Source of the DNA: Gammaproteobacteria bacterium
GTDB taxonomy: Bacteria; Pseudomonadota; Gammaproteobacteria; Eutrophobiales; Eutrophobiaceae
Assembly: GCA_021773235.1 (NCBI GenBank)
Contig: JAJFKL010000011.1
Span: 1 to 64,000 of the forward strand
Length of the DNA: 64,000 nucleotides
Direction of reading: 5' to 3'
Below, piece by piece: positions 1-64,000 of this stretch. Within the stretch, counting starts at the first letter, position 1. Each line of letters starts with the position of its first letter. The notes beneath the pieces are model-generated. The model was given only the letters and a program-made list of their open reading frames with translations, did no database searches and was not told the origin of the DNA. A program made the translations under genes and the position numbers.

Positions 1-264
1 CAAAACTTTTAGTTGCCAACGAAGACAACTACGCACTAGCAGCTTAATAACCTGTCATAGTGCCGTCTGCCCATTCATGTGCTTGTGCACGGTGGAATCA
101 GGCGTCGACTCTCACAAGACCGCGATGAAACTCGTCCGAGGTGGATTCGTTAAAACTTAATCGGGATTGCTCATTGTCTTCCCTGCCGGTCGGGTAGCAT
201 TGAGTTAAATTAAAGATTCGGCTAAGCATGTAGATCCGATGGCAGAGGATTTGCGGACGCGGGT
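1..264 (+). ncRNA. ssrA: tmRNA (ssrA), 3' part, broken in the T-arm
   Basis: The tmRNA rescues stalled ribosomes and tags nascent peptides for degradation. The window opens inside the gene. The tag reading frame at 15-50 encodes ANEDNYALAA followed by two TAA stops. The pseudoknot-region motif GTTAAAACTTAATC lies near 151-164, and the conserved 3' strand CTAAGCATGTAGATCCGATG occurs near 222-241, followed by GCGGACGCGGGT ending at 264. A normal gene continues with T-loop TTCRA, the CCCGC half of the T-stem and an acceptor end in CCACCA. Here the sequence changes at 265 into a palindromic repeat, and none of those elements is found before the next gene. As it stands this copy could not form a chargeable tRNA-like end. 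It may be a disrupted gene, a partial duplicate or an assembly join. Confidence 0.9.
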
Positions 265-384
265 CACCTACATGGATGTAGGCGGTAGAAAATGCAGGAG
301 CATATTTTCGACGTACTTTACGCTAACTAGGAATTCAATCGAGGACTGCTATGGATGGCCGTGAGCGACTCTCTACGCTAACCA
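265..384. repeat. Two palindromic repeat units (CATGGATG type)
   Basis: Unit 1 has the perfect hairpin CCTACAT-GG-ATGTAGG (267-282), then ATGC-AGGA-GCAT (292-303) and CGACG (309-313), and ends in TACGCTAAC (319-327). Unit 2 has the hairpin GCTAT-GG-ATGGC (348-359), then GAGCGAC (363-369), and ends in the same TACGCTAAC (374-382). Related units occur near 51309-51399 and 59805-59860. The arm sequences differ between copies but stay self-complementary, as expected of REP-like elements that fold as RNA or single-stranded DNA. The first unit directly abuts the truncated tmRNA. Confidence 0.7.
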
Positions 385-412
385 GAAAATAAAAAGAGAG
401 CTGGAATGTATT

Positions 413-435
413 TTAAAGGGCTCTGACCCCTTTAA
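413..435. repeat. Short inverted repeat TTAAAGGG/CCCTTTAA
   Basis: TTAAAGGG (413-420) and CCCTTTAA (428-435) form a perfect 8-bp stem around CTCTGAC. The reverse strand reads AAAGGGGTCAGAGCCCTTT, a motif I recall as common in gammaproteobacterial intergenic regions and often near REP-associated tyrosine transposases. No transposase gene is visible here, so this is probably a relic or a free-standing repeat. It could also act as a weak terminator for the DUF6279 gene on the minus strand. Confidence 0.45.
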
Positions 436-501
436 TTCTGAATGTACCAATGACCTCAGTCCCAATCGATTCCACATAAACAATTCAACCAAGCCTAACC
501 C

Positions 502-1341
502 TCACTCCGCACTAGCAATAATAACCCGAAAATCATTCCTAATATCTGCAATCTCAACCAACAACTTCCCGCGCTGCTTATCACTAAGCTCATTAAGCAC
601 ATCCGCAATCGCTTCATTAATAATATTCGTGTTGTAGCTTAAATACTGTTTAAATCTTTTTGGTTGTTGTCCTGCACGTACTGCAAAGGCATCTATCGTT
701 GCTTGTTGCCAACCCTGCTCTCGTTTCATTAGACCTTCGATTTTTTCTAGCCAGGCTCTGCGGTCTTCTAACCAGACTTTGTCAAATCGTTGCATGGTAC
801 TTGCAGCTGTATTAAGCCTTTCCTTTTGTGTATCACTTAAACGACCAACATACTTGGCTAGATTGTCGGACAAGTTTTCATAGTTGTCCTCAATGTATTC
901 TTCATTATTGCGACTTAGATACTCTTCTTCAAGCTCAGCCTGTCGATCCCAAAGGTTTGTTACAAATTCTGCCATTTGTTCTTCGCTTAATTTTTCGCCA
1001 AGTTCTATAGCTGAAGGCAAAATATTTATTTCAATTCGTTTCGCTGCAAAAAGCACCACATCAAACCATAATTTTACCGTGTCTACGCTGACATCTTCTG
1101 TAACGTCATTTTCAATGTGATTTAGTATTTCAATATAGCGTGATAATTCTTCACCTCGATGCCATTGCAATAGCATCTCGACCTGCTTATCCAGGTTCTC
1201 TTTTTGTACAAAGGTGAGATCGACATAGTCATCTACATACCAGGGGATCAACCAATCAAGTTGATTGTAGAAAAACTTGTTACTACAAGCTGTACTTAGA
1301 ATTAAAAGTACGATCATTATAAGGTTTCGAATTCTAAACAT
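502..1341 (-). CDS. DUF6279 family lipoprotein
   Basis: This 279-residue protein has a type II signal peptide with lipobox STAC (Cys19), so it should be lipid-anchored in the envelope. The segment just after the anchor, with LDWLIPWYVDDYVDLT near residues 28-43, is the signature of the DUF6279 lipoproteins of gammaproteobacteria, which have no assigned function. The rest is predicted helical and charged, rich in Glu, Lys and Asn. The gene stands alone between the tmRNA/repeat region and a 566-base spacer. The start is set by the signal peptide. Family identity is fairly safe; the function is unknown. Confidence 0.8.
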   Translation of the reverse strand: MFRIRNLIMIVLLILSTACSNKFFYNQLDWLIPWYVDDYVDLTFVQKENLDKQVEMLLQWHRGEELSRYIEILNHIENDVTEDVSVDTVKLWFDVVLFAAKRIEINILPSAIELGEKLSEEQMAEFVTNLWDRQAELEEEYLSRNNEEYIEDNYENLSDNLAKYVGRLSDTQKERLNTAASTMQRFDKVWLEDRRAWLEKIEGLMKREQGWQQATIDAFAVRAGQQPKRFKQYLSYNTNIINEAIADVLNELSDKQRGKLLVEIADIRNDFRVIIASAE

Positions 1342-1907
1342 GGTTAAATCAAATGGTGAATGTGGCTATATCGATTATTCAATAATAAAGATATTTATTT
1401 TGCGCGTCACGCTCGATAGCCAGAGTACCTTTGAAGATGAGTGAGAGTACCTGTTATCTATCAAGGGTCTACATTGATCGTTTTGGCCCTTTAAAAAGTA
1501 AAGCGCCAGCAGTAAATTAAAACCCTGCATTGTTGATGAATTATCTTCCAAGAAAGGTTTAGAAATGAACCTATCCTGTTTAAATTCATTATTCCCTATA
1601 TATATCAATATCTTGCAACAACACGAACTGTCCTCGCAATGTTATTGAATCCTCAAGTTTTTCATCAATATTGCCGATAACCCATCATAAGGTTGAATTC
1701 GTACCAAGGTTTAAAGTTGTTGTTGTATGAGAACGTATTTCTTCCAATTACCTTAATGGAATTTAGTAATAAACGAATTTTATCAGCGTATGTTTCATTT
1801 ATTTAAATTTAAACATCTATTGCTGCTTTAGATTTAACGGGTTCAGAAGTGAACCCTTTCCAGATTGCAAGACGAAATTGATTAACTAAACTTACAGACA
1901 AAAGACG
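1342..1907. other. Gene-poor AT-rich spacer
   Basis: This 566-base divergent region lies between the DUF6279 lipoprotein (minus) and the winged-helix-like gene (plus). A 77-codon minus-strand reading frame at 1375-1608 shows no recognisable motif and was not accepted. The spacer presumably holds both promoters. The only clear structure is the hairpin at 1839-1856, listed separately. I see no tRNA or mobile element in it. Confidence 0.5.
1839..1856 (+). promoter_or_regulatory. Hairpin upstream of the 1908 gene
   Basis: GGGTTCA-GAAG-TGAACCC is a perfect 7-bp stem with a four-base loop, followed by TTTCC. It lies about 50 bases before the start codon at 1908, so it could be a leader hairpin or an operator. 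The T-run is too short for a confident terminator call. The structure is seen in the sequence; the role is inferred. Confidence 0.3.
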
Positions 1908-2318
1908 ATGCCAGAAGAAGTTATAAAATTACAATATCGCGAAGGCGAACTAGATAATTTGTTAAAGGTTAGAAATGGCTTCGTTGATTTGATTGAAAAG
2001 TATTCCGTTGAATCAGGAACACTGAACAGAAGTAAGATGCTTGGATCAATTTTTGACACTGTTTTTTTTATTGGCATCTGTAATTTACGCGAGCACAAGC
2101 CATCGGTAAAAGAAGTTTATTTAAATGTTGGTGAATCGCGAAATCGGTCGCTTCGTAATCTGGAGTTACTTGAAGAGATGAAAGTATTAACACGAGTTCA
2201 CGATACAAAAGATACTCGGGTAAAGAGATTAAGTTTGACCGATACGTTTAAAACAGATTTTGAGGTTTTTTTAGAGCAATGGGTAGATTCAAGGAAACCG
2301 TCTGTTGAACCTGCTTAA
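1908..2318 (+). CDS. Small winged-helix-like protein, possible regulator
   Basis: The product is 136 residues with no signal peptide or membrane segment. Residues about 42-115 look like a winged helix-turn-helix: helix SKMLGSIFDTVFFIGICNL, then VKEVYLNVGESRNRSLRNLE as the likely recognition-helix region, then a wing with VLTRVHDTKDTRVKRLSLT. This resembles the MarR/PadR style of DNA-binding fold without clear family membership. No strong Shine-Dalgarno precedes the ATG. It lies 41 bases upstream of the two exported-domain proteins at 2360 and 3413, so it may control them. The fold is inferred from pattern only. Confidence 0.6.
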   Translation: MPEEVIKLQYREGELDNLLKVRNGFVDLIEKYSVESGTLNRSKMLGSIFDTVFFIGICNLREHKPSVKEVYLNVGESRNRSLRNLELLEEMKVLTRVHDTKDTRVKRLSLTDTFKTDFEVFLEQWVDSRKPSVEPA

Positions 2319-2359
2319 CATGATTTTAACTTGGTGTTTAATTTATTGGAGACGATGAG

Positions 2360-3370
2360 ATGAGTAACAATGCCGCTGTAAATATGTATGAAGGCAATGA
2401 TGAGCCTGGTAACTGGATTGAGAGAGTCACTGAAACTTTTCTTAAAAACAAAATTAATCGCAGTCTCAAAAAGGCTACTAAAGTCCATCCTTGTATTATA
2501 AATGACCATAGAGTTTTGGTTCACGAATATGGGCTAATGGAAAAGAGTCCTGAAGCTTATGAACAACTCAAGGCTTACGCAAAACAAAACTCATTTGAAA
2601 TCAAAGAAGACCAGCGTGTAAAAAATAGCAAACCCGTTAATTTCGAAAGACGACTTGCTAAAAGTTTACCTCTGTTATTCCTGGCCAGTGGCATCTTTAT
2701 GTCTGGCTCAGCATCAGCGGTTGATATTTCTCCAAACTCCGGCATTAGTGTTATGTCTGACATTGAAGTAACGGGAACTTATGACCGTAATGATCGTGCA
2801 TATACATCAGAAAATGGTAAACGCTTTATCACGAACCCATATGGTCAAACAGAGTCTATCCTAGCCGTGGCCGCAGAAACCAAAGCGCAGGGTAAACTTA
2901 AACGCGTTAGTACCCGCGGTATTAAAATGCCTCAAGGCTATGTAGGTGGCTATATTAATCGCTATCAACGTACCTTCGCCAATGGTGAGACCTTTAGTTA
3001 CTACGAGGGCGATAATTTTGGTGCTTTAGGTTATCACGCTGGTGAAGGCAAAGTTGTACTGGATGTCCTGGTTGGCGGCGGTGCTTTTGGAGCGCCTAAG
3101 TTATGGGGTCCTTATGACCAAATCCTTGGAGATAAGGATAACTCATCCATGCAATTGATGATGGGTGACGGCTCTAAAGATGGCATGGGCCTATTAAAGG
3201 CTTCCTATGCTATCGGCTACACCGCTGTCATGGCTGAGGAAGATTATTCAACGGTTGGTAATGCCTACGGTACTGCTATCAATGACACTGTTAGTAACTT
3301 GATAGCCAGTGGTGATAACCCTGATATGAATATTGCATCAGCAAATGATATCAGCGGTGGCAAGATCTAA
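2360..3370 (+). CDS. Unknown protein: conserved N-terminal domain, internal signal, Gly-rich exported part
   Basis: I do not recognise this 336-residue protein. Residues 18-86 form a soluble domain shared with the next gene: W19, RV, VHPCIIN (42-48), LVHEYGL (53-59) and IKEDQR (81-86). A second segment (about 97-120) looks exactly like a signal peptide: basic RRLAK, a hydrophobic core, then SGSASA with a likely cut after residue 120. The remaining 216 residues are rich in Gly, Asp, Asn and Tyr (for example VGGGAFGAPKLWGPY) and contain no Cys. Either the N-terminal domain stays in the cytoplasm as an unusually long leader, or the protein is a type II membrane protein. A good GGAGA ribosome site at 2346-2350 supports this start. 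It is 42 bases upstream of its partner. Confidence 0.8.
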   Translation: MSNNAAVNMYEGNDEPGNWIERVTETFLKNKINRSLKKATKVHPCIINDHRVLVHEYGLMEKSPEAYEQLKAYAKQNSFEIKEDQRVKNSKPVNFERRLAKSLPLLFLASGIFMSGSASAVDISPNSGISVMSDIEVTGTYDRNDRAYTSENGKRFITNPYGQTESILAVAAETKAQGKLKRVSTRGIKMPQGYVGGYINRYQRTFANGETFSYYEGDNFGALGYHAGEGKVVLDVLVGGGAFGAPKLWGPYDQILGDKDNSSMQLMMGDGSKDGMGLLKASYAIGYTAVMAEEDYSTVGNAYGTAINDTVSNLIASGDNPDMNIASANDISGGKI

Positions 3371-3412
3371 ACCAATTTTTTAACACCTATTAATTTTGGA
3401 TAACAAGCGATC

Positions 3413-4309
3413 ATGACTGAGATAACCAACATTCTGGATAGTCTTCGCAATACTGAAGCGCAAAAAGCCCCGGCCAGCTGGGTTGACCGGGTGATGCGCT
3501 CGATGAAGATGAAGAAGAAGGAACAAGCTATGGTTCACCCCTGTATTATTAATGGGCAACATACACTTGTTTATGAACACGGCTTAGATCAAAAAGATCC
3601 GACTTCATTCCAACAAGTACGTAATTTTGCTAAAACACAGGGTTATCAACTAAAAGAAGATCAACGTTCTGATTTCCTTGAGGGAATTAAACGTGTTAAG
3701 AATCGCCGTTGTGCAAATGTAGTTTCGGTGATGGTGCTTACTGCAGGACTTATGTCTCAAACGGCACAGGCGAAATCAGGCGATGGTATTGGCCCTCAGA
3801 GTATGCACATCAGTAGTGATGTGACGCACACAAATGTACAGGCAGGCTTTGACCTCGATTTTGATTCATTCAATACAGAAGCAGAACTCGCCGCAGGACT
3901 ACTCGGCTGGATAAATAGTCACTCATCGTTTTCGTATGATATTCACAATATTCCGGACATAAAAAAGGTCTCTTCCAGAAAAATAGCTGAAGTTGCCTTT
4001 GGTGGAGAACTTCCTAATGCGGTTAATCCTGATAGTTTGAAAATATTTGGGCTTTACAATTTTAATGAGAAGGCAGTTTACTTGCTCGATTCTATCGATC
4101 TGGAAACTGACGAAGGCAAGGGAATACTGTTGCATGAGTTAGTCCATTATCTGCAGTACCAGACCGGCGTAGATCAAGGTGCTAAATGTAAGAATGAACT
4201 GGAATCTCTGGCTTATGTATTGGAAGCAAAGTTTCTTGATTCTCATGATCATGATCACAATATTACCGACTCTCATATTGATAAGGTCAGCCAATGCAGA
4301 TCGGCTTAA
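3413..4309 (+). CDS. Putative exported HELVH metallopeptidase with the same N-terminal domain
   Basis: This 298-residue protein repeats the architecture of its upstream neighbour. Residues 22-85 form the shared domain (W23, RV, VHPCIIN at 41-47, LVYEHGL at 52-58, LKEDQR at 80-85). A signal-like segment follows (about 94-120: basic KNRR, hydrophobic core, QTAQA), with a predicted cut after residue 120 at the same position as in the neighbour. The exported half carries HELVH (241-245) followed by NELESLAY (261-268), which fits a gluzincin-type zinc site with a downstream Glu ligand and resembles DUF6647-like proteins. The C-terminus has a His/Asp-rich patch DSHDHDHN. Substrate unknown; the Gly-rich neighbour is a natural candidate partner. 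The family name is tentative, the motif is plain. Confidence 0.8.
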   Translation: MTEITNILDSLRNTEAQKAPASWVDRVMRSMKMKKKEQAMVHPCIINGQHTLVYEHGLDQKDPTSFQQVRNFAKTQGYQLKEDQRSDFLEGIKRVKNRRCANVVSVMVLTAGLMSQTAQAKSGDGIGPQSMHISSDVTHTNVQAGFDLDFDSFNTEAELAAGLLGWINSHSSFSYDIHNIPDIKKVSSRKIAEVAFGGELPNAVNPDSLKIFGLYNFNEKAVYLLDSIDLETDEGKGILLHELVHYLQYQTGVDQGAKCKNELESLAYVLEAKFLDSHDHDHNITDSHIDKVSQCRSA

Positions 4310-4420
4310 CGTTATAAGCTGATTCTCTTCTCTGAATAGAGTACCAGCGCTACTACCCGTCTAAAGTTTTACTACACATCAGCCGATATGTTCTTATAGG
4401 ATTAATATCGGAAATTGCAG

Positions 4421-4870
4421 ATGAAAGATAAACTTAAAAACCTTTTATTCTTTTCTTACCTGTCCCACGGACAGATGGACAAGATCATGTCGTATTTTGA
4501 AACGCTAGAATTAAGCGAAGGAGAAATACTATTTAATGAAGAAGATAATAGTGATTATGTCTGCTTTATTATTTCAGGTTCGCTAGAAGTCGTTAAAATG
4601 ACGAGCTGGCGCAATTTCACTACCGTGATAGCGACCTTATACGAAGGTAGTTGTATCGGCGAAATGGCCTTGATTGATCATTCTCCTCGCTCTGCCACCA
4701 TCAGAGCACACGAAGACACAAAACTGGCTGTACTGACGCAACGTGCCTTTGACGTGATGGTAGGTTCAGAACCCGAGTTAGGCGTCAATATACTGAAGGG
4801 TCTTGCCCAAACATTGAGTGATAATCTGCGTTCTACGACAGACAAACTGGCCGATGAAGTGGCTGCATAA
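4421..4870 (+). CDS. Stand-alone cyclic-nucleotide-binding domain protein
   Basis: This protein of about 149 residues consists almost entirely of one CRP/PKA-type cNMP-binding domain. It has the beta-roll glycine pattern (ISGSLEVVK) and a phosphate-binding cassette with CIGEMALIDHSPRSATI, keeping the Glu and Arg that contact the cyclic nucleotide. There is no DNA-binding helix-turn-helix, so it is a sensor or adaptor rather than a transcription factor. I placed the start at the ATG at 4421, preceded by CGGA, rather than at the in-frame TTG two codons earlier. It lies between the HELVH protein and the heme/GGDEF protein, on the same strand. Its ligand, cyclic nucleotide or otherwise, is not proven. 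Confidence 0.85.
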   Translation: MKDKLKNLLFFSYLSHGQMDKIMSYFETLELSEGEILFNEEDNSDYVCFIISGSLEVVKMTSWRNFTTVIATLYEGSCIGEMALIDHSPRSATIRAHEDTKLAVLTQRAFDVMVGSEPELGVNILKGLAQTLSDNLRSTTDKLADEVAA

Positions 4871-4974
4871 TTTTCTATATTTTAACTCACATTTATTATT
4901 TTTTATACTATGCTCATATATTGTTAGATAGAAAAAAACCAATACGATGTACTTTAATCGCTTGGCCTTATTTA

Positions 4975-4991
4975 ATGTCATTAAATGACAT
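4975..4991. promoter_or_regulatory. 17-base palindrome, possible operator
   Basis: ATGTCATT-A-AATGACAT is a perfect palindrome around a single central A, in the spacer between the cNMP protein and the GGDEF gene. Its length and symmetry fit a dimeric regulator's operator. I cannot assign a known regulator to it. Confidence 0.35.
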
Positions 4992-5034
4992 ATTTTGATT
5001 ATAGATTCAACAAGTTACATAAAATAATAAATAA

Positions 5035-5060
5035 TCAGGTCTGTTTGTAACAAGACCTGA
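5035..5060 (+). promoter_or_regulatory. Leader hairpin before the heme/GGDEF gene
   Basis: TCAGGTCT and AGACCTGA form a perfect 8-bp stem around a ten-base loop. The hairpin ends 24 bases before the TTG start and just upstream of the AAGGGA ribosome site. No T-run follows, so it looks like a leader structure or operator rather than a terminator. Confidence 0.35.
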
Positions 5061-5084
5061 ACTTAGCATTTAAGGGATAGACGA

Positions 5085-6719
5085 TTGAAAGACATTAAAC
5101 TCAATTCTATTGAGAAAAGTATGCTATTGATTGCGTTCGTCTGGACTGGCATCCTCTTATTCTCCCTATGGACATATATCCAAAACGAAAATGAAACCGT
5201 TAATAAGCTGGCGATCAATGTAATACAAAGTAACTATGCGGAAATTGATACGTTTCGTCACTGGATTGCCCACCAAGGCGGTGTATATGTTCAAACTAGT
5301 GATAATATAAAGCCAAACCCAGCGCTCAGTCACTTAGCCGAAAGAGATATAAGCACACCCTCTGGAAAACAACTCACTCTGGTCAACACTCCTTTTATTC
5401 TGAGACAACTGATTAATGAGCAATCTACTTCTTTTAATGCACATATGGCCAGCCTTGATCCAATTAATCTGCAAAATACAGCGGATGAATGGGAAAGAGA
5501 TGCCCTGGAGATATTAAGTAACGGTTTTGATGAGCATTGCGACATCGTAGATTATAAAGATGGCCTATATATGCGCTTGATAAAGCCCGCTCGTTTTGAA
5601 GCTGGTTGTGGAAGATGTCATACAAATATAAATCTAAAGAAGGGGGATTTATTAGGAGGGTTGACTGTAAGCGTACCTATGCAGCCCTATTATGATAAGG
5701 CTGCAATCTCCATACAAAAGTTATCAATTAATCATGGGATCATATGGTTTCTTGGGCTTGCTGGTCTCGGCGTTCTGTACAGACATGAGAAAAAGAATGA
5801 TTTGAAACGTAAAGAAACTGAAGATTACCTAAGGCAATCCAACGTCACGTTTAGCAACCTTGCCGAAGGTGTTGTTATTACTAACCCTGGCTTAGAGGTA
5901 ATTGCTGTCAATAATGCATTCACAGAAATTACCGGCTTTGAACAAGCTGAAATGATAGACCAACCGAAATTAGTTTTAAGCCCAGAGTATTTTGAACAGG
6001 GACAACACGATTATTTCAAGAATGCATTGAGCAACGGTAATCATTGGGATGGGGAAATTCTTTATCCCGTTAAAACTGGAAACAAGATTCCTTTAAAATT
6101 ATCTATCAGTACAGTCAAGGACGATGATAAGAAAACAACGAACTATATTTTTGTCTGTTCAGATATAAGCGAAAAGAAATCTTTAGAAAAAACACTGCAA
6201 CACCTTGCGCAGCATGATCATTTGACCGACTTGCCGAATAGAATACTATTGAATGATCGTCTCGAACACGCAATGATTCGAGCTGATCGTAAAAACAAAA
6301 AACTGGCTGCCTTATTTCTGGATTTAGATAATTTCAAAATAATTAATGACGAAAACGGTCATGATGTTGGCGATTATATCCTGATACAGGTAACAAAACG
6401 TTTAAAAGAATCGGTTCGAAAAGGCGATACGCTATCACGATATGGTGGCGATGAGTTTATTGTTGTTATGGAAGAAATTGATACCGATGATGATGCGAAG
6501 AAACTGGCTATGAAATTAATCGATAGTATTAACCCGGATTTTATTCTTGACGAGAAACACTACAAACTCGGCGTTAGTATTGGTATTAGCATCTATCCTG
6601 ATCATGCAAATACTGCTTCAGGATTAATTAGCAACTCTGACAAGGCCATGTATGTTGCCAAAACAGAAGGACGCAACATCTACAAATTATTTTCGGCCAA
6701 TAAAATATTAGATAACTAG
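5085..6719 (+). CDS. Membrane diguanylate cyclase with heme-c (DUF3365-like), PAS and GGDEF domains
   Basis: This 544-residue sensor has a first membrane helix at about 12-31, a periplasmic DUF3365/Tll0287-like domain with the heme c motif CGRCH (175-179), a second membrane helix at about 218-233, a PAS domain at about 250-370 and a GGDEF domain to the end. The active site is intact (RYGGDEF), and an inhibitory RxxD site (RKGD) sits five residues before it, so the protein should make c-di-GMP and show product inhibition. There is no EAL domain. A covalent periplasmic heme suggests sensing of redox state, oxygen or NO. The start is a TTG, chosen because AAGGGA at 5072-5077 is well spaced. Confidence 0.9.
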   Translation: MKDIKLNSIEKSMLLIAFVWTGILLFSLWTYIQNENETVNKLAINVIQSNYAEIDTFRHWIAHQGGVYVQTSDNIKPNPALSHLAERDISTPSGKQLTLVNTPFILRQLINEQSTSFNAHMASLDPINLQNTADEWERDALEILSNGFDEHCDIVDYKDGLYMRLIKPARFEAGCGRCHTNINLKKGDLLGGLTVSVPMQPYYDKAAISIQKLSINHGIIWFLGLAGLGVLYRHEKKNDLKRKETEDYLRQSNVTFSNLAEGVVITNPGLEVIAVNNAFTEITGFEQAEMIDQPKLVLSPEYFEQGQHDYFKNALSNGNHWDGEILYPVKTGNKIPLKLSISTVKDDDKKTTNYIFVCSDISEKKSLEKTLQHLAQHDHLTDLPNRILLNDRLEHAMIRADRKNKKLAALFLDLDNFKIINDENGHDVGDYILIQVTKRLKESVRKGDTLSRYGGDEFIVVMEEIDTDDDAKKLAMKLIDSINPDFILDEKHYKLGVSIGISIYPDHANTASGLISNSDKAMYVAKTEGRNIYKLFSANKILDN

Positions 6720-6735
6720 AATAACACTTACAAAA

Positions 6736-7170
6736 CTACTGACACTTAGCGGGCAAATACTCTTTTTCTAACGTACCCTTACATGCCCATGCCAGGCGCT
6801 CACCTTTGGGCTCGGGTATTAACATGACCTTAGTGCCATCAATTATCTTTTCAACTCTTATGGTTTCTTTATTAGTAAAATAAACTGATATTACACCGGG
6901 ACCATCAGTACCTACTTCAATATCCTTAACTAATGACTTTGATATATCCACTTCGATCTTCTTTCCTGACTTTTTCCATGTCTCTGCGTCGGGCAGTATG
7001 CCTGTCTCCTTCCAATATTCTTTTATAGCCGTTTTGTATTTCAAAGCCATCGACAAACCTTGTAATACCTTCGCAGAATCCGTTAATTCGATTTTTTTTG
7101 AATCGGTAAAGACAAAATTCCAACTAAGCACAATGACTGCAAGTATCATGATAACCAGTGTTTTATTCAT
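6736..7170 (-). CDS. Type IV pilin-like protein with atypical N-terminus
   Basis: This 144-residue protein has an N-terminal hydrophobic helix followed by ALKYKTAIKEYWKETGILP, a pattern typical of the pilin alpha-1 helix and its exit loop. A C-terminal cysteine pair (WACKGTLEKEYLPAKC) resembles the disulfide-bonded D-region of PilA-type pilins. Unlike true pilins, the N-terminus (MNKTLVIMILAVIVL) lacks a GFTLIE prepilin-peptidase site and Glu5, so processing and assembly into a fibre are doubtful. It starts three bases after the HugZ stop codon and is probably co-transcribed with it. Family resemblance is moderate; the role is unknown. Confidence 0.65.
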   Translation of the reverse strand: MNKTLVIMILAVIVLSWNFVFTDSKKIELTDSAKVLQGLSMALKYKTAIKEYWKETGILPDAETWKKSGKKIEVDISKSLVKDIEVGTDGPGVISVYFTNKETIRVEKIIDGTKVMLIPEPKGERLAWACKGTLEKEYLPAKCQ

Positions 7171-7173
7171 ACT

Positions 7174-7881
7174 TTACGCCTTTGCCATTTCAACCAGTGC
7201 TTTACGAACTTCAGCTGCTATAGTAACTGGCTCTATAAAGTTTATTCGATATATTCTGGAACCAATACGCAGATGAAAACCTTCACTATCAATGCCAACC
7301 ATCTCAGGTAATTGAGTCTCCTTATAATATATAGTACAAAGATCGCAATAATGTCTGATTGCATCAAGATGATCAGCATTCATATGATCAAGCATCTGTT
7401 TCTCTTCATCAAAACTAAATGGATTAGCTAATAGAAAATCATCTTTCTCGACCCAATAAATCTGACCAAAACCTTTAATAAACCTGACACGAACTGGTTT
7501 AATCACATAAAAATTAAAGTCATGCGTTAAGTGATAGTCTCGAGATTGTGAGAAATAATTATAATATCTCTCAATACTGTCAAACTCTTTTTCGTCTATT
7601 AATTCAGCATCACCAAGATAAGTGACGCGCCCAACCGTCTGCGAGTCATCTGCACCGCCTTCGGTAACAATCAGAGATACTTTGGGGTTAGAGATAATAT
7701 TTTTGGTGTGTTGAGCAATCGTGCTAATCAAAATAATAGGTAAGCCTTGTTTATTTAGACAATACGGGACGATAGAACCAAAGGGATAACCTGAGACATC
7801 AACCGAATGAGTGCTCAATACAGCCTGATATTCAGACAACAAGAGATTTCTTGCATCTTTTGACTTTTTTTCTTTATTCAT
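7174..7881 (-). CDS. hugZ: HugZ-like heme utilization / PPOX-fold protein
   Basis: This 235-residue soluble protein has two parts. The N-terminal half is a split-barrel flavin-reductase/pyridoxamine-oxidase-like domain (from ARNLLLSEYQAVLSTHSVDV through TYLGDAELI). The C-terminal half is DUF2470-like with HMNADHLDAIRHYC, which in HugZ proteins contributes heme-contacting histidines. Characterised HugZ enzymes bind heme and degrade it to release iron. No heme transporter is adjacent; the companion gene just downstream encodes the pilin-like protein. The gene is divergent from the aldo/keto reductase across an 84-base spacer that should hold both promoters. Confidence 0.8.
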   Translation of the reverse strand: MNKEKKSKDARNLLLSEYQAVLSTHSVDVSGYPFGSIVPYCLNKQGLPIILISTIAQHTKNIISNPKVSLIVTEGGADDSQTVGRVTYLGDAELIDEKEFDSIERYYNYFSQSRDYHLTHDFNFYVIKPVRVRFIKGFGQIYWVEKDDFLLANPFSFDEEKQMLDHMNADHLDAIRHYCDLCTIYYKETQLPEMVGIDSEGFHLRIGSRIYRINFIEPVTIAAEVRKALVEMAKA

Positions 7882-7965
7882 TCATCAAATCTTAACAGAA
7901 CTGAATTAAAATAATATTATCTGATAATAACGTCATATCGATATATCACAGGTATATTATTTATC

Positions 7966-8832
7966 ATGAACAACAATAGACGCTTGCCTGATTCAACCGT
8001 AGAAGTTTTTCCCATAGGCTTGGGGGCAATGCCCTTATCGCTTGCCAACAGACCGAATGAATCACAAGCGCTCGACGTGATTAATACATTCATAGATGGC
8101 GGCGGTAACTTTATAGACACAGCCAATGTGTACTGTGCTGATGAAAAGGATGTTGGTCATAACGAAAGGTTAATCGCAAAGGCACTATCTAAACCGGATA
8201 ATGTACAAGATATTATTGTCGCTTCTAAAGGTGGTCTGAGAAGATCCAAGAGTGATTGGAAAGTAGATGCCAGCCCTGAATGGCTTAGGGCATCATGCGA
8301 AAAAAGTTTGCAAGATCTGAACTCTGATTCGATATTTTTATATCAATTACATGCCCCAGACCCTGATATTCTTCTTACCGAATCAATCGGCGAACTAGCT
8401 AAGCTGAAAAGCGAAGGCAAAATACAGCATATTGGTTTATCCAATGTCTCTGTCGAACACATAGAATTAGCACTCTCTGTTGCACATATCATGTCAGTAC
8501 AAAACCGTTGTAATCTGTTTGAGAGACAATCATTCAATAATGGTGTTATTGAATTTTGTGAAAATAATAACATCACCTTTATCGCACATAGCCCGGTCGG
8601 TGGTCATTACCAACACGCACAACGCAGCGAAAACATTCTGTTGAAGAAGCTGGCTGAGAAATATGAAGTGTCGGCTTATCAGATTATGATCGCCTGGTTA
8701 TTACACAAAAGTAGCTCTATATTCCCCATTCCTGGCGCAAGCAAAACCATCAGCATCAAGGATAGTATTCAAGCAGTTAAAGTGGAATTGAATAAAGAAG
8801 ATATGCAAATTCTGGAAGCAACCATCAACTAA
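7966..8832 (+). CDS. Aldo/keto reductase
   Basis: This 288-residue cytoplasmic NAD(P)H oxidoreductase has the (alpha/beta)8 AKR fold. The catalytic tetrad is visible: Asp and Tyr in FIDTANVYCADEKDVGHNE, Lys in IVASKGGL, and His in YQLHAPDPD. The family cofactor-loop motif is present near the C-terminus (FPIPGASKTISIKDSIQA). The length is slightly shorter than typical AKRs of about 300-330 residues, but both ends are complete. The natural substrate cannot be read from sequence. It converges on the CBS-domain gene with only three bases between stop codons. Confidence 0.88.
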   Translation: MNNNRRLPDSTVEVFPIGLGAMPLSLANRPNESQALDVINTFIDGGGNFIDTANVYCADEKDVGHNERLIAKALSKPDNVQDIIVASKGGLRRSKSDWKVDASPEWLRASCEKSLQDLNSDSIFLYQLHAPDPDILLTESIGELAKLKSEGKIQHIGLSNVSVEHIELALSVAHIMSVQNRCNLFERQSFNNGVIEFCENNNITFIAHSPVGGHYQHAQRSENILLKKLAEKYEVSAYQIMIAWLLHKSSSIFPIPGASKTISIKDSIQAVKVELNKEDMQILEATIN

Positions 8833-8849
8833 ACTCTAGTTTAGAGTTT
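8831..8849. terminator. Bidirectional hairpin between convergent genes
   Basis: AAACTCTA-GTT-TAGAGTTT is a perfect 8-bp stem that starts in the stop codon of the aldo/keto reductase and covers the stop codon of the opposing CBS gene. A/T-rich arms would give short U-runs in both directions. It is a plausible compact shared terminator, although the stem is AT-rich and weak. Confidence 0.45.
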
Positions 8850-9270
8850 TGGCTTGATGTTTATCCTGATTTGACTCAATCACCTTAAAGATATCACGCC
8901 AACTAATTATCCCAATCGGCATATGATTCTCATCAACTATAGGGATACAGGATATTTTATGAGTATTAAATATTTTAATTGCGTCATAGAGTCCCGCATG
9001 CGGTAACAAGGTCACTGGTTTTCTTGTCATTATTTGATGCGCTCTTTTATTAAGCGTAGCCGCATCCTTGCTAGTCTCAGCAGCAGTACCAATATTTGGG
9101 CTCAAGGCTCTTAAATAATCTCTATCTGAGATAACGCCTATTAATTCATCTGACTCGATAACAAGTAAATGATGAAAACGTGTGTTATCAAATATTTCTT
9201 TCATCACCTTTAACGAGTCATCCATTGTGATCGTCACAACAGTCTTACTCATTATGTTTTCTAAGTGCAT
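8836..9270 (-). CDS. CBS-domain pair protein
   Basis: This 144-residue protein is made of two tandem CBS motifs (a Bateman module). The first runs from IMSKTVVTITMDDSL to LIGVISDRDYLRAL; the second from HQIMTRKPVTLLP to PIGIISWRDIFKVI. Such modules usually bind adenosine nucleotides such as AMP, ATP or SAM and regulate a partner. No enzymatic or transport domain is fused, so its target must be another protein. Translation could start at the first ATG or at an internal Met (MSKTV). It is a single-gene unit by spacing. Confidence 0.85.
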   Translation of the reverse strand: MHLENIMSKTVVTITMDDSLKVMKEIFDNTRFHHLLVIESDELIGVISDRDYLRALSPNIGTAAETSKDAATLNKRAHQIMTRKPVTLLPHAGLYDAIKIFNTHKISCIPIVDENHMPIGIISWRDIFKVIESNQDKHQAKTLN

Positions 9271-9368
9271 CAGTTCTATTTAACTCCTTAACAGCTAAGT
9301 TCAGATAATCTTTTTCCTACCTGTTTTATCGGCCTGTTAATGAAAGACTAAAGCTAAAAAGATAAAGA

Positions 9369-9920
9369 TTAGTTAAATATTTCGCTAAATAAACTGATTA
9401 ATTTACCACCACTTCTTTGATTTACCTTTTTGTTTATATACTTACTGTATTTATGAGAATCCAGATGGGCATAACCTTGTTTGAAATTATGTCCATACTT
9501 CTCAATAACAAAATCTCCCTCTCTAGTAGCCCATGATACTTTTTCGTTCGTAAATTCATCACCATTGCCGAGAAGAATGGGTTCATCAAACTGTTCATAA
9601 GGAGAGTCTGCATACTTATTTCGATATGTCCTTACTAGCCTGGAAAAAACCTTTGATTCAAAACTTAAGGAAACCGTGACAAGCGAATCATCATAAAATA
9701 AATACAGCACTGATACAGGGACGCCATCGATGTCTTGATTGCGTTTACACTCTATTTCTCTTTTTCCGCTATCTCCATTTCGGCAATACTGTTCGGAAAA
9801 TTCCTCCGTCAATTCATCACCTATTTTCAGACCGTCAATGTCAAATTCAGGCTTCTCGCTGGCATAAACAGTCGCAGAAACAAGTAAAATGGGTAAAAAG
9901 AGCAGGTTTTTGAGTATCAT
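9369..9920 (-). CDS. Exported protein of unknown function
   Basis: Starting at the ATG at 9920 gives a 183-residue protein with a clear signal peptide (MILKNLLFLPILLVSATVYA, cut before SEKPEFD). An ATG six codons upstream is also in frame but would lengthen the n-region. The mature part begins with DIDGLKIGDELTEEF, a pattern seen in small secreted proteins of many gammaproteobacteria, and has two cysteines (QYC, ECKRN) that may form a disulfide. I do not recognise the family. It lies downstream of the addA-like gene on the same strand but 112 bases away. Confidence 0.65.
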   Translation of the reverse strand: MILKNLLFLPILLVSATVYASEKPEFDIDGLKIGDELTEEFSEQYCRNGDSGKREIECKRNQDIDGVPVSVLYLFYDDSLVTVSLSFESKVFSRLVRTYRNKYADSPYEQFDEPILLGNGDEFTNEKVSWATREGDFVIEKYGHNFKQGYAHLDSHKYSKYINKKVNQRSGGKLISLFSEIFN

Positions 9921-10032
9921 GTATATTCCATATATCAAATAAGAACTGTCTGATAATACTAGAACATATTCTGCTAAAAGCTCGTACCTTTGGGTTCAGT
10001 TTTGAACACAAACTGGCTATGCGTAAGCTGTT

Positions 10033-13000
10033 TTACTGCTTAAAACTACATTCGCGCCATCCTTGTAGCAAAGGGAAATACAAACCCAGCTTAACCTCAT
10101 TCTCTCCCAACCCATTCATCAATAACCCATACTTGTTTAACTGATCTTGGTAACGTTCCTGCTGCTGGTCCAGAAAGGCCTCTACATCTTTACCTTCGTG
10201 ACGACTTGTCTTGTAATCGATTATCCAACGCACACCTTTTGTATCAATAAAAGTTCTGTCCAAAATAGCATTAATCAATTTATTATCGACAATGCCACTT
10301 ATAGCATATTCATTTTCTTGTTCTGCATGCTCATTTGAAAGTATCCACAGCCCTCTTTCATCATTTAACATGGTTACTAATGCTGCGTTAACCCGCTTTA
10401 CAGCATCAGGCCGTTCTCCTTCTGGCACACCAAGATGCCGCAGCGCATTATCAAAACTTTTTGATTCTGTGCTAATACGCTCATTAGACCATTGAGTTAA
10501 TCCTTCTTCTGCTATCCATTGGATTGCACTATGGACAACTGAACCTATATGCTTAATCGTTTCTCCCGCCCATTCAAATTCAATCAACACAGGCTCTTGT
10601 TCTGCTTCACCTGATAAAGCTTGTTGCCATTGAAGTGTGGCGGGAAGATCAGCTAAGGCCCATTCTTTTGTTAATCGTTTTGTTTCCTGATTAATAATCA
10701 CCGATAATTCTGCCGCATCTTGTTCTGAATTATCCGGCATATGTTTTTCGAAGACAGGATTAACTGTCGCCCAAAGATGTGCCAACAATGATCGTCCTTG
10801 TGGTTCGCAGATAAGCTCATCTTTTTTCTCTTTAACACTGGCATGACCAAGCAAGTGTAAGGTTTTCTTAGTCCGTGTCGTTGCTACGTACAGTAAACGT
10901 GCATCTTCAAAACGTTGTTTGGTCTTATCTATATCGTCTATATATTTATAGATAGCTGTCTTTTCAGTGCCTGCTTCATGTATAGGTGCCAGAATCAAAT
11001 CTTCTTCATCACCACGCGTTCGAAGCAACCATGCCAATAATTCTGTTTGATTCGAACGTGGTGATCGCCCAAGCCCGGGCAATATGACATGATCAAACTC
11101 AAGTCCTTTGGCCTTGTGAATCGTCATTAACTGCAAACGATTGTCGGCGCGGCCATCAGGTGCTGCGTACAATTGGCTCACCTTATCGATTAACTCTTGT
11201 AAATCTTCAATCGTGCCACCCTGATCCAGAGTCTCAAGTAGCGATAAATAACTGATACAATTTTCGAGATCTGTTTTATTAAAAAGTGTTGCAGGTCCAC
11301 CTAATTGTATCCACAAAGACTCGACTGCATCGCGAACAGAGTGTCGTTGTCTTTCTGCTAATGATTTTTTAAAGGTTGCTGTGAATTTTTGCAATCGTAA
11401 TTGCTCGTCCTGTTGCAGGTCTTTATTAAGCTCCGGTTCATTAATACATTCCCACAATGTTTTATCTTTGTTGTCATGACAAAGTTTATGCATCGACTCT
11501 AGTGATAAACCACACCACGGCGCACGTAAGCAAGCTAACCACGCCACACGATCTGCCTGGTATAAATAGGCTCGTGTCAGAGCAAGTAAATCTTGTACTG
11601 AAGCTTGCGTACCAAGACCTTCTAAATCGATTGCATTAAATAACAAGCCTGACTCGCGTATGGCCGGGACAATTTCTAGCAAGTGTGATCGACTACGAAC
11701 TAATAATGCAATATTTTCTTCCGGATAGTCTCGTTGTAGTTCCTGAATAATGCCGATTACCTGCTGTGACTCTTTCTTATGTTCTCGACTATAAAGCGGA
11801 TAAATCCTTACATTATTGTTCGTTGCTGTGTCAGCATAGGCAACCGCATCGCTATACGATACGCCGCCAGTAATTAAATCGTCTTGCTTAGGAAAGATAG
11901 ATTTAAAGCTAGTATTAACCCATTCGACCAAACCGGACTCGGACCTAAAGTTAACAGCAAGGCGTAATGTTTCAAGCGGGATATTCCCAAATGATTTTTC
12001 ATGAAATGTTTTCAAGAACAACGCGACTTCTGCTTCACGAAAGCGATAGATCGATTGCATGGGATCGCCAACCAAAAATAAACTTCGGCCATCGTCGAAT
12101 GACCATTCACGCGTTAAACCTTGTAACAGACGATATTGATTAACAGAAATATCCTGATATTCATCAACTAGTAAATGCTTTATGTGGTAGTCCAACTGCA
12201 ATGCCAGTTCTGTTGGCGAGTCGTCCGTCCCCAGTGCTTCAACTGCAGAAGCAGCAATACCTATAAAATCCATTTGATTGCGCTCAGCAAATATCAACCG
12301 TAATTGAACCGCAGATAATTTAAGCAATTCACACAAGGCATTAACAATTAGCCACTCGTCGTCAGTAAACCGTGCATTAGGTAAACTACTAATCGTCGCT
12401 AAAGCTTCATTTAAACCATTAATCTCTTGCAGTTCTGAGATCAATGCCAACCCTTGTTTTTTCTTACTACTCCGGTCATCAGCTTCAAGCTTGTTGCCAC
12501 TAGCCGGTGGGAAACCATTTTTTACTGTTAATTGTTTTCGCCATGAACCTGACTTGGTTAACAGTAAATCACTTATGCCACGCCAATATTTAAGATCGCT
12601 TTCATTATTATTGGGCAGTGATGTCATAGATAAGCAACTTGTCACCGAATTATCAGGATCGGTTTCAACAAGGTGTTTGGCAGCGAACTGTAATACTTTA
12701 ATTAGCTCAGTTTCATATTGAACCGGAAATGCTTTTTTCACGCGCTGCAGCTGATCTTCTATTAGCCTGATTATTGCCCGCTCCATATCTTTGCGATCAT
12801 GTTCTTGAATGACATAGGCCAACCATTGATCGCGTTTCTTTAACATATCCACGATCATATTTTTAATGCGTGGTAAATCGTTATCTAAATGAAACACGAG
12901 ATTGGCAATCGCTTCCGACCAACCTGCTCCACTTTCAAGTTCTGCCAGAGTATTGATTGCTGCTTGTTGATATAAGGGATCAGCGTCTTCAAGCGTGTCG

Positions 13001-13422
13001 GGCTGTGTGCCCAAGCTAGCCAGCATCGGCATCTGCCTCGTTAATGATGCACAAAGTGAATCTATCGTCTGGATGCGTAATCGACCCGGATTTACCGTTA
13101 ACTGCCAGCCCTGTGCCTGGTCACGTTCTAATGCAGCAACAGCCAATTCGTAACTTGTCTTCTGATGCTGAGACTCAGGTTCAACACCGTTAGCTGCCAT
13201 CTCTAATGCATCGAGAATTCGCCCTTGCATTTCTGCAGCGGCCTTACGCGTAAATGTAATAGCAATGATCTCTTCAGGCGCATCGACCAATGAAAGTAGT
13301 CTTAAATATCGTTGAATCAATAAGCCCGTCTTACCTGAACCGGCAGGAGCTTGAATAATAAATGATTGATCAGGCGCAAGGGCCTTTGTCCTGGCTTCAT
13401 TGTCGACAAGCTGATTAGTCAT
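10033..13422 (-). CDS. AddA-like UvrD/RecB helicase-nuclease
   Basis: This 1129-residue SF1A helicase is fused to a C-terminal PD-(D/E)XK nuclease. Walker A is QAPAGSGKTG (residues 24-33), the DEXX box is LLVDEYQDIS, motif III/IV residues appear in FLVGDPMQSIYRFREAE, and motif VI is LLYVATTRTKKTLHLLG. The nuclease motif is visible near the C-terminus as an Asp in AILDRTF and then WIIDYKTSR. With the adjacent gene it should form an AddAB-type enzyme that processes double-strand DNA ends for recombination. Its start overlaps the partner's stop by four bases, so translation is likely coupled. It belongs to the AddA-related helicases paired with TIGR03623 proteins and may coexist with or replace RecBCD. 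Confidence 0.88.
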   Translation of the reverse strand: MTNQLVDNEARTKALAPDQSFIIQAPAGSGKTGLLIQRYLRLLSLVDAPEEIIAITFTRKAAAEMQGRILDALEMAANGVEPESQHQKTSYELAVAALERDQAQGWQLTVNPGRLRIQTIDSLCASLTRQMPMLASLGTQPDTLEDADPLYQQAAINTLAELESGAGWSEAIANLVFHLDNDLPRIKNMIVDMLKKRDQWLAYVIQEHDRKDMERAIIRLIEDQLQRVKKAFPVQYETELIKVLQFAAKHLVETDPDNSVTSCLSMTSLPNNNESDLKYWRGISDLLLTKSGSWRKQLTVKNGFPPASGNKLEADDRSSKKKQGLALISELQEINGLNEALATISSLPNARFTDDEWLIVNALCELLKLSAVQLRLIFAERNQMDFIGIAASAVEALGTDDSPTELALQLDYHIKHLLVDEYQDISVNQYRLLQGLTREWSFDDGRSLFLVGDPMQSIYRFREAEVALFLKTFHEKSFGNIPLETLRLAVNFRSESGLVEWVNTSFKSIFPKQDDLITGGVSYSDAVAYADTATNNNVRIYPLYSREHKKESQQVIGIIQELQRDYPEENIALLVRSRSHLLEIVPAIRESGLLFNAIDLEGLGTQASVQDLLALTRAYLYQADRVAWLACLRAPWCGLSLESMHKLCHDNKDKTLWECINEPELNKDLQQDEQLRLQKFTATFKKSLAERQRHSVRDAVESLWIQLGGPATLFNKTDLENCISYLSLLETLDQGGTIEDLQELIDKVSQLYAAPDGRADNRLQLMTIHKAKGLEFDHVILPGLGRSPRSNQTELLAWLLRTRGDEEDLILAPIHEAGTEKTAIYKYIDDIDKTKQRFEDARLLYVATTRTKKTLHLLGHASVKEKKDELICEPQGRSLLAHLWATVNPVFEKHMPDNSEQDAAELSVIINQETKRLTKEWALADLPATLQWQQALSGEAEQEPVLIEFEWAGETIKHIGSVVHSAIQWIAEEGLTQWSNERISTESKSFDNALRHLGVPEGERPDAVKRVNAALVTMLNDERGLWILSNEHAEQENEYAISGIVDNKLINAILDRTFIDTKGVRWIIDYKTSRHEGKDVEAFLDQQQERYQDQLNKYGLLMNGLGENEVKLGLYFPLLQGWRECSFKQ

Positions 13423-16082
13423 TGATAACCGCCTTCTTGCTGCTCACCATCAACATGATTATCTATGCGTTCATGAATACGACATAAAGAATGTAGATCA
13501 CAGTATCGACACGCTGTTGTTGTTGGTTCAACTATGGCCTTACCTTTACGAAAATCATTAGCCAGTTGTATTAACACCTGCTCCCAACTTTCAAACCTGT
13601 CCTGCCAACTATAATCAGTATCTTCTTTGATACCCGGCAAGATGTCATCGCCATCCACCTGTCCAAAAAAACCGAGCTTGCCGCGTTTCAAACTTGCAAA
13701 GGCTATCGCCGCGACTTCTTGTTTGCTGGTCACTGCATAAAGTGGCATTTGCGGGTCATTTGGATTGTCAGACTCCCAATCATTCTTACTAGCGACACCG
13801 GTCTTATAGTCAATGATGACGCAACGACCATCGGCGAGTTCGTCAATACGATCCACACGCAGGTGTAATTCAATATCTTCAAACAAAATGGTTTGCCACT
13901 CTTCTGTAGCTATAACCTTAAAATCATTCCTATCACTTTCTATTTGTAACCATTGTTTTAGCAATCGTTCTAGTCGAAGTTGCTCTAGTTCTGTAAAGCG
14001 ATCGGTAAAGGTCTCTGGCTGTTGTGAAACTTGCTGCTTAATGGCTTCCTGTACAACTGAATGAATTATCTTTACAAGTTCTGATTCCGATCGATATTTC
14101 AGATTCTCAGAAGTCTTTATACGCTGCCATAGAAAATGCAAGGCTCTATGTACCAGAGTACCTCGCTCAGCGGCACTCAAACCTATATCAGTCTGTCGCA
14201 AAGACTCGGCATATAATCTATGTCTTGCAAAGGCCTTAAAGGGACAACCCGCTTGATCCTTAAATAAGCTACTGCCACCATTTGCGATTTTACCAATGGG
14301 TATCTCAGGTGCATCAACATCAACAAACGTTTCAATATTGGCAGACTCAAATAAAAGGTTTTTATAATCCGTATAGCCTTCACTACCTGAATAACTCTTT
14401 GAACCGGTAATATTAATCAATGGACTAGGACGACAGACTCGATCGCCCGACTTATCGGTATAGCTGAACACAACTTCTTGTGCAGATGTTATTAATTTAT
14501 CAGTGATGCTTTTAGCCAATTTTAATTGTGCATCAGCGCTCGCAGTTGGAATTGAAAAATCACGCTGACATGCCTTTGGTATAAATGCATTGGCTGGTTT
14601 TAAATCAGGCCAGGTATCGTCTTGCATATCCATAACCCACAGATAATCAAACTGCATTCCGGCCGCTCCAGTCATACCAATGATCTGGACAGGTGTTTCA
14701 ATTGTCTCCGGCTGAAAACGAGTTTCTATAAGTAATCGGTTCAATTGAAATAAAGCCGTACTAAAACTTACTGGCTTTGTTATTCCATCAAGACTACCCA
14801 GCTGAGTTAATGCTGTTTGCCATGCCGTTATCTGTTGATGTTCGTCGCTATTTAAAGAACGTTCACCTGGCCAACCAAACCCTGTCAGCCATTCAGAAAA
14901 ATTCATGGCCCACTGACGTAATGGTTGTTTTTTCGCATGGCTTAAATACGAGATTTCAAATGATTTTAATAGCTGAATAAACTGCATGCATTGTTCATGC
15001 GGCTTACAACGCTCTTCCGCCATCCAGTATAAAGTTTTAAACCCCATGCGACGTTCACCCAGTTGTCTGAGAGCCGCATCGAATTTTGCACGTGTAGCAG
15101 ACTCTTCATCTGCTCCTTGGATAAACGGCGAATGTAGTATGGTGCTTAAGGTATTTATTGTTACTTTGCGCCTACCCAGAGAAAGTAGATTGATTGCTGT
15201 TTGTATCAGGGGATAACTGGATAACGATGTGCCTAACGATATTGAATACGGTTTATCAATCTCATCCTCACTATTGAGCCACTTATGTGGTGATAATACT
15301 GAAGCAAAACCATATTCGATATTGTCGCGTAGTGCGCTCAGGTTTGGCATAACGATACCAATCGTTGCATTGATATCCGATTCCAGATGTTGCTTGGCCC
15401 AAGCAGCGGCTGCATAAATTTCTGATTGTTTATCCGACTGCTCGCTAATGCTAATTAACTTATTACGATTCGTTACTTCTAATATTTCAACTTCGATGCC
15501 TTGCTCTACTAATGCTTTATTAAGGTTGAGTTGTTGTGTCGTCAGTTGATCGAAATCATAGAACACTATTTTCTTTGGGCTCTCTGATAAATCAGCGGCA
15601 TGGGTCATGATGTAATCAGACAAACTTGCATCATCAATCCAGCACTTATCTGATTTTTGATTTTCATAACTCCCTGCCCAGCTTTTGAAGGCCAAGGCAT
15701 CTTCAGACAACCAGGTGCCTTCTGGAAAAACGGGCACACACCATTCTTTGCACAAACGATAGGCCTGCAACGCCTGCTTTGCAGTTGCTGATATTTGTAA
15801 CAACTGACTTTTATATTTTGATGAACTGATGATGTCTTGCCATAACCATTGCTGCTGCAAGGTATTCAACAAAAAGTATTTATCATCAGTGCGTAGTGAA
15901 AGAGATTCAAAACTACGTTTACACCATGCTGTCCAGGGCAGACAATCGGGTGTTTGCCATACCTGCTTTCCTTGCGCAAGTTGATCTGTCGCATATAGGT
16001 AACGAAGATGACGACTCAAGCGTTGAGTCGGCGTAATAATCGTCGCTCCTTCCGTGATCAACTCGCTTAGACGCTTATTCAT
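13419..16082 (-). CDS. AddB-like PD-(D/E)XK nuclease subunit (TIGR03623 type)
   Basis: This 887-residue protein has a helicase-like but degenerate N-terminal part: the start IITPTQRLSRHLR lacks the GxGKT loop. The C-terminal nuclease contains LRVDRIDEL and VIIDYKTG. Four cysteines suit the AddB-type iron-sulfur cluster that staples the nuclease domain: one in AGCPFKAFARHRL and three in ACRYCDLHSLC. The family matches the probable DNA repair protein TIGR03623 found in beta- and gammaproteobacteria. It is the first gene of a two-gene operon with the AddA-like helicase. An AGGTGA ribosome site precedes the ATG. A divergent spacer of 135 bases separates it from egtD. Confidence 0.85.
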   Translation of the reverse strand: MNKRLSELITEGATIITPTQRLSRHLRYLYATDQLAQGKQVWQTPDCLPWTAWCKRSFESLSLRTDDKYFLLNTLQQQWLWQDIISSSKYKSQLLQISATAKQALQAYRLCKEWCVPVFPEGTWLSEDALAFKSWAGSYENQKSDKCWIDDASLSDYIMTHAADLSESPKKIVFYDFDQLTTQQLNLNKALVEQGIEVEILEVTNRNKLISISEQSDKQSEIYAAAAWAKQHLESDINATIGIVMPNLSALRDNIEYGFASVLSPHKWLNSEDEIDKPYSISLGTSLSSYPLIQTAINLLSLGRRKVTINTLSTILHSPFIQGADEESATRAKFDAALRQLGERRMGFKTLYWMAEERCKPHEQCMQFIQLLKSFEISYLSHAKKQPLRQWAMNFSEWLTGFGWPGERSLNSDEHQQITAWQTALTQLGSLDGITKPVSFSTALFQLNRLLIETRFQPETIETPVQIIGMTGAAGMQFDYLWVMDMQDDTWPDLKPANAFIPKACQRDFSIPTASADAQLKLAKSITDKLITSAQEVVFSYTDKSGDRVCRPSPLINITGSKSYSGSEGYTDYKNLLFESANIETFVDVDAPEIPIGKIANGGSSLFKDQAGCPFKAFARHRLYAESLRQTDIGLSAAERGTLVHRALHFLWQRIKTSENLKYRSESELVKIIHSVVQEAIKQQVSQQPETFTDRFTELEQLRLERLLKQWLQIESDRNDFKVIATEEWQTILFEDIELHLRVDRIDELADGRCVIIDYKTGVASKNDWESDNPNDPQMPLYAVTSKQEVAAIAFASLKRGKLGFFGQVDGDDILPGIKEDTDYSWQDRFESWEQVLIQLANDFRKGKAIVEPTTTACRYCDLHSLCRIHERIDNHVDGEQQEGGYQ

Positions 16083-16217
16083 ATGTGATGAAAGTCACCT
16101 TATGTGGGTTTATATAAATTTAGACTTATTAGTCACATTGGCATTATAAACTGACAATGTTAATCTTGTGTCCTAAACCTGAATAATATATTTCTCTTGC
16201 TACTTGCAGAGAACCTT

Positions 16218-17213
16218 ATGCAAATAACTAATTACAAGACAAAACAGGAAGAAGTTGTCTGTACCACCATCATGCCAACACGGATGATCCCGGATATGGT
16301 GGATGACGTGCGTGAATCTCTGTTAACAACACCACGTAGTCTGTCCCCAAAGTACTTCTATGATGAACGTGGTTCTGAGTTGTTTGACCAGATTTGCTCA
16401 ACACCAGAATATTACCCGACGCGCACAGAAAACCACCTGTTATCAAGGTACGCCGTAGATATTATCAATAAAACGAGTCCAGATCAGATACTTGAACTGG
16501 GCAGTGGTTATGCTGTTAAAACAAGAAGATTATTTGATGCATGCCAGGAGACCTCTCAAAACTGTATATATGCACCATTAGATGTCTGTGAAGAAGTCTT
16601 GATCGAAGCTGCTCAAAAACTATCAGAAGAATATGATTGGCTGGGGCTAAATCCATTATTGGGTGATTATCATGGCGGGCTGGGAAATTTACCGGCTACT
16701 CAAGGCTCACACTTGTTTGTTTTTCTCGGCAGTACTATAGGCAATTTTGAACATGCTGATGCACAGGACTTTATTAACGAAGTTTATAAGGCGATGCGTT
16801 ACGGAGATCATCTACTAATTGGTGTTGATCGCGTAAAAGAAAATCATGTATTACATGCCGCTTATAATGATGCTCAGGGTATCACTGCAGAATTTAATTT
16901 AAACGTTTTACATGTATTAAATCGTGAATTGAATGCGAATTTTAATACCGAAGAATTCACCCATTCAGCAACCTTCAACGCTGATAAAGAAAGAATCGAA
17001 ATGCGATTAATTTCCAATACTGATCAGCATGTTCATATCGATGAACTAGGAGAATCTATTCAGTTTGATCGTGGTGAAGAGATATTAACCGAGATCAGTC
17101 AGAAATATACTTATACCGGTATTGAGGAAATGCTTAAGCAGGCTAATTTCACAATTACTGACCATTACGAAGATGAGGATGCCTATTTTTCTTTGGTATT
17201 GGCATCAAAATAA
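16218..17213 (+). CDS. egtD: L-histidine N-alpha-methyltransferase (EgtD)
   Basis: EgtD trimethylates histidine with SAM to make hercynine, the first step of ergothioneine synthesis. The 331-residue product shows the family start RSLSPKYFYDERGSELFDQI and EYYPTRTE, the SAM-binding ILELGSGYAVKTRRL, and GSTIGNFEHADAQDF. The C-terminal substrate region follows with IEMRLIS. I chose the ATG at 16218 with a GAGA site just upstream rather than the in-frame TTG at 16197. The usual partner egtB (sulfoxide synthase) is not adjacent, so ergothioneine capacity depends on a gene elsewhere; otherwise the product may be hercynine or another histidine betaine. Confidence 0.88.
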   Translation: MQITNYKTKQEEVVCTTIMPTRMIPDMVDDVRESLLTTPRSLSPKYFYDERGSELFDQICSTPEYYPTRTENHLLSRYAVDIINKTSPDQILELGSGYAVKTRRLFDACQETSQNCIYAPLDVCEEVLIEAAQKLSEEYDWLGLNPLLGDYHGGLGNLPATQGSHLFVFLGSTIGNFEHADAQDFINEVYKAMRYGDHLLIGVDRVKENHVLHAAYNDAQGITAEFNLNVLHVLNRELNANFNTEEFTHSATFNADKERIEMRLISNTDQHVHIDELGESIQFDRGEEILTEISQKYTYTGIEEMLKQANFTITDHYEDEDAYFSLVLASK

Positions 17214-17228
17214 CACCAACTGAGTCAA

Positions 17229-17915
17229 TTATTCTTCAGCCAACCACTTACTCGATATCTGTTCTGCCATAGAAGGGTTGTCAATAAACTTGTTGCGATT
17301 ACCTTGCAATTCTTCGATTAGATTATTGCGCAACATTTCCTGATTGCTCGGTGGATCCAGACGATTCCAACGCTTTAATTCATCCAGCATATCCTTTGCT
17401 ACTGGAACCCCGTATTGGGTGTGCATATAAAAGATTGATCGGGCAATATTACCGCGCGCAATAGGTCTGGGTTCTGTGACGTCATGATTACGTTCAAAAT
17501 CACAGTTTTCGTAACGCCAATCCTCCCCCTCAATCATGCCAAAACTGCTATTGCGGCGTGCCACATCTGCATCTTGCCAGGCAGGATAAAGATTATGCAT
17601 ATCAGCTTCCATACGTGTAAAACGTGACTTTTTATTGAGTCGACATTGACGACGACTATCACATTGCATATATCGCAACATCCAACTTGCCGGATAGATC
17701 TGTTCAATGACAAATAATCGATCTTCGGTTAATGCTAAAGAGGGATCAAAGCGAAAACCGCAATACAAGGACCAGCCGCCATTAGCATAGAGTTCATTCC
17801 AGAAAGTATTGACGGCTATTTCATCGAAACTTTCGACAGGCAAAGTCTCAGCGTAACTAGTGTGGGAAACACTAAGCAGACATATAATTGAGATTATCCG
17901 TAATCGGCGAAACAC
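17229..17915 (-). CDS. Endonuclease I family protein with catalytic His replaced by Gln
   Basis: This 228-residue exported protein (signal peptide ending near SYAE) belongs to the EndA/Vvn secreted nuclease family. Conserved landmarks are IYPASWM (73-79), RMEADMHNLYPA (101-112), RRN (120-122) and EPRPIARGNIARSIFYM (148-164). In EndA and Vvn the first block reads EHVVPA, where the His is the general base. Here the sequence is EQIYPA, with GAA CAG read directly from the DNA, so Glu71 remains but the catalytic His is Gln72. The likely metal-ligand Asn122 remains. It may be inactive, weakly active, or a divergent subfamily. It converges on egtD with 15 bases between them. Confidence 0.8.
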   Translation of the reverse strand: MFRRLRIISIICLLSVSHTSYAETLPVESFDEIAVNTFWNELYANGGWSLYCGFRFDPSLALTEDRLFVIEQIYPASWMLRYMQCDSRRQCRLNKKSRFTRMEADMHNLYPAWQDADVARRNSSFGMIEGEDWRYENCDFERNHDVTEPRPIARGNIARSIFYMHTQYGVPVAKDMLDELKRWNRLDPPSNQEMLRNNLIEELQGNRNKFIDNPSMAEQISSKWLAEE

Positions 17916-18036
17916 ATTAATTATTACTATTTTTAAAATATTGTAGGCATCATGATATACCAGTCTGCTTTAGAATGTGAACATATAGAATTTTAGCCTG
18001 ACTAATACAGAACATTATTAATAATTAACTGACATT

Positions 18037-19467
18037 ATGGTCATCATCAATAAATCAACGCGCTTTCCCGCTATAGGGCTATTTATAAGCCTATTAGCGA
18101 TATTGAGTGCCTGCTCAGATGACCTATCTCAACTCGAACGCATTAAATCGCGCGGCACACTTAGAGTTGCACTGATTGCAACACCACCGCTTTATTTCCC
18201 TGATGAGTCAGTCATCAAAGGCTATGATTATGAAATCATAGCCAGTTACGCCGAGTCTATTGGTTCTACACTAGAAATCATCCGTGCAAATACCATCAGT
18301 GAAATCATTACCATGTTGAAACAAGGTAAGGCTCATATTGGTATAGCCGGTAATTCACCCGACTCCTCAGATAAAAATATTTTAGGGAGCACCGCCTACG
18401 ATGAGGATGAATGGCATGTCATAGGAAATCGAAAAAACACTTTGCCCAAATCAGTCGATGATATTACACCCAGTACTGTTATCGTCGCCAAAGGCAGTAA
18501 ACCTGCTTTAGTTTTGTCTGATTTAAAACCAGAACATCCCTCGCTATTTTGGTTAGAGTTGCCCAATGGTAATAACAGGCAAGTATTGGAACAGGTTAAT
18601 AAAAATAATTTCAAACTCAGTGTAATTAGTGCTGATGTTTATAAATATTACCGCTACCTCTACCCAGAGATCAAAATCGCCTTTACATTAAATAAACAAT
18701 TCCCTTCTCGTTGGCTTAGCTATAAGAGTGATGATGCCTCACTTTCAAAGTCTATCGAGAAGTTCATTAATAGCTATAAACAGAGCGGTAAACTGGAGCA
18801 GAGATACAATACTTATTATCGGCATCTTAATGCCTTTAACTATGCTGACAGTTTCCATTATCTAAAAAATATCAAAGAAAGGTTGCCACAATATCGTTCT
18901 CTATTTAAGAACGCTGCGCTTGATAATGAGTTTGATGAACGCTTTCTGGCTGCCGTTAGTTACCAGGAGTCACATTGGGATGCCAATGCACGTTCATATA
19001 CCGGTGTTCGCGGATTAATGATGCTGACTAAAGATACTGCCAAACGTGTCGGCGTTAAAGATCGTCTGGATCCGAAAGAAAGTATTACGGGTGGTGCAAA
19101 ATACCTGAACATATTAAAAGCATCTTTGCCTGAGAGGATTAAGGAGCCTGATCGCTCATGGATGACACTAGCAGCATACAATGTGGGTTTAGGTCATTTA
19201 GAGGACGCTCGTATCCTTACAGAATTGTTAGGTGATAATCCTGATTTATGGATTGATGTTGAAAAGCACCTGCCAAAGCTCAGCCAAAAAGAATGGCACC
19301 AAATGACTAAACACGGCTATGCCAGAGGACACGAACCTGTGGCGTTTGTCAGGAGAATAAGGCGTTATTACGATATTCTTCGCCTGTTTCAGCAAGAAGA
19401 AATACTGGAAAAGCTAGACCGTCCTCTGGAACTGGATAAAGTACAAATAACGTCTCCGGCATTGTAA
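18037..19467 (+). CDS. mltF: Membrane-bound lytic murein transglycosylase F
   Basis: This 476-residue lipoprotein (lipobox LSAC) acts in the periplasm or at the outer membrane. The N-terminal half is a family 3 solute-binding-like domain (RIKSRGTLRVALIATPPLYF onward), which in MltF regulates activity. The C-terminal half is a family 1 lytic transglycosylase domain with the catalytic Glu in AAVSYQESHWD, followed by GVRGLMMLTKDTA and AAYNVGLGHLEDA, the classic goose-lysozyme-like motifs. The length fits the family. It cleaves peptidoglycan glycan strands to 1,6-anhydro products. It converges on the Sel1-repeat gene with one base between stop codons. Confidence 0.92.
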   Translation: MVIINKSTRFPAIGLFISLLAILSACSDDLSQLERIKSRGTLRVALIATPPLYFPDESVIKGYDYEIIASYAESIGSTLEIIRANTISEIITMLKQGKAHIGIAGNSPDSSDKNILGSTAYDEDEWHVIGNRKNTLPKSVDDITPSTVIVAKGSKPALVLSDLKPEHPSLFWLELPNGNNRQVLEQVNKNNFKLSVISADVYKYYRYLYPEIKIAFTLNKQFPSRWLSYKSDDASLSKSIEKFINSYKQSGKLEQRYNTYYRHLNAFNYADSFHYLKNIKERLPQYRSLFKNAALDNEFDERFLAAVSYQESHWDANARSYTGVRGLMMLTKDTAKRVGVKDRLDPKESITGGAKYLNILKASLPERIKEPDRSWMTLAAYNVGLGHLEDARILTELLGDNPDLWIDVEKHLPKLSQKEWHQMTKHGYARGHEPVAFVRRIRRYYDILRLFQQEEILEKLDRPLELDKVQITSPAL

Positions 19468-19468
19468 C

Positions 19469-20725
19469 TTAAGCCGTCGTTCTACTTTCTCTCCTTTTAT
19501 AGGCCTGACTAAACTCAGTGACGAGCACCTCGGCTTCTGACACTTGACCTTCTGATAATTTATCACGCACGCGCTTTGATACCTCATGAACATCCGCATC
19601 ACCGTTATCATTTGCCAATAATAACCAGGCATAGGCGCGGACATAATCTTTTTCAACACCGAGTCCTTTTGCATATCTCACACCTAACATATGCTGTGCT
19701 TTTTGAAACCCTTGTCTTGCTGCTTTTTCAAACCATGAGCATGCAATCACTTCGTCTTTATGCACACCTAGCCCATTGACATAAAGGTGTCCCAATCGAT
19801 ATTGCGCCTTAACATAACCTGCCTCAGCAGCCATACGATAATATTTAGCTGATTCTAGTTCGTTTAATGGGACACCAAGACCAGAGGCGTGGAGTTTTCC
19901 AAGTTGATAATTCGCTTTGGCGTAAGCTTGTTTTGCGGCTGATTGAAAACATTGTTCAGCTGCTTTGAAATCCTGAGGTACACCTAAACCATTGATATAG
20001 AAAAGGCCCATATTGAATTGCGCGCGTGCGTATCCTTGTTTCGCTGCGAGCTGATGCCACTTAAATGCTGTTTCATCATCCTGTGGTACACCAAGACCGC
20101 CACCATACATTAAAGCCAGATTATATTGCGCCTTGGCATATCCCTGATTCGCAGCTTCCTGGTACCAGCGTGCGGCTTCCGCTTCATCCTTCTCGGTACC
20201 CTGCCCTTGTGCCAACATTAAGCCAACATTAAGTTGTGCCTTCATGTGGCCTTGTTCTGCTGCGCGTAAATACCACTTCAACGCCTCAGTATCATTTCTT
20301 GATATACCAATTCCTTTGGAATACATAAATGCCAGATTATATCGTGCACCCGCATGACCTTGTTCTGCTGATTTGAGGTACCACTCAAAGGCCTGCGTAT
20401 AATCTTTCTCTACCCCAAGTCCGTGCTGATAACACCAGGCCAAATTAGCCTGAGCAATAACATTACCCTTCTCCGCAGATTGATTTAAATAAGTGGCAGC
20501 TTGCTCGTGATCTTCGGGAACACCAATTCCACGGAGATACATTTGACCAAGACGCGATTGCGCCTTGCTTGAACCTTGTTCAGCCGCATTGCGATACCAA
20601 AAAGCGGCCTGTCCTGGGTCTAGCCGGACTCCAATTCCATTCTCATACAGATCGGCTAATTGAAGCTGGGCATCGACATCCCCCGCATTAGCATCTTTTG
20701 TTAGTACAGATAACTGATCACTCAT
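19469..20725 (-). CDS. Sel1-repeat protein (ten repeats)
   Basis: This 418-residue protein has no signal peptide and is built almost wholly of ten 36-residue Sel1-like repeats of the form A..LG.MY..G.GV..D...A..WY..AA.QG, ending in a short helical cap (YVRAYAWLLLANDNG). These alpha-solenoids bind other proteins. The repeats are near-perfect in length and little degraded. Without a signal or enzymatic domain it is probably a cytoplasmic scaffold. It shares a 121-base divergent region with srkA. The partner is unknown. Confidence 0.9.
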   Translation of the reverse strand: MSDQLSVLTKDANAGDVDAQLQLADLYENGIGVRLDPGQAAFWYRNAAEQGSSKAQSRLGQMYLRGIGVPEDHEQAATYLNQSAEKGNVIAQANLAWCYQHGLGVEKDYTQAFEWYLKSAEQGHAGARYNLAFMYSKGIGISRNDTEALKWYLRAAEQGHMKAQLNVGLMLAQGQGTEKDEAEAARWYQEAANQGYAKAQYNLALMYGGGLGVPQDDETAFKWHQLAAKQGYARAQFNMGLFYINGLGVPQDFKAAEQCFQSAAKQAYAKANYQLGKLHASGLGVPLNELESAKYYRMAAEAGYVKAQYRLGHLYVNGLGVHKDEVIACSWFEKAARQGFQKAQHMLGVRYAKGLGVEKDYVRAYAWLLLANDNGDADVHEVSKRVRDKLSEGQVSEAEVLVTEFSQAYKRRESRTTA

Positions 20726-20846
20726 ATAGTCAATAATATCCTGAGACTAAATCCTATTTAAAAAGCTTAGCCTGTATCACCCTGTTTTGTATAGTAAATC
20801 ATTATTATAAAACTCGATATGTATGACATCTGATAGACTCTTGGGC

Positions 20847-21845
20847 ATGACTAATGAAACAACCCTGCACAGTTACAGCCTGCTCGATCCCGATATGATT
20901 ATTCATGCGATTGAATCATTGGATTATGTCTCTGATGGCAGGATACTGGCTCTCAATAGCTACGAAAACCGCGTCTATCAGGTGGGGCTTGAAGATGAAG
21001 CACCAATAATTGCCAAGTTTTATCGCGCTGGTCGTTGGACTGATGACATGATCAGGGAAGAACATACATTTATGCTGGAATTGGCAGATGCAGAAATTCC
21101 GGTCGTCGCGCCTATCGCCATAGATAATGAAACCTTATTTAATTACGGCGATTATCGATTTTCAATCTATCCACGTTTTGGTGGTTATGCGCCCGAACTG
21201 GATAATCCGGATCATTTGTTACAGCTAGGAAGAATTCTAGCTCAGATACATAATATTGGAGAAATCAACGCTTTTGCATCCAGACCTAGCATTAATGTCG
21301 AAGACTTTGCTATAAAACCGGTTCAGTATTTATTAGAAAATGATTTTATCCCTGCTTATTTGGAACCAGCCTATTCAACACTTTGTGAAGATCTTATTAT
21401 TAGAATCAAGCACTGCTATGAAAAAACAGGTGATTACAAAACATTAAGGCTACATGGTGATTGCCATCAGGGAAATATTTTAGTGCGCGATGAAAACTTT
21501 TATATCGTTGATTTTGATGACTCACGATCAGGTCCGGCTGTTCAGGACATTTGGATGTTCCTGTCTGGTGACCGCAATTATATGACTGTGGGTCTCAATG
21601 ATTTTATGGAAGGTTATACGGAGTTTCGGGATTTTGAAGCGCGCGAGTTGCATTTAATCGAGGCTCTTAGAACAATGCGCCTCATTCATTATTCGGCATG
21701 GCTCGCTCAACGTTGGGATGATCCTGCATTCCCCATTGCTTTTCCATTCTTTAATACTCAGAACTATTGGGAAGAACAAATACTAAGTCTACGCGAACAA
21801 GCTTCGTTGATGGAGGAGCCAGCGATAGTCTGGAAACGTTATTAA
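20847..21845 (+). CDS. srkA: Stress response kinase A (SrkA/YihE/RdoA)
   Basis: This 332-residue Ser/Thr protein kinase of the aminoglycoside-phosphotransferase fold aligns with E. coli SrkA throughout. Landmarks are LNSYENRVYQV near the N-terminus, the catalytic loop LRLHGDCHQGNIL, and the metal-binding FYIVDFDDSRSGPAVQDIWM. In E. coli the kinase counters programmed-death pathways under oxidative and envelope stress. I set the start at the ATG at 20847 because TNETTLHSYSLLDPDMI then matches the E. coli N-terminus; an in-frame ATG at 20823 is possible. In E. coli srkA precedes dsbA, whereas here it is followed after three bases by an ABC exporter. Confidence 0.9.
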   Translation: MTNETTLHSYSLLDPDMIIHAIESLDYVSDGRILALNSYENRVYQVGLEDEAPIIAKFYRAGRWTDDMIREEHTFMLELADAEIPVVAPIAIDNETLFNYGDYRFSIYPRFGGYAPELDNPDHLLQLGRILAQIHNIGEINAFASRPSINVEDFAIKPVQYLLENDFIPAYLEPAYSTLCEDLIIRIKHCYEKTGDYKTLRLHGDCHQGNILVRDENFYIVDFDDSRSGPAVQDIWMFLSGDRNYMTVGLNDFMEGYTEFRDFEARELHLIEALRTMRLIHYSAWLAQRWDDPAFPIAFPFFNTQNYWEEQILSLREQASLMEEPAIVWKRY

Positions 21846-21848
21846 AAT

Positions 21849-23705
21849 ATGGCTACAACAATAAATACAGATCAGCACGCAACTGAACAGACAGATATCA
21901 GCGATGGCGCAAAAGAATACAACTGGGAATATATTCTCGAAATAGCAAAAAAACACAAACGCCAATTGATCATGGCAAATATTATTGCCGTAATTGCGAC
22001 ACTGGCAAGTGTACCCGTTCCATTACTAATGCCCTTATTGGTTGATGAGGTTTTATTGAATCAACCCGGTGTCGTAGTTAATTCGATAAATGCTATTACT
22101 CCTAATTTGTGGCACGGGCCAGTCCTGTATATCTCTATTATTTTAATAATAACGTTATGCTTGCGTCTCACAGCGTTAGTTTTGAATGTTTTTCAAACAA
22201 GACAATTCACTATCATTGCTAAAGATGTCATTTTTCTTATTCGACAAACGCTACTCACACGTCTAAATAAAGTATCCATGTCTGAATACGAAACACTCGG
22301 CAGTGGCACAGTCGCTTCTTATTTTGTGACTGATCTGACAACTGTCGATGACTTTGTCGGCTCAACGGTGAGTAAGTTATTAGTAGCCACTCTGACAATC
22401 ATCGGGGTCGCCATAATTCTATTGATTATGCATTGGCAAATTGCACTATTAATACTCTTTGCCAATCCAATCGTAATCTATTTCACAACGGTATTAGGTA
22501 AGCGAGTAAAAGAACTAAAGAAAGAAGAAAATTCTGCCTTTGCCGTTTTCCAACAATCTTTAGTTGAAACTCTGGACTCTATTCATCAAATACGCGCCAG
22601 TAACAGAGAAAAACATTATTTAAAACGCATCATAGAACAAGCGAACGTTGTCAAAGATCATGGTATTGCCTTTGCCTGGAAAAGTGATGCGGCAGGCCGT
22701 TTAAGTTTTGTCGTCTTTCTATTTGGTTTTGATATCTTCCGTGCAGTGGCAATGCTGATGGTTGTTTTCTCCGGATTGAGCATTGGTCAGATGTTTGCTG
22801 TATTTGGTTACCTTTGGTTCATGATGGCTCCGGTACAAGAAGTCCTGAATATTCAATACGCCTTTTATAATGCCAAGGCCGCATTGAGTCGTATCAATAT
22901 ATTAATAAAGCTCGAACTGGAACCAAATTATCCCCATATCACAAACCCATTTGAAAATAAGAATACAGTAGGGATAAATATTGCTGACCTTCATTTTTCT
23001 TATGGTCGTGATGACGATAACGGTAACTCAGATGTTTTAAATGGTATTAACCTCACTATTGAGCCGGGCGAAAAGATCGCACTCGTCGGTGCTAGTGGTG
23101 GTGGCAAGTCAACACTCGTACAAGTATTAATTGGCTTATACCCCGCAAAGAACGGCGACATCTTTTATGATGGCGTTTCAGTAAAGGAGATTGGCTTGGA
23201 TGTTGTTCGCGAAAACGTGGCCACTGTTTTACAACACCCCGCATTGTTCAACGACTCTGTCAGAATAAATTTAACCTTGGGACGTGAGCTTGATGAGAAT
23301 CAATTATGGCACGCACTTGAGATTGCTCAATTAAAAGAAACCGTAGAACAATTACCCAATCAACTAGATACCATAGTTGGGCGACAAGGTATTAGGTTAT
23401 CTGGTGGGCAAAGACAAAGACTGGCAATCGCACGCATGGTCTTAAGCGATCCTAAGGTTGTCATCCTAGATGAAGCAACATCGGCTTTGGATGCTGAAAC
23501 CGAATATCATTTACATACCGCACTTGCAGATTTCCTCAGCAATAAAACAACACTAATTGTTGCGCATAGATTAAGTGCCATTAAACAAGCCAATCATGTT
23601 TATGTCTTTGAAGCGGGCACAATTGGTGAACAAGGCACACATCGTGAGTTACTTTCTCAAGATGGTCTTTATGCAAAGCTTTATGGTGTTAGGCAATCTC
23701 ACTGA
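21849..23705 (+). CDS. ABC exporter, fused TMD-NBD half-transporter
   Basis: This 618-residue half-transporter has an N-terminal type IV membrane domain with about six helices (first about residues 40-65) and a C-terminal ATPase. The NBD carries Walker A GASGGGKST, the Q-loop ATVLQHPALF, signature LSGGQRQR, Walker B VVILDEATSALD and H-loop IVAHRLS, all intact, so it should be active as a homodimer. It resembles the MsbA/lipid-multidrug exporter group. The substrate cannot be read. Start three bases after srkA suggests co-transcription, and apbE follows closely. Confidence 0.88.
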   Translation: MATTINTDQHATEQTDISDGAKEYNWEYILEIAKKHKRQLIMANIIAVIATLASVPVPLLMPLLVDEVLLNQPGVVVNSINAITPNLWHGPVLYISIILIITLCLRLTALVLNVFQTRQFTIIAKDVIFLIRQTLLTRLNKVSMSEYETLGSGTVASYFVTDLTTVDDFVGSTVSKLLVATLTIIGVAIILLIMHWQIALLILFANPIVIYFTTVLGKRVKELKKEENSAFAVFQQSLVETLDSIHQIRASNREKHYLKRIIEQANVVKDHGIAFAWKSDAAGRLSFVVFLFGFDIFRAVAMLMVVFSGLSIGQMFAVFGYLWFMMAPVQEVLNIQYAFYNAKAALSRINILIKLELEPNYPHITNPFENKNTVGINIADLHFSYGRDDDNGNSDVLNGINLTIEPGEKIALVGASGGGKSTLVQVLIGLYPAKNGDIFYDGVSVKEIGLDVVRENVATVLQHPALFNDSVRINLTLGRELDENQLWHALEIAQLKETVEQLPNQLDTIVGRQGIRLSGGQRQRLAIARMVLSDPKVVILDEATSALDAETEYHLHTALADFLSNKTTLIVAHRLSAIKQANHVYVFEAGTIGEQGTHRELLSQDGLYAKLYGVRQSH

Positions 23706-23751
23706 AATTATAAATAAATTCTTAGGTAATACAGTAATAGTAATTAATTTT

Positions 23752-24765
23752 ATGCAAAGATTTTTCCTGATTGCCATATTGTTGGCGAGTTTATCTTCTT
23801 GCCAAAGTCAGAATAAAGAATTAGTGACCATTAATGGTCTGACTATGGGTACAAGTTATTCTATTAAGATAGTGCCCAATGGAAATAAGCTTGATATAAA
23901 TTCAGCTAAAACGAATATCGAAAAAATTCTAGCTGATATCAATCAAGCAATGTCGACTTATATTGATGATTCAGAATTATCTCTTTTTAATCAATCCAAA
24001 ATAACTGATTGGCAAGTCTTGTCCGCAGATCTGTATAAAGTTATACAACATGGTTATAAAGTTAGTTCCATAAGCAATGGCGCATTCGACATGACGGTCG
24101 CCCCTCTGGTGAATCTCTGGGGTTTTGGTCCTGATCCGTATACCAGAGAGTTCCCCTCTGATGCAGACATACAATCTATAAGGCAACATACCGGCTTTGA
24201 AAAATTGAATTTTGATACAGTAACGCAGCGAATTTCCAAATCTGATCCAACTGTCACCATTGACTTGTCAGGTATTGCGAAGGGCTTTGCTGTAGACAAG
24301 ATCGCGGAGCACTTGAATGGATTGGATGTTACGGACTATTTGATAGAAATAGGCGGCGAACTCAAAGGTAAGGGCACGAATGTAAAGCAGCAAGCATGGC
24401 AAATTGGTATTGAACAAGCCAATCCTCTGGAACGGTCGGTGCAACGCATTATTAGTCTAGAGAATATTGCCATGGCAACATCTGGTGATTATCGAAATTA
24501 TTTTGAGAAAGACGGTGTTCGTTATTCACACACGATCGATCCGGTATCGGGTAGTCCTATTAGTCACACACTAGCCGCTGTCACTGTCCTCCACAGCTCT
24601 GCAATGCATGCAGATGCACTAGCAACGGCATTCATGGTATCGGGGTCAGAAAAGTCACTGGCATTGGCAAATGAAATAGGTATTGCACTGTATATGATCA
24701 TCAAAACCGACACAGGCTTTGAAGAACGTTACAATGATCGGTTCAAACCATATCTAACTAATTAA
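23752..24765 (+). CDS. apbE: FAD:protein FMN transferase (ApbE)
   Basis: ApbE covalently attaches FMN from FAD to threonines of target flavoproteins such as Nqr/Rnf subunits. The start at 23752 gives 337 residues with a lipoprotein signal (MQRFFLIAILLASLSSC, Cys17); the longer in-frame reading into the ABC gene was rejected. Motifs include GLTMGTSYSIK, MSTYIDDSELSLFN, DLSGIAKGFAVDKIAEHL, and GSPISHTLAAVTV with DALATAFMV near the Mg site. It follows the exporter by 46 bases. No Nqr or Rnf genes lie in the window, so its targets are elsewhere. Confidence 0.9.
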   Translation: MQRFFLIAILLASLSSCQSQNKELVTINGLTMGTSYSIKIVPNGNKLDINSAKTNIEKILADINQAMSTYIDDSELSLFNQSKITDWQVLSADLYKVIQHGYKVSSISNGAFDMTVAPLVNLWGFGPDPYTREFPSDADIQSIRQHTGFEKLNFDTVTQRISKSDPTVTIDLSGIAKGFAVDKIAEHLNGLDVTDYLIEIGGELKGKGTNVKQQAWQIGIEQANPLERSVQRIISLENIAMATSGDYRNYFEKDGVRYSHTIDPVSGSPISHTLAAVTVLHSSAMHADALATAFMVSGSEKSLALANEIGIALYMIIKTDTGFEERYNDRFKPYLTN

Positions 24766-24804
24766 GTCTGCTTACATCAATAAGCACTACAGAGATAGCC
24801 ATCA

Positions 24805-25143
24805 ATGAATGAAATAATTTTCCTGATCATACTTGGCCTTGCGGTCTGGTTTTGGCAGGATGCATTACGTGCACGCGAACTAGCTGTTAAACGCTCACGT
24901 CGATATTGTCGCGATATTAATTACCAGTTTTTGGATGAATCTGTGGCGATGACATCGATAAAACCGGGTCGTGATTTTTCTGGTAATTTTGCATTTCACC
25001 GTTATTACCGTTTTGAATTCAGCCCGGATGGACAAAATCGATTTACCGGCACAGCCTATGTAATAGGCCATCACCTGCAATCGATACAGCTTGATCATCC
25101 AGATGGTATAATTATGGAATCCAACTTAAACAAAGAAGATTAA
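24805..25143 (+). CDS. DUF3301 domain protein
   Basis: This 112-residue protein has one N-terminal membrane helix (about 2-19) followed by QDALRARELAVKRSRRYC, the hallmark of the DUF3301 family of gammaproteobacteria. The C-terminal part is a small beta-rich domain (HRYYRFEFSPDGQNRFTG). Topology is probably N-terminal anchor with the soluble part in the cytoplasm given the basic segment after the helix. No function is known. It lies 20 bases upstream of yajQ. Confidence 0.8.
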   Translation: MNEIIFLIILGLAVWFWQDALRARELAVKRSRRYCRDINYQFLDESVAMTSIKPGRDFSGNFAFHRYYRFEFSPDGQNRFTGTAYVIGHHLQSIQLDHPDGIIMESNLNKED

Positions 25144-25162
25144 ATCAACGGAGAATTAAATA

Positions 25163-25645
25163 ATGCCTTCATTTGATGTTGTATCTGAAATTGACCAACA
25201 TGAACTTACTAACGCAATTGATCAAGCGAACAGAGAAATTAGTAATCGCTTTGATTTTAAGGGAACCGACTCGAAGATTGAATTGGTTGAGAACAACCTG
25301 ACTATCACCTCTTCATCTGAATTTCAGATTAAACAGATTCATGACATACTTGAGTCAAAAGTAGTGAAACGCAAGATTGACATTCGTTGTCTGGATTACG
25401 GCGACATTGTTGAAAATAATAAGGAAGCTAGTCAAACCGTTGCAATAAAAAAAGGAGTTGATACTGAACTTGCCAGAAAGATTGTAAAAATGATCAAGGG
25501 TAGCAAGTTAAAAGTTCAGGCTGCGATACAAGGAGAGCAAGTTCGGATCACAGGAAAGAAACGTGATGACTTACAAGAAACAATTGCAGCAATTAAAGAA
25601 GCAAAATTTGAACTGCCTTTGCAATATATAAATTTTCGGGACTAA
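25163..25645 (+). CDS. yajQ: YajQ family nucleotide-binding protein
   Basis: This 160-residue cytoplasmic protein matches YajQ along its whole length: MPSFDVVSEIDQHELTNAID at the start, then NRFDFKGTDS, KQIHDILESK, GVDTELARKIVKMIK, and a C-terminal LPLQYINFRD. The fold is two ferredoxin-like domains. Some YajQ proteins bind c-di-GMP and act with transcription factors; E. coli YajQ binds RNA or nucleotides in other reports. In this window two GGDEF proteins could supply c-di-GMP. A GGAGA site precedes the ATG. Confidence 0.93.
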   Translation: MPSFDVVSEIDQHELTNAIDQANREISNRFDFKGTDSKIELVENNLTITSSSEFQIKQIHDILESKVVKRKIDIRCLDYGDIVENNKEASQTVAIKKGVDTELARKIVKMIKGSKLKVQAAIQGEQVRITGKKRDDLQETIAAIKEAKFELPLQYINFRD

Positions 25646-25656
25646 ACGTAAAATAA

Positions 25657-26487
25657 ATGTCACACGTATTCGATTTACACACCCATTCAACAGCTTCAGA
25701 TGGCGCATTGTCACCCGAGTTGCTAGTTGAAAAAGCTAGTACTGTAGGGATTGATACATTGGCGTTAACTGATCATGATACAGTCTCAGGATTAGCTGCC
25801 GCGCATAGTGCTGCAAAAAAACACGATGTGACTCTCATTAATGGCATCGAGTTATCATGTCTATGGAATAATAAAACAATTCATATCGTTGGACTGAATT
25901 TTAAAGCTGAGAATAAAACTATAATTGATGCAACAACTCACCTGAATCACCTACGTGAAGAACGCGCAATCAAGATAGGTGAAAAACTCAAGAAGGTCGG
26001 AATTGAAAATGCGTACGAAAATGCCAAGCGAATTGCGGCTGGTGGAACAGTAACACGCCAACATTTTTCAACTTACCTAATCGAAAATGGTAATGCAAAA
26101 AACCAGACAGATGTATTTAAACGTTATTTAGTGAATAACAAACCGGGTTATGCCTCTGTCGAATGGCCCAGTCTCGAAGAAACTATTGCTCAAATTAATG
26201 GCGCTGGCGGCATTTCAGTTATAGCACATCCATTGCGTTATAAGCTAACTGCAACAAAATTACGTAGATTAATAAAGGAATTCAAAGAACACGGCGGTAA
26301 GGCTATCGAAGTTGTCACCGGGCATAATCAATCAAATGAGATTGAAATGGCTACAGCTTATGCTAAACGTTACGATATAGCGGCGTCAGTCGGATCTGAT
26401 TTTCACAGCGGTAATACTCCCTGGAGTCAACTAGGCAATCTTGCAGAATTACCACGTGGACTCACCCCCGTATGGGAATTGTGGTAG
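25657..26487 (+). CDS. rnm: RNase AM (YciV/TrpH-like PHP phosphoesterase)
   Basis: This 276-residue PHP-domain enzyme carries metal-binding motifs FDLHTHSTASDG (N-terminus), LALTDHDTVSGL, NGIELSC, VIAHPLRY and the final SDFHSG. Family members (E. coli YciV, now RNase AM) are 5'-3' exoribonucleases that trim the 5' ends of rRNAs and degrade short RNAs. The length fits the family. It starts 11 bases after yajQ and probably belongs to the same unit. Its older name TrpH reflects position near trp genes in other genomes, which is not the case here. Confidence 0.9.
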   Translation: MSHVFDLHTHSTASDGALSPELLVEKASTVGIDTLALTDHDTVSGLAAAHSAAKKHDVTLINGIELSCLWNNKTIHIVGLNFKAENKTIIDATTHLNHLREERAIKIGEKLKKVGIENAYENAKRIAAGGTVTRQHFSTYLIENGNAKNQTDVFKRYLVNNKPGYASVEWPSLEETIAQINGAGGISVIAHPLRYKLTATKLRRLIKEFKEHGGKAIEVVTGHNQSNEIEMATAYAKRYDIAASVGSDFHSGNTPWSQLGNLAELPRGLTPVWELW

Positions 26488-26637
26488 GAATGAAGTAATT
26501 ACAATAACGTCTAATAAGCCCCCAGAGAAGCAGACAATAGATGGCATCCTCATTAACCCCGCATGCTGTCTCAGAATACCGCCACAATAGAATAAACCGA
26601 ATAAAATCCTGCCGATATAAGTGCTAAATTGCTATGC

Positions 26638-26653
26638 TGGCATAAATGTTGCG
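26638..26653 (+). promoter_or_regulatory. Sigma54-type promoter before the GGDEF-EAL gene
   Basis: TGGCATAAATGTTGCG has GG at 26639-26640 and GC at 26651-26652 with exactly ten bases between, matching the -24/-12 layout TGGCAc-N5-TTGC. The start codon of the MASE1-GGDEF-EAL gene is about 50 bases downstream. The only deviation from consensus is T for C after TGGCA. The spacing is seen; use by RpoN is inferred. Confidence 0.5.
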
Positions 26654-26702
26654 CTGAATTTATAGTAATTTAATGCGCTAGTGCTCTATATTTAATACAT
26701 AA

Positions 26703-29700
26703 ATGAATAATAAATTCATCAATGACAATTTTATTGTAGCTTTAGCATACTTTATTGGTGGTCATGCAGGTTTATTGCTTGCCATACCACCGAGTAATGC
26801 TGCGGCTGTTTGGCCTGCCGCGGGAATAGCTTTATCTGCTGTATTAATTTTAGGTAACCGAGTATTACCTGGTATTTTTATTGGCGGCATTTTGATCCAA
26901 ACGACGTCCTTCCTCGATCCATCTAGTACTGAAAAAATACTAACATCTCTGTCAATCGGTACTATCATTTCTGCGGCTGGAGTAATTCAGGCATGGGCAG
27001 GTGCAAATCTAGTACAACGATTTATTCTAGATGATGAGGCCCTGTTGAAAGAACGTTCTATTATTTTATTCTGTCTATTGGCAGGACCAATTAGCTGTAT
27101 TGCTTCTGCCTCGATTAGTGTATCTACCTTATGGCTTGCAGGTATCTTGACCGCTAATGATATACCGAGAGCCTGGAGCACATGGTGGATTGGCGACTCA
27201 GTAGGTGTTCTGGCTATTAGCCCTGTGATGCTCTGTTTATTTGGAAATCCACGCTCAATATGGAAGCAACGAATAGTTAGCGTTGCATTACCATTGTGTA
27301 TTTTGAGTGCAATTGTATTTATCATTTTTAATTTTTCAAATCAGAAAGAGAAGAAGTCTCTTGAAGATGTTTTTGAAAGGAATGCATTGCAATTTACGAG
27401 TGCTCTGAAAAACAATCTAGAAGTTTATTTAGATACAGCAAATAATTTAAAAGAATTTTTTGATAGTTCCAATAAAGTAACATCTGAAGAATTCACACAA
27501 TATGTAGAGCCTAAGTTAACAAGACACCCTGAGATACAAGCACTTGAATGGATTCCAATATTGCACAATGAAGATCGCATAGCTTTTGAACATAATTTAG
27601 GTTCACAAATAAAGTTCAAGAATCCGCAAGGAAAAATGGAAACGTCACCAACAGAATATTTATATTTTCCAATTCAATATGTAGAACCTCTTAGAGATAA
27701 TGAAAATGCATTAGGCTTTGATATTAGAAACACACCATCGGCACTTATTGCTGCGGAGACAGCATGCTCTACAGGCACAGTTACAGTAACTGGTGCACTC
27801 ACTCTAATACAGGAGACTCAAAATAAACTTGGTATTGTATTTTATGCACCTGTTTACAAAGATAATAATCTCGATATTCAAACTAAAAATTGCGACTCAC
27901 TGTCTGGCTTTGCTGCAAGTGTATTACGCCTGGATGACGTGATTAACAAAATCCACAATAGCCTGCCTGATTTAAAACTATCAGTTTCTTTAAAAGATAA
28001 TTCGCAAGTTTTTTATAACAATACCCCTGATAATGGTAAAAACCTCACTATACCAAATCAATTTAAGTTCCATCTAAATCATAAACTGCAAGTTGCAAAT
28101 CAAGAATGGGAGATATCATTTTATCCTACAACTGAATTTATCACTTTTTACTCTTCATGGGCAATTTGGTCAGTCATAGTTATCGGTTTCTTGATTTCCG
28201 GATTATCTGGCATGGGCCTATTAATGTTAACAGGACGAACATTACGAACAGAGGAGATGATAAGACTCAGAACCAAGGAATTAAATAGTGAAGTTAAAGA
28301 GCGTAAGCTGGCAGAAGAAACGTTACGTGAAAGCAATGAACGCTTCAGGGCGGCTTATGAAGAAGCTACCATCGGGATGGCAATGGTATCGCTTAAGCAT
28401 AACATTATTGAAGCTAATACAGCTTTTTGTAATATGCTTGGGTACTCGAAAGATGAATTAATAGGTGTAAATTTTAAGGATATAACCCACCCGGATGATG
28501 TTGAATTAAGCATTAAACAGCACCGCAAACTAATCGCAGGAACAATTGTCAATTATCAATTTGAAAAACGCTATACACACAAACAAGGACTTATTCTCTG
28601 GGTGCTGCTAAGTGTTTCTCTTGTTCGGGATAAACATTCCACACCTTTATACGCCATTGCACAAATGCAGGATATTACCGAACGCAAAAAGATAGAAGAA
28701 AAGCTCAGCTATCAAGCCTCCCATGATGTTCTTACTGGGCTGGCAAATCGACGGGAGTTTGAACGTCGTGCTGAACGAATTCTTGATACTATCAGACAGG
28801 GAAAAGACGAACATGCGCTTTGCTTTATGGACCTGGACCAATTCAAGGTTGTGAATGATACCTGCGGTCATATGGCAGGCGATGAGATGTTGCGTCAAAT
28901 AACAACGGTACTACATGAGGTTGTTAGAAAACGCGATACGCTTGCTCGTCTGGGTGGTGATGAATTCGGAGTCTTGATGGAACACTGTTCACTTGATGAT
29001 GCACATAGAGTCGCAACATCACTACAAAAAGCTATACAGGAACATCAATTCTCATGGGAAGGGCAAACCTTTAAGGCTGGAGTTAGTATCGGTCTGGTAC
29101 CAATAACAGAAATAACATCCAATCTGACTCAGTTACTTAAAGATGCTGATGCAGCTTGCTACATAGCGAAAGACAAGGGAGGTAATCGAATCCATGTTTA
29201 TCACCCTGATGATTTAGAAACAAACCTTCGTCATGGTGAAATGCAATGGGTGACACGACTTAGTCAAGCTCTTGAGGAGAATAGATTTTGCCTCTATGCT
29301 CAAGCCATCGAAGCTCTTGATGGTAGTTCCGACCTACATTATGAACTTCTTCTCAGAATGATAGATAATAATGGGGAAACAATTCCACCAGGCGCCTTTC
29401 TACCTGCCGCTGAACGCTACAATCTAATAACAAAAGTAGACTTCTGGGTGATTGAGCATGCCTTTGGTTTACTCAAGGACAACCCTGTATTTCTAAAACA
29501 AATTAATTTTTGTTCTATTAACCTGTCAGGTCAGTCATTGACAGAGCCTGATATGTTGGAATTCATTATCGAGCAACTGGACAATTCAAAGATTAATGGC
29601 GAAAAAATATGTTTTGAAATTACCGAAACTGCTGCCATATCCAATTTAAGCACAGCTATAAAATTCATTTCGACTCTCATAGGACAGGGTTGTCGCTTTG

Positions 29701-29996
29701 CATTAGATGATTTTGGCAGTGGACTATCTTCTTTTGCTTACTTAAAAAATCTACCGGTGGACTACCTCAAAATAGACGGCATGTTTGTCAAAGACATCGT
29801 TGACGATCCAATCGACCATGCAATGGTAAAATCAATCAATGAAATTGGACACGTTATGGGTATGAAAACGATTGCTGAGTTTGTAGAAAATGATGTCATA
29901 AAAGGAATGTTAAAAGAAATTGGTGTTAACTATGTACAAGGTTACGGGATTGGCAAACCGCAACCATTTGAAGAAATAATAAAAAATAATTCTTAG
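26703..29996 (+). CDS. MASE1-CHASE-PAS-GGDEF-EAL c-di-GMP signalling protein
   Basis: This 1097-residue inner-membrane protein has a MASE1 membrane domain (about 1-225, with PPSNAAAVWPAAGIALSAVL), a periplasmic CHASE sensor (about 240-430), a further membrane helix near 475-500, a PAS domain (about 540-655), GGDEF and EAL. The cyclase site RLGGDEF is intact with an RxxD inhibitory site (RKRD). The EAL part keeps the key Glu as YELLLRM, FEITETA, LDDFGSGLSSF and YLKIDGMFV, so both activities are plausible. It is monocistronic, with a sigma54-type promoter about 50 bases upstream. The signal is unknown. Confidence 0.92.
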   Translation: MNNKFINDNFIVALAYFIGGHAGLLLAIPPSNAAAVWPAAGIALSAVLILGNRVLPGIFIGGILIQTTSFLDPSSTEKILTSLSIGTIISAAGVIQAWAGANLVQRFILDDEALLKERSIILFCLLAGPISCIASASISVSTLWLAGILTANDIPRAWSTWWIGDSVGVLAISPVMLCLFGNPRSIWKQRIVSVALPLCILSAIVFIIFNFSNQKEKKSLEDVFERNALQFTSALKNNLEVYLDTANNLKEFFDSSNKVTSEEFTQYVEPKLTRHPEIQALEWIPILHNEDRIAFEHNLGSQIKFKNPQGKMETSPTEYLYFPIQYVEPLRDNENALGFDIRNTPSALIAAETACSTGTVTVTGALTLIQETQNKLGIVFYAPVYKDNNLDIQTKNCDSLSGFAASVLRLDDVINKIHNSLPDLKLSVSLKDNSQVFYNNTPDNGKNLTIPNQFKFHLNHKLQVANQEWEISFYPTTEFITFYSSWAIWSVIVIGFLISGLSGMGLLMLTGRTLRTEEMIRLRTKELNSEVKERKLAEETLRESNERFRAAYEEATIGMAMVSLKHNIIEANTAFCNMLGYSKDELIGVNFKDITHPDDVELSIKQHRKLIAGTIVNYQFEKRYTHKQGLILWVLLSVSLVRDKHSTPLYAIAQMQDITERKKIEEKLSYQASHDVLTGLANRREFERRAERILDTIRQGKDEHALCFMDLDQFKVVNDTCGHMAGDEMLRQITTVLHEVVRKRDTLARLGGDEFGVLMEHCSLDDAHRVATSLQKAIQEHQFSWEGQTFKAGVSIGLVPITEITSNLTQLLKDADAACYIAKDKGGNRIHVYHPDDLETNLRHGEMQWVTRLSQALEENRFCLYAQAIEALDGSSDLHYELLLRMIDNNGETIPPGAFLPAAERYNLITKVDFWVIEHAFGLLKDNPVFLKQINFCSINLSGQSLTEPDMLEFIIEQLDNSKINGEKICFEITETAAISNLSTAIKFISTLIGQGCRFALDDFGSGLSSFAYLKNLPVDYLKIDGMFVKDIVDDPIDHAMVKSINEIGHVMGMKTIAEFVENDVIKGMLKEIGVNYVQGYGIGKPQPFEEIIKNNS

Positions 29997-30043
29997 CTTA
30001 TAGAATAACTGTCAACATTATATCTACACATTGAAGTGAAACT

Positions 30044-30778
30044 ATGTCCCGACTAATTATTTTTGCCTTACTCTGCTATATATCGGCAATTAGTCAAGCT
30101 GAGGATATTTTTGAATGGTCCTCAACCAATATTCAATTACTTTCAGGGGACGGCTTCGAGTTAGGTTCAAATCGCCACAATACGATTACATTAGAACACG
30201 CAGATGGATGGCGATATGGCGAGAACTTTCTTTTTTTAGATATTATTCAAAGAAGTGATATTGGCCTCGAAATCTATGGAGAATGGTACCCTCGACTTAG
30301 TTTAAATAAATTATCAAATAAAAACTTTTCTATGGGAGTTTTTAAAGACTTTTCAATAGTTGCGGGGATTAACGCTGGAAGCGAACCTTCAGCTGATCCC
30401 TTTACTGCCTATTTGTTAGGAGGCGGAATTAGCTTTCAGGTCCCTCACACTGAATTTATACAATTAGACGTTATGGCTTATAAACAAGATGAAATTAATA
30501 GCGTGGGGGTACAAGTAACTCCAGCGTGGAGCATTCCTTTTACTCTCGGCGGCCTCGACTTCAAGTTTCGTGGCTTTCTGGATTGGGTGAGTGCCGCTGC
30601 CACAGGTGGTGTCGATTATATTCTGACACAACCACAATTATTACTTGATGCAGGACAATTTTCAGGACAAAGTGATAAGTTTTTTATAGGGATTGAGTAT
30701 TGGTATTGGCATAATAAATTTGGTATTGAAGATGTTAATGAAGAATCTATACAAGCAACAATATTGTATAACTTTTGA
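30044..30778 (+). CDS. Tsx/OmpK-like outer-membrane protein
   Basis: This 244-residue protein has a signal peptide (cut near SQAED) and alternating beta-strand patterns through to a C-terminal aromatic ending (ATILYNF) typical of outer-membrane barrels. Motifs such as HADGWRYGENFLFLDI and IYGEWYPRLSLNKL resemble the Tsx/OmpK nucleoside-channel family, and the length fits its 12-strand barrel. Tsx channels pass nucleosides and deoxynucleosides. No nucleoside transport genes are nearby, so substrate is uncertain; the related DUF5020 group is the alternative. Confidence 0.72.
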   Translation: MSRLIIFALLCYISAISQAEDIFEWSSTNIQLLSGDGFELGSNRHNTITLEHADGWRYGENFLFLDIIQRSDIGLEIYGEWYPRLSLNKLSNKNFSMGVFKDFSIVAGINAGSEPSADPFTAYLLGGGISFQVPHTEFIQLDVMAYKQDEINSVGVQVTPAWSIPFTLGGLDFKFRGFLDWVSAAATGGVDYILTQPQLLLDAGQFSGQSDKFFIGIEYWYWHNKFGIEDVNEESIQATILYNF

Positions 30779-30850
30779 AGAAAATAAGATTATATATAAT
30801 ATTGAAGTGCTGCTAATTAACAATTAGTAACACGATTAAACACACTATTG

Positions 30851-32611
30851 TTATTTATTAGAATCTTTTAATAAAACATCGATTTCAGCGGAAAGAAACT
30901 GGTCTTGTATTTTAGATATTCTCCTGGCCTTTTTATGGCTCAGATCCGCTTGTTGCACTATTCTGCCCTTAGCTTTTCTTAGCTCTTTATTTAGTGGTGA
31001 AGATTCATTTTTTACTTGTTCCGCCAACCATTCTTTCAGCTCATCATTTAACACGTGGTTTTGTGCAGGTTGTCGTTGTATATCCTCTCCTGATTTTTCT
31101 ACTTTTTTTATTTTAATGTATTCAGCCTCTGCCGCTTGTTTCATATTCCTTATTTTTTCAATCTCATTTGCCTTCCATGAATAAAATGCCTGCATCTTTT
31201 TTTCTTCATCAATAAACCTTTTATCTATCTCTGCCTGAAAATGTGCCACTGTCTCTTCATGTTTCTTTTGTTGTATTTCTACAACCTTGTAAATAGATTC
31301 TCGCTCTTGTTCTATATCGTCATGTATTTTTTTTGCTTGTTGAAAAAGTTTATTTGTATTTTGCGTTTGCAAATTTATTTTTTCTCTTTGTTCCTTAAAA
31401 TTCCCCCGTATACTTTCAAGCTCTTCACGAAGTCCTTTCAATTCGTCACGAATAATATTGTCATCTGAAATATCATTTTTTTTGAAGGGTAAAATATCTG
31501 CAGAACCTGAATCATCTGTTTTAATTATCTCTGTCTGATCTTTATCCATATGCCCAATATGAGCCTTTAAACCACTATTCAGGTGATAAACATCATAACC
31601 ATGCTGCGCAAGGATAAAAGCAGCTATAGCGCAACGAGACCCGGTATCACAACAGGTAATATATTGCTTTGTTCTGTCCAACTTGCCAACCTGCAAACGA
31701 AGTATGTTTAAAGGTATATTGATGCTGCCATCTATAGAATAATCCCGGAATTCATCCGGATATCGAACATCCAGCCATATGGCTCCTTTTTGTTCTATCG
31801 ATTGTGCTGTTTCATAATCTACTTTTTGTAGTATTGAATATAAAATGAGTTCTAAAAAATCATCCTTACTCAAACGCATTAATCGTCCATCAGTGAGCAT
31901 AGTGACGGAAGCATTGCGCTTTGTTTTAGCAATAATTGCTTCTTCCCCAAAAGCGTCCCCTTCTCTTATTTGAGCAAGATTAATGTCTTGAGCGTTTGGC
32001 GTTGGTTTCCTGCTAATTTGACAGCGACCAAATTGAATAATGTAATAATAATCACCATTGTCTCCTTGATTAACAATTACATCTCCTTTACTGACATCGA
32101 TTGATTCTATTTTAGAGAATATCTTTTGAATATTTTCAACTGAAATATTGGTATAGAGTGGAGACTGCAAAATTCTTGTCATCCAATCTTCATCATCGTC
32201 ATTACCTATGTCATTAACTTCCAAGCCAGAGTTACAACTGACTATGTCGGCATCATCACCAATAAGTAATGAATCCAATAATGTTTTGTCAACACAAAGA
32301 ATTAAAGAATCATCTTCTGCTATTGCAGTAAATTGTCGAGGTTGAAACTGCGCTAATGGATAACGTGCGCCATCTGTCTCCGAATAGATACGAAAATTTG
32401 TATTATCTGTTGAAACTAAATTCAACTCACCTTTTAGCAGATAAAATGCATAGTCGTCATTATCACCTTCACTAAAAATGATATTGCCTTTAGAAACTGC
32501 TTTAACGCTTGAACTTGAAACAATTAACTCGATGTTATCTTCAGACAGATTGCTTATCGGAATAAGTGTTTTCAAGATGCTGGCTAATTCAATATTGGAC
32601 TGTAATGCCAT
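30851..32611 (-). CDS. cNMP-cNMP-rhodanese-coiled-coil protein (shorter paralogue)
   Basis: This 586-residue protein has no signal peptide. The first cNMP-like domain (about 15-120) is degenerate, lacking the FGE..R cassette. The second (about 145-265) keeps FGEEAIIAKTKRNASV and should bind a ligand. A rhodanese-like domain follows (about 270-355) with the loop CCDTGSRC that could carry persulfide. The C-terminal 200 residues are charged coiled coil (about 390-500 and beyond). The whole layout matches the 812-residue protein at 35193, mainly differing in a shorter coiled coil. It is divergent from the 99-residue gene, with a CRP-type palindrome in the shared control region. Confidence 0.87.
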   Translation of the reverse strand: MALQSNIELASILKTLIPISNLSEDNIELIVSSSSVKAVSKGNIIFSEGDNDDYAFYLLKGELNLVSTDNTNFRIYSETDGARYPLAQFQPRQFTAIAEDDSLILCVDKTLLDSLLIGDDADIVSCNSGLEVNDIGNDDDEDWMTRILQSPLYTNISVENIQKIFSKIESIDVSKGDVIVNQGDNGDYYYIIQFGRCQISRKPTPNAQDINLAQIREGDAFGEEAIIAKTKRNASVTMLTDGRLMRLSKDDFLELILYSILQKVDYETAQSIEQKGAIWLDVRYPDEFRDYSIDGSINIPLNILRLQVGKLDRTKQYITCCDTGSRCAIAAFILAQHGYDVYHLNSGLKAHIGHMDKDQTEIIKTDDSGSADILPFKKNDISDDNIIRDELKGLREELESIRGNFKEQREKINLQTQNTNKLFQQAKKIHDDIEQERESIYKVVEIQQKKHEETVAHFQAEIDKRFIDEEKKMQAFYSWKANEIEKIRNMKQAAEAEYIKIKKVEKSGEDIQRQPAQNHVLNDELKEWLAEQVKNESSPLNKELRKAKGRIVQQADLSHKKARRISKIQDQFLSAEIDVLLKDSNK

Positions 32612-32650
32612 ATCTACTCATGTGTTCCGTGATTTAACTTTATAATAATA

Positions 32651-32680
32651 ATGAATAACTACGCATCGATAGTTATTCAT
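32651..32680. promoter_or_regulatory. 11-bp inverted repeat upstream of the cNMP-rhodanese gene
   Basis: ATGAATAACTA and TAGTTATTCAT form a perfect 11-bp inverted repeat around CGCATCGA. It begins 40 bases upstream of the minus-strand gene start at 32611, so it sits in or next to that promoter or leader. It may be an operator or an RNA hairpin. No T-run follows on either strand. Confidence 0.4.
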
Positions 32681-32729
32681 TACATTTAAGCCATTAATCC
32701 ATATTCTTGACACCTCAAATACCTGTTTT

Positions 32730-32745
32730 TGTGAACATGCTCACA
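32730..32745. promoter_or_regulatory. CRP/FNR-type palindrome TGTGA-N6-TCACA
   Basis: The site reads TGTGAACATGCTCACA, matching the CRP consensus half-sites perfectly with the right six-base spacing. A TTGACA lies 17 bases upstream (32707-32712). It lies in the 366-base divergent region between two genes, one of which encodes cNMP-binding domains. Regulation by CRP or a CRP-family protein is inferred. Confidence 0.55.
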
Positions 32746-32751
32746 TGATTA

Positions 32752-32763
32752 AGCGTGCACGCT
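32752..32763. promoter_or_regulatory. 12-base perfect palindrome AGCGTGCACGCT
   Basis: This GC-rich palindrome stands out in an AT-rich spacer and begins six bases after the CRP-type site. It may be a separate operator or part of a composite site. No known regulator is assigned. The remainder of the spacer (32764-32926) is AT-rich with no gene seen. Confidence 0.3.
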
Positions 32764-32926
32764 CATAAATAAATATTTTTTTAGATGTTTGACGTATGAG
32801 TTCTTAAATATTGTCGCGCTCGAACGACGTATTTGCCTGTTTTATAACAAAAAGCAGGTAAAATAAAATCTCCAATTTTCATTTATCCATTTGTTTTTAT
32901 TAAGTTTATTTTCATATGTGTTCTAT

Positions 32927-32942
32927 TGGCACAGCGATTGCG
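32927..32942 (+). promoter_or_regulatory. Near-consensus sigma54 promoter
   Basis: TGGCACAGCGATTGCG has GG at 32928-32929 and GC at 32940-32941 with ten bases between, matching TGGCAC-N5-TTGC exactly in the conserved positions. Transcription would start near 32953, about 25 bases before the GTG of the 99-residue gene and just ahead of its GAGGG ribosome site. This is the best sigma54 promoter seen in the window. Confidence 0.65.
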
Positions 32943-32977
32943 CTACATAAGATTATTATGATTACGAGGGTAAACAA

Positions 32978-33277
32978 GTGTCAGTAAACGAAATACTAAA
33001 GATCGACGGGGAAGAAAAAGAATTACTCTGGGAGATTTTTCACTACGAAAAGATGCTCGATGATAACGAGGAAATGCTGCTCAATGATTTAAATTACTAT
33101 GAGGAAAGAATTCGCTCTATTGGCAGTACAAAAACACCTATAGAAATAGGTTTGCTTACAATTTATATGAAACATATTAAAAATATAAGAACACTACTAT
33201 TGAACCTTCAAAACAACAGAAATGACAAATTGAAAAAACAAATTCAGGACTTATCTATTAAATCACCGGATACTTGA
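32978..33277 (+). CDS. Small acidic helical protein of unknown function
   Basis: This 99-residue protein starts with GTG after a well-spaced GAGGG (32965-32969). It is predicted to be wholly helical and rich in Glu, Asp, Leu and Lys, with heptad-like stretches (EKELLWEIFHYEKMLDDNEE, KNIRTLLLNLQ), so it may pair with a coiled-coil partner. There is no signal peptide, Cys or known domain. It is driven by the sigma54-type promoter just upstream and lies between the two cNMP-rhodanese coiled-coil genes. Its 3' end overlaps the convergent 417-residue gene by 15 bases. Function unknown. Confidence 0.7.
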   Translation: MSVNEILKIDGEEKELLWEIFHYEKMLDDNEEMLLNDLNYYEERIRSIGSTKTPIEIGLLTIYMKHIKNIRTLLLNLQNNRNDKLKKQIQDLSIKSPDT

Positions 33278-34516
33278 TGATCTTAGGAAGTCAGCTTGAT
33301 GCTTAAAAGCTAGAGCTTCCATCTGTTGCCCTGCTAGAGAGGATAAACGTCCAAGGCTCACTACTTCCCAACCCTTATACCCTGAGGTCATTGCATGTTT
33401 TGCCGCTTGTGTATATTTTTTTTCATTTTCTTCAGACCAGATTAATAAATCTGCATATTCAAAAAATACGATCCTTCGTGATTCAGTCAGAACAGCTGCC
33501 TGACCTTTAAAGTTATAGAATGCAGAAAATTTTTCAGTTTCCCTATAGTAATTAAACAACATTTTACTTAGCTGCTCAAAAATCAGTGCAACCACCTCGT
33601 CGTCTGCAGACAAAACCACTTCTATATATGAATCGAGTCTAGACACTGTTTCAAGCCCTGAAAGATAAGTAGTAATTGTCGTTTTATTCGTCGGCGATAA
33701 GACCATATGCTCTATAAAAGCCTTAATCAATTTTTTGTTAATGCCCAACTTTAAAAGCAGATCAACATTATATTCATTCAATTCAGAGAGAGTCTTATTC
33801 TTAAGGACATACCTTATCTTTGTATCCATCTCATTCTCTTTTTGAGCAGTTGCAAAACCACTACTTAAGCCCACTCCGGCTGAGACTTTACCAGAGGCTC
33901 GTGCATTAGCGACAGTATTCAAAAAGGATTGTACTTTGTAATTACTGGAATACATGTCCAGGCCCAGCTGAAATGCCGCATTACGTTTATGTCTGGCTAC
34001 CGTTGGGTCGTTGGGCTCTCTGAGGGAATAACGATTTAATCGATCTCGAACAAAGGGATCTTCACCTTCAAGTGTCGCATCCAGATTATTGCCCAATTGC
34101 CCAGCCAGATTTGTCGCTGTTTTAATTGGTGACGTCAGAAAATCAACTGCTGAATCGCCAGAAAGACTTAATTGACTGCGTAATTCATCTGAGAACTCTT
34201 CGTTCTGATTTTTAAATTGCTCTACTGCTTGAGATAAAATATTAATTTCATTAAGTCGTTTTTTCAGGACAGCTAAAGATTTTAGTTCAAGCTCACCAAT
34301 GTCTGATTCAACCTGGAACTGATAGAGTCCATTATTGAACTCTATAGAATTAACCCGGTGATAAGTGGAAGATAGTTCACCAGATGACAAAATAGTATTA
34401 CTATTAATAACGGGGTTAGATTCGTTATCTCCTGCGATAACGAATAGAGGTACAAATAACAATAATGCTAATACGCTAGGTTTTAAAAAACAGGGTATCT
34501 CATTCAAAGTCATCAT
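33263..34516 (-). CDS. Exported protein of unknown function
   Basis: I do not recognise this 417-residue protein. It has a signal peptide (MMTLNEIPC start, hydrophobic LALLLFVPLFVIA, cut near AGDNES), so it is periplasmic or outer-membrane associated. A short charged helical stretch (LELKSLAVLKKRLNEINI) follows, then SPIKTATNLAGQLGNNLDAT, SGKVSAGVGLSSGF and long helical segments (FEQLSKMLFNYYRETEKF). The gene follows the Fae-like gene by 43 bases on the same strand and is probably the last member of a three-gene unit with it and the 812-residue protein. No catalytic motif is evident. Confidence 0.7.
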   Translation of the reverse strand: MMTLNEIPCFLKPSVLALLLFVPLFVIAGDNESNPVINSNTILSSGELSSTYHRVNSIEFNNGLYQFQVESDIGELELKSLAVLKKRLNEINILSQAVEQFKNQNEEFSDELRSQLSLSGDSAVDFLTSPIKTATNLAGQLGNNLDATLEGEDPFVRDRLNRYSLREPNDPTVARHKRNAAFQLGLDMYSSNYKVQSFLNTVANARASGKVSAGVGLSSGFATAQKENEMDTKIRYVLKNKTLSELNEYNVDLLLKLGINKKLIKAFIEHMVLSPTNKTTITTYLSGLETVSRLDSYIEVVLSADDEVVALIFEQLSKMLFNYYRETEKFSAFYNFKGQAAVLTESRRIVFFEYADLLIWSEENEKKYTQAAKHAMTSGYKGWEVVSLGRLSSLAGQQMEALAFKHQADFLRSSSIR

Positions 34517-34559
34517 ATATTATTCTCGCAAACAACAACGAACCTAACCGATAAACACA

Positions 34560-35108
34560 TTAGATCTTGCCATCTAATCCCATTTGATAGTATTTGTGTA
34601 CTATCTGCTCCTGATTTTCCAACAACCAATCTATGTCTGGCTCATTATTCATAGCCTTATGAATTGCCATAGCAGTAGCCTTACGATGAATATCAAATAA
34701 TATTTTATGATCCAGATCATCTGCAGTGGCCACTAGTGGATTTAACCAAACAGAAACAATGATGCCTAGATCATTCGCCTTTTCTTTTGGAATATCACCA
34801 TTTCTAACAGCATCAAGGACTCCATTTGCCGTCGCACCCTGAACCGTACCCATCAGTATATTTGTATAACGTTCCTTATTAACTGTTACTTTACTAACCA
34901 TTAATGTTGCAGGTCGAACCATAGTATCGGTATTCATTATAGCCAGTACTTTTGTATGTCCTTTAACTTGTGACGCCATTTGGTTAGCGAAAGCAGTACC
35001 AAAAGGTCCATCAAGTTCGCCAATAACAACTTCCGGCTCAGCTGCAGTACCCGGAGGGCCACCGGCAACCAATGCTTCGCCAACGCGCATGACAATACGT
35101 TCACTCAT
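34560..35108 (-). CDS. Formaldehyde-activating enzyme (Fae) homologue lacking the catalytic His
   Basis: True Fae condenses formaldehyde with tetrahydromethanopterin. This 182-residue protein matches the family: RVGEALVAGG at the start, LDGPFGTAFANQMA, RPATLMVSKVTV, TVQGATANGVLDAV and IVSVWLNPLV. In Methylobacterium Fae the sequence after GEALV contains AHIDLIIG, whose His is the catalytic base. Here the matching stretch is AEPEVVIG (23-30), with no His. It therefore resembles the Fae-like paralogues rather than the housekeeping enzyme, and may bind a pterin or carbonyl ligand without the known reaction. An AAAGGAG site precedes the ATG. It sits between the 812-residue cNMP-rhodanese gene and the exported protein. 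No H4MPT pathway genes are in the window. Confidence 0.85.
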   Translation of the reverse strand: MSERIVMRVGEALVAGGPPGTAAEPEVVIGELDGPFGTAFANQMASQVKGHTKVLAIMNTDTMVRPATLMVSKVTVNKERYTNILMGTVQGATANGVLDAVRNGDIPKEKANDLGIIVSVWLNPLVATADDLDHKILFDIHRKATAMAIHKAMNNEPDIDWLLENQEQIVHKYYQMGLDGKI

Positions 35109-35192
35109 ATTATTAAACTCCTTTGTTTAGATAGATAATTATTAGGGAAATATTTTCTGAAGAATTACTGACAATTAAAGATGAAGTACAGG

Positions 35193-37631
35193 TTACTTTT
35201 CACCTCCCAGCTGATTGGAAATATCATCAAGTAAACTTGAGTTCGCTTGGGCAGCCTTCTTCTTGGCATCCGCCGCCTTGAGTTTAATGCGTTTCATCAT
35301 GTCCGAATGCATTTGTACCTGGGTCACCGACTCAGCCTCTTCTTCCTGCGTTTCTTCGAAATCTTGTAAATCGCCTTCGACCTGAGCAAGAAAAGCCTCT
35401 TCTTGCTGTTTCTTCTTGGTCAAATCCGCTTCATTCACCTGCTTCGCAGATTCTGTTAATTTTTCTCTATGCGCCGCGTCCTCAATCTCACGCTCAGCCT
35501 CGATGGCCTTCTCCTGAGCTGCCTTGATTTCGACTTCCAGTTTTTCGCGCTGTTCTCTGGAACTGGTCGACTCCATTTGTTTTTCTTTCAATCTACCTGC
35601 TTCGGCAAGTGCTTCTTGCTTGACCTGTGCCGCCTCGAGTTTGGCTGCCTGAATCTGCTTCATTGCTTCCTGTATTTTTTGAGATTCTTCTTCCAGTTTT
35701 TGACGCTCAGCTTTTAACTTGGCCTCTTCTTCAGCTCGCGTCTTGTCGTGTGACGACTTATATTCCTGGATCATTTTTTCGGCTTCTTCTTTAGCTGCCA
35801 ATTTTGCGGCCTCTGCGGCAGCTTTTCCTTTTTGTAATTCTTCAAATTCTTTCGAATTACGTTCGTATTGTTCAGCTAGTTTTTTGCGTTCTTCTTCTAT
35901 ATTAGCCTTAGCTTCTGCCTGCAATTGTTTTTCACGTTCTTCATCTTGTAATTTTTTCTTTTCAGCTTCTTCTTCCAAAAGTTTCTTTGAAGCCTCAAGC
36001 TCTTCCAGTTTCTTTCTGGATGCATCAGCTTCCTGTTTGATTCGTGTCGCTTCTTCTATTTGTTTTCTTGCAGCTTCAGCCTGCTGCTCCAATTTCTCTC
36101 GTTCCTTGCGTAGCGTTTCTTCTGCTGCTTCTTTTGCTTTTTGGATTTGTTCCATATCCTTAGCATTTTTGTTATAGATCTCTTCGAGCTTTTTCTTTTC
36201 CTGCTCCATTTGCTTATCAGACTCTGCTTGCAGTTTTTTGAGTCTCGCTTCTTCCTGATCCGCTTTTTTTGTTGCTTCTGCTTGTGCTAGCTTCTTTTCT
36301 TTCTCGAGCTTTAGTCTTTCTTCCTCTAGTTTTTTCTGGTTCGCTTCATGCTCTTTCACCTTTTCAGCATCAGAATCATCTTTTGCTTGTTCAGCCTTAG
36401 CCATTCTTATTTGTGTTGTTTCCAACTCTGCATTCAACATTTCAACACGAACTACCGCATCGACTTTGTTATCGTTTTGTTTGCTAGGGTCTACAGCAAC
36501 TTTTTTCTCAGGTTCAGGTGCCTTAGGTACGATTGTTTGTACACCAACTGCTTCAGGATTATTTACCAAACCACCGTCTAGATAAGAAACATCGAAACCT
36601 CGTTCAGCTAACAAAAAAGAACCCGTTGAACTTCGACCACCGGTGTCACAGTAAAGAATATAGATCATCGAGGAATCAAGTTTGTCGGATTGCAGTCGCA
36701 AGGAATTTAACGGGATATTGAGACTATCTTTGATCGATGACTCCCCATGCTCGTTAGGAAATCGCACATCTAACCATTTCGCGCTACCTTCATTAACCAG
36801 AGCATCTGCTTCATCAAATGTTAGTGATTGTAATGTTGGTTTTTTGACCAGCTCGACGAAGGTATCTTTTGCCAATTTCATCAAGATACCATCCGTTATC
36901 ATGGTAATGGTGGCATTACGTGTAGATTCCGAAATCAAGGCCTCTTCGCCAAAACTATCACCCGTTTTTAATTCAGCCAATTTGACATCATTACTCTTGG
37001 GAGTGGGCTTTCTGGAAACAGCGCAACGTCCTTCAGAAACAATGTAATAATGGTCACCCGGATCACCTTGTCTGATGACGACATCACCAGCGCTGTACTC
37101 GACCTCTTCCAGCAAGGCAAATAACTGATGGATATTCGCCATGGGTATTTTTGAGAACAGCTCTGATTGCAGCATCTGCGTCATCCAGTCTGTATCATCA
37201 TCGACGCCATCGACTACATCGACTTCCATATCTGCACCCGTACTGCTTCTTAGAGTAGGGTCAGCAGTCGTCTCTTGCGCCAACAGCATGAGCTGATCGA
37301 GGTTATTACGCTCAAGCAATAGTATCTTGAGTGGTGTCTTAGCCTTTGCGGAAAATTGTCTTGGTTGCAATTGCGCTAGAGCATATTTTGCTCGGTCACT
37401 GCCACTTTGAATTACGCTATCAAGCTGTTTATTTGCATGGAGTTCAATTTCACCATCCAAAAGATAATAAGAGTAATCGTCTTTATCCCCCTGCTTAAAG
37501 ATAAAGCGTGATTTTTTGATCTCCATGATCTTGGCTTTCTCCAACAATCTTGCCTGAAGATTCGGAGGTAACTCATTGATCGGTATTAGTTCTCTTATTT
37601 GCTTATGCAGTTGTTCGTTGGCTTCTGACAT
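35193..37631 (-). CDS. cNMP-cNMP-rhodanese-long coiled-coil protein (longer paralogue)
   Basis: This 812-residue protein lacks a signal peptide. Domain order: a degenerate cNMP fold (about 15-120, no intact phosphate cassette), a second cNMP domain (about 150-265) with FGEEALISESTRNATI, a rhodanese-like domain (about 275-360) with loop YCDTGGRS and a putative active Cys, then roughly 400 residues of Lys/Glu/Ala-rich coiled coil to the C-terminus. Such a layout suggests a sensor head on a filament-like or spacer tail. It is the first gene of a unit with the Fae-like protein (84 bases on) and the exported protein. A close paralogue lies at 30851. Function unknown; domain calls are good. Confidence 0.88.
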   Translation of the reverse strand: MSEANEQLHKQIRELIPINELPPNLQARLLEKAKIMEIKKSRFIFKQGDKDDYSYYLLDGEIELHANKQLDSVIQSGSDRAKYALAQLQPRQFSAKAKTPLKILLLERNNLDQLMLLAQETTADPTLRSSTGADMEVDVVDGVDDDTDWMTQMLQSELFSKIPMANIHQLFALLEEVEYSAGDVVIRQGDPGDHYYIVSEGRCAVSRKPTPKSNDVKLAELKTGDSFGEEALISESTRNATITMITDGILMKLAKDTFVELVKKPTLQSLTFDEADALVNEGSAKWLDVRFPNEHGESSIKDSLNIPLNSLRLQSDKLDSSMIYILYCDTGGRSSTGSFLLAERGFDVSYLDGGLVNNPEAVGVQTIVPKAPEPEKKVAVDPSKQNDNKVDAVVRVEMLNAELETTQIRMAKAEQAKDDSDAEKVKEHEANQKKLEEERLKLEKEKKLAQAEATKKADQEEARLKKLQAESDKQMEQEKKKLEEIYNKNAKDMEQIQKAKEAAEETLRKEREKLEQQAEAARKQIEEATRIKQEADASRKKLEELEASKKLLEEEAEKKKLQDEEREKQLQAEAKANIEEERKKLAEQYERNSKEFEELQKGKAAAEAAKLAAKEEAEKMIQEYKSSHDKTRAEEEAKLKAERQKLEEESQKIQEAMKQIQAAKLEAAQVKQEALAEAGRLKEKQMESTSSREQREKLEVEIKAAQEKAIEAEREIEDAAHREKLTESAKQVNEADLTKKKQQEEAFLAQVEGDLQDFEETQEEEAESVTQVQMHSDMMKRIKLKAADAKKKAAQANSSLLDDISNQLGGEK

Positions 37632-37844
37632 CGTTTTATCTTAAGTAATATTGAATAGCTTAATCTATAAATTAATTTAATTCGGTTCCATCCCTTACGC
37701 AGGAGACTATCTAGAAATAGTGCGAAAATTATGCTGTTTCTGCAACATATTTTGTTTCACAGTGCGTCTATGAATTGTAAGCTGTGTTGCCTATTAATGA
37801 CAGAGCATTTTAAGCCAAATAATTAACGTTTTAGGTATTTACTA

Positions 37845-38516
37845 ATGATTTTGAATGAGTTTCTAAATATTGAAAATGCACTAAATCTGGACTATCGGAT
37901 ATTATGCTGCTTGTTTGTACTCTTGACTCTAAGCGTATTATTTATCGCACTGGGAATTAAACAGTTTTTCCGTAGAAAAATTATCACTGCAAGCATCCAA
38001 AGTTTATCTGGCCTATCTCTATTCCTCGCCGGAGCGTTATTAATTTCATTTGCTGCAAACTTGTATAGCTATGATCGCCTAACCTATGAGCAAGACATTG
38101 CCAAACTGACATTCAGTCGACTGGATAGGCAGCAATTTCGCGCAGAAATAAGCTATCAAAATCAGAATAAAGTTGATAATTATTTAATTAATGGTGATGA
38201 ATGGCAATTAGATGCCCGTGTTATTAAGTGGCATGGTTGGGCGCAATTATTAGGACTTAATGCCCAATACCGGCTAGAACGTTTAAGTGGTCGATATTCT
38301 GATATTGAGGAAGAGCAGCTAAAGCCCCGAACGATTTACTCACTGAAATCAGGAGATGAGATCGATTACTGGAAGTTAATAAATAATTATAAAAAATGGC
38401 TGCCCTGGATCGATGCGCATTATGGTAGTGCTACATACCTACCTATGAAAGACCAAACCACATACATCGTATCTCTTACACAATCAGGGTTGGTAGCTAG
38501 AACAACTCAAGAATAA
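37845..38516 (+). CDS. Two-helix membrane protein of unknown function
   Basis: This 223-residue protein has two N-terminal membrane helices (about 18-38 and 50-72, the latter with LSGLSLFLAGALLISFAANL) and a C-terminal soluble domain of about 150 residues. The soluble part contains NGDEWQLDARVIKWHGWAQ, LERLSGRYSDIEEEQ and ATYLPM, a pattern I recall from proteins often mislabelled cation/multidrug efflux pump in gammaproteobacteria. There is no transporter fold here. It is divergent from the 812-residue gene across 213 bases and precedes gcvT by 159 bases. Function unknown. Confidence 0.75.
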   Translation: MILNEFLNIENALNLDYRILCCLFVLLTLSVLFIALGIKQFFRRKIITASIQSLSGLSLFLAGALLISFAANLYSYDRLTYEQDIAKLTFSRLDRQQFRAEISYQNQNKVDNYLINGDEWQLDARVIKWHGWAQLLGLNAQYRLERLSGRYSDIEEEQLKPRTIYSLKSGDEIDYWKLINNYKKWLPWIDAHYGSATYLPMKDQTTYIVSLTQSGLVARTTQE

Positions 38517-38675
38517 ATATTTCGGGTAAACAACCCACTTTTAGAAATTTTTTATTCTTGTGTTGCAAAACCGAACAATGTTCGCCAATATTGCGCTGCA
38601 ACAATCATGTTTGAAAAACAGTAAGTCCTGTAGCTAATTCAATTTAGTTACCGTTACTAAACAAGATTACAAGAT

Positions 38676-39794
38676 ATGAGCATATCAGAACTAAAACGAA
38701 CACCATTATACGCTTTACACATAGAACAGAACGCACAGATGGTGCCTTTTGCCGGCTATGAGATGCCCGTGCAATATTCAATGGGTCTAAAACAAGAGCA
38801 TTTACATACTCGTAACCATGCCGGATTATTCGATATATCGCACATGGGCCAGATCAAGCTATCTGGTGAAAGTGTTGCTCAGTTTCTAGAGTCTCTGGTT
38901 CCCAATCGTATTCAAGATCTCTCACATAATGCTCAACGTTATACCGTATTCACTAATGAACAAGGCGGCATTATTGATGACCTGATGGTCACAAACGCTG
39001 GCGATCATTTTTTTATTGTAATTAATGCTGCATGTAAAGAGAACGACATCAAGACTATGCAAAATCGCTTACCCGATAATTGTGGTCTAGAGGAATTAAC
39101 CAACGTTGCCTTATTAGCACTACAAGGACCTGAGGCGAGTAGCGTCATGCAACGGTTCTGCCCACAAGCAACAGAACTGGCTTTTATGACCGGCGGTGAA
39201 TTTACGGTGAATGGTGCACACTGTTTTATTAATAGATGCGGTTACACCGGCGAAGACGGCTTTGAGATCTCAATCCCGGCAGAACATGCTGAAAACCTTG
39301 CTAGAAATTTCTTAGACGAATATGAAGTCGCCTTCATTGGTTTGGGCGCTCGCGACTCTTTACGACTTGAAGCTGGTTATTGTCTATATGGTCATGACAT
39401 TGATGAAACTACTTCTCCTATAGAAGCCAATTTAAATTGGGTGATTTCAAAATCGCGTTTAAACGATGAACCACAATCTTATCCAGGTATTGAGACAATT
39501 CGGCAACAATCTCAACAAGGCACAGAAAGATTACGTGTTGGACTTTTATCTGATGGAAAAGCGCCTATTAGAGAAGGGGAATCTATACTTAATGAACAAG
39601 AAGAAAACATAGGTACCATTACCAGTGGCGGTTTTAGCCCCAGTGTCGAAAAACCTGTCGCTATGGGCTATATCAATAAACAATATGCATCCGTTGGGAC
39701 ACAAGTCATCGTTAAAGTACGTGATCGAATTCAACACGTTAAAGTTGTCGCACTACCTTTCGTCGAACACCGGTATTACAAAAGGAGAACATAA
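38676..39794 (+). CDS. gcvT: Glycine cleavage T-protein (aminomethyltransferase)
   Basis: GcvT transfers the methylene group from the H-protein aminomethyl-lipoate to tetrahydrofolate, releasing ammonia. The 372-residue sequence shows the family N-terminus (KRTPLYALHIEQNAQMVPFAGYEMPV), GLFDISHMGQIKL, CGYTGEDGFEI, the folate-site DSLRLEAGYCLYG, and a C-terminal barrel (GYINKQYASVGTQVIVKVR). Length is normal for the family. It is the first gene of gcvT-gcvH-gcvP, three bases before gcvH. I found no glycine riboswitch in the 159 bases upstream. Confidence 0.95.
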   Translation: MSISELKRTPLYALHIEQNAQMVPFAGYEMPVQYSMGLKQEHLHTRNHAGLFDISHMGQIKLSGESVAQFLESLVPNRIQDLSHNAQRYTVFTNEQGGIIDDLMVTNAGDHFFIVINAACKENDIKTMQNRLPDNCGLEELTNVALLALQGPEASSVMQRFCPQATELAFMTGGEFTVNGAHCFINRCGYTGEDGFEISIPAEHAENLARNFLDEYEVAFIGLGARDSLRLEAGYCLYGHDIDETTSPIEANLNWVISKSRLNDEPQSYPGIETIRQQSQQGTERLRVGLLSDGKAPIREGESILNEQEENIGTITSGGFSPSVEKPVAMGYINKQYASVGTQVIVKVRDRIQHVKVVALPFVEHRYYKRRT

Positions 39795-39797
39795 GAA

Positions 39798-40178
39798 ATG
39801 TCTGAATTAAAATACAGCGAGGACCATGAGTGGTTACGTGTCGATGACGATACGACAGTCACTATTGGTATTACAGATTTTGCGCAAAAACAATTGGGTG
39901 ATGTGGTTTATGTAGAGCTGCCTGAAATTGGTCAAGAAGTAACAAAGGATGAAGATATCGCTGTGGTCGAATCGGTTAAAGCAGCGAGTGATATAAAAGC
40001 CCCTATCAGCGGCACAGTATTAAAAATAAATTCACTATTAAGTGATGAGCCGGAAAAGGTAAACACTGATCCAACAGGAGAAGGCTGGTTTATGAAAATG
40101 AAACTGGATGACGCTGAAGAAGTAGATCAGTTAATGGATGAAGCAGGGTACACCGCATTTATAGGTGAACTATCCTAG
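39798..40178 (+). CDS. gcvH: Glycine cleavage H-protein
   Basis: This 126-residue lipoyl carrier shuttles the aminomethyl group between P-, T- and L-proteins. The lipoylation lysine is K61 in AVVESVKAASDI. The N-terminus KYSEDHEWLRVDDD and C-terminal GEGWFMKMKLDD are typical of the family, and the length is normal. The start is three bases after gcvT with AAAGGAG upstream, which favours coupled translation. The L-protein (lpd) is not in this window and is usually shared with pyruvate dehydrogenase. Confidence 0.95.
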   Translation: MSELKYSEDHEWLRVDDDTTVTIGITDFAQKQLGDVVYVELPEIGQEVTKDEDIAVVESVKAASDIKAPISGTVLKINSLLSDEPEKVNTDPTGEGWFMKMKLDDAEEVDQLMDEAGYTAFIGELS

Positions 40179-40218
40179 TAAAATTATATGAATATATATT
40201 TCAACACATTTTAAATAA

Positions 40219-40351
40219 GCCACAGAGGGCACAGAGTTCACAGAGAGGAACTAATAATTTTTAATAAATAAACACAAAATATTTTTGAGTTGAAAAAAAT
40301 GAAAAGAATATCCTTTTTTCATAACTCTGTGTCCTCTGCGCCCTCTGTGGC
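40219..40351. repeat. Long imperfect inverted repeat between gcvH and gcvP
   Basis: The left arm (40219-40245) begins GCCACAGAGGGC and the right arm (40325-40351) ends GCCCTCTGTGGC. The arms pair at 24 of 27 positions around a 79-base AT-rich centre. The CACAGAG/CTCTGTG theme is repeated within each arm. This looks like a MITE or other palindromic repeat inserted in the operon rather than a terminator, since no U-run follows directly. In the transcript it would form a strong stem before gcvP. Confidence 0.75.
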
Positions 40352-40389
40352 AATAAAATATTATTAACCTTGCGCTGGAGAAGTCAGGC

Positions 40390-43287
40390 ATGGAAAAAAA
40401 ACAACAGTCTTTAGAAGAACTGGAGATGCGTGGTGACTTTATTCGCCGCCACATAGGTTCTACTCGGAATCAAATCGAAGAGATACTTAAAACTCTTGGG
40501 CTTGATTCTATCGAACAAATTATAGAACGAGTTGTTCCTGAGAATATTATTTCTACGGAACCTCTGGCATTACCCGAAGCAAAAAGTGAACGTGCTGTAA
40601 TTACTTATCTGCGTAAATTGCGTGAACGAAATCATGTTTACGTCTCAATGATTGGCATGGGTTATCACGGCACAATTATGCCGCCGGTGATTAAACGTAA
40701 TGTCTTGGAAAATCCGAGTTGGTACACCGCCTATTCGCCCTATCAGGCAGAGATAAGCCAAGGTCGATTGGAAGCCTTACTTAATTTCCAACAAATGATT
40801 ATTGATCTTACCGGTATGGAGATCGCTAATGCGTCGCTGTTAGATGAGGCAACGTCTGCCGCCGAGGCAATGACAATGTCTAAGCGCGTTGCCAAATCAA
40901 AATCTAATACTTTCTTTGTTGATCAAGATTGTCATCCACAAACCATCGCCGTTGTGAAAACTCGAGCGCATTCATTAGGTTTTGAAATCTTACTGGGCGA
41001 TCCTTGGCAGGATTTACAAGGCAACGATGTGTTTGGCGTATTGGTACAATACCCAGGTTCCAATGGATCGGTTAAAGAGTTTCGACCCTTAGTGGAATAT
41101 GCTCATGAAAAACCAGCATTATTCACCGTTGCCACGGATATTTTAAGTCTGGTGTTATTAACCCCACCGGGCGAAATGGACGCTGATATTGTAATCGGCA
41201 GTTCCCAACGCTTCGGTGTGCCAATGGGCTATGGTGGACCACATGCCGCTTACTTCGCAACACGCACGGCATTCGCACGTTCTGTTCCCGGCCGCATTAT
41301 TGGCGTATCACAAGACAGTCATGGTGAGCATGCTCTACGCATGGCCTTACAAACTCGCGAACAACATATACGCCGTGATAAAGCTACTAGTAATATATGT
41401 ACCTCACAGGTATTGCTAGCCATTATCGCCAGCTTTTATGCTATCTATCATGGTGCAAAAGGCCTGCGTTTAATTGCTGGGCGTGTGCACAGGATGATAC
41501 AAATTCTGTCTGCTGGATTAACTCAACTTGGCTATGAAGTGATAACGGAGTCTTATTTCGACACTATCACAGTAAAAACACCGGGCAGAGCAAGACGTTT
41601 TGCAGCAAAAGCGCGTGAGTCTAAAATTAATCTGCGTGTGCTTGATAAAGATACACTCGGTATAACATTTGACGAAACAACTTCACGACGAGAATTAAAA
41701 AATCTATTACGTGTTTTTGATTCTAATGTTGATGAAAAATTAAACCTTGATGAAATAGATAAAAGCATTGTCGAATGTATCCCACAAGAATTACAACGCA
41801 GCAGTGATTTTCTAACGCACCCTGTCTTCAAGGATTACCATTCGGAAACAGAAATGATGCGTTACATGCGGCGTCTAGCCAGAAAGGATATTGCATTAGA
41901 TCGAGCAATGATTCCCTTAGGTTCATGCACAATGAAACTCAATGCTTCTGTTGAAATGCAAGCCTTGTCCTATCGTGAATTCAGCGCCATGCATCCCTTT
42001 GTTCCGCTTGATCAAGCACAAGGGTATTTACAATTGTTTGAAGAGCTGGAAAACATGCTCAGTGATTTAACCGGCTTCGATGCCTTTTCCTTACAACCCA
42101 ATGCCGGTTCACAAGGTGAATACGCTGGACTGTTAGTCATTCGTAAATACCATGAAGTAAATGGTGATGCACAACGTAACGTCTGTTTAATCCCGGCATC
42201 CGCCCACGGTACCAACCCAGCTAGCGCCAGGATGGCAGGGATGAAAATTGTTGTTATTACTTGTGATGATAAAGGTAATGTCGATGTAAATGATCTAAAG
42301 AACAAAGCTGAGCTACACTCAGAAAATCTGGCAGCGTTGATGATCACCTATCCATCAACGCATGGTGTCTTTGAAGAAGCGTTTCGCGATATCTGTGACA
42401 TCATTCATCAACACGGCGGACAGGTTTATCTTGATGGCGCAAACTTTAATGCACTGGTGGGTATCAGTCGCCCTGGAAAGATTGGTGCAGATGTAACACA
42501 CCTTAACCTACATAAAACATTTAGTATTCCACATGGTGGTGGCGGTCCGGGTGTAGGACCAATTGGGGTAAAAGCACATTTAGCGCCGTATCTACCAGAC
42601 CACCCTGTTGTCGGCGGTGTTAATCCCGATGCTGGTTCAGAAGGTACCATAGGTACGATCTCTGCCGCGCCCTGGGGCTCAGCCAGCATCCTGACCATAT
42701 CATGGGCCTATATCGCCATGATGCGCGATAACGGTCTAAGACGTGCAACCTTGATAGCGATATTAAATGCAAACTATATTGCTAAACGATTGGCACCTCA
42801 TTATCCGATCTTATATACCGGAAAAAACGATATGGTTGCGCATGAGTGTATTATTGATCTGAGACCTATCAAGGAGACATCCGGCATAACTGTGGACGAT
42901 GTGGCGAAACGTTTAATTGATTATGGTTTCCATGCGCCAACAATGTCCTTTCCTGTAGCTGATACGTTGATGATTGAGCCTACTGAAAGTGAAAACAAAC
43001 GTGAGCTAGATCGTTTTTGCAAGGCGATGATTCTGATCCGAAAAGAAATCGAGGCTATCGAAAACAACACTGCTGATGCTGACGATAATGTATTAATAAA
43101 TGCACCGCATACACATCAGGAATTGATTAAAGAAGATTGGGGGCATCCCTATTCCAAGCAACAGGCCTTTTTTCCAATGTCTGTATTACACGAAGATAAA
43201 TACTGGCCACCTGTAGGACGCATCGATAACTTACATGGGGACAAACATCTATTTTGCAGTTGCGTACCCATCAGTGAATATGAATAA
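40390..43287 (+). CDS. gcvP: Glycine dehydrogenase (decarboxylating), P-protein
   Basis: This 965-residue fused P-protein decarboxylates glycine with PLP and loads the aminomethyl group on GcvH. The N-terminal half has RRHIGSTRNQIEEIL and the C-terminal half the PLP site, with the Schiff-base lysine in NLHKTFSIPHGGGGPG; also SAHGTNPASARMAGM and SAAPWGSASILTISWAYIA. Both halves are intact, as in typical single-chain GcvP, not the split gcvPA/gcvPB. It lies 211 bases after gcvH, with the inverted repeat in between. A GGAG site precedes the ATG. It converges with pdsS 35 bases on. Confidence 0.95.
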   Translation: MEKKQQSLEELEMRGDFIRRHIGSTRNQIEEILKTLGLDSIEQIIERVVPENIISTEPLALPEAKSERAVITYLRKLRERNHVYVSMIGMGYHGTIMPPVIKRNVLENPSWYTAYSPYQAEISQGRLEALLNFQQMIIDLTGMEIANASLLDEATSAAEAMTMSKRVAKSKSNTFFVDQDCHPQTIAVVKTRAHSLGFEILLGDPWQDLQGNDVFGVLVQYPGSNGSVKEFRPLVEYAHEKPALFTVATDILSLVLLTPPGEMDADIVIGSSQRFGVPMGYGGPHAAYFATRTAFARSVPGRIIGVSQDSHGEHALRMALQTREQHIRRDKATSNICTSQVLLAIIASFYAIYHGAKGLRLIAGRVHRMIQILSAGLTQLGYEVITESYFDTITVKTPGRARRFAAKARESKINLRVLDKDTLGITFDETTSRRELKNLLRVFDSNVDEKLNLDEIDKSIVECIPQELQRSSDFLTHPVFKDYHSETEMMRYMRRLARKDIALDRAMIPLGSCTMKLNASVEMQALSYREFSAMHPFVPLDQAQGYLQLFEELENMLSDLTGFDAFSLQPNAGSQGEYAGLLVIRKYHEVNGDAQRNVCLIPASAHGTNPASARMAGMKIVVITCDDKGNVDVNDLKNKAELHSENLAALMITYPSTHGVFEEAFRDICDIIHQHGGQVYLDGANFNALVGISRPGKIGADVTHLNLHKTFSIPHGGGGPGVGPIGVKAHLAPYLPDHPVVGGVNPDAGSEGTIGTISAAPWGSASILTISWAYIAMMRDNGLRRATLIAILNANYIAKRLAPHYPILYTGKNDMVAHECIIDLRPIKETSGITVDDVAKRLIDYGFHAPTMSFPVADTLMIEPTESENKRELDRFCKAMILIRKEIEAIENNTADADDNVLINAPHTHQELIKEDWGHPYSKQQAFFPMSVLHEDKYWPPVGRIDNLHGDKHLFCSCVPISEYE

Positions 43288-43322
43288 GTGGTGTAATATA
43301 ACTGGACTATACAAACATAATT

Positions 43323-45407
43323 TTAGTCAGCTGGAAAAGCAACTGTTATGCACACGCCTTGCCTATTTTCCAAATTCATCGCCGATATGCTACCTGCATG
43401 AAATTCTGCAATTAGGCGCGCAACGAAAAGCCCTAGCCCAAGGTGTGGGCCTGTGTCCGAACGTTCGGATCGGATAGAGATCATTGAGTTAAATAGATCA
43501 TCAAGCAACTCTTCCGGTAAGCCGGGGCCAATATTAATAACTTGCAACTCAACTAAATCTGTATTGTTTATTAAGTTTACTGTTATCTCCTTACCTGGTT
43601 GAGAAAACTCAACGGCATTACCCACTAGCTTATCCAACATCTGGAAAAACAAATCTTGATTGATTGAGTAATTGGTTGTCGCTTCAGGTAAATTTAGCTT
43701 GAATAATTGGTTTGGGTATGCGGTTTCATAACCCTCAATACATTTCGATAAAAATTTATTTAGATTAGTAGTTTGTTTATCCGCCTCTTGCAAAGCTTGT
43801 TCTAATCGTGATGCCTCACTCAAGCGTGTTAACAATGCCTGTAAACGTTGTAAGCCTGTATCAGCAGCTTGAAGAGCAACTTTCCTGCCTTCTTCATCCT
43901 GTTCATGTTGCAATCTATCTAGTGATGATTTGACTATTGCCATGGGGGTGCGCAGCTCATGTGACAAACGACTAGCCATGCCCTCAAGGTAACTATGATA
44001 TTGATGTAAGCGATCAAGCATATTATTAAAACTTCTGGATAACTCGCCAACTTCATCGCTGGCGTTACTGACAGAAATATTACCGGTAACTTTTCCATTT
44101 TCATCAATCGCTTCAGTTGTCTCACGGTTTAGTTTTATCAGGCGCGAAGACAAACGACTAGCAAATAATAGAAGTAGAAAAACAATAACAATAAATATCA
44201 GCAGGGTTTTATTGAAAAGACCAGCTAATACCTGGCGTTGCATTATTTGTATATTATTTGTGGTCTCTTCGACCACAACTGCACCAACCACCTTGTTATC
44301 AAACCATATAGGCGTTGCTGCGGATATTATCACTGCTTTTCCATCGGGAGATGACCGCCAACGCGTTTCTGTATTGCCAGACAAGGCTTGTTTCACTTCA
44401 TTCCCCTGTAGTCGGGATGCTCCGGCCAAGTCATCATCAAACTGATCATAGGCTGGCGGCAATAGGAGCGTGTAAACAATATTAAATGCATTGTCAGGAA
44501 AAACACGCTTCAAGCTACCATCACTCGCTAATACCTGGGCAGACTTATCTAACACCCAAATTCGTCGTCCTTCACTACGTCCTTGAGTGTAAATAATATT
44601 TTCAATATTTTTTGATGAACTTATTATTTTTCCTGGCCCTACATAATCATCACTATCAAAGGTGCTAATAGTATTAGTTCCACTATGTCCATTCGCATCA
44701 TCAACGTCTTCGAATGTAAAACCAAGGTGGCCACCCAAAAGGTATGACGGTATTTTAATCTCAATGTTATAACCGTCATTCACGGCTTGCCAAACAGCCG
44801 ATGTGTTCGTCAGATTTTTTTGTGTGCGTATTTCTACACCGTATTCATCATAAGATTCTTCATATCGAAAAGGACGAATTAAACCTGGCCCACTTGGTGC
44901 GAGGTAATCTTTATGTAAGCGCTGATATTTATCGCGATAAACGACGACTATATGATCACCATTAATATGCTCAGCATTATCCAGAGTAGAGTAAACTAGC
45001 TTGTCATCTTTGACCTGAATTAACACATAAAAGTAATCATCATCTTTACTAATAATTAATTTAAAGTTATCAGCATCATCTACTGATTCAGATCGGTATG
45101 TTTCCGACCAGTCAATATATGACAGCCAATCATCCGTATAACCATCCAGATGTACCGGATTATTTAATTGATGCACATATAAGCTATTAGTAGTTTCATT
45201 AAAACTTGATTCAAATAATTTTGGTTTATCATTTAGAGCTCCCGCAACTGCGTAGGTGGAATCAACTAATGAAGCTTCCAATGTTTCTCTCAAATAAGTT
45301 TCCATCTGTCGTAAATAATCAAATCCTATATAGGGAATGATCAACACGGCAATTGACAGCAACATCAATTTGCTGCGCAGAGAAAAACTAATCTGTGTTT
45401 GAGACAT
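43323..45407 (-). CDS. pdsS: Dedicated sortase system histidine kinase
   Basis: This 694-residue membrane sensor kinase has an N-terminal helix (about 15-25), a large periplasmic region with a CBM9/DOMON-like part (DGYTDDWLSYIDWSETYRS), a second membrane helix (about 395-415), HAMP, a dimerisation H-box (SHELRTPMAIVKS) and an ATPase domain with DKLVGNAVEFSQPG and GLGLFVARLI. The layout and position beside the response regulator, PdsO, sortase target and sortase fit the TIGR03785 family. It forms a minus-strand pair with pdsR, which starts upstream. The signal is unknown; the carbohydrate-binding-like domain suggests a surface or glycan cue. Confidence 0.9.
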   Translation of the reverse strand: MSQTQISFSLRSKLMLLSIAVLIIPYIGFDYLRQMETYLRETLEASLVDSTYAVAGALNDKPKLFESSFNETTNSLYVHQLNNPVHLDGYTDDWLSYIDWSETYRSESVDDADNFKLIISKDDDYFYVLIQVKDDKLVYSTLDNAEHINGDHIVVVYRDKYQRLHKDYLAPSGPGLIRPFRYEESYDEYGVEIRTQKNLTNTSAVWQAVNDGYNIEIKIPSYLLGGHLGFTFEDVDDANGHSGTNTISTFDSDDYVGPGKIISSSKNIENIIYTQGRSEGRRIWVLDKSAQVLASDGSLKRVFPDNAFNIVYTLLLPPAYDQFDDDLAGASRLQGNEVKQALSGNTETRWRSSPDGKAVIISAATPIWFDNKVVGAVVVEETTNNIQIMQRQVLAGLFNKTLLIFIVIVFLLLLFASRLSSRLIKLNRETTEAIDENGKVTGNISVSNASDEVGELSRSFNNMLDRLHQYHSYLEGMASRLSHELRTPMAIVKSSLDRLQHEQDEEGRKVALQAADTGLQRLQALLTRLSEASRLEQALQEADKQTTNLNKFLSKCIEGYETAYPNQLFKLNLPEATTNYSINQDLFFQMLDKLVGNAVEFSQPGKEITVNLINNTDLVELQVINIGPGLPEELLDDLFNSMISIRSERSDTGPHLGLGLFVARLIAEFHAGSISAMNLENRQGVCITVAFPAD

Positions 45408-45430
45408 TTATTTTTATAAAAAATTACGAT

Positions 45431-46117
45431 TTATGTTTTCCATCGATAACCTACACCATATACCGTTTCTATATGGTCAAAGTCATCATCAAGCTCTTTA
45501 AATTTTCTACGAATACGTTTTATATGCGAAGTGATCGTACCATCATCAACAAAGATGTTTGAATCTTGCATTAACTGCTCTCTATTTTTTACATGGCCTG
45601 CTCTTTTCGCAAGGGAGTGAACCATCCAGAATTCAGTTAGGCTCAAATCAACTGCAACGCCTTTCCATTCTATTTGAAAGCGCTGCGCATCTATCAAAAG
45701 AGCCCCATGTTTAATCTGATCAATTTCAACTGTTGTTTGCAGTGCTTGTATGCGTCTAAATAAAGCCGCTATACGGGCAAGTATATGCGGCATACTGGTA
45801 TCTTTACTCAGATAATCGTCTGCTCCAAGACGTAAACCTGAAATCGTATCTAAATCAGTATCTCTCGCTGTCAAAAAAATAATCGGTATGGTATTTGATA
45901 GTGCTCGAATCTCCCGACAGAGGTCAAAGCCGGCTTCCACATCATCACCAAGACCAACGTCAAGAATAGCCAAGTCAGGTAATTGTTTGTTGATCCTGTC
46001 TATAGCCACTTGCTTGTTGTTACAGGTAACAACCTCATAACCATGTTGTCGAATAGCAATAGCATAGTTCTCGCAAAGAATGGGTTCATCTTCAACCAGT
46101 ATTATCTGCTTAGGCAT
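45431..46117 (-). CDS. pdsR: Dedicated sortase system response regulator
   Basis: This 228-residue OmpR-type regulator has a receiver domain with acidic pocket (VEDEP), phospho-acceptor Asp53 in LAILDVGLGDD, Thr in FLTARD and Lys in YLSKD, then a winged-helix DNA-binding domain ending in TVYGVGYRWKT. It is the partner of the kinase encoded 23 bases downstream and is divergent from pdsO across a 200-base region, the natural target for its binding. The TIGR03787 assignment rests on neighbourhood and general fit. Confidence 0.92.
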   Translation of the reverse strand: MPKQIILVEDEPILCENYAIAIRQHGYEVVTCNNKQVAIDRINKQLPDLAILDVGLGDDVEAGFDLCREIRALSNTIPIIFLTARDTDLDTISGLRLGADDYLSKDTSMPHILARIAALFRRIQALQTTVEIDQIKHGALLIDAQRFQIEWKGVAVDLSLTEFWMVHSLAKRAGHVKNREQLMQDSNIFVDDGTITSHIKRIRRKFKELDDDFDHIETVYGVGYRWKT

Positions 46118-46317
46118 TCACTACTCCATTTGTTATTGTTTTACACACTTTAAAGTGCCTGCATGTAAATTTAAAGACGATTTGAACATTGCCCTTTTTC
46201 TGCCACATTTCATCAGAGTATTTCCAGTATCCGTCCCCTTCCCTGCCATGTGATTGTTTTCAAATAGCACCTAGTTTAATCCGATTATGGATTGTTTTAA
46301 ATCAGGAGACATACAAC

Positions 46318-47031
46318 ATGAAATTAGTTACGACATTAACACTTGTACTTTTATTAAGCACACAATTCAACGTCAACGCGAAGGAGGTACATAAAGATCC
46401 CGATCCGACAAAAGGAAATGTCGGATTTGGACTAGGTGCACTTATTGGTGGTCTCCTGGCTGGCCCTCCGGGCGCGGTTATTGGCGCTGCCAGTGGCACC
46501 TGGTTTGGTCTTCGTGAAAGTGATTCTGATACTGCTATTGCTTCACTGGAAAAAGAATTAAATGCTCAAAGCATTGAACTCGCTTATCAACAAAATGAAT
46601 TGGCCAATACCAGAGAAAAGTATAAAAAAGAATTTCAACAAGTCGTCAATAACAACGAAATACAATCTCTGGAGAAATTAAGTCAAGGTATCTCCTACAT
46701 TATCTACTATAAAACCAATGATGCAGAGATACAGAAAGATGTTCAGCCAAAAATCAGACAACTAGCCGAATTAATAAAACCCTACCCACAAATCAAAATT
46801 CAAATTGCAGGTTTCACAGATCATCGTGGTTCGCTTAACTTTAATTATCTTCTAAGTAAAAAACGTGTCGATAACGTTCGAACTGCTTTTATTAATGCGG
46901 GAGTTTCAAATCAGCGTTTTCAATTACAGGCCCATGGTGAGAGAGCCGCCGTCGCGAAACATGGTGACAAGGAAGCTTATATATTCGATCGAAGGGTAAC
47001 CATTAACTTGTCCCTTGACACGGAGGCTTGA
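46318..47031 (+). CDS. pdsO: PdsO, OmpA-family protein of the sortase system
   Basis: This 237-residue envelope protein has a signal peptide (MKLVTTLTLVLLLSTQFNVNA), a glycine-zipper stretch (GFGLGALIGGLLAGPPGAVIGAASG), a short coiled coil (about 75-110) and a C-terminal OmpA peptidoglycan-binding domain (IQIAGFTDHRGSLNFN, SKKRVDNVRTAFI, ERAAVAKHGDKE). PdsO (TIGR03789) is a standard member of the proteobacterial dedicated sortase system. I set the start at the ATG at 46318 after AGGAGA; the upstream in-frame extension lacks support. It is first in a plus-strand operon with the target protein and sortase. Confidence 0.9.
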   Translation: MKLVTTLTLVLLLSTQFNVNAKEVHKDPDPTKGNVGFGLGALIGGLLAGPPGAVIGAASGTWFGLRESDSDTAIASLEKELNAQSIELAYQQNELANTREKYKKEFQQVVNNNEIQSLEKLSQGISYIIYYKTNDAEIQKDVQPKIRQLAELIKPYPQIKIQIAGFTDHRGSLNFNYLLSKKRVDNVRTAFINAGVSNQRFQLQAHGERAAVAKHGDKEAYIFDRRVTINLSLDTEA

Positions 47032-47038
47032 GATCGCC

Positions 47039-49186
47039 ATGTCTAGCTACCCTGTTACCTCAAAATATTTATTCAAGGGTCCGCGGCTTTTCTTTGCTTC
47101 GGTAAGTTTAAGTATTTGTTTGAATCTTGCTGTCATCTTATTGGTATTGTTCAGTAGTATTAGTGTGAAAGCTAACGATGATGTGCACGACAATACTACA
47201 GATGTAATCAGCAATTTTGACGAGCTCGGTCAAGGCACACTTCTTTTTAAACAAAACAATCAATATAAAAGGGCGGCCCAACTAAAAATTGATGTCGCTA
47301 TGAATATTACTGGCATGATTAATCGTGTCAGCGTGATTCAAAGCTTTAGCAACACAACTGATGAATGGCAGGAGGGTGTTTATGTCTTTCCATTACCTGA
47401 AAATGCAGCTGTCGATCATATGCGACTTAGAATTGGTGAACGCATTATAGAAGGCCAGATAAAAGAAAAAGGAGCTGCGAAAAAAATCTATCAACAGGCG
47501 AAAAAACAGGGTAAGCGAGCGGCACTAACTGAGCAGGAGCGACCTAATATTTTCACTACCTCGGTTGCTAATATTCCACCCCATGAGACCGTCAAGGTAG
47601 AAATCGAATACCAGCAATTTGTTAATTATGACAATGGTGCTTTTTCATTACGTTTTCCTATGGTCGTCGGTCCACGCTACATACCCGGTAAACAACGTAT
47701 ACAAGGCTTTGCTGGCACGGGTTGGGCCTTAAACACAGATCAGGTGCCCGATGCTGCCAGAGTCACGCCACCGGTGTTACAGCCGGGTAGCAAACGACAA
47801 AATAAAGTAACCATCAACATTAATCTGGATGCAGGATTAGCACTGGAAAAAGTTTATAGCCCTTATCATGACATTGAGCTTGATAAACAAGCAGACCATT
47901 ATCAGATTCATCTTAAACAGGGTTCTACACTTGCAAACCGGGACTTCGAATTAATCTGGCAACCCAATGCCAGTGATGCGCCAAAGGCGGCATTGTTCAC
48001 AGAAGAATTAAACGGCGAGACATATGCACTAATTATGATGGTACCGCCTACCGTAGATAAAACAGAAACCTTAAGTAGAGAAATAATTTATGTCATTGAT
48101 ACCTCCGGTTCAATGGGGGGGCAATCTATCATTCAAGCCCGAGCCGCTCTTGAATTAGCACTAATGCGACTTAAACCGGGTGATCGGTTTAATGTAATTC
48201 AATTTAACTCTTTTACATCTCAGTTATTTAATCAGTCTGAACTGCTTACCCAAACATCCTTACAACAAGCACAAAATTATGTTCGTTCCTTAGAGGCAGG
48301 TGGTGGTACTGAAATGGCAACCGCATTACATGCGGCTTTAGCAAATCAAACAACAAGTAATGGCTTACGTCAGGTTATTTTTATGACCGATGGCAGTATC
48401 GGTAATGAGCAGGCCTTATTCGAAATAATACAAAAAGAATTAGGTCACAGTCGTTTATTCACAATTGGCATTGGCTCAGCTCCCAACTCACACTTTATGG
48501 GTCGGGCGGCTAAATTCGGTCGTGGTACACATACACATATTGGAAAAATTGATGAAGTTCAAACACGCATGCAAAACCTGTTTGAAAAGATTGAAAATCC
48601 AATATTAAAAGATATCAACATCGATTGGTCTCAAATTAATAAGCAGTCACAAAGCATTTCAAGAAATTTTGAATCATGGCCACAAAAAATAAGTGACCTA
48701 TATCGCGGAGAACCATTACTTATAACTGCCAAGGCTGATCAGCTACCCAATGCAATAAATATAAGTGGCAAAGTTGCCAACAAAGGTTGGTCATCACGAT
48801 TAGAACTAAATGGAGGTAAAAATCGCCATGGTATTTCAACATTATGGGCACGCAACAAGATCGCAGCTTTAATGGAACAAAAACGTGATGCTGAGTTTGA
48901 ATCGATCAAACAACTCATTATTGATACCGCATTAAAACATCATCTCGTCAGTAAATTTACTAGTCTTGTCGCAGTCGATGTAACACCAATACGTCCACAG
49001 GATAAAAATCTGGAGTCCCATGCAATACCAACACATCTACCTGCTGGTTGGGATCATAACAAAGTGTTTGGACGACCTTTCCCTGCAACAGCAACCGATG
49101 CACGTCTTAATTTAATCATCGGCATATTACTACTCTTACTTACCACAATCTTGATATTAACCCGCCGTCATGATTCATACGTTTAA
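47039..49186 (+). CDS. Sortase target protein with VIT and vWA domains
   Basis: This 715-residue protein (ATG at 47039; the TTG at 47015 was rejected) has a signal/anchor segment (about 20-43), a VIT domain (VFPLPENAAVDHMRLRIGER region), and a vWA domain with MIDAS DTSGSMGG. The C-terminus carries a sorting signal: FPATATD, a hydrophobic helix and basic TRR. The family (TIGR03788) typically shows LPxTAT-like signals rather than LPXTG; here Phe replaces Leu. The protein should be cut and anchored by the adjacent class GN sortase. It resembles inter-alpha-trypsin-inhibitor-like adhesins. Its end overlaps the sortase gene by 17 bases. Confidence 0.92.
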   Translation: MSSYPVTSKYLFKGPRLFFASVSLSICLNLAVILLVLFSSISVKANDDVHDNTTDVISNFDELGQGTLLFKQNNQYKRAAQLKIDVAMNITGMINRVSVIQSFSNTTDEWQEGVYVFPLPENAAVDHMRLRIGERIIEGQIKEKGAAKKIYQQAKKQGKRAALTEQERPNIFTTSVANIPPHETVKVEIEYQQFVNYDNGAFSLRFPMVVGPRYIPGKQRIQGFAGTGWALNTDQVPDAARVTPPVLQPGSKRQNKVTININLDAGLALEKVYSPYHDIELDKQADHYQIHLKQGSTLANRDFELIWQPNASDAPKAALFTEELNGETYALIMMVPPTVDKTETLSREIIYVIDTSGSMGGQSIIQARAALELALMRLKPGDRFNVIQFNSFTSQLFNQSELLTQTSLQQAQNYVRSLEAGGGTEMATALHAALANQTTSNGLRQVIFMTDGSIGNEQALFEIIQKELGHSRLFTIGIGSAPNSHFMGRAAKFGRGTHTHIGKIDEVQTRMQNLFEKIENPILKDINIDWSQINKQSQSISRNFESWPQKISDLYRGEPLLITAKADQLPNAINISGKVANKGWSSRLELNGGKNRHGISTLWARNKIAALMEQKRDAEFESIKQLIIDTALKHHLVSKFTSLVAVDVTPIRPQDKNLESHAIPTHLPAGWDHNKVFGRPFPATATDARLNLIIGILLLLLTTILILTRRHDSYV

Positions 49187-49754
49187 GAAAATTTTAATAG
49201 TGTTCCTCCCCCTCTGCGGCTTATGGTTTATAGGACAAGGTTCCTATATCCATGCCAAGGCGGTGGTCGCACAACTCCTCCTGGAGACAGCATGGACAGA
49301 AACGCTCAGTGGCAATAAGGAGGTGAAACCTTGGCCATGGGCAGATACCTGGCCTGTCGCTCGTCTACGTGCACCCGCCCTTGGTATTAGTCGCATCGTC
49401 CTGGCCGGAGCCAGTGGTTCTTCATTGGCTTTCGGCCCAGGGCATCTTTTTGGTAGTACACCGCCGGGCGATAACGGCAATATAATTATCTCAGGACATC
49501 GAGACACTCATTTCTCTTTTCTAGAAAACATAAAGAAAGGTGACCATTTAGAACTTCAATCAAATAAAAAAACGAGTGCTTATCAAGTCACCAACATACG
49601 AATTATCGATAAGACGAAAGTAAAGGAAATTCCTGTCGATTCAGAAAACAAATTAATTTTAATCACTTGCTATCCCTTTGACGCCATTCAATCAGGCGGA
49701 CCATTACGTTACATGATTACCGCAAAATTCAAACATTCATTTATTCTTAGTTGA
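49170..49754 (+). CDS. Class GN sortase
   Basis: This 194-residue transpeptidase of the marine proteobacterial type (TIGR03784) has an N-terminal membrane helix (about 6-24) and the sortase beta-barrel. Catalytic residues are His110 in ISGHRDTHF, Cys167 in LITCYPF and Arg180 in GGPLRYMI. Such sortases are dedicated to the single adjacent target, which they cleave at the sorting motif. It overlaps the target gene by 17 bases and is followed by a barrel-protein gene after nine bases, so all are likely co-transcribed. Confidence 0.93.
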   Translation: MIHTFKKILIVFLPLCGLWFIGQGSYIHAKAVVAQLLLETAWTETLSGNKEVKPWPWADTWPVARLRAPALGISRIVLAGASGSSLAFGPGHLFGSTPPGDNGNIIISGHRDTHFSFLENIKKGDHLELQSNKKTSAYQVTNIRIIDKTKVKEIPVDSENKLILITCYPFDAIQSGGPLRYMITAKFKHSFILS

Positions 49755-49763
49755 GGAAATATT

Positions 49764-51089
49764 ATGCACGCATTATTAAAATCAACCTGCGAAATTCCCG
49801 TACCAAAAGAACGTTCATTAAGGTTAACCGAGCAGATTAATCCTGTTTTAAGCAATGATGTACGTCGACGATTACGCTATATGCACATGCAAAGTTTTGA
49901 TCAGGAACAAGGAGGTCTCTTATCTCCGATTAAATTTATAGATCGCGATAGCACAGAATATTCTCTAGTTGTAGCTGCTGATCAGGACAAAAATGAAGAA
50001 CGTATGGCAAGGATAACGTTAGATAATGCCTCTGCACTACTAGATCCCGTTTGGGGTGGCGTTTATCAATACTCTACGCAGGGGAAATGGGATGTCCCTC
50101 ATTATCGTAAAACCATGGCGGCTCAAGCAGGACATCTCCGTTTGTATGCATTGGCTTATGCTCAAATGAAGTTTAGTCGATATAAGGATGTGTGTGATTC
50201 GATTCAAGAATATATAAAGAACTTTATGACTTCAGACTTTGGCGCATTTTATTCAGGCCAATCCGATTGTATTGCTGGCATCAACCCGATGCTATTTTTT
50301 TCACTCAACAATACAAGCCGAAAAAAAATTGGCATACCAGAAGTCGATAAACGAATACACACTAGAGAAAATGGTTGGATCATTGAAGCCTTGGCTACAC
50401 ATTACGAATGCTGTGGTAATCAAAGTAGTTTAATTATGGCTATTAATGCTGCCAGTTGGGTAAACCATTATTGCCAATATCATGACAACGGTTACTTAAC
50501 TAATACAATGACTCAAAAGCCCCTGCACCTCTCTGACACCCTTTCCATGGCCAGAGCGATGTTACAACTATACCGGGTAACACTTGATAAGCAGTACTTA
50601 AGACTAGCGTGCGATTCTGCACGCTTTATCAACCTCAATTTTAAAAATGAAATCTGTGGCTATAACAGCAAATTACATTCCAAAAATGAAACGACGCCTC
50701 CACGACAAATTGACGAAAATATTTCACTAACCCGGTTTGCTAATCTTCTAAGTTATTATAGTGATGAACATGTTTTCGCAAAGATGGCAAAACATGGTCT
50801 GCGTTATCTGTGCATCCCCGAGATTGCGACAGCACGTATGGAAGAAGCAGGTATATTACTTATCGACCGTGAAATGTCTTCAACACCTTTAACGATTACG
50901 ATTAATGGAAAAAGGTATGACCCTCTTTTTAAAAAGTTTGTAAAAATCGCACAACGTAATGCCGCCTGGTACAAATTAATTAAGGTTAATTCAGCAGCAT
51001 CTGCCTCCGCCTCAATTGAGATTGATGGATTTAAATCAAAAGCGGTAACATCTCCTGAGAAACTTATGCAGTTACTTCAACATCATTAG
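49764..51089 (+). CDS. YyaL/SSP411-like alpha/alpha-barrel protein without thioredoxin domain
   Basis: This 441-residue protein has no signal peptide. GGLLSPIKFI, LLDPVWGGVYQYSTQGKWDVPHYRKTM and MTSDFGAFYSGQSD match the (alpha/alpha)6-barrel half of YyaL/spermatogenesis-associated-protein-20-like proteins (compare the family's DQLGGGFHRY, VPHFEKML and EGGFYSAEDAD). The N-terminal thioredoxin-like DUF255 domain of those proteins is absent. The final residues (about 385-441) are a distinct tail. The gene begins nine bases after the sortase stop with GAGGAAAT upstream, so it belongs to the sortase transcript. Activity is unknown; six-hairpin glycosidase-type barrels often act on sugars or thiol adducts. 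Confidence 0.8.
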   Translation: MHALLKSTCEIPVPKERSLRLTEQINPVLSNDVRRRLRYMHMQSFDQEQGGLLSPIKFIDRDSTEYSLVVAADQDKNEERMARITLDNASALLDPVWGGVYQYSTQGKWDVPHYRKTMAAQAGHLRLYALAYAQMKFSRYKDVCDSIQEYIKNFMTSDFGAFYSGQSDCIAGINPMLFFSLNNTSRKKIGIPEVDKRIHTRENGWIIEALATHYECCGNQSSLIMAINAASWVNHYCQYHDNGYLTNTMTQKPLHLSDTLSMARAMLQLYRVTLDKQYLRLACDSARFINLNFKNEICGYNSKLHSKNETTPPRQIDENISLTRFANLLSYYSDEHVFAKMAKHGLRYLCIPEIATARMEEAGILLIDREMSSTPLTITINGKRYDPLFKKFVKIAQRNAAWYKLIKVNSAASASASIEIDGFKSKAVTSPEKLMQLLQHH

Positions 51090-51109
51090 TCACTTTCAAA
51101 GCAAAGCAC

Positions 51110-51307
51110 TTGACAGTTTTACTAAATAGGCAGAAACTCGCGCGCCTATGAATACTCAAATACACATAATAGTAATTTCAAATTGGCTGCGCTGTATGCT
51201 GAAGCGGGTCTGCTATTGTCTGTGTGCCGGAGAATCATAAAGTTTTTTACAAAATCATTGATTCATATAAAAAGGCCACAGGTTACAACCTGAGGCCTTT
51301 TTTTTTA
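51110..51307 (+). ncRNA. Possible small RNA unit (weak promoter, strong terminator)
   Basis: TTGACA at 51110-51115 is followed 17 bases on by GAAACT (a weak -10) and a GC-rich CGCGCGCC stretch as seen at stable-RNA promoters. About 160 bases later comes the strong terminator at 51269-51307. No reading frame of note lies between. A transcript of this size is possible, but I cannot match it to 6S, 4.5S or another known RNA; it may simply be the operon's 3' end. Confidence 0.2.
51269..51307 (+). terminator. Rho-independent terminator after the sortase operon
   Basis: GGCC-A-CAGGTT and AACCTG-A-GGCC pair around an AC loop with a single A/A mismatch, preceded by A-run and followed by TTTTTTTTT. 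This is the best intrinsic terminator in the window. It ends the plus-strand transcription that began at pdsO. Confidence 0.85.
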
Positions 51308-51308
51308 T

Positions 51309-51399
51309 CTCCATGAATGGAGTGTATGTCGCGAGAGGACAGGAGTCCGAAGCGACGTTGTACTGTATGTCGCGGGCGCATGGATGCGCAGGAGCGACG
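51309..51399. repeat. Two palindromic repeat units (CATGGATG type)
   Basis: Unit 1 has CTCCAT-GA-ATGGAG (51309-51322), the direct repeat TGTATGTCGCG, GGAC-AGGA-GTCC (51337-51348) and GCGACG. Unit 2 has TGTATGTCGCG again (51364-51374), the hairpin GCGCAT-GG-ATGCGC (51376-51389) and AGGAGCGACG (51390-51399). They belong to the same family as those next to the tmRNA and after the Kef gene, with different but self-complementary arms. They lie just after the terminator and before the EamA gene. Confidence 0.65.
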
Positions 51400-51458
51400 A
51401 TTATGTAATTGCCTACATTTTAATTAATACCGAAGAAACAAAGTACTGGAGCACGAAC

Positions 51459-52343
51459 ATGCAAGTCATTACAGCCTATATTTCTATTATCCTCATTTGG
51501 GCTACAACGCCACTGGCTATCCAATGGAGTAGTGAGTCCGTGGGCTTTTTGTTTGGAATATCTAGTAGAATGATCTTGGGCGCTATTCTCGCTTTAATCA
51601 TTATCGCACTACTTGGTAAACGTTTAGCCACGCATCATAAGGCCTTGCAAACATATGTTGCCGCTGGTTTGGGTTTATTTACTGCCATGATGACAGTCTA
51701 TTGGAGTGCTCAATATATCCCTTCAGGTTGGATATCAATCATATATGGTGTCACACCCATTATTACGGGTTTATTTGCCATGAAATTACTTGGTGAACGA
51801 GGTTTAACATTGTTTCGAATTTTAGCGATCATTTTGAGTATCATTGGCTTATACATCATGCTTGAGACTGGATTACAATTCGGGCCAAACACTACTTACG
51901 GTATTATTGGCGTCATCGCATCATCGGTGTTTTATTCTTTCAGCATGGTCATGGTAAAAAGAATCGATGCTGACATTGATACCTATTCAACGGTGACAGG
52001 TGGCTTACTTGTTTCTGCCATTTTATATATCGGTGTTTGGTTTGGCTATGGCATTGAAATTCCCGCAGATATACCCTTGCGTGCAGGGGCAGCCATAATC
52101 TATCTGGCAACCGTTGGTTCATTGCTGGGTTTCTTCTTATTTTACTTCGTACTAAAACGAGTTGAGGCAACACGGACTTCATTAATAACATTAATAGTCC
52201 CCGTGTGTGCACTCATGCTCGGTCATTTTCTTAATGATGAGGCAATAACCAATGAAGTCATTATTGGATGCGCCATGATCTTATCGGGCTTGCTTTTATT
52301 TGAATTTGAGGGTGCAATACGTCGTATAAAAATAATCGATTAA
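51459..52343 (+). CDS. EamA/DMT family transporter
   Basis: This 294-residue membrane protein has about ten hydrophobic helices in two EamA repeats (start IILIWATTPLAIQWSSE; second repeat TYGIIGVIASSVFYSFSMVMVK). The length and topology fit the drug/metabolite transporter superfamily. The substrate is not predictable; members export amino acids, purines or other metabolites. I chose the ATG at 51459 with GGAG at 51448-51451; an in-frame start at 51384 falls in the repeat and was rejected. It is 22 bases upstream of the MscS gene. Confidence 0.87.
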   Translation: MQVITAYISIILIWATTPLAIQWSSESVGFLFGISSRMILGAILALIIIALLGKRLATHHKALQTYVAAGLGLFTAMMTVYWSAQYIPSGWISIIYGVTPIITGLFAMKLLGERGLTLFRILAIILSIIGLYIMLETGLQFGPNTTYGIIGVIASSVFYSFSMVMVKRIDADIDTYSTVTGGLLVSAILYIGVWFGYGIEIPADIPLRAGAAIIYLATVGSLLGFFLFYFVLKRVEATRTSLITLIVPVCALMLGHFLNDEAITNEVIIGCAMILSGLLLFEFEGAIRRIKIID

Positions 52344-52365
52344 CCATAAATTCTGGAGATTTACC

Positions 52366-53157
52366 ATGGGCGACACTTTAATAGCATTACTGACGAATAT
52401 CGCTATTGCCGCAGCCATTTTATTTGGTGGCATTTGGCTGGCTAAGCAAATTAAAAAATATGTTGTATTGATGATGGAAAGACGCAATGTAGATGCGTTG
52501 CTTGCTTCATTTTCCAGCAATATAGTCTATGTCGCTCTGGTCGCTTTTGTCGTTATTGCAGCACTAAGTCAACTTGGAATCCAAACCACATCATTTGTTG
52601 CCATCATTGGTGCTGCTGGTTTAGCCATTGGCTTGGCACTACAAGGTTCATTGGCTAACTTTGCATCTGGCGTAATGATTATTGCTTTTCGCCCATTTAA
52701 AGTCGGCGACTTTATCGAGGCAGGTGGTGTTGCAGGTGTTGTTGAAGGCATTCAAATTTTCTCTACTCAAATGCGTACTGGCGATAACAAAGCGATTATT
52801 ATCCCGAACGCTAACATTACAGGTAACAACATTACGAATTACTCTGCAAAAGATACCCGTCGTGTTGATATGGTTTTCGGGATTGGTTATGACGACGACA
52901 TTAAAAAAGCGAAGGATGTTTTGATGGAGTTAATTGCTGATGATGACCGAATACTAAAAGACCCTGAAGCAGTTGTTGCTGTTTCTGAACTCGCTGACAG
53001 CAGTGTTAACTTCGTTGTGCGCCCTTGGGTTAAGTCTGCCGATTACTGGGGAGTGATGTTTGATTTCACTGAGGCTGTTAAATTGCGTTTCGATAAAGAA
53101 GGTATCTCTATCCCTTACCCGCAACAAGATCTGCATTTACACAAAGTAGAAAATTAA
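52366..53157 (+). CDS. mscS: Small-conductance mechanosensitive channel (MscS)
   Basis: This 263-residue channel matches E. coli MscS in size and order: three N-terminal helices, the third with the Gly/Ala pore pattern AAGLAIGLALQGSLANFASGVMI, then the beta domain (PFKVGDFIEAGGVAGVVEGIQ, IIPNANITGNNITNYS) and the C-terminal cytoplasmic vestibule. It opens with membrane tension to release osmolytes during hypoosmotic shock. A GGAG site precedes the ATG, and an intrinsic terminator follows 22 bases after the stop. A longer MscS-like relative is encoded at 53797 on the other strand. Confidence 0.93.
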   Translation: MGDTLIALLTNIAIAAAILFGGIWLAKQIKKYVVLMMERRNVDALLASFSSNIVYVALVAFVVIAALSQLGIQTTSFVAIIGAAGLAIGLALQGSLANFASGVMIIAFRPFKVGDFIEAGGVAGVVEGIQIFSTQMRTGDNKAIIIPNANITGNNITNYSAKDTRRVDMVFGIGYDDDIKKAKDVLMELIADDDRILKDPEAVVAVSELADSSVNFVVRPWVKSADYWGVMFDFTEAVKLRFDKEGISIPYPQQDLHLHKVEN

Positions 53158-53178
53158 AAGCGTCTTAATCAAACAACC

Positions 53179-53220
53179 AGCCAACCCTTAAGTATTGGGT
53201 TGGCTAGCTTTTGTTTTTTA
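53179..53220 (+). terminator. Rho-independent terminator after mscS
   Basis: AGCCAACCC (53179-53187) pairs with GGGTTGGCT (53197-53205) around a nine-base loop, followed by AGCTTTTGTTTTTT. The stem is perfect at nine pairs. It ends the EamA-mscS transcript. Confidence 0.8.
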
Positions 53221-53253
53221 TTCAGAGAAATTGTGCTGATTTTTCCGCTTTAT

Positions 53254-53589
53254 CTATACGATCTTTTCGACCAAGAAATGATAGCTTGCCACAATTTCAT
53301 CAGCAGACTCGCCTTGCATTCCGCTAATACTATAATCACCTATCTTACCGAGATTCAAACCACCACCAACTGCTTTTCCATTTCTAACAACACCCCTTTT
53401 CACATTAAAGAGCACATTGCCTTCACTATCGCTAACGAGTCCTTGTTTTACATTCCCAAGCGTACTACCTGTTCCCATCTTGTCGCCGTCTCTGATTATT
53501 CCGGACAAAATATTTCCCAGGGCTTTACCTGAATCATCCTGGATTACACCATTTTCATAACTGACCATATTCTTACTACCCCTGACCAT
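53254..53589 (-). CDS. Small beta-repeat protein of unknown function
   Basis: The ATG at 53589, preceded by AAGG, gives 111 residues; a GTG two codons upstream is possible. The middle is four short repeats alternating 16 and 20 residues (for example NGVIQDDSGKALGNIL and QGLVSDSEGNVLFNVK), each G-hydrophobic-hydrophobic-x-D-x-x-G-x-x-LGNI-like. This resembles beta-flower or beta-hairpin repeat proteins, possibly the 4-fold beta-flower type, although I cannot confirm the fold. No signal peptide or Cys. It is flanked by the two MscS-type genes. Function unknown. Confidence 0.6.
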   Translation of the reverse strand: MVRGSKNMVSYENGVIQDDSGKALGNILSGIIRDGDKMGTGSTLGNVKQGLVSDSEGNVLFNVKRGVVRNGKAVGGGLNLGKIGDYSISGMQGESADEIVASYHFLVEKIV

Positions 53590-53796
53590 ACCCACCTTAT
53601 TATGCTGAGTCCCAATGGGGTGGTTGCCATTGGCAGCTTATTGTTTGAATTATTTTATGTACAACAAGAATATGAAATCAAGGAAAACCGAACGGCACAA
53701 GTCGCCCTATATCGCCTATATATAAGTATAAAAAGTGAAAATAAATGTAAAAAGTTTAATTTACAAACTTTTATTAAAGTGATTTCTGAAGTAAAA

Positions 53797-54855
53797 CTAG
53801 GTTTGCTCGACAGTTAAAGGTGTCTTTTTGTCCAGATCAATGTTGTGGGTTAACGGGGTTTGTAATTCGATTTTATATTCTTCTGCTGTTTCATAAGTGA
53901 TACGTTTAACCAAACACTCGACTTCCAGCATTTGGTACAGGTTTTTTAATTTATAACCAAGGCGCCAATTAACAGCATGATCGCCCGTTTCAAATACACT
54001 GATTTCAGGTTCTCGTTCTGCATTGATTGCGCTTGAAGCTTCACAAGATCGCTCCCAAACAGTTCGCAGCATGTCCTCAATTTTTTTCGCAGCGATCCCA
54101 TAACCAATATTGAAATGTACAAATTGCATCAAGCCACTCGCAGGACCTTTACTCAAGATTTCAATTTTGCTGTTTCGAATTAGCGTATTAGGTAAAACAA
54201 TATGATGGCGTGTCTTAAGGTCACGAAACGTTGTTCGAGTTAATGATGTCTGAACTACAATTGCTAAAAGATTTTGATCATCAATTTTAACAACAGCACC
54301 CGATTCTATATCACTATTATATAAAAGTATGAGCCCACTGATATTATCGGGTATCCAAACATCTTTCGTTGAAAAAACAAGTATAGCCAATACACCTAGA
54401 ACACTAGTTGCTTTAAGCCAGTCGTTCATCCCCCAAATATTAATGACTATAACAATAGACGCTATTATTGTGATCAACGTAATTAGTAATGAGAAAACTT
54501 CCGATTGATAAGTTTCAGTATGATAGTCAACACCATCTATTTCTCTTCCTCTACCAAATTTCTTTATTATGAAAATATGTAGAAGATGACTGAATATAAA
54601 CGCCAATAAAAATGTCATACCAGTTAACGATATCTGTTTACTCCAACCTTCGATAAATAAAGCAGCAACATATAAAAATATTAGAACAATATTAATAGCA
54701 CGTAAGGCATAAAGCTTGGAGCTGGCTGACTTTGAATCGCTACGTTTAAAACCCTGCACAAGAGGCCTTGAGAATAAAAACAATAACAAATTTATAGATA
54801 ACACCACATAATCAAAAGTGCTGAAATTACTCAGGCTAAAAGTCATTAATGTCAT
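53797..54855 (-). CDS. MscS-family channel protein, divergent
   Basis: This 352-residue protein has about five to six hydrophobic segments, then an MscS-like beta domain: FSTKDVWIPDNISGLILLYN, GAVVKIDDQNLLAIVVQTSL and HHIVLPNTLIRNSKIE. The pore helix region is less glycine/alanine-rich than in MscS. It is longer than MscS and may gate on other cues. It starts two bases after the stop of the site-2 protease homologue, so the two are likely co-expressed. An in-frame ATG three codons on is an alternative start. Confidence 0.82.
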   Translation of the reverse strand: MTLMTFSLSNFSTFDYVVLSINLLLFLFSRPLVQGFKRSDSKSASSKLYALRAINIVLIFLYVAALFIEGWSKQISLTGMTFLLAFIFSHLLHIFIIKKFGRGREIDGVDYHTETYQSEVFSLLITLITIIASIVIVINIWGMNDWLKATSVLGVLAILVFSTKDVWIPDNISGLILLYNSDIESGAVVKIDDQNLLAIVVQTSLTRTTFRDLKTRHHIVLPNTLIRNSKIEILSKGPASGLMQFVHFNIGYGIAAKKIEDMLRTVWERSCEASSAINAEREPEISVFETGDHAVNWRLGYKLKNLYQMLEVECLVKRITYETAEEYKIELQTPLTHNIDLDKKTPLTVEQT

Positions 54856-54857
54856 AA

Positions 54858-55508
54858 TTAAGTTATTATTGAGAACATGATTTGTTGAAAACCAAAAATA
54901 AGTGGCCCTATTATTTTAAATAAAACACCACTGACTAATAATAAGACAAGAACAATTAAACCATAAGGTTCAATTTTCGCATACCGTGATGCAATAGGTT
55001 CTGGTAACAGTGAGAAAACTACGCGACTGCCATCTAATGGTGGTAGCGGAAATAGATTAAGAATCATCAACAAACTATTAATTACAATACCTGCCCAAGC
55101 CATTATAGTTAGAATATGCGCGACTGAGTTACCTTGATCCGCAGCAGTAATAAATAATTTGGCAACAAGCAACCAAAAAGCAATCATTAGCAAGTTTGCA
55201 CATGGACCAGCTAATGCTACCAATGCAATATCGCGCTTTTTATTATTAAGCTGATTCCAGTTTACCGGTACTGGCTTTGCCCACCCAAATATAAACCCAC
55301 TGGCAAAGAACATAATCAACGGCACCACGACGGTACCAACTGGATCAATATGCTTTAGTGGATTAATCGACAACCTTCCCATGTCTTTTGCCGTTGAGTC
55401 TCCCAGCATCATGGCAGCCCAGCCATGTCCTACTTCATGTAAAGTGACTGCAAAAAGTACCGGGACACTCCAGACAAGGATTTGATAAAAAACAGAAAGT
55501 TCAGACAT
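54858..55508 (-). CDS. Site-2 protease (M50) family membrane protein
   Basis: This 216-residue integral membrane metalloprotease homologue has HEVGH in AVTLHEVGHGWAAMMLGD and the second zinc-ligand motif in NLFPLPPLDGSRVV. A conserved FGWAKPVPVN follows the first motif, typical of the short M50B group (S2P/M50B family) with no PDZ or CBS domain. Its substrate is unknown. The downstream gene two bases later encodes an MscS-type channel. It lies 38 bases downstream of ttcA on the same strand and may belong to the same transcript. Confidence 0.87.
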   Translation of the reverse strand: MSELSVFYQILVWSVPVLFAVTLHEVGHGWAAMMLGDSTAKDMGRLSINPLKHIDPVGTVVVPLIMFFASGFIFGWAKPVPVNWNQLNNKKRDIALVALAGPCANLLMIAFWLLVAKLFITAADQGNSVAHILTIMAWAGIVINSLLMILNLFPLPPLDGSRVVFSLLPEPIASRYAKIEPYGLIVLVLLLVSGVLFKIIGPLIFGFQQIMFSIIT

Positions 55509-55545
55509 GTATTAATTGAAAATAATATTTGGCTAGAAAATATTT

Positions 55546-56394
55546 CTAATCCTGTGGGCCAAGTAACCACGCGTCGGTGTCGGGTGATTGTTCAGATTGA
55601 ATTGCGCCCAATTGGTCAAACTCAAAAGCATCGGTATCCAATAAATGTGATGGGACAATGTTTTGTATACTGGTAAATATCGATTCTACCCTGCCAGGCT
55701 TTTGTGTATTCCATTCAGACAACATTTTCTTAATAGCTTGTCGCTGCATATTGTCTTGCGACCCGCATAAGGTACAAGGAATAATTGGAAAAACCTTTTC
55801 TTCGGAATAAGATTTTATATCTTTTTCAGCACAATAGGCCAATGGGCGAATCACAACATTCTCACCATCGTCACTTAATAACTTTGCTGGCATTGATTTT
55901 AGCTTGCCACCGTAAAACATATTTAAAAATAAGGTTTCAATAATATCTTCGCGATGATGCCCTAGGGCTATTTTTGTATATCCCTGCTCTTTAGCAAAAC
56001 GATAAATAATGCCCCTACGCAAGCGAGAACATAAACCACAATATGTTTTATTCTCAGGGATAACACGCTTAACAACGCTGTAGGTGTCTTCTTCAATAAT
56101 ATGATATTCAATACCAAGCGCATCAAGGTAATCAGGTAAGACATGTTCAGGGAAACCGGGTTGTTTTTGATCGAGATTAACAGCGATCAATTCAAACTCT
56201 ACCGGTGCATTTCTCTGCAAGCTTTGCAGGATATCTAACATCGTATAAGAATCAGCACCACCTGACAGACAAACCATAACTCTGTCACCGGCTTCTATCA
56301 TATTAAAATCGGCGATGGCACGACCGACATTGCGTCGTAAGCGTTTTTGTAACTTATCGTGGCTATACTTTTCTTTACGTTGTACGGCTTGCAT
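55546..56394 (-). CDS. ttcA: tRNA 2-thiocytidine synthase TtcA
   Basis: TtcA thiolates C32 of some tRNAs using ATP and a 4Fe-4S cluster. The 282-residue product (ATG at 56394) matches E. coli TtcA: PP-loop [32 protein letters not shown], cluster/cysteine motifs [10 protein letters not shown] and [28 protein letters not shown]. The PP-loop has Ala where E. coli has Lys (SGGKDS), a position that varies among PP-loop proteins. I rejected the longer start because the chosen ATG lies one base after the upstream gene's stop. The C-terminal 25 residues are an extension. Confidence 0.93.
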
Positions 56395-56395
56395 C

Positions 56396-56788
56396 TTATG
56401 CTTGGCCACCTGCTCCGGTGCAGGGATAATTTTTTGTAAGTGCTTCCAAAGCCAATGTTTGTGCTGGTTCTTTAGAACGTGAAGATTGCTTACGCAAATA
56501 AGCAATGACGTCATCTGTCACTTCTTCTTTCGGGTTCAGTTGTGGATTTATGCAAAAAAATGGCGCGCTTTGTTCTGCTTGATGCAACTGCATGACGGTT
56601 AAGACTAGACCAACAACATACTGCATACAGCCAGAATTTGGAGCACCTGGAACTGAACCTTGCTCGCAGCTATCAAGAAGTTCTCCTGCCGTCAATAATT
56701 CAGGCTCTTCTTCCTCTGCTAGTACTACATTTGAATTAAGCAGTACTATGCTTAGTGAAATTAATATCGCTTTCTTTATCAAACTCAT
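56396..56788 (-). CDS. Exported Rap1a/Tai-like protein
   Basis: This 130-residue protein has a signal peptide (cut near VLAEEEEP). The mature part shows the Rap1a/Tai immunity-protein pattern: [46 protein letters not shown] and ALTKNYPC, with four or more conserved cysteines for disulfides. Classic members neutralise T6SS peptidoglycan-amidase effectors in the periplasm, but this domain is also widespread without effectors. No effector is adjacent. Its stop is one base before the ttcA start. Confidence 0.78.
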
Positions 56789-56852
56789 TTCTCTTCCTCA
56801 GTAAATTCGCCAAAGGCGCCGTAGTTTATCACTATCCGGAGTAATTATTCCG

Positions 56853-57455
56853 TCAAAATGATGACCCTGGTTGTATTAAAAATTCCAACTCATCCGCACT
56901 GGAAAGTCGATTTAACACTTTGTTTCGATGGGGGAAACGACGAAATCGTTCAATAATTTCTTTGTGCTTTTCGGCAAACTGCAAATACCCATTAAACCCA
57001 CCCTTCAACTCTTCAGGCACTTCAAATAGAAGCTTCTGAAACAATGCTACACATTGACTCTGGTTATCCAAATTCTCGGAATGTTCCAGCGGCATGTAAT
57101 AGAAGACCCTTTCGGTAAAATGCAATGAGCTATCATAATTTTTTCCAATGCCTTCTAATGCAATTTTCAAAGCCTTACTGTCTTGTGAAAAAGCATCTGG
57201 ACTATCACGATTAATGACTCGCGAAAATTGATCTAGAACTATAATCAGTGCCAATTGGCCTTTGATACTGTTTGACCAGTCACTCAGCTCATCGTTAATT
57301 GCTAATTGATATAGTTCTCCAAATCGTTCCTTTATATCAAGATCCGCATTAGCATCCTTTCCCCACCACAAGCCAGATTGTTGCCTTATGATATCTTTTT
57401 GATCGGCCTCGGTTCCAAACCAGAAGCTAAGTACTTCATTAATGTCGTCAATCAA
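56853..57455 (-). CDS. DUF924 family protein
   Basis: This 200-residue soluble alpha-helical protein matches DUF924, a TPR-like family: INEVLSFWFG, LWWGKDANADLDIKERFG, LALIIVLDQFSRVINRDSPDAF, ERVFYYMPLEHSENL and RFRRFPHRNKVL. The tryptophans and the DQFSR and PHRN motifs are the family signature. It has no known biochemical function. It lies 64 bases upstream of the Rap1a/Tai-like gene and 22 bases downstream of a small membrane protein gene. Confidence 0.9.
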   Translation of the reverse strand: MIDDINEVLSFWFGTEADQKDIIRQQSGLWWGKDANADLDIKERFGELYQLAINDELSDWSNSIKGQLALIIVLDQFSRVINRDSPDAFSQDSKALKIALEGIGKNYDSSLHFTERVFYYMPLEHSENLDNQSQCVALFQKLLFEVPEELKGGFNGYLQFAEKHKEIIERFRRFPHRNKVLNRLSSADELEFLIQPGSSF

Positions 57456-57477
57456 TTTATATCTCTAATACCAAGTA

Positions 57478-57666
57478 TTAGCCGCTTACCAATGCAATTA
57501 ATACAATAACAAATAATACTACTGCACCAATGGGTATTAATGCGCCTTTCCAATCCGGGTTTTCTACCTGTTGACTATTCTCCATCTCTTTCTTCGCGCC
57601 AGGCCAAAAGAAAAACAGGATCGCAATCATAACAATGACTAATGTGACTTGTTCCCAAACTGGCAT
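57478..57666 (-). CDS. Small two-helix membrane protein
   Basis: This 62-residue protein has an N-terminal membrane helix (about 5-22), a charged loop (KKEMENSQQVENPDWKG) and a second helix (about 42-60). The size and predicted topology fit a small inner-membrane protein; I do not recognise a family. It is 22 bases upstream of the DUF924 gene and divergent from the Kef-type antiporter across 158 bases. Confidence 0.6.
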   Translation of the reverse strand: MPVWEQVTLVIVMIAILFFFWPGAKKEMENSQQVENPDWKGALIPIGAVVLFVIVLIALVSG

Positions 57667-57824
57667 AGTTGTCTAATCCTTCTGTTCATTAATTACTAAA
57701 ATAGGTTAATCAGTATAACTTTGATTCTACTAGGGTCACAGACTATCAAAGTCTTTTTTAAAGACTCTTTTAATTACATGCTTTAACCTTGATAATTACT
57801 ATAAGAAATTAAATATAACTCTTT

Positions 57825-59798
57825 ATGGATCATACCGCTCTCAATGAAGGCCTGACCTTACTGGCAATATCTTTACTCGTCGTTTGGTTGCTTAAGCGAG
57901 TTAAGCTTCCGCCAATATTGGGCTATCTATTTGTCGGTGTATTAGTCGGACCATATTCACTAGGGTGGTTACCAGAGGGTGAACATATTAAAACCCTGGC
58001 TGAGATTGGTGTGGTGTTTCTACTATTTATGGTTGGTCTCGAATTCTCATTATCAAGACTAATAGCGATGCGAGCCACTGTATTTGGACTTGGTAGTTGT
58101 CAGGTCATTATTTCAACCTTATCCGGTGGGTTTATTGCCTGGCTAACCGGAATAGAATGGCAAGCTGCATTGATCGTCGGGGGTGCACTGGCGCTTTCTT
58201 CGACAGCAATTGTTGCCAAGCAATTAACTGATCAACTGGAAATGCAGGCACGCCATGGTCAATTAACAATAGCGATTTTGCTTTTTCAGGATTTGGCGGT
58301 CGTACCATTCTTGGTCATTATTCCAATTCTATCGATGGGTCATGATCAATCATTAATCCAGCCTATGCTAATCGCAATAGGCCAAGGAATTTTTGCAATT
58401 TTTATTATGCTCCAGGTAGGTCGTTGGTTATTAAGGCCTTTTTATCATCTGGTAGCAAGAGCTCATTCAGCCGAAATATTCACACTCGCGACATTATTTA
58501 TTGCCTTAACTGCCGCATGGCTTACCAACCAGCTTGGGCTCTCGCTGGCGCTAGGGGCTTTTCTGGCGGGACTAATGCTTAGTGAAACAGAATACAAGCA
58601 TCAGATAGAAGCTGATATACGACCGTTTAGGGACGTCCTGATGGGGCTATTTTTTATTAGTGTTGGTGCTCAATTAGATGTCTCGATCATTTTTAGAGAG
58701 TGGTTCTGGATAGGACTTTTAACAGCAGGTTTAATTGTCGGCAAAGGCGCAGTAATCGCCATCTTAACCCGTCTTTTGGGATATGAATTACCCGTTGCTT
58801 TTCGGACTGGCTTAATACTTGGACAGGCTGGTGAATTTGGTTTTGCGATCCTTATGGTTGCTATAAGTAATAGTTTATTAACATTAGAAGAAACACAACC
58901 CATCATTGCGGCAGCGTTGTTAAGTATGCTAATAACGCCAATACTAATCCGTTATAACGGGCGGATCACAGAAACCTTATTTCGTGGAACCTATAAAGCG
59001 GGATTAAATGCACCCACAAAAGAACTTAACTCGGCTTGCGAAACATTATCAGGGCACGTGATTATTTGTGGTTTTGGTCGTATTGGACAAAACCTCGCCA
59101 ATATCCTCCGAGAAATGAACATTCCATACGTTGCTTTGGATTTAGATCACAGCTTAATACAAGAGGCTTGGGAAGCAGGGGAAAATGTATTTTACGGTGA
59201 TAGTACCCGTGCTGAAATACTTAAAAAAGCAGAGTTAGTTCGGGCAAGCGCATTGATTATTACTTTTGATGATGCCTTGATAGCAGAGCATATAATTAAA
59301 AGTGCACGCCAAATTAATACAGACATCCCAATTGTTGTTCGCTGTAAGGATGATCAGTACATGGATAATTTACATAGTGTTGGTGCGAGCAATGTCGTTC
59401 CTGAAAGCTTTGAAGCCAGCATGATGCTTGCTATTCATGTGCTACAACACATGGGGTTATCAACAGACAAATCATTAGCCTTTGTCGCGCAAGCGAGAGA
59501 AGATGGTTATCGGCAATTACGCGGTTATTTTCGTGGCGAAGAATCATTAGGTATGGACGAACCCGATGCATTGAGATTACATACTGTAATATTATCACCT
59601 GATAGTTATGCGGTAGGTAAATCAATAGAAAATATACGTCTTGACAAAATTAATACCACGATCTTATCTGTAAGGCGAGGTCGAGATAGGCTTGGCTCAT
59701 TCGACAATTCCTTCCAATTTGAAATTGGCGATGCAGTTGTCATTGAAGGTATACAAAGTGCAGTATTAAATGCTGAAAAAAAATTATTGCGAGGCTGA
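57825..59798 (+). CDS. Monovalent cation:proton antiporter-2 with TrkA domains (Kef/YbaL type)
   Basis: This 657-residue protein has an N-terminal CPA2 membrane domain of about 12-13 helices (LPPILGYLFVGVLVGPYSLG, FLLFMVGLEFSLSRL, ALSSTAIVAKQLTD, GQAGEFGFAILMV), then a TrkA-N nucleotide-binding domain (HVIICGFGRIGQNLANILRE) and a TrkA-C domain. It probably couples potassium or sodium efflux to proton uptake, gated by NAD(H) or glutathione adducts in the KefB/C style. No KefF/KefG ancillary subunit is adjacent. Length and domain order fit YbaL/KefB. It is monocistronic. Confidence 0.9.
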   Translation: MDHTALNEGLTLLAISLLVVWLLKRVKLPPILGYLFVGVLVGPYSLGWLPEGEHIKTLAEIGVVFLLFMVGLEFSLSRLIAMRATVFGLGSCQVIISTLSGGFIAWLTGIEWQAALIVGGALALSSTAIVAKQLTDQLEMQARHGQLTIAILLFQDLAVVPFLVIIPILSMGHDQSLIQPMLIAIGQGIFAIFIMLQVGRWLLRPFYHLVARAHSAEIFTLATLFIALTAAWLTNQLGLSLALGAFLAGLMLSETEYKHQIEADIRPFRDVLMGLFFISVGAQLDVSIIFREWFWIGLLTAGLIVGKGAVIAILTRLLGYELPVAFRTGLILGQAGEFGFAILMVAISNSLLTLEETQPIIAAALLSMLITPILIRYNGRITETLFRGTYKAGLNAPTKELNSACETLSGHVIICGFGRIGQNLANILREMNIPYVALDLDHSLIQEAWEAGENVFYGDSTRAEILKKAELVRASALIITFDDALIAEHIIKSARQINTDIPIVVRCKDDQYMDNLHSVGASNVVPESFEASMMLAIHVLQHMGLSTDKSLAFVAQAREDGYRQLRGYFRGEESLGMDEPDALRLHTVILSPDSYAVGKSIENIRLDKINTTILSVRRGRDRLGSFDNSFQFEIGDAVVIEGIQSAVLNAEKKLLRG

Positions 59799-59804
59799 TA
59801 TTGC

Positions 59805-59989
59805 CTGCATGGATGCACGACTGCAAGGACGCAGGAGGTAGAACGACTCAGGAGACAAAGTCGAGGTACTTAGAAATCGCATAAAGCGCCTACTGTTGGT
59901 GTCAGGAACGAAATTTCTAAGACTCCATCATGTATCAGGAACTAATCAAGGAGATTACATCCATGTTCATCACCGAGTTTTTCTCCTTG
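59805..59989. repeat. Palindromic repeat unit and two further inverted repeats
   Basis: TGCAT-GG-ATGCA (59806-59817), then CGAC, CAAGGACG, AGGAGG and CGAC, resemble the CATGGATG-type units near the tmRNA and at 51309. After it come CTTAGAAAT/ATTTCTAAG (59869-59877 and 59913-59921) and CAAGGAGA/TCTCCTTG (59947-59954 and 59982-59989). The 214-base spacer after the Kef-type gene is thus mostly palindromes. One could serve as terminator, but no strong T-run is present. No gene is seen in the spacer. Confidence 0.5.
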
Positions 59990-60012
59990 GTTCCGACTAT
60001 TTTAGAGCTACC

Positions 60013-60354
60013 TTAATTAATAATATCGGCATTTACAGCATCAAGTTTACCATCAGCTACTGACTCATCAAATTGATCTGCAACGCGCACTACGATTATA
60101 GAATCGCGATAGAAGTCAGAATGTATCGGTACACGAACTTTTATTGCAGCACGTTCGCCACCTCTACCATCATTATAAATGACGACTTCATCATCATTAA
60201 TAAACCGTGAATTGAATTCCATCCGACCATCCTCATAAACTAACAAAGTATTATCGGGCTCGGAAGATTCAACAACATTGCTAATTGTTGATGTACAAGC
60301 CGTACTGGATAGAATAATGACTAAAAATGAGATAAGTTTGTAATATTTTTTCAT
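60013..60354 (-). CDS. Small lipoprotein of unknown function
   Basis: This 113-residue protein has a lipobox STAC (Cys20) after a short hydrophobic segment, so it is probably an outer- or inner-membrane lipoprotein. The mature part has NTLLVYEDGRMEFNSRFINDD and VVIYNDGRGG, two similar Tyr-x-DGR strands that suggest a small beta-rich domain. No known family is recognised. It lies downstream of the M50/HlyD pair on the same strand across a 255-base AT-rich spacer that shows no gene or clear terminator. Confidence 0.65.
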   Translation of the reverse strand: MKKYYKLISFLVIILSSTACTSTISNVVESSEPDNTLLVYEDGRMEFNSRFINDDEVVIYNDGRGGERAAIKVRVPIHSDFYRDSIIVVRVADQFDESVADGKLDAVNADIIN

Positions 60355-60609
60355 ATATTTTACATATAGTTGTGAGACATATTTAAACTATATAATAAAT
60401 ATATAAAAATGCTGTGTGCTGATTCACATAATGAATCAATGACATGAGAACTGTGTCTCGTTTCATACTAAATGAGTGTGATGAAGATAACGTTTATGCT
60501 CACGAATAAAACATAAACATACACATTAATTTTATTTTTTATTCTTTAATCGTTAATTAATAACACAAATCAAATAACGTACAATTTTCATTACTTATTT
60601 AACATATAA

Positions 60610-62736
60610 TCAGAAGCCTGACTCTCTGAGTAATACTGAAGCCACTAATTTATAGGCTCTACTAATAAAACTTCGTGTTTCCCCTTCGATATGTACCATG
60701 CCACGTAATATCTGGTCTACTTCAACATTCTCTACTGAACTAATATTAAACCGAACTCGATAGACAGATTTATCTGGAACCATTTCATTTGACTCATCAT
60801 ATTGCACCGGTACTTTACCACCAAAAATCGAGGCCAATACTGGAATATCTAGAGCCTGTAGATTGGCATGCTCGACTTCCTGCACATAAGCCCATATTGA
60901 TTTTATTTGTGGATTATCTGGAATAAACTTGGCGCTAGATTGGAGATGAACCCGTGATAAATCTTCTTCTGAAATAACACCTTCAATAGTTGGTTTTTCA
61001 GAAATGACAATAGTTGCAATTGGGAGTGTCTCATTGATCCATCGTCCATGGTGCAGTGACTCTTGCATATCGTAAACCATACCACTTATTGGTGCACGAA
61101 CAGTCAACTCATTCTTCTTTTCATATAGGCCGTTTAATTTAGATCGTGATTCTTGCAACTGCTGGATAATTATCTGTATGTTTGATAAGTCCTCTGAACT
61201 TGCAGCGATTCGCTTTGCCTGAAGTTTCAAAATATCGACTTCTTGTAATGTGGCTTCTATCTCATGATCAATTTTAGGTGAATTTAATGTCAACAAGATT
61301 TCATCTTTTTCTACACTTTTGCCTTCGATCAAATAACTGGAATCAATATAACCTGGTGCTACTGAAAACAATGTCGCCTTATCTTGACTCTTATAAACCG
61401 CTGGTATCTTTATAGTTGAATTCCACGGATAAATAAAAAGAATAATTAAACAGGTGAAAATTGTTGCCGTAAGATAAAAACGACTGGTTTTTATAATCTT
61501 AGATCTCATTTCCCACCAACCCCCTATTAAACCCACCACTGGTAATACGATAAACCAGAGGATTTCTATTGTGAATAATAATATGCCTAATAATTTGAAA
61601 AACATATAATAGACAAGAACAGCAATACCGATGAACAGAAATAAACGATAGACCCAAACACACCATGCATAAATATAGAGCTTTCTTAGCATCGATAAAG
61701 ATAATGCTTCGGGTGGTCTCAATCTTAAATTAAATAAAACTTCAGTTAACTTCCATTTACCAATATCAAATGAACGCTTTTGTAAATTTTGAATACCAAG
61801 CAAATCAGAAAATATATAATAACCATCAAAACGCATTAAAATATTTGTATTAATTGCTAAAGACAGTATCCAGCTCGTTGTCGCCATGATGAATGCTGCA
61901 CTTTTAAATATACCATCAGGTAAAAATGCCCAACTAAATGTCGCGATACAAGCAATATACAACTCCATAATCATACCTGCAGCACCAACGTGTGCACGCT
62001 CAATCGCTGATTTAACTTTCCATGTGTCTGATGTATCCGTGTATAGAATTGGAAACATCACTAACAGTGCGACACCCATTGTCGGTACCTGACACCCATA
62101 CCTTATTACTGTATAAGCGTGCGCAAGCTCATGTAGTATTTTAATCGCTGTCAGTGATATAAAATAAAATGCAAGTCCTTGCATGTTAAAAAAATAAAGA
62201 AAGGTCGACGTAAACTCATCCCATTGTCGTCCAACCATATAGAGACCGATGAGCCCAAGAAATGCGAGTAATGCTGCTGTGGTTATCGAAAAAAACGGTT
62301 CGAAATAAACAAGTGTTTTCCTAAGGAAAACTGTTGGTTTTACTAAGGGTATTTTCACGAACAAGTAATTATGAATCAACCATTTTAAAAAGCTGGGCTT
62401 ACTTGCCAAGTATTGTTCGAGGTAATCATTACTTGTGCCGTTTGCAGAATTAAGCGTAAGGCTATTTGCGAAAAGAAATGATAAAAGACTTTGAATATCA
62501 TCTTCATGCACATCAAGCGTTGTTTCTTGATTTATTTTTTCGATCAAAGTACTGGCTTTGCCAACAGTCCATCTGGACAGGAGTTGAAATGCAGTCCAAC
62601 CAATGAAGAAATATTTATTTCTGAGTGGATCGAGAATTATCCAACTAGGTGATCCATCTAAAGCAACAGGGCCTTCAAGCAACTGTAAATCATGCCGTAA
62701 AACCGGCAGTGTTATATCTTGGGTTGGCTCATTCAT
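60610..62736 (-). CDS. M50 peptidase-HlyD fusion protein with PqqD-like N-terminus
   Basis: This 708-residue membrane protein begins with a PqqD-like wing (about 30-95: LDPLRNKYFFIG, LLSFLFANSLT). A site-2 protease-like membrane domain follows, with HELAH (202-206) and an YTDTSDTW second motif, about six to eight helices in all. The C-terminal 250 residues are an HlyD/biotinyl-lipoyl adaptor (APISGMVYDMQESLHHGRW). Such fusions occur with GAF-HlyD proteins in gammaproteobacterial export loci, often near large surface adhesins. It overlaps its partner by four bases (ATGA), so translation is coupled. The exported substrate is not visible in the window. Confidence 0.88.
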   Translation of the reverse strand: MNEPTQDITLPVLRHDLQLLEGPVALDGSPSWIILDPLRNKYFFIGWTAFQLLSRWTVGKASTLIEKINQETTLDVHEDDIQSLLSFLFANSLTLNSANGTSNDYLEQYLASKPSFLKWLIHNYLFVKIPLVKPTVFLRKTLVYFEPFFSITTAALLAFLGLIGLYMVGRQWDEFTSTFLYFFNMQGLAFYFISLTAIKILHELAHAYTVIRYGCQVPTMGVALLVMFPILYTDTSDTWKVKSAIERAHVGAAGMIMELYIACIATFSWAFLPDGIFKSAAFIMATTSWILSLAINTNILMRFDGYYIFSDLLGIQNLQKRSFDIGKWKLTEVLFNLRLRPPEALSLSMLRKLYIYAWCVWVYRLFLFIGIAVLVYYMFFKLLGILLFTIEILWFIVLPVVGLIGGWWEMRSKIIKTSRFYLTATIFTCLIILFIYPWNSTIKIPAVYKSQDKATLFSVAPGYIDSSYLIEGKSVEKDEILLTLNSPKIDHEIEATLQEVDILKLQAKRIAASSEDLSNIQIIIQQLQESRSKLNGLYEKKNELTVRAPISGMVYDMQESLHHGRWINETLPIATIVISEKPTIEGVISEEDLSRVHLQSSAKFIPDNPQIKSIWAYVQEVEHANLQALDIPVLASIFGGKVPVQYDESNEMVPDKSVYRVRFNISSVENVEVDQILRGMVHIEGETRSFISRAYKLVASVLLRESGF

Positions 62737-64000
62737 ACACCAAACAATTGACGAAGATAGGATATAGGACGTCTAAATAGATAGAAAAATATGGATACAC
62801 GTTCACCGTATATTTTAGCTGTTCCCTGTGAGCCGATTCTCAATTTTTTATTATCAATCTCATCAAATTCTGCATAAAGCCGATAGGCAAGCGTATCCTG
62901 ATTATATTTTTCTGCCATATAACTGGCACTGACTAACTTTGCCGTAACCGGATTTAATGGATCGGTATCCAGAAACACATCAATATCAGCACCTTCAATC
63001 AATACAATTGCATCATCTACCGACAAATTAACTTTTAATTGAATTTTATCCGGATCAGCGATCTCCATGACCCGTTCACCGACTTGGACAGGCTTGCCAA
63101 TCCAATCTGATTTATTCGTATAAATGAGTAAGCCATCTTTCGCTGCATCAACATGAATGTTATCCAGTAGCTCTGCCGCAAAATCCAATTTACTTCGGTG
63201 TAATTCTGTTTGAGATTTCAGCAATGCTACTTGCGATTTACTTTTTGAATCCCTAAATGAATCTTGAGATGCCTTGCGATATTCGGCTTCTGCTACCGCC
63301 AAGGTCTTTTCCACAACGTTATACTCATTGCGTAGGTTTGTATCTTCTAGTAAAAAAACAGTTTCCCCTTTACTGACATAAGTATTCGGTGGAAAACCAA
63401 TCTCTGCAATAACACCGTCCATAGGAGAACTTACAATGACCGAGTCTTTTGCAACGATCTCAGCTGGCGCCAAAGCAGATAGTCGCATCGGTTTTATAAA
63501 AACAGCTAATAAAAACAGCATGATTATCCAAACAGCAAAAGTCACCTTCTTTGGTCGATGATATAGCTTTCGCCTGCTGGCAATAGCGACTAAAGCATGC
63601 GCGTATGTTTCTCCAAGGCGCTTAAACAAAGCAAGTTCATTATCTAGCCATGGTGTTTCTCTAGTGACCCATAGACCACCAATAAAAGTACCATCGGGTA
63701 ATTTTAATGGTGTCCAGAGAGCGAAGGGTAATGAAAACTCCTGCCAACCTTCTTTTAATTTATCCGGACACTGCGCCTCATCGATTACTCTTTGTGTCGC
63801 AATAGATTCACTATCAAATATTGCGGCAAGTATTTTTTCCAACCAGGTAGCAAAGGGAGCATGTCCTTCAATCACAGAAACACTAGAAGCACATACAAGC
63901 TTGCAATCACGTTTTATTGGATGCAATGAAGAAAATAAATAGGCTTGTCTATAAGGCAATAAACGACGTGTTTCATTTACGATCATAAATCGCAATGCAT
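62733..64000 (-). CDS. GAF-like/HlyD periplasmic adaptor, 5' end beyond the window
   Basis: The frame stays open to the window edge, so the gene is probably truncated at its 5' end; the first in-frame start (a TTG at 63995) is unlikely to be real. The visible part has a GAF-like domain (about residues 1-145: PYRQAYLFSSLH, SLPFALWTPLKLPDG, NELALFKRLGETYAHALVA), one membrane helix (about 150-170), and an HlyD-type adaptor with lipoyl half-motifs VSSPMDGVIAEIGFPPNTYV and AKDGLLIYTN. It is upstream of and overlaps the M50-HlyD gene by four bases, indicating a dedicated export pair. A transporter or outer-membrane partner may lie outside the window. Confidence 0.85.
   Translation of the reverse strand, partial: ALRFMIVNETRRLLPYRQAYLFSSLHPIKRDCKLVCASSVSVIEGHAPFATWLEKILAAIFDSESIATQRVIDEAQCPDKLKEGWQEFSLPFALWTPLKLPDGTFIGGLWVTRETPWLDNELALFKRLGETYAHALVAIASRRKLYHRPKKVTFAVWIIMLFLLAVFIKPMRLSALAPAEIVAKDSVIVSSPMDGVIAEIGFPPNTYVSKGETVFLLEDTNLRNEYNVVEKTLAVAEAEYRKASQDSFRDSKSKSQVALLKSQTELHRSKLDFAAELLDNIHVDAAKDGLLIYTNKSDWIGKPVQVGERVMEIADPDKIQLKVNLSVDDAIVLIEGADIDVFLDTDPLNPVTAKLVSASYMAEKYNQDTLAYRLYAEFDEIDNKKLRIGSQGTAKIYGERVSIFFYLFRRPISYLRQLFGV

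Follow-up and report, generated by a model that had tools for sequence, protein, structure and literature searches.

What unites two paralogous proteins, each joining cyclic-nucleotide-binding (cNMP) and rhodanese domains to a tail, with the genes between them, and which signal does this locus serve? The locus lies in a 64,000-nucleotide stretch of a gammaproteobacterial contig, hereafter the window, and the original prediction described it as a candidate sensing filament or scaffold around a Fae-like gene. All five genes of that prediction were confirmed at their positions. They are listed here together with the regulatory sites and neighbouring genes.

30851..32611, minus strand: ShortCC, 586 aa; two cNMP_binding stretches and one Rhodanese stretch by Pfam; tail shorter than that of LongCC
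32730..32745, no strand assigned: perfect CRP-cAMP consensus TGTGA-N6-TCACA, 118 bp upstream of the ShortCC start codon
32813..32828, plus strand: palindrome GTCG-N8-CGAC, presumed sigma-54 activator site
32926..32941, plus strand: sigma-54 -24/-12 promoter TTGGCAC-N5-TTGC, 36 bp upstream of p99
32978..33277, plus strand: p99, small helical 99-aa protein with a GTG start
33263..34516, minus strand: EXP, predicted exported protein (signal peptide by eye), 43 bp downstream of fae
34560..35108, minus strand: Fae paralogue of the Fae3-like class, 84 bp downstream of LongCC; Pfam Fae, E 1.2e-58
35193..37631, minus strand: LongCC, 812 aa; two cNMP_binding stretches and one Rhodanese stretch by Pfam; helical tail of ~440 aa rich in E, K, Q, A and R, with a conserved tip at the C-terminus
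37845..38516, plus strand: 223-aa membrane protein, divergent from LongCC and adjoining it in many relatives
43323..46117, minus strand: histidine kinase and OmpR-type response regulator, adjoining LongCC in many relatives

LongCC, fae and EXP form a unit of their own, which has no CRP site; p99 is divergent from ShortCC. The 223-aa membrane protein is probably outside the system, and in the window the kinase and response-regulator genes are split from LongCC by an inserted gcvTHP block. In the loci of relatives, yajQ is a frequent neighbour gene, and EXP lies downstream of LongCC whether fae is present or absent. EXP gave no Pfam match above the cut-off, no PHROG match and a best match of E 0.073 among PDB sequences; its AlphaFold model, built on 7 alignment rows, had a mean pLDDT of 44.4, and it has no evident role within a cytoplasmic scaffold. 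A phage search of the window returned four short domain matches only, and Rfam at gathering thresholds returned only a cut tmRNA.

Heads and tails of LongCC and ShortCC

The heads were compared within f1, the family of the window genome, of which 53 genomes were surveyed. As originally proposed, they combine one degenerate with one intact cNMP domain. The phosphate-binding cassette of the second domain retains FGE and Arg in all 25 LongCC heads, and FGE in 7/7 and Arg in 6/7 ShortCC heads. The first domain lacks FGE and carries a P-R-Q motif instead in 25/25 LongCC heads; given this conservation, it looks re-purposed rather than decaying, which refines the earlier description. The rhodanese loop Cys is kept in every head (LongCC 25/25, ShortCC 7/7), as had been claimed, and the Arg of the Cys-X4-Arg loop is present in 25/25 LongCC and 6/7 ShortCC heads. 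The AlphaFold model of LongCC (7 sequences, mean pLDDT 54.8, pTM 0.27) is unreliable for the head, and the head tree has long branches with weak deep support, so that the orthology claims made here do not rest on it.

The two paralogues had also been predicted to carry coiled-coil tails of unequal length on the same head. This held for the shared head and for the coiled coil of LongCC, and is less clear for ShortCC. We gauged coiled coil by the hydrophobic fraction at heptad a/d positions (best value per 28-aa window, averaged) in comparison with shuffled sequences; it was 0.587 for the LongCC tail (shuffled 0.522 ± 0.018), 0.610 for the ShortCC tail (0.517 ± 0.025) and 0.577 for the head as control (0.592 ± 0.018). 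A 3.5-residue periodicity was modest in LongCC, with 13/500 shuffles equally high, and absent from ShortCC (284/500), whose tail is therefore less clearly a coiled coil. The LongCC tail (residues 392-809) was modelled by AlphaFold as long helices with pLDDT values mostly of 60-88, and its tip, RI.xxAxxAKxxA...LLxxI..QL, recurs by eye in most complete long forms.

Core module and regulatory sites

The locus is conserved beyond the window genome, which supports the original prediction: gene order is maintained across f1, and part of the locus occurs in another family. According to presence lists compiled by hand, which include incomplete genomes (in G034 and G013 LongCC is cut at the contig end), LongCC is present in 32/53 and ShortCC in 8/53 f1 genomes. 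In G191, a member of a second bacterial family, a LongCC/ShortCC pair surrounds a p99 homologue (E 1.3e-21), with neither Fae nor EXP at the locus. Within f1, p99 is retained without ShortCC in four genomes (G006, G011, G017 and G026), and in G016 p99 and ShortCC have moved as a unit, carrying all three sites. The core of the gene set is the LongCC/ShortCC pair with p99, not Fae; the original placement of Fae at the centre of the system is not supported, as the pair and p99 exist without it in G191 and 13/32 LongCC genomes lack this Fae. The definition of ShortCC excludes four tail-bearing heads of 420-476 aa (G018, G026, G032 and G058), which are 37-40% identical in the head region only and are found without p99, a perfect CRP site or a class I cyclase.

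A perfect CRP-cAMP site lies upstream of ShortCC in 8/8 ShortCC genomes of f1, which are related (6/8 from one genus). No such site was found upstream of LongCC (0/25, f1) or of short 350-aa heads (0/7), and the background was 3/1253 upstream regions; these scans used starts from a custom ORF caller, some of which are too far upstream (e.g. L197, L072). The searches for CRP and sigma-54 sites were prompted by inspection of the sequence and alignments and were not pre-planned. In six genomes beyond f1 (G296, G184, G191, G264, G143 and G044), one of the two genes of a pair or neighbouring duo has such a site upstream with 0-1 mismatches, and in G297 one of two separate head copies does; for the neighbouring duo of G171 no CRP site was seen even with two mismatches allowed. 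In G006, which has neither ShortCC nor a class I cyclase, the site is degenerate.

Class I adenylate cyclase is likewise found in 8/8 ShortCC genomes as compared with 4/45 others in f1 (Fisher 5.6e-7, kinship ignored). Corrected for kinship, the link is not significant, with ~3 independent pairs of which 2.6 agree and 0 disagree, and counting the four excluded heads as ShortCC changes the proportions to 8/12 versus 4/41. The cyclase is present in 12/32 LongCC genomes and 0/21 f1 genomes without LongCC, and absent from G191, G296 and G184 despite their CRP-like sites. The CRP gene, present in G000, is kept in 41/53 f1 genomes and hence does not itself track ShortCC. CRP sites and class I cyclases are both cAMP-specific in known systems. 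Together with the intact second cNMP domain, the sites and the co-occurring cyclase support the nucleotide signal that the original prediction had postulated.

A sigma-54 element, TGGC[AG][CT]-N5-TTGC, is found near the p99 start in 11/13 genomes with p99, and G011 and G019 deviate from it by one mismatch. In three genomes (G004, G017 and G026) the element coincides with the annotated p99 start or immediately precedes it; this annotated start is probably too far upstream. The promoter and the palindrome occur together 9 times in 1.63 Mb of chosen neighbourhoods (not whole genomes), every time before p99. We considered the palindrome as a QseF site and rejected this assignment: GTCG-N8-CGAC does not fit the QseF pattern, given as TGT-N12-ACA in the available part of PMC6075780.

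The Fae paralogue

The Fae paralogue scores 198 bits against PF08714 (cut-off 27) and 129.8 bits against TIGR03126 (cut-off 118.05), and thus belongs to the family of Fae, the formaldehyde-activating enzyme, which condenses formaldehyde with H4MPT and has Fae2 and Fae3 homologues in methylotrophs; it differs in the replacement of the canonical His. This residue, position 21 of chain 1y5y_A, which we take to be catalytic, is invariant in 33/33 canonical class A proteins, whereas class B, to which the window Fae belongs, has Glu in 45/46, one row being gapped. The window protein is probably not a working Fae enzyme. We infer that its class is the published Fae3. In the accessible portion of PMC11748545, M. 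alcaliphilum fae3, a possible orthologue of the window class, did not rescue an M. extorquens AM1 fae mutant. The consulted part of PMC5023235 describes Methyloversatilis Fae3 as a distant Fae that is almost 10-fold induced on methylamine and whose deletion causes no growth defect; cNMP-rhodanese proteins are not mentioned alongside it there.

The 'aldehyde-activating protein' of Methylobacterium sp. DM1 plasmid pLVM1 is 67.6% identical to the window Fae, and its gene follows genes annotated as glutamine amidotransferase, GlxC, glutamate synthase and glnT, the gene set of the N-methylglutamate pathway. A role as a methylamine-pathway gene in f1 was considered for fae and discarded: GMAS is above the cut-off in 13/53 genomes and does not follow Fae.

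Candidate mechanism and rival explanations

The reading that we prefer, and hold to be about as probable as not, is that LongCC and ShortCC are asymmetric partners in a cytoplasmic scaffold, which responds to cAMP and recruits Fae3 in methylotrophic relatives. Here, cAMP made by the class I adenylate cyclase would induce ShortCC through CRP-cAMP and would also bind to the second cNMP domain of both ShortCC and LongCC. The helical tails would then bring ShortCC and LongCC together; p99, produced under sigma-54 control, would be a short helical partner, and cAMP together with another global signal would set the make-up of the scaffold. Among methylotrophic relatives, the operon of LongCC would have gained a Fae3-type protein, which may dock on LongCC. 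The binding of ligand, the assembly and a contact with Fae, if there is one, are inferences. A more specific version, a two-protein filament or scaffold tuned by cAMP (CRP-cAMP at ShortCC, sigma-54 at p99) and docking, in methylotrophs, a catalytically altered Fae as reporter of the formaldehyde or methylene-H4MPT status, appears improbable.

How Fae relates to LongCC separates this scaffold reading from two others. That Fae is a passenger, brought beside LongCC by chance or co-expression and with no physical link to it, is possible though on balance unlikely. Fae3-like proteins outside f1 are strongly conserved (65-87% identity to the window Fae) where they are unlinked, and in G008 and G030 Fae occupies the same chromosomal site without LongCC. 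For the same reason we dropped the extreme conservation of Fae, 92-99% identical among relatives while LongCC is 65-92% identical, as a sign of coupling. Against a passenger, LongCC and this Fae class are adjacent in 18 of the 19 f1 genomes that have both, across several genera, the contig ending in the 19th, and in G002 a head without coiled coil still adjoins Fae. The adjacency, the kept rhodanese Cys and the presence of mch or canonical Fae in 25/25 f1 genomes with this Fae (19/28 without it) can be quoted for a dedicated formaldehyde- or sulfur-sensing filament with Fae as sensing or catalytic core. Such a filament is quite improbable, however: besides the LongCC genomes without this Fae, six f1 genomes have this Fae without LongCC, the class was not beside such heads in any of 20 loci examined in other families, and tree-corrected LongCC-Fae pairs are few and not significant. 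For the sulfur or aldehyde signal of the original prediction we found nothing in support, the rhodanese Cys being merely kept.

The scaffold reading also assumes cAMP as ligand. The residue after the cassette Arg is Ala in PKA and Thr in PKG, and in 25/25 LongCC heads it is Asn; class III cyclases occur in 43/53 genomes (surveyed within f1 only), and the products of yajQ, the frequent neighbour, are reported as c-di-GMP binders. These points would suit another nucleotide such as cGMP or a cyclic dinucleotide, with the CRP sites only marking a carbon-starvation regulon, but the CRP site and the class I cyclase track ShortCC, and we consider another ligand rather unlikely. An anti-phage or toxin system is very improbable: the PADLOC PycTIR and TIR-effector models match LongCC (1.2e-12) and TscT weakly matches p99 (0.012 Pfam, 0.0072 NCBIfam), yet the PADLOC matches are confined to the cNMP domains, Pfam finds no TIR or other effector domain, TscT stays under its cut-offs, PADLOC finds nothing in the other three proteins, and the gene order is conserved across f1.

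With regard to known proteins, tandem cNMP domains are shared with the regulatory subunits of PKA and PKG (best PDB sequence match of LongCC 5dyk, 3.9e-23); unlike these, LongCC has no kinase domain by Pfam, no FGE cassette in its first cNMP domain, and a rhodanese domain and long tail after the cNMP domains. CRP/FNR regulators have the cNMP domain and the cAMP link in common with LongCC and ShortCC, which lack a DNA-binding domain by Pfam. At a threshold of 1e-30, LongCC matches were obtained in 166/369 sampled genomes of the class, and the matches listed span the head; a common kind of non-DNA-binding cyclic-nucleotide protein thus appears to be without described function. In agreement with the prediction of a new system, no publication on this gene set was found among open-access papers, and the pair appears widespread in the class and undescribed. 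Its carriers are uncultured marine bacteria. The conservation of the CRP and sigma-54 sites would offer a direct experimental handle in a relative that can be cultured, and the link to LongCC is a lead for the Fae3-type family, in which deletions did not impair growth according to the parts seen of PMC5023235 and PMC11748545. The same cNMP-cNMP-rhodanese head also occurs in nine giant proteins, all outside f1, such as one of 1465 aa in G050 (L097) with a C-terminal FGE-sulfatase domain; this domain was identified by Pfam in one of them and by C-terminal likeness, by eye, in the eight others.

Layout and spread of the locus

The five genes of the original prediction are all present as described, and Pfam confirmed the domains of the locus proteins; the exported protein EXP and the 99-aa helical protein p99 gave no match above the cut-off in family and database searches. 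The minus strand carries the gene for LongCC (812 aa, the longer of the two paired head proteins) followed by those for Fae and EXP, the intergenic gaps being 84 and 43 bp. As a terminator scan listed none on this strand in either gap, the three genes look like a single operon. A 366-bp region is common to p99 and the divergent gene for the second head protein, ShortCC (586 aa). In relatives, the usual gene order is RR-HK-dn223-LongCC-Fae-EXP-p99-ShortCC-PHP-YajQ-DUF3301-ApbE (PHP, YajQ and ApbE named by eye), compared with which the window carries an inserted gcvTHP block and an inserted GGDEF/Tsx-like block. The window edge (1-275) holds the 3' part of a tmRNA gene (Rfam RF00023).

The pair and p99 recur beyond this genome, both in relatives within family f1 and in G191, a genome of another family; for these counts the relatives L003-L008 (Thiotrichaceae plus further uncultured assemblies labelled gammaproteobacterial or proteobacterial) were equated with G006, G009, G004, G001, G005 and G003, whose contigs match theirs in length, and entered once. 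ShortCC orthologues occur in 8 of the 53 f1 genomes, assigned by at least 50% identity (G000, G001, G003, G004, G005, G009, G016) or by position (G019). In G191, a p99 homologue (1.3e-21) is grouped with YajQ, a head protein of 735 aa and a LongCC of 791 aa, and neither Fae nor EXP is found in this cluster. Moreover, divergent head pairs with yajQ nearby are present in G264 and G143, and G016 carries p99 and ShortCC together on a different contig from LongCC. These arrangements identify the LongCC/ShortCC pair and p99 as the core of the system, to which EXP and Fae have been added. In G013, G014, G015, G026 and G029, LongCC is followed by EXP but not by Fae. In G002 (L070), LongCC has lost its coiled coil and the 359-aa head still lies beside Fae.

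The open-access PMC literature on Fae homologues, the head architecture or Fae with cNMP yielded no description of the same locus, which is real, conserved and apparently undescribed. Its architecture, conservation, gene order and regulatory sites are direct observations.

Putative regulatory elements between ShortCC and p99

Inspection of the shared ShortCC/p99 region and its alignment revealed three conserved elements:

32730-32745: TGTGA-N6-TCACA, a perfect CRP-type site upstream of ShortCC
second element: palindrome GTCG-N8-CGAC, conserved in the shared region
third element: sigma-54 element before p99

Allowing at most one mismatch, TGTGA-N6-TCACA has 7 matches in the window against 2.5 expected, a number reached in 2 of 100 shuffles, and the site before ShortCC is the only perfect one. 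A perfect site precedes ShortCC in 8/8 genomes, compared with 3/1253 other upstream regions. At the equivalent place in G006, G011, G017 and G026, all without ShortCC there, no site within two mismatches was found (for G026, the 283 bp before p99 were compared), and 0/25 LongCC upstream regions contain a CRP site with up to one mismatch. ShortCC transcription is very probably under cAMP control. Shortly before the ShortCC start lies an inverted repeat, TAATGAATAACTA-N8-TAGTTATTCATTA (32649-32682), which is less perfect in relatives.

The sigma-54 pattern alone, with one mismatch allowed, is not enriched in the window over chance (6 against 4.4), and the case for it therefore rests on conservation. 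Together, the palindrome and the sigma-54 element at a distance of 60-140 bp occur nine times in 1.63 Mb of neighbourhood sequence, each time before p99 (9/9). G191 has both at a wider spacing, G011 has a sigma-54 element with one mismatch and lacks the palindrome, and the palindrome is likewise absent from G019. We consider sigma-54 control of p99 highly likely.

Co-occurrence and a probable role for cAMP

Presence lists for the 53 f1 genomes were compiled by hand, and the p-values treat genomes as independent, uncorrected for kinship. On this basis, a class I cyclase is present in 8/8 ShortCC genomes versus 4/45 others (5.6e-7), and inside one genus in 6/6 versus 1/6. This count omits a third tail-bearing head type of 420-476 aa as called (G018, G026, G032, G058; L261, L262, L263, L264); with it, the figures are 8/12 versus 4/41. 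The tail of this type is unlike that of ShortCC, which it matches at 37-40% in the head only. No p99 was found in the fetched stretch around these genes, no perfect CRP site before them (G018 has a one-mismatch site) and no class I cyclase in the four genomes.

Class B Fae, the Fae3-like type of the window, occurs in 19/32 LongCC genomes versus 6/21 others (p 0.048), and mch or canonical Fae in 25/25 class B genomes versus 19/28 without class B (p 0.002), both likewise uncorrected. The missing mch in G000 (completeness 81%) is read as incompleteness of the assembly. On a tree of 42 genomes, independent pairs agree in direction or show no difference, and are too few for significance.

Sensing centred on Fae, as originally proposed, is not the best account of the locus. 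A cAMP-linked pair accounts for it better, and the regulatory evidence for such a pair is strong. ShortCC would be induced, and the heads would bind cAMP, which is their rather probable ligand. LongCC and ShortCC may co-assemble, p99 possibly having a part, and Fae might dock; a scaffold function of the pair is put forward tentatively.

Fae classes and forms of the head protein

Three Fae classes occur in f1: A (canonical, usually near mch), B and C. At 65% identity or more, class B is present in 23/369 sampled gammaproteobacterial genomes, all 23 of which have at least one other Fae. Outside f1, class B was found in 21 genomes; 20 neighbourhoods were fetched, some ending at contig ends, and the gene listing covers 18. 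A head search over these 20 loci gave a single distant cNMP match (G044 locus). In G191, class B Fae and LongCC share a contig, about 39 kb apart.

On the alphaproteobacterial plasmid pLVM1 (L206), the class B gene stands before a globin and follows genes that are presumably of the N-methylglutamate type. A globin-like gene (by eye) adjoins class B in G038, G211 and G413; besides the plasmid, globin or globin-like neighbours were noted for L173, L174 and L176, which belong to a distant family within the window's own class. In genus g17 (L100, L123, L124, L125), class B lies beside SnoaL-like and MsrA-like genes, with an ABC-F gene in 3/4 (by eye). A fae carried by plasmid pMaq22A_1p shares 39% identity with the window Fae, as do class C members (37-47%); by its locus tag in PMC7356819, fae2 of this strain is located on replicon 1p.

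LongCC has matches at 1e-30 in 166/369 sampled gammaproteobacterial genomes, those listed spanning the head. Head proteins come in tail-less (~350 aa), tail-bearing (~420-950 aa) and longer forms (1000 to ~2000 aa). The LongCC tail was modelled as long helices (422-548, 556-687, 692-809); the head model is unreliable. Judged by eye, the neighbours of a tail-less 352-aa head protein (G000:C14, L109) and its f1 equivalents are an aroE-like gene together with two pairs resembling glnK-amtB. The long form in L097 has a C-terminal FGE-sulfatase domain (Pfam), and 8 more of the 13 longest head proteins compared end similarly by eye. Giant head proteins of ~1300-1900 aa comprise L097:9951-14348 and similar ones in G095, G132, G173, G139, G113, G183, G383 and G390, and Rieske-like, TerB-like or HU-like genes (by eye) lie near several of them.
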